IMG/VR virus record: IMGVR_UViG_3300049484_000183
Span: 1-21,985 of that record
Direction: 5' to 3' (one strand)
Source of the DNA: a virus
Length of the DNA: 21,985 bases
The notes beneath the pieces were generated by a model. That model did no database searches. It worked only from the letters and a program-made list of their open reading frames with translations, and was not told where the DNA came from. A program made the translations under genes and the position numbers. Shown here one piece after another: positions 1 through 21,985 of this stretch (positions are counted from its first letter, which is position 1; each line of letters opens with the position of its first letter).

Positions 1-127
1 GCGACTCAGGACGAGTTTGCTATCTTCAAGAAACAAATTGAAGATAAGCAAGCCGAAGCCGAAAGCGCCGCAAAAGAAAAGGTTGAGAAGTTGCGCGAAG
101 GATTGCCAGAGGGTATCATTGTTTTGC
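1..127. repeat. Terminal direct overlap, left copy
   Basis: Bases 1-127 are identical to 21859-21985. The copy lies inside the scaffolding gene and continues its reading frame exactly (position 1 is the first base of codon 50). A repeat of exactly 127 bases at contig ends is the usual signature of a circular or circularly permuted genome assembled with a k-mer of 127, so I read it as an assembly overlap and not as a biological terminal repeat. Confidence 0.93.
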
Positions 128-264
128 TGGACAAGCTCCCGCCATTAGATCAGCTTGAATGGTTGAGCGACCCGGCAAACATAATCACAAAGCAGACAAT
201 CCACGCTTTGCCGGAAGCACGAGAAGGTGAAAGACACGCTCCGAGCATTGGCACGATTGTCTAA
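1..264 (+). CDS. Scaffolding protein, C-terminal part (gene crosses the contig ends)
   Basis: This is the 3' part of the gene that starts at 21712; codon 50 begins at base 1 and the stop is TAA at 262-264. The joined protein is 136 aa. The part here has a charged, coiled-coil-like segment rich in K, E and A (whole-protein residues about 53-83), followed by a more ordered C-terminal tail containing LPEGIIVLLDKLPPLDQLEW. In HK97-fold phages the scaffold guides procapsid assembly inside the head, and its C-terminus usually contacts the capsid protein. It sits directly before the decoration and major capsid genes, the usual place. The residue pattern and context, not a catalytic motif, support the call. 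No head protease gene is visible, so the scaffold is probably expelled rather than cleaved (inference). Confidence 0.8.
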   Translation, partial: ATQDEFAIFKKQIEDKQAEAESAAKEKVEKLREGLPEGIIVLLDKLPPLDQLEWLSDPANIITKQTIHALPEAREGERHAPSIGTIV

Positions 265-276
265 AAGGAAAACATT

Positions 277-708
277 ATGGCAGCAGTTGTAAAATCAACT
301 AAAGCAGGCTATGACGCCCTAAGCGTCCAAACCTGTGTAAAGATCACCGAGTTGTTCGCGGGCGCAAAGTTCGCGGCACTTGACCCGGTTTATATTGACA
401 GCGCGGGAGCGGTAGTTGTCGCAGTTGACACTTCTGATGCTGTCAAGTTCGATGGCTTTGCCGCTCGTGGAATTGACAGCGATCAGATTGGCTCACCTGT
501 CACCATCCTCAGCCATGGCGCGATTATGGAATGGCTCGAAGATAGCGACAATTATGATCCCGGCTCGCTGTTCTATGTCGGCGCGGCAAACGAACTCGAA
601 ACCACAGGGCGTGTCCCAGTGGCAATGTCAATCAATGGTCGTGAGATCGTTGTTATCGAAGGCCCCGGCATCCGCCGCGGAATTGACTCTGTTGCTCTTC
701 CTAAGTAG
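277..708 (+). CDS. Head decoration/stabilisation protein (DUF2190-like)
   Basis: A 143-aa protein between the scaffold and the major capsid gene. It is rich in short hydrophobic beta-strand patterns and glycine turns, for example VYIDSAGAVVVAVDT and VPVAMSINGREIVVIEGPGI, and has no membrane segment. Size, position and beta-rich composition fit the small capsid-stabilising proteins that bind the outside of HK97-type shells (DUF2190 or gpD-like). The start at 277 follows AAAGGA-type ribosome-binding bases at 265-270, and the gene starts 12 nt after the scaffold stop. It could instead be a head-fibre base or another minor capsid component; the exact family is inferred. Confidence 0.65.
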   Translation: MAAVVKSTKAGYDALSVQTCVKITELFAGAKFAALDPVYIDSAGAVVVAVDTSDAVKFDGFAARGIDSDQIGSPVTILSHGAIMEWLEDSDNYDPGSLFYVGAANELETTGRVPVAMSINGREIVVIEGPGIRRGIDSVALPK

Positions 709-716
709 GTGATGAC

Positions 717-1796
717 ATGACAAAATATGTAGGCACTTACTCTCTCGAAGATTTACTAAAACAGCGTTTCGTCCCTGCCACTGAATTTGGCTTAGATGCA
801 ATCGCCCGCTCAATTCAAGCGCGTCTGACTTGGCTGAATGAACAAGTCAGTTCACAAATGGGCTTGTTCTGTGAAACTTCTCAGGATGTCCGCAGGATTT
901 GGGGGCACTCTGAACACATGGAAATGATGGAAGTGGACGAACTTGGCGTGGCACGCACGCAGAAAGACAAAGGCGGCGTTGAGATCGACTTCCCGCTCCG
1001 CAAGTTCTCAATATCCACAGGCTTTACAGCGGACTTCATCGCCCGCGCTACTCCCGCTGATTTGGCGGGTAAGGCTCTTGGCGTGCAAACCGCATACTTG
1101 GAGCGGATCCGCAATGAGTTAGCATTCGCAGTGTTTGGCAAAGCTAATTACAAGTTCGTGGATTGGCTTGGTGATGGTACGACCTTAGCAGTCAAGGCAT
1201 TCTTGAATGCAGACGGCGCGGCAGTTCCATCAGCCCCTGATGGCACAGCATTCGCAACCACTCACCAGCACTACAACGGCACGTCCGGCGCGACTCTCGC
1301 TTATGGCGATATTGACACCCTGATTGCCAACGTCACAGAACATCAGTTGAAAGGCATTGGATTATTTATCAATGTCGCTGATGTGGCAACCCTTGTCGGC
1401 TTGGCTTCCACCAAGTTCACCGCTTTGACTCTCGCAGTTGTGGCAGTGCCGGGACGCACATCGGGCACAGTCCAGACTGCAGATGTAGAGGACGACCCCG
1501 CGAACAAACTCGTTGGTTATTGGGCTGGTTATCCAGTCTATACCCGCTCATGGGTTCCTGATAATTATTACGTCGCAATGGCGACAGGCTCACCCGAAAA
1601 GCCGCTTGTCCATCGTGTGGATAAGTTCGCTGGCTTGAATGGCTTGCGCCTTGTTGCTCAGACCGGGATGCACCCATTGACCGCCCAAACTTGGGAAGCG
1701 GAAATTGGCTTTGGTGCTTGGGGCAGAAATGCCGCCGCAATCTTGAAGGGCGACGCACAGACCACTTATGCAAATCCTAGTGGATTAGTGAGGTAA
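717..1796 (+). CDS. Major capsid protein (HK97 fold, gpE-like family)
   Basis: A 359-aa protein, the usual length for gpE-type (PF03864-like) major capsid proteins that form the icosahedral shell with the scaffold. Visible family-like features are the N-terminal SLEDLLKQRFVPATEFGLD stretch, a long helix with ARSIQARLTWLNEQV (the spine-helix region), the long middle domain, and a C-terminal region with YWAGYPVYTRSWVPDNYYVAMATG and a final HPLTAQTWEAEIGFGAWGRN, the typical A-domain strand pattern near the end of these proteins. There is no long N-terminal delta domain, consistent with the separate scaffold gene. It follows the decoration gene by 8 nt and precedes the connector genes. Confidence 0.88.
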   Translation: MTKYVGTYSLEDLLKQRFVPATEFGLDAIARSIQARLTWLNEQVSSQMGLFCETSQDVRRIWGHSEHMEMMEVDELGVARTQKDKGGVEIDFPLRKFSISTGFTADFIARATPADLAGKALGVQTAYLERIRNELAFAVFGKANYKFVDWLGDGTTLAVKAFLNADGAAVPSAPDGTAFATTHQHYNGTSGATLAYGDIDTLIANVTEHQLKGIGLFINVADVATLVGLASTKFTALTLAVVAVPGRTSGTVQTADVEDDPANKLVGYWAGYPVYTRSWVPDNYYVAMATGSPEKPLVHRVDKFAGLNGLRLVAQTGMHPLTAQTWEAEIGFGAWGRNAAAILKGDAQTTYANPSGLVR

Positions 1797-1798
1797 CA

Positions 1799-1990
1799 AT
1801 GAATATCTTGACATCACGACGCTTTTGGCTCTTGATTTTGGATAGCTCGGTATCCATCATCCTGCATTACATGGCAGGTGCGGACGTGTCCTTCCTGATT
1901 GGCGCATTGCAACCCGTGTTTATCACGCTTATCATAGCATACACTGTGGATGACACGGTAGCGACTCAAATCAGAGGCGTGAAGAAATAG
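1799..1990 (+). CDS. Small membrane protein with two TM segments
   Basis: A 63-aa protein starting 2 nt after the capsid stop; its ribosome-binding bases (GAGG) lie inside the end of the capsid gene. Two hydrophobic segments, about residues 8-24 and 30-47, are joined by a short turn and flanked by basic residues at the N-terminus (TSRR) and C-terminus (RGVKK), giving a likely hairpin in the inner membrane. Its size and topology resemble small class II holins, but it sits in the head operon away from the likely lysis genes. I do not assign a function; holin-like or superinfection-related roles are possible. Confidence 0.6.
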   Translation: MNILTSRRFWLLILDSSVSIILHYMAGADVSFLIGALQPVFITLIIAYTVDDTVATQIRGVKK

Positions 1991-2000
1991 CTTATTGGTA

Positions 2001-2040
2001 GGGTCTCCGCTGGTTCTCATCCTCCTTCCAGCGGAGACCC
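2001..2040 (+). promoter_or_regulatory. Perfect 13-bp hairpin with an anti-SD-like loop
   Basis: GGGTCTCCGCTGG (2001-2013) is a perfect inverted repeat of CCAGCGGAGACCC (2028-2040), with a 14-nt loop. No T-run follows, so it is not a standard Rho-independent terminator. The loop contains CCTCCTT, the same sequence as the 3' tail of bacterial 16S rRNA. It lies in the only sizeable gap of the head operon, just after the capsid and small membrane genes and 11 nt before the next start codon. Roles as an mRNA processing/stability element or a translation modulator are plausible inferences. Confidence 0.75.
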
Positions 2041-2051
2041 ATTGAGTTAAT

Positions 2052-2417
2052 ATGACACTTGCAACATATATCAACGATAATTTCCCCACAATCAAAACTC
2101 AACTTGGCTGGAATGACAGCACGCAGATCGTAACCATTGTAGCCAAAGCCGTCGAATTGTACGGCGTTGCAACCGAAGCGGACGCCACCAACCTTGCGAA
2201 GTTGCACGTATTGGCGTCTGTGGCGGTTTGGAGTCAGGCACTCACTGACATCAGCCTTGATTACAATTGGAGTGCGGACGGCGGAAGTTTTTCCCGCTCT
2301 CAAGCTGTTGACGCTGTACGCAAGAACCTGGACGAAGCCCTGAGCGCGTCGCTTGTATACATGGGCGGCTATTCCATGACTGTACACGCAGGCGATAATA
2401 ACCCGGACTGGAAATGA
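2052..2417 (+). CDS. Head-tail connector/adaptor protein (gp6- or gp15-like)
   Basis: A 121-aa, mostly helical protein. It starts with LATYINDNFPTIKTQLGW and has a long helical middle (VAVWSQALTDI) and a conserved-looking end with LDEALSASLVYMGGYS. This pattern of 100-130 aa just after the capsid gene fits the adaptor proteins that dock under the portal (HK97 gp6, SPP1 gp15). The start codon has only weak Shine-Dalgarno bases (TTGAG) and stands 11 nt after a strong hairpin, so translation may depend on upstream ribosomes. It overlaps the next gene by 4 nt. Confidence 0.7.
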   Translation: MTLATYINDNFPTIKTQLGWNDSTQIVTIVAKAVELYGVATEADATNLAKLHVLASVAVWSQALTDISLDYNWSADGGSFSRSQAVDAVRKNLDEALSASLVYMGGYSMTVHAGDNNPDWK

Positions 2418-2776
2418 GACACATCAGCGCAGGCGAACAAGCCCGCATGGTTGCGGCGGCGGTATCAAGTTTCAATGACCTGTGTGATATCTATCATTGG
2501 GTTAGCACAGTTGACTCGTTGAGTGGCGAAATTACAGACGGTTATGACTCATCTCCCTCCATGTCTACTGAGTGCGGATTTTCGGCTGGCCCACAACAAC
2601 GAAACGAGCGCGGGCAGATCGTCACCATTGACGCGGACGCAGTTCTAAGAGTTGCACAGGGGACGAATATCAAGGTCAAAGACAAGGTTATCGCCCGCTC
2701 TGTGACCTACATCGTAGACGGTATCATTCCCGGGCGCGATGTGACTATTGGCAACCTAAAGGAAATAAAAATATAA
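2414..2776 (+). CDS. Head closure (stopper)-like protein
   Basis: A 120-aa protein between the adaptor and the gp10-like gene, the place of head-closure proteins (SPP1 gp16, HK97 gp7-like) that plug and close the connector after packaging. It has a helical N-terminus and a beta-rich second half with DADAVLRVAQGTNIKVKDKV and a closing YIVDGIIPGRDVTIGNLKEI, the usual small beta-barrel pattern of the family. It overlaps the upstream gene by 4 nt (ATGA) and the next by 1 nt (TAATG), so translation is coupled. Confidence 0.68.
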   Translation: MRHISAGEQARMVAAAVSSFNDLCDIYHWVSTVDSLSGEITDGYDSSPSMSTECGFSAGPQQRNERGQIVTIDADAVLRVAQGTNIKVKDKVIARSVTYIVDGIIPGRDVTIGNLKEIKI

Positions 2777-3129
2777 TGCCCCCTATTGTCGCAGGAATGG
2801 CGAAACTTACGGCACAACTTGAAGCGGTAGGGCTTGAGTTCACAACTGAGGACTTAATGGCAGGCGCTGAAATCATCCTCAATCACGCGCAGGATTTATG
2901 CCCTGTAGATACTGGCTTCCTTCGCATGTCTGGCAATCTCTACGAAGACCCCGGACGCGGCGAAGTATTGATTGGCTTTGATGCTGAGTATGCAAGTTAT
3001 GTCGAATTTGGTACTTATAAGATGGAGGCGCAGCCCTTCTTGCGTCCCGCGCTTGATGAGGCGGAAGATCGGGCACTTAGCGCGATTGTAGACAGCATAC
3101 AGAGCCACATGCGAGACATAACACAATGA
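2776..3129 (+). CDS. HK97 gp10-like neck/tail completion protein
   Basis: A 117-aa protein with the clear hallmarks of the HK97-gp10_like family: CPVDTGFLRMSG (about residues 42-53), then YASYVEFGTYKMEAQPFLRP, and a final helix. The family acts in the neck during joining of head and tail. Position between the head-closure and tail-terminator genes agrees. It overlaps both neighbours (TAATG upstream, ATGA downstream). Confidence 0.88.
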   Translation: MPPIVAGMAKLTAQLEAVGLEFTTEDLMAGAEIILNHAQDLCPVDTGFLRMSGNLYEDPGRGEVLIGFDAEYASYVEFGTYKMEAQPFLRPALDEAEDRALSAIVDSIQSHMRDITQ

Positions 3130-3470
3130 CAATGGAAAGCGACATATACACAGCACTAAAGGCAGTCACGGCGGCTTATCCTGTAAGCCTCCCGCCTAAT
3201 CCTACCCTCCCTTCCGTGTCCTATCGTTTCGTGAGTGAAACACAGATGAGGCATGAGACAGGCAACAGCCTGAAAAAACGACGGCTACAAGTTGACTGTT
3301 GGGCGAAGACTTATACCGCCGCTTGCGTGCTTGGCGATAGTGTCAAGGCGGCTCTTGATTTACAAATGACAACACCTTTCAAACTAATCACGGCTGAAAA
3401 TGCCGCAGACTTATCAGACCCAGAAGCGGGCATCTACCATCGAATGTTAGAGTTCTTTGTCTGGGAATAG
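3126..3470 (+). CDS. Tail terminator protein (DUF3168-like)
   Basis: A 114-aa protein with the DUF3168 pattern: an N-terminal helix (SDIYTALKAV), PSVSYRFVSE, then LKKRRLQVDCWAKTYTAACVLGDSVKAAL (shown here in parts: LKKRRLQVDCWAKTY, then VLGDSVKAAL) and a final beta strand YHRMLEFFVW. The family caps the tail tube and ends tube growth (lambda gpU role). It is placed between the neck protein and the tube gene, as expected, and overlaps the upstream gene by 4 nt. Confidence 0.82.
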   Translation: MTMESDIYTALKAVTAAYPVSLPPNPTLPSVSYRFVSETQMRHETGNSLKKRRLQVDCWAKTYTAACVLGDSVKAALDLQMTTPFKLITAENAADLSDPEAGIYHRMLEFFVWE

Positions 3471-3482
3471 GAGCAATATAAA

Positions 3483-3881
3483 ATGGCAAACACAACTAAT
3501 TACGGAACACTGCTCAAGAAAGCAACCACTTCAATAGGGCAGTTGGTATCCATTGACCCGCCTGAATACAGCAACCCCGCAGTCGAAAGCACTAACCACT
3601 CATCGGGCGGCGTGCGTCAATTCATCTCGGGCAAGTTACGCGAAATGAGCGAGTTTAAAGCGACGATCAATTACGACATGGCGAATATTGCGACCCTTGT
3701 CACTGACTTGGTTGCAGGAACAGCCGCCGCATATTCGATTGTCTACCCTGACAACAGTTCGCAACGTTTCAGCGCGTTCCCGACAGCAATTAAGCCACTG
3801 ACAGCGGACGCACAGAAGCCAGATGTACACAAGGCAGAGATCACCTTCCGACCCACTGACAGCCTCGATTTGAGTTCCTAA
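3483..3881 (+). CDS. Major tail tube protein
   Basis: A 132-aa protein preceded by a good ribosome-binding site (AGGAG at 3470-3474). It follows the tail terminator and precedes the frameshifted chaperones, the usual place of the tube subunit that polymerises into the siphovirus tail. The sequence is beta-rich with typical tube features: an N-terminal NYGTLLKKATTSIGQLVSI segment, a mid-protein helix/strand FKATINYDMANIATLVTDLV, and a closing strand HKAEITFRPTDSLDLSS. It is shorter than many tube proteins, in keeping with a single-domain tube subunit without an Ig extension. Confidence 0.8.
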   Translation: MANTTNYGTLLKKATTSIGQLVSIDPPEYSNPAVESTNHSSGGVRQFISGKLREMSEFKATINYDMANIATLVTDLVAGTAAAYSIVYPDNSSQRFSAFPTAIKPLTADAQKPDVHKAEITFRPTDSLDLSS

Positions 3882-4210
3882 TGCTTACCCGCGACGAACT
3901 GGTAAGACAACGCACAAAAGAAATAACCATCGAAGGCGGGACGATGGTTATTCGTGCTTTGACAGCGGCAGAAGCACTTGATTTACGCGGCAAAGACATT
4001 CAAAGCGCGGAGATATTCGGCTTGGTTGCAATGTCAATTGTCGAACCTAAACTCTCTGTGGAAGATATTGGAATGCTCCCCACATCAGTGATGACACAAA
4101 TCACTGCTGAGATATTCACATTCAACGCGCTTGGACAAAAAGCCGTAGATGAGGCTATGGGTGAGCTAAAAAAAACGGCAGGTTTGACTTCCAACTTGCC
4201 CGCGTCCTAG
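3881..4210 (+). CDS. Tail assembly chaperone, short form (gpG-like)
   Basis: A 109-aa protein starting one base into the stop of the tube gene (TAATG). It contains VIRALTAAEALDLRG and a helical middle, and ends in TSNLPAS shortly after an A-rich slippery site. Position between tail tube and tape measure, size, and the frameshift site identify the gpG-type chaperone, which coats the tape measure protein during tail assembly and is absent from the mature tail. Confidence 0.85.
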   Translation: MLTRDELVRQRTKEITIEGGTMVIRALTAAEALDLRGKDIQSAEIFGLVAMSIVEPKLSVEDIGMLPTSVMTQITAEIFTFNALGQKAVDEAMGELKKTAGLTSNLPAS

Positions 4211-4500
4211 GCTGGCACTCGGTCGCTGATATGCTCGCAGGCATGAGCATGAATGAATATGTCCACTGGCAGGCGATTTACAGCGTAGAACCTTTCCCGG
4301 AAGAGCGGGCAGACCTACGCACAGCTGAGCAACTCCGAATGACGCTTATCGCGGCGGGCGTAAAGCAACTCCCCACCATTGTAGAATTATTACCCGACTA
4401 TTGGGGCGAGCGCAAACCCATCCAACAGACGCCTGAACAGATGAAGGCAAATATAAACCTCATCAAAGCCGCGAACAGGAAGAAAAAACATGTTACTTGA
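3881..4500 (+). CDS. Tail assembly chaperone, frameshifted long form (gpGT-like)
   Basis: A -1 shift on the heptamer A AAA AAA (4168-4174) joins codons 3881-4174 to the frame ending at 4500 and gives a product of about 206 aa. The new frame reads on from the slip site as FDFQLARVLGWHSVADML, with no stop between the slip site and 4498-4500, and continues with WHSVADMLAG..YVHWQAIY, the pattern of gpT-type extensions, which link chaperones to the tail tube. The downstream frame also has an internal ATG at 4231, but it lacks a convincing ribosome-binding site. Its end overlaps the tape measure start at 4490. Confidence 0.85.
4168..4174 (+). other. Programmed -1 ribosomal frameshift slippery site
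   Basis: In the zero frame the codons are CTA AAA AAA ACG (4166-4177), inside a run of eight A. This matches the X XXY YYZ rule as A AAA AAA. Both tRNAs can re-pair one base back, and reading resumes at AAC (4174-4176). The zero-frame stop follows 34 nt later (TAG 4208-4210). Between them lies a possible pairing of GGCAGGT with nearby bases, but I see no clear strong stem. Confidence 0.85.
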
Positions 4501-5842
4501 AAAACTTGTAATCCCGATAGGCTTTGACACTGGTATGTTAATGGCGGGCATTGACGCCATAACAGGTCTAATCACTGGCGCGGTAAAGCGTACTCAGGAA
4601 TGGGCGGAAGGTATGGACGCCCTGGGGGATGTCACTGGAATGTCAGAGGATAAGCTTGCGGCATGGTCATTTGTTGCAAAGAAAGCGGGCGTAGAGATTG
4701 AAACGTTTTCCAGTGCCACTGTCATCATGGCAAAAGGATTGCTTGACAGCAAAGGCGAGTTATCCACAACAGGCAAGGCATTACAGGATTTTGGCGTTAA
4801 TGTTCTGGATGCGGGCGGCAAAGTACGCGATCAATCTGACTTGATGAACGACATCGGGAAGAAATACGCGGAGTTTGGCACACAGACCGAGCGTGTAGAC
4901 TTCCTGACAAACGTATTCGGGCGAAGTGGCGCAAAACTCGTTGATGTTTTTGACACAATGGCGCAGGAAGGCGGGATTGACAAGGTGAAAGAGAAGGTGA
5001 AGGGTTTGGGGCTTGTCCTTGACCCGACACAATACGAAGATTTCCAGCGCAATCTTGCGGAAGTTGATTTGACATTCACGGGACTAGCGAACGCTTTCAC
5101 AGGCCCGCTACTTCCCGCCGCTGAAAGTTTACTTTCAACCTTCACCACTTGGTTGCAATCCCCCTGGGTTGCAGATGGTATCAAGAATATTGGCGAGAAA
5201 ATAGGGACACTTGCAACAGACATATCAACAGCCTTTGCGACTGGCGATTGGTCAAAGATCCTCCCCAACCTTGACCCGGTTGCACTCACTCAGGCTTTCA
5301 GGGATTGGGTTGCCTCTGTGGATTGGAATAGTTTATCAATCACTTTTGCCAATTGGATAAAAAATGTAGATTGGGCGGGAGGCACAAGAGCCGCTCTTGA
5401 CTCTACTGTAAATATTGAACAGGCACTTATTGATTTAGTAGGTCGCACCAGTTGGTCATCTTTGGGCGAGGCATTGAAAGCCGCACTGACAGGAATTTTT
5501 CGGGATGGTATTGGACGCGCAATTGGCGAAGCATGGGAAGGGGCGGCGATACAATTCTGGATTATGGTGGATAATCTCGTCGCTGGCGTGAAAAATAAGA
5601 TAGCCTCCGCATTTACTACAACTTCGGTATATGTCCCGGCGGGCGGAGCGTCTAGCGTACCCCGCAGAGCGGCGGGCGGCTCTGCAAGCGGCTTGACATG
5701 GGTCGGCGAGCGTGGAGCTGAGTTGGTCAATCTTCCGCGCGGCTCGAATGTCAATAACGCACAGTCAAGCCAAAGCATGGGATTTGATTACTACAAACTT
5801 GCCGCGATTTTGGCGGTTGAGTTTGCAAAGGCGAGGGATTAA
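4490..5842 (+). CDS. Tape measure protein (short)
   Basis: A 450-aa protein straight after the chaperones. It has helical, low-complexity stretches, hydrophobic segments with GLITGAV and W-rich repeats (DWVASVDWNSL, NWIKNVDWAGG around residues 269-300), and the C-terminal mark of tape measure proteins: AAGGSASG, then WVGERGAELVNLPRGSNV (about residues 398-424). Tape measure length sets tail length at about 0.15 nm per residue, so this tail should be near 65-70 nm, short for a siphovirus. It overlaps the upstream chaperone frame by 11 nt and the next gene by 1 nt (TAATG). Confidence 0.88.
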   Translation: MLLEKLVIPIGFDTGMLMAGIDAITGLITGAVKRTQEWAEGMDALGDVTGMSEDKLAAWSFVAKKAGVEIETFSSATVIMAKGLLDSKGELSTTGKALQDFGVNVLDAGGKVRDQSDLMNDIGKKYAEFGTQTERVDFLTNVFGRSGAKLVDVFDTMAQEGGIDKVKEKVKGLGLVLDPTQYEDFQRNLAEVDLTFTGLANAFTGPLLPAAESLLSTFTTWLQSPWVADGIKNIGEKIGTLATDISTAFATGDWSKILPNLDPVALTQAFRDWVASVDWNSLSITFANWIKNVDWAGGTRAALDSTVNIEQALIDLVGRTSWSSLGEALKAALTGIFRDGIGRAIGEAWEGAAIQFWIMVDNLVAGVKNKIASAFTTTSVYVPAGGASSVPRRAAGGSASGLTWVGERGAELVNLPRGSNVNNAQSSQSMGFDYYKLAAILAVEFAKARD

Positions 5843-8133
5843 TGGCAGCCGTCTATCTTGACTCAATCCTTATCGAATATTACTCAGGCTCTGCATGGGT
5901 GGATATTACCGCTTATGTAGTCGGTGACATCAAAGGTAATAACGGTTTAGGCGGCTGGAAACCAGATCAACGGGTCGCTGCTTTGGGGACGTTGAATATC
6001 ACCCTTAATAACAAGTCTAAGAAGTTTTCACCAATGGGCGGGGATACTGTACGCGGACTTTCAACACTGGCAGGCTTCAACAAAGGCGCCAAGATACGAG
6101 TACGCGGGGTATATTATGGGATTTACTATACCATTTGGACGGGTCGTATTTCAAACATTGATAGCGACGATTTGAACTGGGGCAATGAGCAGGCGCGACT
6201 TATGGCAGTTGATTGGATGCAAGTACCTGTCAATTATCCTATGCAGAGCGCGACAATTGCACTAAACCAACGGATAGATCAGGCAATGACGCTTATCCTT
6301 GCCCGCCTGAGTGTTCAACCTGAGTCCACAAGTTATGATACAGGCTCTAACATTTTTCCCGCTGTGTTTGACAACGTACAACGCAAGACCATGGCACTTT
6401 CTGAATTTACGAAGCTGGCAAACTCAGAATTAAGTTACATCTATGTCAAGCAGGATGGAACGTTGAAGGTCGAAAGCATGCTCTCCCGTCAAGGTTGGCG
6501 GGCATTAGATCAAGTATGGATTGTGTCAGACACAAATAACTATTTGCTAAAAGAGGATGGTTTTTTTCTGCTAAAAGAGGATGGCGGAAAACTTCTTCTT
6601 GATGAAGGCGCATTGGCAAATGCGGCAATCGCAACGGACGCGGAAGGGTATAACATTCTCTTGGCTGAGGATGGTTTACTCAACGCCTCAATCATTCGCG
6701 CTTATCCTGTTGAGACTGACACAAATCTTCAAATACTTTATTTTCTCGGTACACCCGTTTTAATTCCAACCGCGAAGACCATCACATTTTCCGGACATTA
6801 TGTGGAGTATTATAGTAAATCCCAAGTGTCCGGAACGAACATGCAAGTCCCCGTTTCAGCTTCGGATTATAAAGCGAATACAGCGATTGATTTTTCAGGA
6901 ACAGATAAAACCGCCGATGTAGTTGTTGTTGCGACATATTACGGCGACCAAGTATTTTATTCTGTTACAAATAACGCGACTGTTGGGGTTTATTTCACCA
7001 TTGAGGCTCGCGGATATAGAATAAGTTATGGTGATAGCATCGAATCAACCATTAACGACGCGACATCCCAAGCCGCTTATGGGTACGCGCCTTTTCAATT
7101 CGATATGAAATATCAAAAAGACACCTACTTAGCTAAAATGTATGGATTGTCTGTTATCGAAGAATACAAGAACCCGAAATCGAGGATTACAAAAATGAAA
7201 TACCTTGCCAACCTCAACAAAAACCACATGATGAGTTTTCTCGTCCTGACAATCGGCTCGTTGATTTTAGGGACAGAAGACAGGAGCGCGATAAGCAACC
7301 ATTACTATATTACCGACCGCGCATTTACCATCCAACAGGGCGGGATTATCAATGTGGAGTATGGCGTCAAACAAAACGATAGTTATTTGAGCGGAGGCCT
7401 CAATCCTGTCACTGTTGAATTTAGCGGCAACACAGGCGCGAGCGCAGACGCGCTTGAGTTTGGATACCTCCCTCAAGCCTCAAATGATGCAGCCATTTCC
7501 AAAAGGTCATTTTCTGTATGGGTTTATTTAACAACCGTTCCCGCTGGCGGAACTGCCTGTGTATTATTTGACGTAAGCCCGGAAGGGTCACAGCCTCAAA
7601 TTTATCTGCAACAGGCAACCCCCACAGAATCCCTTATAGTGTTTAGCTCAACATTTTCGACGACTGGCGGGCTTTGGTACACAAATGATGAATTTGGGTT
7701 AAATGCTTGGCATCTTATAACTATTACTTATGATAGTTCAAGCGCGGCGAATGACCCGGTTTTTTATATAGATGGAGTGGTATCCACCTCTGGCGAAACT
7801 TCAACGCCTGTTGGGACAAAAAAATCTGAGGCAGGGAGTACATTAAGATTGGGAACATGGAAAGATTATACAAGTTCGTTCAAAGGCAAGATGTTTGACC
7901 CGCGTATATATAACCGTATCCTGACACAAGCCGAAGTGACTACACTCTATAACGCAGGCACTCCATTATCTACACTTGTTACAAGTGGCTTGGTTTTTCA
8001 AGGGTTTTCAACTTACGCAGATACACCACTTGCGGCGGGTCATGTCCTTACATCCACAGATAGACTTATAGAAAACATAGTTCGCGCGGTTGGCATCCCT
8101 CACGGCGCGCCCGTCATCCGCGCTAATCCCTAG
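5842..8133 (+). CDS. Large tail-tip/baseplate protein with C-terminal LamG-like lectin domain
   Basis: A 763-aa protein right after the tape measure, the place of distal-tail/hub proteins. The N-terminal half carries hub-type beta strands (GVYYGIYYTIWTGRISNI; LMAVDWMQVP). A short repetitive insert with LLKEDG, FLLKEDGGKLLLDEG and LLAEDG spans about residues 233-278. Residues about 522-706 form a concanavalin/laminin-G-like sandwich: FSVWVYL, AWHLITITYD, VFYIDGV, LRLGTW and the family's closing helix pattern FDPRIYNRILTQAEVTTLYN. Such domains bind sugars. The likely job is tail tip structure plus host-surface attachment. It may combine roles that larger phages split into several proteins. Confidence 0.75.
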   Translation: MAAVYLDSILIEYYSGSAWVDITAYVVGDIKGNNGLGGWKPDQRVAALGTLNITLNNKSKKFSPMGGDTVRGLSTLAGFNKGAKIRVRGVYYGIYYTIWTGRISNIDSDDLNWGNEQARLMAVDWMQVPVNYPMQSATIALNQRIDQAMTLILARLSVQPESTSYDTGSNIFPAVFDNVQRKTMALSEFTKLANSELSYIYVKQDGTLKVESMLSRQGWRALDQVWIVSDTNNYLLKEDGFFLLKEDGGKLLLDEGALANAAIATDAEGYNILLAEDGLLNASIIRAYPVETDTNLQILYFLGTPVLIPTAKTITFSGHYVEYYSKSQVSGTNMQVPVSASDYKANTAIDFSGTDKTADVVVVATYYGDQVFYSVTNNATVGVYFTIEARGYRISYGDSIESTINDATSQAAYGYAPFQFDMKYQKDTYLAKMYGLSVIEEYKNPKSRITKMKYLANLNKNHMMSFLVLTIGSLILGTEDRSAISNHYYITDRAFTIQQGGIINVEYGVKQNDSYLSGGLNPVTVEFSGNTGASADALEFGYLPQASNDAAISKRSFSVWVYLTTVPAGGTACVLFDVSPEGSQPQIYLQQATPTESLIVFSSTFSTTGGLWYTNDEFGLNAWHLITITYDSSSAANDPVFYIDGVVSTSGETSTPVGTKKSEAGSTLRLGTWKDYTSSFKGKMFDPRIYNRILTQAEVTTLYNAGTPLSTLVTSGLVFQGFSTYADTPLAAGHVLTSTDRLIENIVRAVGIPHGAPVIRANP

Positions 8134-8142
8134 GAGTAAACC

Positions 8143-8733
8143 ATGGCAGATCAAAAAATTACGGCATTAACGGTAGGTGTACCAGTTTCAACGGATGTTA
8201 TCCCGTATGTATCAGATCCGGGTGGCTCGCCTGTCACTAAAAAAACGCTGGTAAGTTCGTTGGCGACCCCAAATGTAAAAATTGCGGGCGATGTCGTTCA
8301 GGTTGTGCGCGGGGAATACACGGCAGTGGATACCACTGCAACGACTTTCCCTTTGGACGATACTAAACCCCAAAACACAGAGGGCAAGGAAATATTAACA
8401 CAAGCCATTACCCCCACGTCCGCAACAAATAAATTATTCATACAGGTAGTGACACACCTCTCCCTCAATCAAGCGAATTTTGTTATCGGTGCATTATTTC
8501 AGGACACGGCAGCTAACTCGCTAAATGTAGGGCTGTCAACGTGTGCCGCTAATGGATACTTATACACGGTATATTTTTCGCATTACATGACAGCGGGAAC
8601 TACAAGCGCAACGACATTCAAATTGCGTTATGGCTCAAATGGTGGCACAACGACGATCAACGGCGGCGGCGGCGGTCGGTACTTTGGCGGAGTGTTGGTT
8701 ACTTCGATTACTATTTGGGAAATACAGGTATAG
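8143..8733 (+). CDS. Tail fibre/receptor-binding tip protein
   Basis: A 196-aa protein with a good ribosome-binding site (AGGAG 8133-8137). The N-terminus (MADQKITALTVGVPVSTDVIPYVSD) resembles the ITALT..PP..TDLIPVVD anchor common at the start of phage tail fibres. The C-terminal part is a beta-rich jelly-roll-like tip with FKLRYGSNGG, INGGGGGRYFGG and the last strand SITIWEI, typical of trimeric receptor-binding tips. It follows the tail-tip gene, so it is the likely adhesin. The glycine run is encoded by a (CGG)5 tract at 8661-8675 that may vary in length. Confidence 0.75.
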   Translation: MADQKITALTVGVPVSTDVIPYVSDPGGSPVTKKTLVSSLATPNVKIAGDVVQVVRGEYTAVDTTATTFPLDDTKPQNTEGKEILTQAITPTSATNKLFIQVVTHLSLNQANFVIGALFQDTAANSLNVGLSTCAANGYLYTVYFSHYMTAGTTSATTFKLRYGSNGGTTTINGGGGGRYFGGVLVTSITIWEIQV

Positions 8734-8737
8734 AATA

Positions 8738-9067
8738 ATGCCGTTCAAGAAAGGTTATGACCCAAAGCGAAACTATAATGGTCGTCCGAAACTCGGACTG
8801 ACCACGGCGGAACGCATCCGTGACGCGATGAACGAACCCGCCAAAGGGCTTGAGGGCTATACCAAGTTTGATGAAATGGTGGATATGGCAATAAGCCGCG
8901 CAAAGAAGGGCAGTTGGCAATTCTGGGACGCGCTTATGTCACGTGCTTACGGCAAAGTGCCTGACAAGATAGAAATGCAGACCGAAGAAAAACCAGACCT
9001 TAGCAAATTGACTGACGAAGAGATAGAAACCCTCATGTCACTACTGGCAAAGGCAAAACCAAAATGA
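8738..9067 (+). CDS. Small terminase subunit-like protein
   Basis: I choose ATG 8738 (109 aa) because the protein then starts MPFKKGYDPKRNYNGRPK, the usual beginning of this family; a longer in-frame reading would overlap the fibre gene deeply. The basic N-terminus with GRPK fits DNA binding, followed by a helical core (AERIRDAMNEP; FWDALMSRAYGKVPDKIEM) and an acidic tail DLSKLTDEEIETLMSLL. The KVPDK segment next to the large terminase is common in TerS-like proteins. It recognises phage DNA and hands it to the motor. It overlaps the large terminase by 4 nt (ATGA). Confidence 0.78.
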   Translation: MPFKKGYDPKRNYNGRPKLGLTTAERIRDAMNEPAKGLEGYTKFDEMVDMAISRAKKGSWQFWDALMSRAYGKVPDKIEMQTEEKPDLSKLTDEEIETLMSLLAKAKPK

Positions 9068-10506
9068 TTACGCTGGCAGAATTGGACGCGGAGCGATTAC
9101 GACGAAGTTTTTATGACTTTGTTGAGGATGCTTGGATGTATGTCGAGCCTGGCACGGTCTTTGTAGACGGCTGGCATATCCGCGCCATTTGCCAATATTT
9201 GCAGAGTTTGAGCGAAGGCAAGATACCATCAAACAACTTATTGATAAACGTCCCCCCGCGCCACATGAAAAGTCTGTTGGTCAATATCTTCTTCCCCGCG
9301 TGGATATGGACACACACGCCCTATGCAAAGTTCTTATGCTTCAGTTATTCGGAAGCCTTGACCGTCCGCGATAGTATGAAATGCAGGCAGTTGATTGGCT
9401 CACGTTGGTATCAGGAGAGGTTCAATGTCACCATCAACCCTAGAAATGACCAGAAGGATAAGTTTGAGAATCTTATGGGCGGTTATCGGTATTGCTTTGG
9501 TACGGGCGGAAGTATCGCAGGGCAAGGCGGGGATTATCTCTTGATAGATGACCCGCTGGAAATATCAAAAGCTAACAGTAAGGCGGAGCGAGAGAAAGTT
9601 AACTATACTTATGATAATTCCATTGCCATGCGCGGGAATGACCCTAAGACCGTTCGAAAAATCCTTATCATGCAGAGGTTACACGATGACGATTTGTGCG
9701 GGCACGTCATAGCACGCGGTGACCCATGGGAGTTGCTGATACTCCCCGCAGAATACGAGGGCGAGCGGTTTCATTCGTCCATCGGCTTTATTGACCCGCG
9801 CCTTGAAATAGGCGAGCTTCTTTGGGATGCGCGTTTCGGCGTGAATGAAATCGCCAAGATGAAGCAGACTTTGAGCGACATCGGCATTGCTGGACAGCTT
9901 CAACAGCGACCCACTCCCCTGTTGGGAGCGATATTCAAAAAGGAATGGTTTGAACATCGGCGCGAGTCAATGCCTTGCGTAGCGCGTTACTTTTCATGGG
10001 ATACAGCCGCATCCATTGAGGACACAGCCGCCTATACGTGCGGGATTTGCGGCGAGCTGACACCCGACTACCATTTGTTCATCCGTAATGTTTGGAGAGA
10101 TAGAATAGAGTTTCCTCAACTTCAATATGCGGTAGAGGGGCAGGTCAAGAAGTTCGGCGGCAACCAGTTGAGGGATATAATCATTGAGAATAAGAGTTCT
10201 GGCATTCAGGCAATCCAGAGCATGAAGCAGACAAGCAAGCTGGCTGATAACGTTGTGCCCTTCAATCCGAAGGGCGATAAGATAGCGCGGGCATATGAAG
10301 CCGCGAAATGGTGCGAGAAAGGCATGGTCATCTTCCCGCCTCCCAGCATGGATAACGAATGGATGCTTGACTTTGAAGATGAGGTCTTTCTTTTTCCGAA
10401 TAGTAAGTACAAAGACCAAGTGGACGCGCTTTCGCAGTTATGTGATTATCTTAGTTTTTATTTGGCAGAAGGTTTAGCCGCGCAACAGCGCAGAGGTAGA
10501 CAATGA
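9064..10506 (+). CDS. terL: Terminase large subunit (packaging ATPase/nuclease)
   Basis: A 480-aa two-domain motor protein. The ATPase domain shows a Walker A variant VPPRHMKS (residues 63-70) and Walker B YLLIDDP (158-164). The C-terminal RNase H-like nuclease domain shows the acidic residues in FSWDTA (D313), IIIENKSSG (E375) and KDQVDALSQ (D454). It drives DNA into procapsids through the portal and cuts it. It is translationally coupled on both sides: ATGA overlaps with the small subunit and with the portal gene. Length is typical for the Terminase_6 group. Confidence 0.95.
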   Translation: MITLAELDAERLRRSFYDFVEDAWMYVEPGTVFVDGWHIRAICQYLQSLSEGKIPSNNLLINVPPRHMKSLLVNIFFPAWIWTHTPYAKFLCFSYSEALTVRDSMKCRQLIGSRWYQERFNVTINPRNDQKDKFENLMGGYRYCFGTGGSIAGQGGDYLLIDDPLEISKANSKAEREKVNYTYDNSIAMRGNDPKTVRKILIMQRLHDDDLCGHVIARGDPWELLILPAEYEGERFHSSIGFIDPRLEIGELLWDARFGVNEIAKMKQTLSDIGIAGQLQQRPTPLLGAIFKKEWFEHRRESMPCVARYFSWDTAASIEDTAAYTCGICGELTPDYHLFIRNVWRDRIEFPQLQYAVEGQVKKFGGNQLRDIIIENKSSGIQAIQSMKQTSKLADNVVPFNPKGDKIARAYEAAKWCEKGMVIFPPPSMDNEWMLDFEDEVFLFPNSKYKDQVDALSQLCDYLSFYLAEGLAAQQRRGRQ

Positions 10507-11993
10507 GTGTAATAAATCAATTTTGGGATTTTATTTCTGGCACAAACAAGGAAGGCAAGAACACAGTTTCGCCCGTTCCTTTCGATTATACGCAACTTTA
10601 CGATGCGCTGTATGATTTGTACAATAACGACAGCGCAGTGATTGACGATGACACGACCCGCCGACTGCGAACCGTTGTAAATCGCTCTGTGGAATTCTTT
10701 GCGGCGAAAATGTTGCCCGGCACCAAGATCGGCGTTATGTCCGAGAACGAGCCAGTCAAGCAAGCCATTGAGCAAATTATCAAGGATAGCAACTTAGGCA
10801 ACAACAAACCCGCCATGCTTAGAGGCTTTTCTTTGTATGGTGATAGCTTTGTGCGTGTGCGCGGTGATGACCAAAAATCATATCTCGAAGATGTGTCCCC
10901 GTTCTTTGTGACCGACTTCGCAGAGGATAGTCGTGGCTTTCTGACCTACATCCGCATTGACATTCCTATCATTGATAATTCAGACGTTGAAGCGCAGCAG
11001 GGAACGCCCGCGCTTTATACCGAGTATTGGGACAATGATGAAAAGGTATACCGCTCATGGGTGACACTCAGGACTTCCACAACCCCAATAAATCAACTTG
11101 GACAGCCAAGGGAAGAAATAAAATTCTCTGCCCTGGGTGTGGACTTCATTCCCATCGTTCACACAAAATTCAGGGATAACGGCGATGCACGCGGCTTGTC
11201 CTGTGTGTATCATGCGCTTGATAAAATCTATGAAGCCAACCGCATTGCAACCCGCTTGCATGACTTACTATTCGCCTTTGGTGAGCCGATATTTGTTGCA
11301 TCCGCGAATGACAAGGACGCGGCGGGCAGACCGTTACCGCCTCCAGCGATCAAAACCGACTCAACCACTACAGGCGCATTAGGAGGGGCGGTTGAAGCCG
11401 TAAAAACTTTATTTGGGCGGATTGTATCCCTCCCCGGTGTGGCTACTCTCAACAGTCTAATCCCTGATATTGATTATCAGGACGCGCTTGCAGTCCTCAA
11501 TGCACAGATGGAAGAAATTGAACGCGATTTGCCAGAGTTACGATGGTATTCAATGACCCCAGATGCGCAATTATCAGGCACGGCTTTGCGGACGCTATTG
11601 GGTGCGGCGATTGACCGGGCGAATGAGGCGCGAAATAACTTCCTGTCATCCCTTTCACGCATGATGGAAATGGCATTGACTATCGGACAGTTCAACGGCA
11701 TCTTTGACAAGTCTCTTGGCACGTTTGACACTGGCGCTTTTGAGCATCAGTTACAGATAGATGACTCATGGGGTGAGAGTGTCGCAGAGAAAGGCGAGAC
11801 TATGGCGAAGCTCACAGGCGGAGGCGTACCCGCTCCCGCCGCGATGAAACTTGCAGGGTTTACGGAGGAGCAAGTCAAAGAAGCCTTCCCGCGTGGTATG
11901 GAACCTCCACAACCGACGCTACAAGGGGCGCGAACGCCCACAGGAACGATTGTACGCAACGCAAACGGCAAAGAGGCTATACAGGTCAACTAG
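10503..11993 (+). CDS. Portal protein
   Basis: A 496-aa protein directly after the large terminase. It shows the usual portal outline: an N-terminal helical/charged region, a segment LYGDSFVRVRGDD and ALYTEYWDNDEKVYRSW (wing strands), PIVHTKFRDNGDARGLSCVYHALDKI (given here in pieces: PIVHTKFRDNGDARGLS, then VYHALDKIYEANR), and a C-terminal helical crown with LSGTALRTLLGAAIDRANEA. The H..F...GDARG..S pattern is characteristic of portal families of the SPP1 gp6 type. It forms the dodecameric DNA channel at one capsid vertex. It lies about 10 kb from the scaffold and capsid genes, which is unusual. Confidence 0.9.
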   Translation: MSVINQFWDFISGTNKEGKNTVSPVPFDYTQLYDALYDLYNNDSAVIDDDTTRRLRTVVNRSVEFFAAKMLPGTKIGVMSENEPVKQAIEQIIKDSNLGNNKPAMLRGFSLYGDSFVRVRGDDQKSYLEDVSPFFVTDFAEDSRGFLTYIRIDIPIIDNSDVEAQQGTPALYTEYWDNDEKVYRSWVTLRTSTTPINQLGQPREEIKFSALGVDFIPIVHTKFRDNGDARGLSCVYHALDKIYEANRIATRLHDLLFAFGEPIFVASANDKDAAGRPLPPPAIKTDSTTTGALGGAVEAVKTLFGRIVSLPGVATLNSLIPDIDYQDALAVLNAQMEEIERDLPELRWYSMTPDAQLSGTALRTLLGAAIDRANEARNNFLSSLSRMMEMALTIGQFNGIFDKSLGTFDTGAFEHQLQIDDSWGESVAEKGETMAKLTGGGVPAPAAMKLAGFTEEQVKEAFPRGMEPPQPTLQGARTPTGTIVRNANGKEAIQVN

Positions 11994-12002
11994 GAGCGCA
12001 AA

Positions 12003-12320
12003 ATGCCAACTTATGAAATAATCGCAAGGACACTGACATTCAATAAGCCGGGATTATCCCCAACAGAAAAGAACGGGACAGACATGGGTTATGTTTCATC
12101 CGGGACATTTACCCCGACCCGTGAGGTAAACGGATGGCTTGACATGACGCCCAATAGATGGATTATGAAATCCGCCTGCAAGGTCGTTACCGTCACGCCT
12201 CCTCCTCCGCCTGTTGAACCGCCTCCCGCTGAATTGGAAAGAATGATAATCCAGTATTCCAATGACAACGGCGTGACATGGATAACAGATGCGGATGAGA
12301 TTTGGGAAAGGGTATCATAA
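12003..12320 (+). CDS. SH3b-like domain protein with proline linker
   Basis: A 105-aa protein preceded by AGGAG (11993-11997). Residues about 20-60 (TDMGYVSSGTFTPTREVNGW, then W..KSACKVV) resemble a bacterial SH3 domain, as found in cell-wall-binding modules. A proline-rich linker (TPPPPPVEPPPAE) leads to a short tail IIQYSNDNGVTWI. SH3b domains bind peptidoglycan or its peptides, so a role at the cell wall is possible. The gene directly abuts the next one (stop 12318-12320, start 12321). The family call is tentative because it rests on pattern only. Confidence 0.5.
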   Translation: MPTYEIIARTLTFNKPGLSPTEKNGTDMGYVSSGTFTPTREVNGWLDMTPNRWIMKSACKVVTVTPPPPPVEPPPAELERMIIQYSNDNGVTWITDADEIWERVS

Positions 12321-12959
12321 ATGTTAAGGACAATCCGAGCCGGGCGAAGTCCCAAAGTTTACGTAAAGGTCACGCCTGAGATCAACGGCTGGAAATGGGC
12401 ACGGATAAAACACGTCGCAGACCGTCCAGATGTGCCAGAGGATTTCGCGCCTGATGAGATTACGCTACAAGATAGACCGATAGGGCAACAGTTGGGGCAT
12501 GGCATCCCTTGGCGCAATTGGTGGGGACATAGCAGGGAAATAAACAACGATGCGGCATGGGCGCGCTTTACGACCTACGAAGCGGATTTGTTCAATAATA
12601 ACGGCGTGGGCGGGCAGATTGACACTACTCAAAACGTATCAGCAGAATGTATTGACATGGGCGGTAATCTTTTCGCCTATGACGCGGAAACAAGCACGCA
12701 CGTGAGAATGGTTACGTATAAATACAATATGGACACGTCCATACTCAACCCCCTCACGAGCAATTTTTACTATCATCCTGAGTATTACTTTTACATGTGT
12801 TCGATAAGTAAGTCTGGTATTATCCGCAAAGTCGGGGCGGGCATAGATGAGTTTGCCCCGCGTGTGGCGTATGGTGAGAAGTGGATACGCAAGAGTGAGA
12901 TTACTAAACTTCCCGGACGCCCTGCAACTTGGGGAATTTATGATGTGCTTGCGCCATAG
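12321..12959 (+). CDS. Unrecognised protein, possible lysis or virion-associated enzyme
   Basis: A 212-aa soluble protein I do not recognise. It is rich in aromatic residues (WRNWWGHSREIN, FYYHPEYYFYM) and ends with GEKWIRKSEITKLPGRPATW. It has no signal peptide or membrane segment. It starts right at the stop of the SH3b-like gene and precedes two membrane proteins, so by position it is the best candidate for the missing cell-wall hydrolase or for an accessory virion protein. No known muramidase, amidase or peptidase motif is visible. Confidence 0.5.
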   Translation: MLRTIRAGRSPKVYVKVTPEINGWKWARIKHVADRPDVPEDFAPDEITLQDRPIGQQLGHGIPWRNWWGHSREINNDAAWARFTTYEADLFNNNGVGGQIDTTQNVSAECIDMGGNLFAYDAETSTHVRMVTYKYNMDTSILNPLTSNFYYHPEYYFYMCSISKSGIIRKVGAGIDEFAPRVAYGEKWIRKSEITKLPGRPATWGIYDVLAP

Positions 12960-12968
12960 GATGAACAC

Positions 12969-13232
12969 ATGATAATCCCTAGCTATATTTTAGTGATTGA
13001 ATTATTTATCCTGCTTGTTTTCCTGCTTGCGACTTGGAAGAAATTTAGGTACACCATGACCGGCTCAATCGCCCTGTCGCTTGCCCCTTCCGTTTCCCTG
13101 TTGATGGTTGCGTATTTCCTCTCCCCATATCTTGAATTACTTACTGCCCGCGATGTAGTCCGCTCCGCTCAAATTATTTTCTTTTTAATTATGATTGTTA
13201 ATTACGGGTATCTCGCAATAAAAGGAAAATAA
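12969..13232 (+). CDS. Three-helix membrane protein, holin candidate
   Basis: An 87-aa protein with three hydrophobic stretches: about residues 5-22 (ILVIELFILLVFLLATW), 31-54 and 66-84 (AQIIFFLIMIVNYGYLAIK). This is the topology of class I holins. It starts 10 nt after the previous gene, with AGGA bases upstream, and is followed after 2 nt by a TM-plus-coiled-coil protein. The pair looks like a lysis cassette. Holins are too variable for a sequence-only call, so the assignment is inference from topology and position. Confidence 0.55.
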   Translation: MIIPSYILVIELFILLVFLLATWKKFRYTMTGSIALSLAPSVSLLMVAYFLSPYLELLTARDVVRSAQIIFFLIMIVNYGYLAIKGK

Positions 13233-13234
13233 AA

Positions 13235-13585
13235 ATGGATTGGACATCAATTACTTTAACCGTGCTTGTCCCCGCAATTGTCAGTATAGTGTCGGTTTTC
13301 ATTTCTCTCAAGCTCCTGCCGATCAATATGCAGTTACAACGCGGCGATGCTTTCCAGAAAATGAGTCAGACCATCATTAACCTGAATGAGACTGTTGGTG
13401 ATTTGATGAAGGATTTATCCGAGGCAAAGGAAACCATAAGAAATCAGACTGCACAAATAAAGCAGTTGATGGACAGGGAGCAGTTGACAGTCAAGACCGA
13501 ATTGCACATTAAGCTATCTGACCCGCCGGTTATCACAGAGTCAAGGGCTGAATACGTGATGAACGCCATAGCAAAGACCAAGTAA
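13235..13585 (+). CDS. TM plus coiled-coil protein, spanin- or holin-like
   Basis: A 116-aa protein. Residues about 6-27 form one N-terminal membrane segment (ITLTVLVPAIVSIVSVFISL). They are followed by a long heptad-like helix (about 42-85) and a short charged tail. This is the outline of inner-membrane spanins (Rz-like) and of some phage hemolysin/XhlA-type proteins. No nested lipoprotein gene is obvious. It is the last gene before the control region, closing the late operon. Confidence 0.5.
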   Translation: MDWTSITLTVLVPAIVSIVSVFISLKLLPINMQLQRGDAFQKMSQTIINLNETVGDLMKDLSEAKETIRNQTAQIKQLMDREQLTVKTELHIKLSDPPVITESRAEYVMNAIAKTK

Positions 13586-13613
13586 CTTAAACCAACTTAA
13601 GCAAACTTAAGCA
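13584..13613. repeat. Three tandem 10-bp repeats with CTTAAG cores (operator candidate)
   Basis: Consecutive units AACTTAAACC (13584-13593), AACTTAAGCA (13594-13603) and AACTTAAGCA (13604-13613) are followed by a partial AACTA. Two contain the palindrome CTTAAG. A 10-bp step places every unit on the same face of the helix, as for cooperative repressor or activator sites. They lie directly upstream of the promoter and leader of the replication operon. A related AAACTTAAATT stands upstream of the scaffold gene at 21690-21700. Confidence 0.6.
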
Positions 13614-13634
13614 AACTATATTGCTAGGAAAACA

Positions 13635-13643
13635 TGCTACTAT
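13635..13643 (+). promoter_or_regulatory. Extended -10 promoter of the replication operon
   Basis: TGCTACTAT matches the extended -10 form TGnTAnnAT. There is no good -35; the 10-bp repeats occupy that region, so activation or repression there is likely. The expected start of transcription, about 7 nt downstream, falls near G13650, which is exactly the first base of the structured leader. The second intergenic promoter (21630-21638) shares the ATGCTA element. Confidence 0.5.
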
Positions 13644-13649
13644 AGAGAT

Positions 13650-13747
13650 GTTCACGGAACGGAACGTTTTTATTTTCCAGCAAAGAGATGCTCTCCACCA
13701 AACGTCCCGACCGTGAACAGTCTGGAAAAGGTGGAGGGCGTCTTTTT
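13650..13747 (+). ncRNA. Structured leader RNA with three mutually crossing helices
   Basis: Three complementary pairs occur in the order A B C A' B' C'. A is 13650-13666 with A' 13703-13718: GTTCACGG/CCGTGAAC plus CGGAACG/CGTCCCG with one mismatch. B is TTTTCCAG 13673-13680 with B' CTGGAAAA 13722-13729. C is 13687-13699 with C' 13730-13742: 13 pairs including two G-U, followed by TTTTT. B-B' and C-C' cannot easily coexist, so the RNA should switch folds or form a pseudoknot. The 5' end matches the predicted transcription start and the 3' end the U-tract. It is either an attenuator for the replication operon or a free ~98-nt RNA. Confidence 0.65.
13687..13747 (+). terminator. Rho-independent terminator/attenuator in the leader
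   Basis: A stem of 13 pairs (GATGCTCTCCACC with GGTGGAGGGCGTC, two G-U pairs) with a 30-nt loop is followed at once by TTTTTGT. It lies between the promoter and the initiator gene, so it would stop most early transcripts unless relieved. Its loop holds the partners of two upstream segments (A' and B'), which suggests regulated termination. Confidence 0.6.
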
Positions 13748-13765
13748 GTCTACAGAGGAGTTTTT

Positions 13766-14476
13766 ATGTCTGTAAAAATAATGTCACAGGTATTTGATTG
13801 CAATATGCCCGAGTTGAAAACCGATAAGGGCGAAACTGTCTCAGACAGTGCAGGAAAGTTCGTTTTACTTGCGCTTGCAGATCACGCAAGCGAGGACGGC
13901 GAGGGATGTTATCCGGGGGTAAGAAGGATTTGCAGAAAAACAAATCTATCAATTGGCACGGTTGTAAAAGCTCTGAACGCCCTCAGGCATAACGGATTTA
14001 CTCAACTAGAAGGGCAAAGCAGGCGTAAGACCTTCAATTACACTGTTCTAGTGGCTAGAATCGCAGAGTTCCAGTGGCTAGAACAGTCCGATTCTAGTGG
14101 GTATAACAGTAGTGTTCTAGCCACTAGAGCGAAACCATCATTAACCGCACTTCCAACACCAAAAAAGAATGATGAGGCCGCGCTGGCAACCATCTCCCGC
14201 GCTTATGAGTCTGAGATTGGAGTCATCACAGGAATGATACGAGATGAACTTATCGAGGCATCAACATCCTACCCGCTCCAGTGGACTAAAGATGCAATCC
14301 ATGAGGCGGCAATCCAGAACAAACGCGGCTGGAAGTACGTCCTTGCAATCCTCACCCGCTGGAAGGCACAAGGCAATCAGGAAACAATGAAGCTAGAGGT
14401 AACAAAATACCAAAAGCCGGCTATTAAAACAAATAATGACGAAGCTATCAGGAGCGTGCTAAATGCTTTCAGATAA
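13766..14476 (+). CDS. DnaD-like replication initiator with N-terminal HTH
   Basis: I choose ATG 13766 (236 aa) because AGAGGAG (13754-13760) stands 5 nt upstream; an earlier in-frame ATG at 13688 lies inside the leader terminator. Residues about 25-85 are an HTH_36-like winged helix (KFVLLALADHASEDGEGCYP; LSIGTVVKALNAL). Residues about 93-125 are a linker whose DNA carries four iterons. Residues about 145-205 match the DnaD C-terminal domain: YESEIGVITGMIRDELIEAS, then WKYVLAILTRWKAQG. Such proteins bind the phage origin and recruit the host helicase. No phage helicase gene is present, consistent with use of the host one. Confidence 0.85.
   Translation: MSVKIMSQVFDCNMPELKTDKGETVSDSAGKFVLLALADHASEDGEGCYPGVRRICRKTNLSIGTVVKALNALRHNGFTQLEGQSRRKTFNYTVLVARIAEFQWLEQSDSSGYNSSVLATRAKPSLTALPTPKKNDEAALATISRAYESEIGVITGMIRDELIEASTSYPLQWTKDAIHEAAIQNKRGWKYVLAILTRWKAQGNQETMKLEVTKYQKPAIKTNNDEAIRSVLNAFR
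14045..14130. other. Putative replication origin: four 17-bp iterons at 23-bp spacing
   Basis: Units start at 14045, 14068, 14091 and 14114, exactly 23 bp apart. The consensus is the palindrome GTTCTAG-TGG-CTAGAAC. Units 1 and 2 have one mismatch each, unit 3 has three, and unit 4 is an inverted copy with one. Since 23 is not a multiple of 3, the repeats fall in different reading frames, so the DNA and not the protein is conserved. They lie in the linker between the HTH and DnaD domains of the initiator, as lambda iterons lie within gene O. Confidence 0.8.
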
Positions 14477-14783
14477 CGAAATTGAACAAGCCGCTCAAGC
14501 TGAATGGCTGGAAGTGCTTGTCAGACTTTGGGAGGCAGTTGATAAACCCGTTGACACGAAACGATTGAAAAACTATCGCCGTGAATTGGAAAGCGTCCCG
14601 ATGGGGTTGCTTGAGGCGGCTGTTGGTAGATGCATCCGAGAAAACACATACACAAATATCCCAGCAGTTGGTAAGATTTGGGAAGCCGTCCGCAAGGAAC
14701 TAAAGAACCCATACGACCTTGACGCGGCAATTGAAACTTGGAAAGAGTCTCTTTGGCAAAGGTGCTTTTATAGATTTGAGTGA
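14463..14783 (+). CDS. Helicase loader-like protein (G39P-like pattern)
   Basis: A 106-aa helical protein overlapping the initiator gene by 14 nt, with AGGAG at 14450-14454. It contains VPMGLLEAAVGRCIREN and TNIPAVGKIWEAVRKEL. The 'fPt.geI.e' type of motif after a long helix resembles SPP1 G39P-type loaders/inhibitors that bring the helicase to the initiator. Its place next to the DnaD-like gene agrees. No Walker motif is present, so it is not a DnaC-type ATPase. Similarity is modest and the call is tentative. Confidence 0.5.
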   Translation: MLSDNEIEQAAQAEWLEVLVRLWEAVDKPVDTKRLKNYRRELESVPMGLLEAAVGRCIRENTYTNIPAVGKIWEAVRKELKNPYDLDAAIETWKESLWQRCFYRFE

Positions 14784-14790
14784 GGATGAA

Positions 14791-14952
14791 ATGAGAAAAA
14801 TACTTGTTGCAATCAAAGGAATTTTCTACCGCGTCATTGGCATGGATTGGATTTCAGGCGGTTGGGATTGCGACCCCGTCCTGGTCTATCTCGTTGAGGA
14901 TATGGGGGTAAATATAATCCATCGGTCAGTTAGAGTTGTGGAGGATCCATGA
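14791..14952 (+). CDS. Small hypothetical protein
   Basis: A 53-aa protein from ATG 14791, with GAGG at 14782-14785 upstream; a longer in-frame reading from 14719 would overlap the previous gene heavily and I reject it. It reads MRKILVAIKGIFYRVIGMDW and then an acidic/hydrophobic end. The last four bases form an ATGA overlap with the next gene, which supports that it is translated. I recognise no family. Confidence 0.5.
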   Translation: MRKILVAIKGIFYRVIGMDWISGGWDCDPVLVYLVEDMGVNIIHRSVRVVEDP

Positions 14953-15236
14953 ATACACCTATTCAAGAACTTTCAGTAGATGACTTTATCACATTGGCGG
15001 CGCAAAACAAAATTGAACTGATTGACCAACTCGCGGCGCAAATGTTGGACATCGGCTATCGTGCGGCGGCGGCGTCCGCTGAATACTACCGCGTGAAACT
15101 CACTGCAAAAAACGATGAGCGCGTTCCTGAGTTGACAGCTATTCGCGCAAAGCTGGAAGGCGAATACGACGCCATAAAGCACGCAGTTTCAGCCCTGCAA
15201 AGCACACTCAGGGCAGAACGGGAGTTATCAGAATGA
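14949..15236 (+). CDS. Hypothetical helical protein
   Basis: A 95-aa protein, almost entirely helical by pattern, with an alanine-rich middle (YRAAAASAEYYRVKL) and a long final heptad-like helix (EGEYDAIKHAVSALQSTL). GGAGG (14939-14944 region) precedes the start. It overlaps both neighbours by 4 nt, so it is co-translated with the nuclease gene that follows. I do not recognise a family. A small accessory role in replication or recombination is possible from context only. Confidence 0.6.
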   Translation: MNTPIQELSVDDFITLAAQNKIELIDQLAAQMLDIGYRAAAASAEYYRVKLTAKNDERVPELTAIRAKLEGEYDAIKHAVSALQSTLRAERELSE

Positions 15237-15535
15237 CTCACATGCGGCCGCCATCAGGCGGTAAGGTAGACGCGAACCAAGCGCAGATCGTCCGCGAACT
15301 TCGCGCAATGGGTTTTCGTGTGGATATTGTCTCGCAACTCAAGAAGCTGTACGACTTGATTGTGACAGGCAAAAAAGGGGACGGATTTATTCGTACCTTG
15401 CGCGTTGAAGTAAAAATGCCCGGTGCTGATTTGACTTTTGATGAAAAAGAATATTGGGACGCTGAACCATTTCCGGATACTCTTATTATCGCGCGTGAAA
15501 CTGAAGACATTTTGAGATGGTTTGGAAGGATATAA
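15233..15535 (+). CDS. Small VRR-NUC-like PD-(D/E)XK nuclease
   Basis: A 100-aa protein. It begins KVDANQAQIVRELRAMGFRV, the usual start of small phage VRR-NUC proteins, and has the catalytic pattern YDLIV (D41) and LRVEVKMP (E59, K61), then LTFDEKEYWD and a last strand DTLIIARETEDIL. Family members are metal-dependent nucleases of Holliday-junction-resolvase type and could resolve branched replication or recombination products before packaging. It overlaps the upstream gene by 4 nt (ATGA). Confidence 0.8.
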   Translation: MTHMRPPSGGKVDANQAQIVRELRAMGFRVDIVSQLKKLYDLIVTGKKGDGFIRTLRVEVKMPGADLTFDEKEYWDAEPFPDTLIIARETEDILRWFGRI

Positions 15536-15536
15536 C

Positions 15537-16097
15537 ATGACCGAAACTTGTTTTATCATCGGCAATGGTCCATCATTCAACCGCGTCCCCAAAGGTCTGC
15601 TTGAAAGCGTCCCGACTTTTGGGATGAATTACGCAGGCTTTCAGCCCCGTTATTATGTCTGTGTGGATAACGACATCCTGACACATCACGCGGACGAAAT
15701 ACTCCTGCTTGTGAAAAACGCCCGGATTGCTTTCCTTTCAGCCTTAGTACCGCTTCCGTTTGACTGGGACAAATTGCCTAACATTCAACTCGTGGCAAAA
15801 GATGAACAATCCTTCAAGGCGGAGCAGTTCATGAGCGGGATGACATCGGCTTACGTGGCGCTGAAATGCGCGTATTATCTCGGATTTGAGGAGGTTCATT
15901 TATATGGCGTTGATCACTCGCCCGCGTGGGAACACTATCGCCCTGATTACAGGATAGGCAAAAAGACAAACTATATGCACATGTCGATTATGGAATTTCA
16001 TTACCAGTTAGCAATGAATATATATTCAAGGGCTGGCAGGCGTATAATAAATCATTCTCAATCTAGCAAGTTAGACAAGATATTTAGGCGAGCATGA
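15537..16097 (+). CDS. Rossmann-type protein with GNGPS motif (DUF115/GT42-like)
   Basis: I choose ATG 15537 (186 aa), with GGAAGGA at 15524-15530. The protein starts CFIIGNGPSFNRVP (GNGPS at residues 9-13), then YYVCVDNDIL, and MTSAYVALKCAYYLGFEEVH followed by LYGVDHS (about 100-128). This is the layout of the DUF115/MptE-like and GT42 sialyltransferase-like fold, which binds nucleotides or nucleotide sugars. Substrate and function are unknown. A related-looking protein is encoded at 19279-20238. Its stop overlaps the next gene start (ATGA). Confidence 0.6.
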   Translation: MTETCFIIGNGPSFNRVPKGLLESVPTFGMNYAGFQPRYYVCVDNDILTHHADEILLLVKNARIAFLSALVPLPFDWDKLPNIQLVAKDEQSFKAEQFMSGMTSAYVALKCAYYLGFEEVHLYGVDHSPAWEHYRPDYRIGKKTNYMHMSIMEFHYQLAMNIYSRAGRRIINHSQSSKLDKIFRRA

Positions 16098-16633
16098 AAG
16101 AATATCAACTTTGGCAGCTTGTCCTGTATCCATCCCTGCAACTCCTGACAGGTTTTGTTCTGTCGCGTCGTTATGGATGGGCTTGGGATACTGGCTTTAT
16201 TCTCATCTCTCTGTGTTGCCTGTCAGTAATTACCGGGGCGTACATGTTACTTTACACGCTTGAGGGCGTCTTGAAAGTAAGGGCTTGGGATGCGACCGAC
16301 ACACCAAAGCGCGAACCTGTTGTGGTGAGAGCTCAAGGAATAAACCATCTGAACATGACAGTAATCAAAGTGAGATACGACACAGAGCGAATGTTTTGTA
16401 AGGCGTTGCTTGAGTTCCCAAACTTGACCGAGTCCTATTGGCTGAAAGGCTCGCCTTCCAAGTGGCAATCAATGGGCGGCATGGGTCGCTCTGACTTCGT
16501 AAAATGCAAGGACAGGTTGACAAAGATCGGCGCATTAGAGAGGACGAACCCACAGGCAGGGAACAGCCCGCACAAGGTAGCAGACCGCAGGATACTACAG
16601 CATAGGGCAAATCATCCCACTCCCCCGACATAA
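16094..16633 (+). CDS. Membrane-anchored protein with winged-helix-like C-terminal domain
   Basis: A 179-aa protein. Two membrane segments (about residues 9-25 and 33-57, with FILISLCCLSVITGAYMLLY) come first. Residues about 95-150 look like a winged helix: ALLEFPNLTESYW, MGRSDFVKCKDRLTKIGALE. The pattern helix-W-S..F..-R..L...G is one I associate with small DNA-binding proteins in Chloroflexota genomes and phages (from memory). A membrane-tethered DNA binder could hold phage DNA or regulate it, but this is inference. Confidence 0.55.
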   Translation: MKEYQLWQLVLYPSLQLLTGFVLSRRYGWAWDTGFILISLCCLSVITGAYMLLYTLEGVLKVRAWDATDTPKREPVVVRAQGINHLNMTVIKVRYDTERMFCKALLEFPNLTESYWLKGSPSKWQSMGGMGRSDFVKCKDRLTKIGALERTNPQAGNSPHKVADRRILQHRANHPTPPT

Positions 16634-16704
16634 ACCCCCCTACCGCCCAAAATTGGGATTTGTAGAGAGAAAGTAAGTGAGTAAAGTAAAAAAGTGAGGC
16701 AACT

Positions 16705-17067
16705 ATGACATCAGGCGTTTGGAATAACCCGACCATGTGCAAGATTTGCGGCAAAAAACAAGCCATAAGAAAATACTGTGAGGATTGCCAAAGGCTGGCG
16801 AAGATCAAAAAGAATAAAAAATACAAACACACTCACGGATTCGGGATGCTGATCATCCCTGGTGTGAAGCGTGCCCCAAAGATAACCATTATTTATGACC
16901 CGCTTGAAATTGGAAGTTTCCCCTGTGGTACTACCTTCACGGGCCAGACTGAAATAAAATATATGTTATCCACTCACGCATTTACCGATAACACCATAAT
17001 TGAGGCGGGCGGTCATCGCTTGCGAATAGTGGGTAGCAAATTTGAAGCAATGGAGGATGAGAAATGA
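16705..17067 (+). CDS. Zinc-ribbon hypothetical protein
   Basis: A 120-aa protein with GAGG (16694-16697) upstream. Residues 12-28 hold CKIC and CEDC, a four-cysteine zinc site, followed by a lysine-rich helix. The rest is beta-like (ITIIYDPLEIGSFPCGTTF) without known motifs. It overlaps the methyltransferase gene by 4 nt (ATGA). The 71-bp gap before it is purine-rich with repeated AGTAA/GTGAG words and no clear promoter. Function unknown; nucleic-acid or protein binding is likely. Confidence 0.55.
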   Translation: MTSGVWNNPTMCKICGKKQAIRKYCEDCQRLAKIKKNKKYKHTHGFGMLIIPGVKRAPKITIIYDPLEIGSFPCGTTFTGQTEIKYMLSTHAFTDNTIIEAGGHRLRIVGSKFEAMEDEK

Positions 17068-17666
17068 TTGGTTTTTATGACAGGATTTACACAGACAACC
17101 CGCATAAATGGAGTGGCGAAGCGCGGGACGAGTTCGCTTTTCAGGCGTTGAGTTCATACTCCGATCCTGCCTCACTGCTTGACTTCGGGTGCGGCAACGG
17201 TCACACCCTCAGGTACTTTATGAACAAGTGGCCCGAGACTGAATACTATGGCGTTGATATTTCTGGCGTAGCTTTGGAAATCGCACGCAGGAAAGTTCCT
17301 ACCGCCAAATTTTTCAGCACAATATCAATGAGGAAGGATTATACAGACGACGCAATCCCAAAGGTGAACATAATCACCATGCTTGGAGTATTGGAGCATT
17401 TGCAGAACCTAAGCGACATCCCAAAGATTGCAGAGCATCTTTCCCCCGGCGGGATTATGTATGTCGAGGTGCCGAACTGCCTGAGTTACTCAAACTCAAA
17501 AGATGAAGGTTTTCGCAAGACAACAGGCGGAACAGGTCAAGTAGAATGGCACTTGAAGCGCGAAACATGGGAGGTCGTTTTTGTTGGGGAAGGTCTTGAG
17601 ATTGTCAAGTCATTGACAGGCTTGCAGCCCGCTTGGCAGTTTGTTTGGCTGTTGAAATGCGCGTAA
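17064..17666 (+). CDS. Class I SAM-dependent methyltransferase
   Basis: A 200-aa protein with the classic motifs: SLLDFGCGNGHTLRYF (motif I, FGCGNG at 41-46), YYGVDIS (acidic loop, D65), ITMLGVLEHL (post-motif strand) and LSPGGIMYVEVPN. There is no NPPY or PCQ motif, so it is not a standard DNA adenine or cytosine methylase. It resembles Methyltransf_11/23 enzymes acting on small molecules, lipids or sugars. It could work with the two GNGPS-type proteins in modifying a nucleotide or a sugar (inference). The next gene lies 81 nt further, behind a promoter-like region. Confidence 0.85.
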   Translation: MIGFYDRIYTDNPHKWSGEARDEFAFQALSSYSDPASLLDFGCGNGHTLRYFMNKWPETEYYGVDISGVALEIARRKVPTAKFFSTISMRKDYTDDAIPKVNIITMLGVLEHLQNLSDIPKIAEHLSPGGIMYVEVPNCLSYSNSKDEGFRKTTGGTGQVEWHLKRETWEVVFVGEGLEIVKSLTGLQPAWQFVWLLKCA

Positions 17667-17668
17667 AG

Positions 17669-17726
17669 TTTGCAATGAATTTGCAACTATCTTGTAATGT
17701 TTTTCGAGCCTGTTTTGTTGTATATT
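17669..17726 (+). promoter_or_regulatory. Promoter-like region with 11-bp-phased repeats
   Basis: TTTGCAA (17669-17675), TTTGCAA (17680-17686) and CTTGTAA (17691-17697) are spaced exactly 11 bp apart, on one face of the helix, and are followed by a -10-like TATATT (17721-17726). No clear -35 box stands 16-18 bp upstream of it. AAGGAG (17733-17738) then leads the next gene. The arrangement suggests a regulated internal promoter for the ERF genes. Confidence 0.45.
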
Positions 17727-17747
17727 AGAGGCAAGGAGTAAACAGAC

Positions 17748-18089
17748 ATGACAAACAAATTTCACGATGAGTTAGACGCATTTGAGGCCCGCGTACGCGC
17801 GGAGCAGGAAGAAACCGATTTGCACATGACGCCCAAAACGCCCTTGCTTGACTTGCTTGAAAAGATCAACAGCGAGATCGAGAAGGCTTTGGCAATCCTG
17901 GACGAAGGTAAACGCGCGCGGCTGGCGAAAGATGAAGATGAAGCCGAAGACGACGACGAGCCGACCATTACCAAAGACGAGTTTGAAGAAAAGATGGCAC
18001 GCGGTCTTTACTTCCCGCTTGATGGAAGCGACACGGGCATGATGGCGCAGTTGGAAGCGGCAGGATTTGGCTCTGGAGGTGTGATGTGA
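17748..18089 (+). CDS. Hypothetical acidic protein upstream of ERF
   Basis: A 113-aa protein with AAGGAG 9 nt before the start. It is strongly acidic in the middle (AKDEDEAEDDDEPTITKDEF) with helices on both sides and a glycine-rich end. Acidic proteins next to recombination genes can be DNA mimics or partners of SSB-like proteins, but nothing here shows this. It overlaps the ERF gene by 4 nt (GTGA). No family recognised. Confidence 0.65.
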   Translation: MTNKFHDELDAFEARVRAEQEETDLHMTPKTPLLDLLEKINSEIEKALAILDEGKRARLAKDEDEAEDDDEPTITKDEFEEKMARGLYFPLDGSDTGMMAQLEAAGFGSGGVM

Positions 18090-18754
18090 ACGCAATGACA
18101 TTAGCAGGAAAGATTGCTCTTGCAAGTATTGAGGTCGGAAACTTCAAAGCCGATAAAAAGAACATGGAGCAGAAATACGCATACATCAGCGCGGATCAAG
18201 TTTTATCACGTGCGGGCGATGCGCTTGCAAAGCAGGGCGTGACGGTTTTCCCTTCTCTGTTGGAAGTTGAATTGACAACAATAGAGCGTCAAGGAAAATC
18301 AGCCCGCATTGATGCAAAAATCACCTATTCCATGATGATTTCAGACGGTGAGAAAGATATTGTTATTCCTTGGTTCGGGTATGGTTCTGACTATATGACA
18401 CCTGACAAGGCAGTTTACAAGGCAATCACATCAGGACATAAATATTTCTTGATGAAACTTTTGAACATCGGCGTTGGTAACGAGGATGGCGAACACGAAG
18501 TAGAGAATACTCAAAACGTGATCCTGAACGGATTGCCGGTTGAAAACATCAGTCAAGAGACTGGCGAAGTTGTCAAGCCTATCCGAATTATTGACACGAT
18601 GAGCGATGAAGCGGTAACAATCGCCTCCCAGAAATGGAATATCGGAAAGCCGGAAGCCGCCAAAGAACTTGGCAAAAAGAAATTAAGCAAGATGGGCGTA
18701 ACTGAATTTATTGACTGGCTGAATGATCCGCAAGCAGGAATGGAAGCACAATAA
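18086..18754 (+). CDS. erf: ERF-family single-strand DNA annealing protein
   Basis: A 222-aa protein with ERF hallmarks: QKYAYISADQVLSRAGDALA (residues 29-48), VTVFPSLLEVE, and WFGYGSDYMTPDKAVYKAIT with SGHKYFLMKLLNIG (96-129). The family anneals complementary single strands in phage recombination and genome circularisation. I take the GTG at 18086 as start because GGAGGT (18075-18080) lies 5 nt upstream, whereas ATG 18095 is 14 nt away. The C-terminal part (about 170-215) is a small helical domain. No partner exonuclease is evident. Confidence 0.85.
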   Translation: MNAMTLAGKIALASIEVGNFKADKKNMEQKYAYISADQVLSRAGDALAKQGVTVFPSLLEVELTTIERQGKSARIDAKITYSMMISDGEKDIVIPWFGYGSDYMTPDKAVYKAITSGHKYFLMKLLNIGVGNEDGEHEVENTQNVILNGLPVENISQETGEVVKPIRIIDTMSDEAVTIASQKWNIGKPEAAKELGKKKLSKMGVTEFIDWLNDPQAGMEAQ

Positions 18755-18771
18755 ATCAAAAGGAGAATGAA

Positions 18772-19098
18772 ATGGATAAGAACACACTCGAAACAAAAGC
18801 AGTAAAGGCATTTGAAAATCTCGCATCCGCACGAACCGCGTTATTTACAGCGGCAGAAATTACCATCATGGAAAAGTTTCTGCTCGAACAGCAACGATCC
18901 GACGCGATGGCATCAGGCAAGATTGACGGAAAGAACGCAGAAACCCGCGAAGCGCAGGTGCGCGAACTTCTAGCAGATCAATACTTGAAACTCGCAACCG
19001 CTGAAAATACCGAACGCCTTGCCCGCCGTGATTTTGATTTGGCGAGCATGGAAGCGGACGCGGTGCGGACTTTGGTACGTATTGCAGAACTCCCGTAA
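18772..19098 (+). CDS. Hypothetical helical protein downstream of ERF
   Basis: A 108-aa protein with a strong AAAAGGAG site (18757-18765 region). It is helical throughout and alanine- and glutamate-rich (REAQVRELLADQYLKLATAE), so probably a coiled coil. It follows the ERF gene by 17 nt, so it likely serves in the same process, perhaps as a partner. No family recognised. Confidence 0.6.
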   Translation: MDKNTLETKAVKAFENLASARTALFTAAEITIMEKFLLEQQRSDAMASGKIDGKNAETREAQVRELLADQYLKLATAENTERLARRDFDLASMEADAVRTLVRIAELP

Positions 19099-19116
19099 TA
19101 AAATTATGGCGGTGCG

Positions 19117-19265
19117 CTGAGCCGATGAGCATGAGGTCTCAAAATACCGAACAGGTATTCGGGAGCAATCAGAAACGAGATTGCCACTAGCTCATCTTTG
19201 ATGACCTGCTTGGCTCGGTCATCATAGCCAACACACTCCGGGAGGGAACTCCTCCCCCCCGGAGT
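19117..19265 (+). ncRNA. Candidate structured RNA in the 180-bp gap
   Basis: The gap 19099-19278 has no ORF on the coding strand but dense helices. Helix 1 is GATGAGC 19124-19130 with GCTCATC 19190-19196. Inside it are AATACC/GGTATT (19143-19159) and GCAATC/GATTGC (19165-19184), a three-way junction. Then come TGATGACC/GGTCATCA (19199-19224) and ACTCCGGG/CCCGGAGT (19235-19265) extended by GGGA/TCCC. The loop of the fourth hairpin holds GGCTC, complementary to GAGCC (19119-19123) beside helix 1, a possible pseudoknot. No riboswitch consensus I know fits, and no T-run follows, so it may be a leader of the next gene or a processed RNA. Confidence 0.6.
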
Positions 19266-19278
19266 ACTTAGGAGAATT

Positions 19279-20238
19279 ATGAAATCCTTGATACTTGTAG
19301 GAATGAACCCAAAGACACGAAACCTTATCCCCTGGGATAGTGACGCGGAAATCTGGACACTCAACGAGGCGTATGTCAACAAGTGGCTGAAACGCTATGA
19401 CGTGCTTTTCCAGCTTCATCCCCGTTGGGATTGGGAGCGAAACAATAACTTTGCAGATCCAAACCATCCGCGCTACATCAAGGCAGAGTCGGGCGCGTGC
19501 CTGTTTTGCTCTGGCACTGGCGAAGCGATGAAGGAAGGACAAGTAGAACCATGCCCTCATTGTGAGGATGGGAAGTACACAGTACCTGACCATCGCAACG
19601 GCAAATTTATCGTCATGCAAGACGATAACAACGATGTTCCCAAGTGCGTAAAATTGAATATAGACAAGATGGTAGAGGAATTTTGTGAGAATGGCAAACC
19701 TTATTTTACATCTACCTTCGCCCACATGTTAGTTTATGCTTTCTTGATGAATTACAGAGAAATCAGCATTTACGGATTTGAAATGGAAAGCGACACAGAA
19801 TACATCCATCAGCGACCTTGCGCTGAATACTGGATAGGCTACGGACGGGCGTTGGGTATCAAGATCGAAGCTCCCGGCTCGAAAATCCTGACTGGAACTC
19901 ATTACGCCTACGAAACCAACGTACAAGGCTATCGAACGCGGCTTGAGTTGAGAGTAAACCACTTGAAAGATCAACTTCAAAAAGCAGAGGCGGAAGCGAT
20001 CAGGAGCGAAGGCGCGTTGAATGCGGTAACACCTTTCAAGGCAATCCCCGAAGTCACACCCGCTTTTGATTTGCACTTTGATGAGCATTTCAGAAAAAAA
20101 GGCTTTGTGTCATTCCTGAGAGGCGCAATCCGTGAGACTGAAAACCTAATCAGGCTGTACGACGCATACAACGCGGACGGGAACGAAAAACCCTCCGACG
20201 CGGCGCAAATGTTGGGCTTGACTTACGAACTCGGTTAA
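19279..20238 (+). CDS. Rossmann-type protein with inserted zinc ribbon
   Basis: A 319-aa protein with AGGAG (19270-19274) 4 nt upstream. It begins LILVGMNPKTRNLIPWDSD and AEIWTLNEAY, and later has YFTSTFAHMLVYAFLMNYRE followed by ISIYGFEM and RPCAEYWIGYGRALGIKI, a layout parallel to the GNGPS protein at 15537. A zinc ribbon is inserted at residues 74-95 (CLFC and CPHC). The C-terminal third is a coiled coil plus RLYDAYNADGNEKP, whose DNA is duplicated at 20771-20815. Nucleotide or nucleotide-sugar chemistry is a guess from fold; substrate unknown. Its long structured leader suggests regulation. Confidence 0.6.
   Translation: MKSLILVGMNPKTRNLIPWDSDAEIWTLNEAYVNKWLKRYDVLFQLHPRWDWERNNNFADPNHPRYIKAESGACLFCSGTGEAMKEGQVEPCPHCEDGKYTVPDHRNGKFIVMQDDNNDVPKCVKLNIDKMVEEFCENGKPYFTSTFAHMLVYAFLMNYREISIYGFEMESDTEYIHQRPCAEYWIGYGRALGIKIEAPGSKILTGTHYAYETNVQGYRTRLELRVNHLKDQLQKAEAEAIRSEGALNAVTPFKAIPEVTPAFDLHFDEHFRKKGFVSFLRGAIRETENLIRLYDAYNADGNEKPSDAAQMLGLTYELG
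20148..20192 (+). repeat. 45-bp perfect direct repeat, copy 1
   Basis: Identical to 20771-20815. This copy encodes IRLYDAYNADGNEKP in the C-terminal part of the Rossmann/zinc-ribbon protein. Sequence to the right (CTCCGAC) differs from the right flank of copy 2 (GTTAGGT). It is probably the source copy, as it sits inside a complete gene. Confidence 0.95.
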
Positions 20239-20306
20239 TTGCTGTTTAGGTGGACACTGTCAAATACAATAGTTAGCCCGCCCATCTAAACGAAAGGAAC
20301 TTGCAA

Positions 20307-20552
20307 ATGAAAGGTAGAACAAAAGGAATATTTGAGAGAGCCGAAGAAAGTAACTTATGGTGGCGTATGCGTGCCAGCAAAAGTGATAAGTCAAATATAT
20401 CTCGGCTGGCAGAATCGCTCGGCATGAAGGAAAGTGACGCGGTAAGGTACGCGGTAGCCTTTGCATTAAACAGCGGGCTAACAAAGCGTGCAGCGGACGG
20501 GGCGAAGTCGTTCGTTGAAAAAGAGTTAGTCGGTTATTCGCCCCGCCGCTAA
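20307..20552 (+). CDS. Cassette 1 ORF: small RHH/CopG-like protein
   Basis: I choose ATG 20307 (81 aa); AAGGA (20294-20298) stands 8 nt upstream, while the TTG at 20301 is too close. Residues about 18-50 have a ribbon-helix-helix-like pattern, NISRLAESLGMKESDAVRYA, with a basic N-terminus, so DNA binding or antitoxin/regulator activity is possible. The last ~25 residues (from LTKRAADG) are encoded by the attC-like element and may not be functional. The stop TAA lies inside the right arm of that element. Confidence 0.6.
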   Translation: MKGRTKGIFERAEESNLWWRMRASKSDKSNISRLAESLGMKESDAVRYAVAFALNSGLTKRAADGAKSFVEKELVGYSPRR

Positions 20553-20567
20553 TGCAAACCGTTAGGC
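20476..20567 (+). repeat. attC-like site 1
   Basis: Left box GGCTAAC (20476-20482) and right box GTTAGGC (20561-20567). Spacers are AAAGCGTGC (9 nt) and AATGCAAACC (10 nt). Arms are AGCGG-A-CGGGGCGAA (20492-20506) and TTCGCCCCGCCGCT (20537-20550): 14 complementary pairs with one extra A (20497) on the left, as expected for the extrahelical base that gives attC its orientation. The variable loop is 30 nt. Total 92 bp, within the normal attC range. Confidence 0.8.
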
Positions 20568-20580
20568 GTTTGGAGGTCAA

Positions 20581-20820
20581 ATGGAAAACACTTGCGAATG
20601 GGGTTATTTGGAAGATGATGATGCGTGGGAAACTTCCTGCAATAAGATGCGCTATCTCAATTGGGGAACTCCCGAAGATAATCGTTACAGGTATTGTCCC
20701 TATTGTGGGCAACGCCTAACAATGCGTCCACCCGACAGGGGCGGGCTGTGGCTCAAAATGAGTTATTCGGAATCAGGCTGTACGACGCATACAACGCGGA
20801 CGGGAACGAAAAACCGTTAG
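20581..20820 (+). CDS. Cassette 2 ORF: zinc-ribbon protein
   Basis: A 79-aa protein with GGAGGT (20572-20577) just before ATG 20581. It has CEWG...WETSCNKM and RYCPYCGQRL: three cysteine positions, C5, C20 and CPYC, making a small zinc ribbon like those of Lar/restriction-alleviation-type phage proteins. The part after about residue 45 is encoded by the attC-like element and ends in the core box itself (stop TAG 20818-20820 inside GTTAGGT). The N-terminal 44 residues are the likely functional part. Confidence 0.6.
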   Translation: MENTCEWGYLEDDDAWETSCNKMRYLNWGTPEDNRYRYCPYCGQRLTMRPPDRGGLWLKMSYSESGCTTHTTRTGTKNR

Positions 20821-20822
20821 GT
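20714..20822 (+). repeat. attC-like site 2, with a replaced right half
   Basis: Left box GCCTAAC (20714-20720, perfect RYYYAAC), spacer AATGCGTCC, left arm ACCCG-A-CAGGGGCGG (20730-20744) with the same extra A as sites 1 and 3. The right box is GTTAGGT (20816-20822, perfect GTTRRRY), preceded by AACGAAAAACC and CGGG, which pairs only with CCCG of the left arm. The remaining right arm is missing: 20771-20815 is a copy of 20148-20192. A weaker right box GTTATTC (20762-20768) next to a small hairpin (CCAC.CCG/CGG.GTGG) could mark the original end. Confidence 0.6.
20771..20815 (+). repeat. 45-bp perfect direct repeat, copy 2
   Basis: Identical to 20148-20192. It forms the right half of attC-like site 2, and the identity ends at 20815, one base before the G of the GTTAGGT core. 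It starts just after TTATTCGG. Confidence 0.95.
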
Positions 20823-20828
20823 GCTTAC

Positions 20829-21323
20829 ATGCGTAATCGTGATGGTCTCGTAAACAGCGATCACTGGGCAACACCAGCCAAACTTTATAAAAAGTTGGAC
20901 GCTGAATTTCATTTTGACTTTGACCCATGCCCATTGCACGCGACTTTTGACGGTCTGCAAGTTGAATGGGGTAACGTCAATTTTATAAACCCGCCATACA
21001 ATCGCGTGGATAAGCCTAAGTTTATTCAGAAAGCCTTCGATGAATGGCGCAAAGGTAAAACGTGTGTGCTTCTCATTCCAGCGGCAACAGGAACAAAGCA
21101 ATTTCACGATCTTATTCTGCCCCATGCTGAAATCCGTTTCCTTCGTGGGCGGGTTGCGTTTGAAGGCTACAACACAAAAGGAGAGTATGTCACAAATAAT
21201 AAAGGGAAGCACGATAGCATGTTAGTCATCTTTCACGGCACGCACCTAACACAGCGTGCACTGGACGAAAAGCCGTCCAGCGTTTTTTCAAGTCCTCAGT
21301 TACTCGCGGCTTTTCGCCAGTAA
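20829..21323 (+). CDS. Cassette 3 ORF: phage N6-adenine DNA methyltransferase
   Basis: I choose ATG 20829 (164 aa); earlier in-frame readings run back through site 2. It matches the Dam-like phage N-6-adenine methyltransferase family: DHWATPAKLYKKLDAEFHFD, FDPCP (31-35), NFINPPYNRV (NPPY, 54-57) and FLRGRVAFEG. It would methylate adenine in DNA, probably protecting phage DNA from host nucleases. No clear Shine-Dalgarno bases precede it (GTGCTTAC), so it may be translated by coupling or weakly. Its last ~25 residues (LTQRALDEK...) come from attC-like site 3. Confidence 0.82.
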   Translation: MRNRDGLVNSDHWATPAKLYKKLDAEFHFDFDPCPLHATFDGLQVEWGNVNFINPPYNRVDKPKFIQKAFDEWRKGKTCVLLIPAATGTKQFHDLILPHAEIRFLRGRVAFEGYNTKGEYVTNNKGKHDSMLVIFHGTHLTQRALDEKPSSVFSSPQLLAAFRQ

Positions 21324-21339
21324 CGCAAGCCGTATAGGC
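21244..21339 (+). repeat. attC-like site 3 (right box degenerate)
   Basis: Left box ACCTAAC (21244-21250, perfect). Left spacer ACAGCGTGC, nearly the same as site 1. Arms ACTGG-A-CGAAAAGCC (21260-21274) and GGCTTTTCGCCAGT (21308-21321), 14 pairs with one extra A (21265). Right spacer AACGCAAGCC (21322-21331). The right box reads GTATAGGC (21332-21339), one base longer than GTTAGGC, so the last site may be inactive. Confidence 0.75.
21261..21288 (+). terminator. Terminator-like hairpin inside attC-like site 3
   Basis: CTGGACG (21261-21267) and CGTCCAG (21274-21280) form a perfect 7-bp stem with loop AAAAGC, followed by CGTTTTTT. It lies within the 3' coding end of the methyltransferase and uses bases of the attC left arm, so the two folds compete. 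It might end cassette transcripts early. Confidence 0.5.
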
Positions 21340-21341
21340 GG

Positions 21342-21356
21342 TAAAACGGCGTTTTA
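21342..21356. promoter_or_regulatory. Palindrome upstream of the last small gene
   Basis: TAAAAC-GGC-GTTTTA is a perfect inverted repeat right after the cassette array, followed by GTATAC (21371-21376) and a -10-like TATACT (21372-21377). It could be an operator for the 54-aa gene. No good -35 box is present. Confidence 0.35.
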
Positions 21357-21400
21357 TACAATAGCTGGTCGTATACTTGGCAAAAAAGGAGCGTTGAAAA

Positions 21401-21565
21401 ATGGCACAAAGAATAATCGTTGAGTACACATATATTTTTTATTGCGATGGTGATTTCTTCGAGCAAAATACGTTTGACTCTGATGAAGCCGCTATTAAGC
21501 ACGCTAAAGCCGAAGCAGAGAAGCGGGGCAAACCCGTAAAGGTTGCAAGGTGGCTTGAATTTTAG
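21401..21565 (+). CDS. Small hypothetical protein (54 aa)
   Basis: AAGGAG (21386-21391) lies 9 nt before ATG 21401; the frame is open to TAG 21563-21565. The protein starts MAQRIIVEYTYIFYCDGDFF, followed by a charged helix DEAAIKHAKAEAEKRGK and a last strand VKVARWLEF, a compact beta-alpha-beta pattern that looks like a real folded protein. It is the last gene before the strong terminator. Function unknown. Confidence 0.65.
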   Translation: MAQRIIVEYTYIFYCDGDFFEQNTFDSDEAAIKHAKAEAEKRGKPVKVARWLEF

Positions 21566-21602
21566 TCGGGTAATACGCCCACTGAGAGCTGAATAATAAT
21601 AC

Positions 21603-21628
21603 CCCTCTCTTTACGAGAGGGTTTTTTT
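21603..21628 (+). terminator. Rho-independent terminator ending the early/accessory region
   Basis: CCCTCTC (21603-21609), loop TTTAC, GAGAGGG (21615-21621), then seven T. This textbook terminator separates the accessory region from the virion operon. Confidence 0.92.
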
Positions 21629-21638
21629 ATGCTAAGAT
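21610..21638 (+). promoter_or_regulatory. Promoter of the virion operon (extended -10)
   Basis: TGCTAAGAT (21630-21638) matches the extended -10 form TGnTAnnAT. A -35-like TTTACG (21610-21615) stands 17 bp upstream, inside the terminator loop. Two TATAGA words follow (21638-21643, 21651-21656). An AACTTAAATT element with CCAA/TTGG flanks (21688-21702) before the scaffold gene recalls the 10-bp repeats at 13584. Expression of all virion genes probably begins here. Confidence 0.45.
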
Positions 21639-21711
21639 ATAGACAAGATGTATAGAAAACCTGTACAAAACCTAGGGGAGCAGTTACCAAACTTAAATTG
21701 GGAGAATATCC

Positions 21712-21985
21712 ATGCCTGAAAAAACCGAAGAAACAAAAACCGAAGAACCTGAAAAGGAAACTGCCACCGAGCAGGCTAAAACCGAGAAAACCTTTACTCA
21801 GGCAGAGGTCAACGCCCTTGAAGCAAAGACGCGCAAGCAATACGAAGCCAAACTGAAAGCGACTCAGGACGAGTTTGCTATCTTCAAGAAACAAATTGAA
21901 GATAAGCAAGCCGAAGCCGAAAGCGCCGCAAAAGAAAAGGTTGAGAAGTTGCGCGAAGGATTGCCAGAGGGTATCATTGTTTTGC
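21712..21985 (+). CDS. Scaffolding protein, N-terminal part (continues at base 1)
   Basis: The gene starts at ATG 21712 with GGGAG (21700-21704) 7 nt upstream and runs off the window; on the circle it ends at 264, giving 136 aa. The N-terminus is highly charged and disordered (PEKTEETKTEEPEKETATEQ), followed by FTQAEVNALEAKTRKQYE, a pattern shared with DUF4355-type scaffold proteins, and then a coiled coil. It is the first gene of the virion operon. About 42 codons (21859-21985) are shown twice because of the terminal overlap. Confidence 0.82.
   Translation, partial: MPEKTEETKTEEPEKETATEQAKTEKTFTQAEVNALEAKTRKQYEAKLKATQDEFAIFKKQIEDKQAEAESAAKEKVEKLREGLPEGIIVL
21859..21985. repeat. Terminal direct overlap, right copy
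   Basis: Identical to bases 1-127. Joining the two copies gives one uninterrupted reading frame through the scaffolding gene, which supports circularity of the assembly. Confidence 0.93.

Follow-up and report, generated by a model that had tools for sequence, protein, structure and literature searches.

Integrase-less arrays of integron gene cassettes (CALINs) have already been described in phages. A survey of 10,705 NCBI phage genomes by Qi et al. 2023 (PMC9892861) reported 17 of them, several cassettes of which encode DNA methyltransferases, and the integrase IntI1 recombined 5 of the 6 attC sites from virulent phages that were tested there. The claim of an earlier, sequence-only reading of the DNA studied here, that cassette arrays in small lytic-type phages are little described, is qualified by these earlier reports from virulent phages. 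The present locus lies in the viral record IMGVR_UViG_3300049484_000183, which was analysed over its entire length of 21,985 bases (the window). Judged by the accessible text of PMC9892861, the window array is a further case of the same kind. As in the virulent-phage arrays described there, it has no integrase gene, its cassettes are unidirectional and a methyltransferase belongs to the cargo. The attC sites of that study were recognised by class 1 IntI1 in assays. Chloroflexi or Anaerolineae are not mentioned in its text. Bacterial integrons with attI and intI are the second point of comparison. They share with the phage loci the attC architecture, the G/TT boundaries (a slash marks a boundary throughout) and, in relatives of the window phage, an attI-like entry site before the first cassette. 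They differ in that neither the window nor its sister phage has an integrase; in the relatives, a gene of about 66 aa occupies the place expected for intI.

The window record ends in a 127-bp direct terminal repeat, and its genome is therefore probably complete. It encodes a terminase (phrog_38), an SPP1-like portal, a major capsid protein, a tail tape measure protein and a replication initiator. All main genes are located on the plus strand, and the cassette ORFs have the same direction as the flanking phage genes. The features of the locus are collected in Table 1.

Table 1. Features of the cassette array in the window, its surroundings and the small gene of the sister phage.
Feature	Position	Strand	Remarks
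Erf-like ssDNA annealing protein	18086-18754		window
Phage gene left of the array	19279..20238	+	no family match; kept in the sister (74% aa) and L100 (51% aa)
Template of the 45-bp duplication	20148..20192	+	exact duplicate within attC 2
Left boundary of the array	20272..20278	+	R'-like GTTAGCC; preceding bases without attI-like score
Cassette 1	20272..20560	+	ORF 20307-20552, 81 aa
attC 1	20476..20567	+	intact; CM 67 bits, E 4.8e-19; bottom-strand fold z -3.0; R'' GGCTAAC, L'' with extra A at 20497, L', R' GTTAGGC
Cassette 2	20561..20815	+	ORF 20581-20820, 79 aa, zinc-ribbon-like (sub-threshold match)
attC 2	20714..20822	+	damaged; CM 22.6 bits, E 3.5e-5; fold z -0.03
45-bp copy	20771..20815	+	exact copy of 20148-20192, the end of the neighbouring phage gene
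Cassette 3	20816..21331	+	ORF 20829-21323, DNA N6-adenine methyltransferase (Dam, PF05869)
attC 3	21244..21339	+	CM 52 bits, E 2.2e-14; fold z -3.95
Cassette 4	21364..21582	+	ORF 21401-21565, 54 aa; R'' remnant; distal attC lost or truncated
Terminator-like hairpin	21603..21621	+	end of the array, ahead of scaffold/capsid genes
Small gene of the sister (L001)	2243-2449		stops at the attI-like site or shortly ahead of it

A covariance model (CM) was built from 17 attC sites of other viral contigs and one Anaerolineae genome, the window phage and its sister being left out of the training set. The stem of these 17 sites shows covariation, with 28 double changes versus 8.7 in shuffles, and the unpaired extra A is near-invariant. 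A search of the window, run without filters, revealed only three matches (attC 1-3), the next best having an E-value of 0.44. An Rfam search at gathering level gave no match. The 5' half of the sites, TAACANNGCGTNCA, occurs in the window only at 20479, 20717 and 21247 (0.02 expected). The sequence-only reading had placed the R''/spacer''/L'' blocks and the unpaired A (20497, 20735 and 21265) exactly, and its three sites are all matched by this independent model. It had also described RYYYAAC and GTTRRRY boxes with 14-bp arms at all three. This is correct for attC 1 and nearly so for attC 3, which has intact arms but an R' box with one additional base (GTATAGG versus GTTRRRY); at attC 2 it applies to one half, as the 3' arm is replaced by a 45-bp copy of a phage gene. 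The expected folding of the bottom strands was likewise found for attC 1 and attC 3, which as ssDNA form the attC hairpin with the extra base, and not for attC 2, whose fold is no better than shuffles. Accordingly, the L''/L' stem and extrahelical base are present at attC 1 and attC 3 and absent at attC 2. Pairing of R'' with R' comprises 6 of 7 pairs at attC 1 (6-7 of 7 at the sister's sites) and is partial at attC 3, owing to the extra R' base; attC 2 retains its R'', L'' and R' elements. Only attC 1 is thus wholly intact among the three; the damage to the other two was missed by the sequence-only reading. The window sites may be regarded as putative IntI recombination sites.

Two simpler search strategies were less informative. 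With strict exact attC patterns, matches were limited to 3 viral contigs and, out of 298 genomes from the class of an Anaerolineae MAG, a single one. A loose structural scan (an NNNNAAC/GTTNNNN pair with an inner stem) was rejected as uninformative on its own, with 29 matches in the window versus 21.4 +/- 4.9 in shuffled sequences.

The 45-bp copy inside attC 2 abuts the R' box GTTAGG of cassette 3. An assembly artefact was rejected as its source, as this would require the repeat at both places anyway. An intact attC site of phage contig L034 is 84% identical to the 5' half of attC 2.

The locus had been delimited as a three-ORF array at 20272-21339. The three ORFs are confirmed, but the array does not end there: a fourth cassette follows, whose R' box is degenerate (GCTGGTC, 21364-21370). 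Between attC 3 and this cassette, an imperfect palindrome, GTATAGGCGGTAAAACGGCGTTTTATAC, is located at 21332-21360; it continues into ATACAATAG, a 9-base sequence that also stands ahead of the left boundary at 20272. The cargo had been interpreted as defence genes. A (counter-)defence role is plausible for the Dam-type methyltransferase of cassette 3; for the other two ORFs the interpretation was not upheld, the zinc ribbon of cassette 2 being a sub-threshold assignment and the ORF of cassette 1 giving no significant family match and being RHH-like by eye only. Terminator-like sequence, read by eye, is also present 3' of the arrays of the sister and of another relative, L065.

Counterparts of the window cassettes were found in other viral contigs. 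Cassette 3 is 92.5% identical over 521 bp to a cassette of L011 (IMGVR_UViG_3300025030_000467); the homology starts with CC/GTTAGG and stops at GCAAGCCGT, and both flanks are unrelated. Cassette 4 shares 94% protein and 87% DNA identity with a cassette of L034, which is located there between two CM attC sites. Cassette 2, from its start to the 5' end of its attC, is 86% identical at the nucleotide level to a stretch of L043, a 77.7-kb phage contig. The homologies are bounded at G/TT, exactly at both ends for cassette 3 and L011 and at the R' side for cassettes 2 and 4. In L034 and L043, the terminase, portal or endolysin genes belong to families other than those of the window; the phage status of L011, with a tail-fibre match only, is weaker than theirs. 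Judged from these comparisons, the window cassettes are mobile gene cassettes, and the near-identical cassettes in L034 and L043, next to other structural families, indicate that cassettes moved between phages differing in their structural genes. Delimitation of cassettes by regular expressions was abandoned as too strict for counting exchanges.

The same locus was then compared in related phages. The sister phage (L001, IMGVR_UViG_3300042876_000151; 21,919 bases with a terminal repeat of 84 bp and 86% capsid identity) shares the flanking genes with the window and carries three different cassettes between them, among which no homologue of the window cassette genes was found, and three CM attC sites (57-65 bits). 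In the third relative (L065, an 8.6-kb fragment, capsid 75%), the order read by eye is an attC end, one ORF, a truncated attC and the scaffold gene; the CM gives such partial sites no score. The fourth (L100) has several genes in common with the window at 51-74%, and its array, with two attC sites, is placed on the opposite side of the gene homologous to the phage gene at 19279-20238. The genes thus differ between related phages at this locus, and cassettes shared with other viral contigs begin and end at G/TT, an outcome in favour of the sequence-only reading. No report of cassette replacement at a single locus of related phages was found in the accessible text of PMC9892861 or in the open-access papers covered.

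In the sister and other phages, the cassettes are preceded by a platform that the sequence-only reading, confined to the window phage, had missed. It consists of a gene of about 66 aa followed by an attI-like site (TGTACATTCYGC-N8-TA/GTT). The sister's gene encodes 68 aa; its stop codon adjoins TGTACATTCCGC-ATAAAACA-TA/GTT, and the first cassette begins at that GTT. The viral collection contains 27 exact matches to the motif pattern, a count that is close to the chance estimate for tens of billions of bases and uninformative alone. Thirteen of these matches (in 12 contigs) have CM attC sites downstream in the same orientation; the sequences of these 13 are conserved up to TA/GTT and divergent beyond it, as expected for attI. 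This one conserved motif is common to the sister and no fewer than 11 further contigs, in most cases directly after the small gene. Insertion by IntI outside classical attI, at attG sites (Loot et al. 2024, cited in PMC11389934), could also explain arrays in phages, but attG sites are scattered, unlike this motif.

A search with the small protein alone gave 15 loci, all of which have CM attC sites downstream and 14 of which have the attI-like motif or a close variant. Most of them are contigs already found or included in the query alignment, and three (L136, L138 and L139) represent one array, hence about five further independent arrays were gained. Homologues of the small gene are present in L027, L019, L099, L110, L113, L131, L135, L136 and L140, and also in L100, whose platform has a copy with an internal stop. 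In the platform contigs L113, L019 and L017, the terminase, portal, endolysin or tape-measure proteins belong to unrelated types. Searches of INPHARED phages and PLSDB plasmids gave no match to the sister's small protein, and the 298 genomes of the Anaerolineae class yielded one weak, stop-interrupted match. Among the homologues scanned there was no significant Pfam or PHROG match; one gave a sub-cut-off Pfam hint of an RHH-type factor. The AlphaFold model of the protein is weak (pLDDT 68) and gave no useful PDB match. In the same 298 genomes, the attI-like motif occurs at chance level, about as often as a reversed control. Both the small gene and a recognisable attI-like motif are absent from the window (rank 638 on its strand), and its left boundary was rejected as a decayed attI, having no motif-level score.

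Two records, IMGVR_UViG_3300028840_002990 (L109, L119) and IMGVR_UViG_3300012228_000007 (L114, L131), each contain two separate attI-like or small-gene platforms with cassettes. In another contig (L058, IMGVR_UViG_3300009285_001180), an integron-integrase-like gene (895-1875) is located right after an attC site and is followed by a small gene (with a broken frame), an attI-like site and cassettes; this may be a platform that brings its own integrase, or else a cassette whose cargo is an integrase.

On balance, we favour the view that a family of phages carries an integrase-less integron platform, in which the ~66-aa gene (possibly a DNA-binding helper) has the attI-like site at or after its stop codon and cassettes are loaded by a host integrase in trans. 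The module is common to unrelated phages and differently placed in related ones, and would hence itself be a mobile accessory module. It appears to be new relative to the known phage CALINs, no report of an attI-plus-small-gene platform without integrase having been found in the accessible text of PMC9892861 or in the open-access papers covered.

A source of the integrase was sought in the Anaerolineae class. At a threshold of E <= 1e-6, attC sites of the model's type are carried by 70 of the 298 genomes, and an integron integrase above the curated cut-off was found in 31 of the 112 genomes searched for it. This type of attC thus exists among bacteria that encode the enzyme, in agreement with what had been expected of host genomes. 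An Anaerolineae-type host for the phage is weakly suggested, the assignment being weak because the attC model was applied to one bacterial class only. The cassette DNA of the window was not found in the 298 genomes, in a search run without a positive control. Among viral records, one attC pattern retrieved 47 (within L001-L050), 46 of which have CM attC sites, up to 11 each, although some may be host or prophage-edge DNA. Four of the 47 also hold an integron integrase above the cut-off, in phage or adjoining host DNA.

Taken together, the window array is probably an integron-type, integrase-less CALIN in a small tailed phage, which a host integrase would serve in trans. Three attC sites lie within 0.9 kb with ORFs between them, and a profile search gave no Phage_integrase (PF00589) match in the window or the sister, both apparently complete genomes; of a complete integron, intI and the attI-like motif are absent from the window. 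The interpretation as an integron-style cassette array is thus supported, and capture by a host integrase, as the sequence-only reading proposed, would best explain it. Each cassette is a unit of one short ORF and its attC, oriented as the phage genes, in an array closed by the terminator-like hairpin. During infection, a host-encoded integron integrase would recombine the folded bottom strand of attC. Cassettes would be taken up at the attI-like site, or else between attC sites, be lost between attC sites and be transcribed together with the upstream phage gene. In this way the phage could draw on the host's cassettes for small accessory genes, for example a DNA methyltransferase that may protect phage DNA. 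The differing genes of the relatives, several of which have a conserved docking site beside one small gene, suggest reloading of small genes by a recombinase borrowed from the host.

An alternative is that a piece of a host array was gained once, by illegitimate or homologous recombination, and is now static and decaying. Damage to two of the three attC sites, the truncated distal attC (also read as truncated in L065) and the absence of the small gene and of a recognisable attI-like site are in line with this. It is nevertheless unlikely, as the sister has three CM attC sites and the attI-like platform at the locus without any cassette in common, near-identical cassettes with exact boundaries are found in unrelated phages, and the platform is kept in many phages. 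It may fit the lineage of the window phage alone, whose array is, with two damaged attC sites, a truncated last one and neither small gene nor attI-like site, a partly decayed version. Integrase-free swapping of cassettes between phages, by a phage annealing recombinase acting at attC repeats, is distinctly improbable. The window does encode an Erf-like ssDNA annealing protein, and at the point where the 45-bp duplication ends, 5 nt (AAACC) match normal attC spacers; however, the homology of shared cassettes stops at the G/TT crossover instead of being scattered within the repeats, and the attI-like motif, with only its GTT core in common with attC, still marks a cassette boundary. That the sites are other palindromic repeats (terminators or MITE-like hairpins) merely resembling attC is very hard to credit: one attC 3 arm scores as terminator-like and attenuator-like hairpins are common in phages, but the covarying two-part stem, the unpaired A, the conserved R boxes, the single ORF per interval and the precise exchange of cassettes contradict it, as the CM result and exchange boundaries already did.

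Under the favoured reading, in which a host integrase acts in trans on a phage-borne array, a genome of about 22 kb could stay small and yet sample a host-wide accessory pool by lending docking sites to the host integrase. If this is true, phages would not only carry but also use integron cassettes in a bacterial group that has been little studied, and their cassette turnover would become readable from related genomes and testable by a standard recombination assay.
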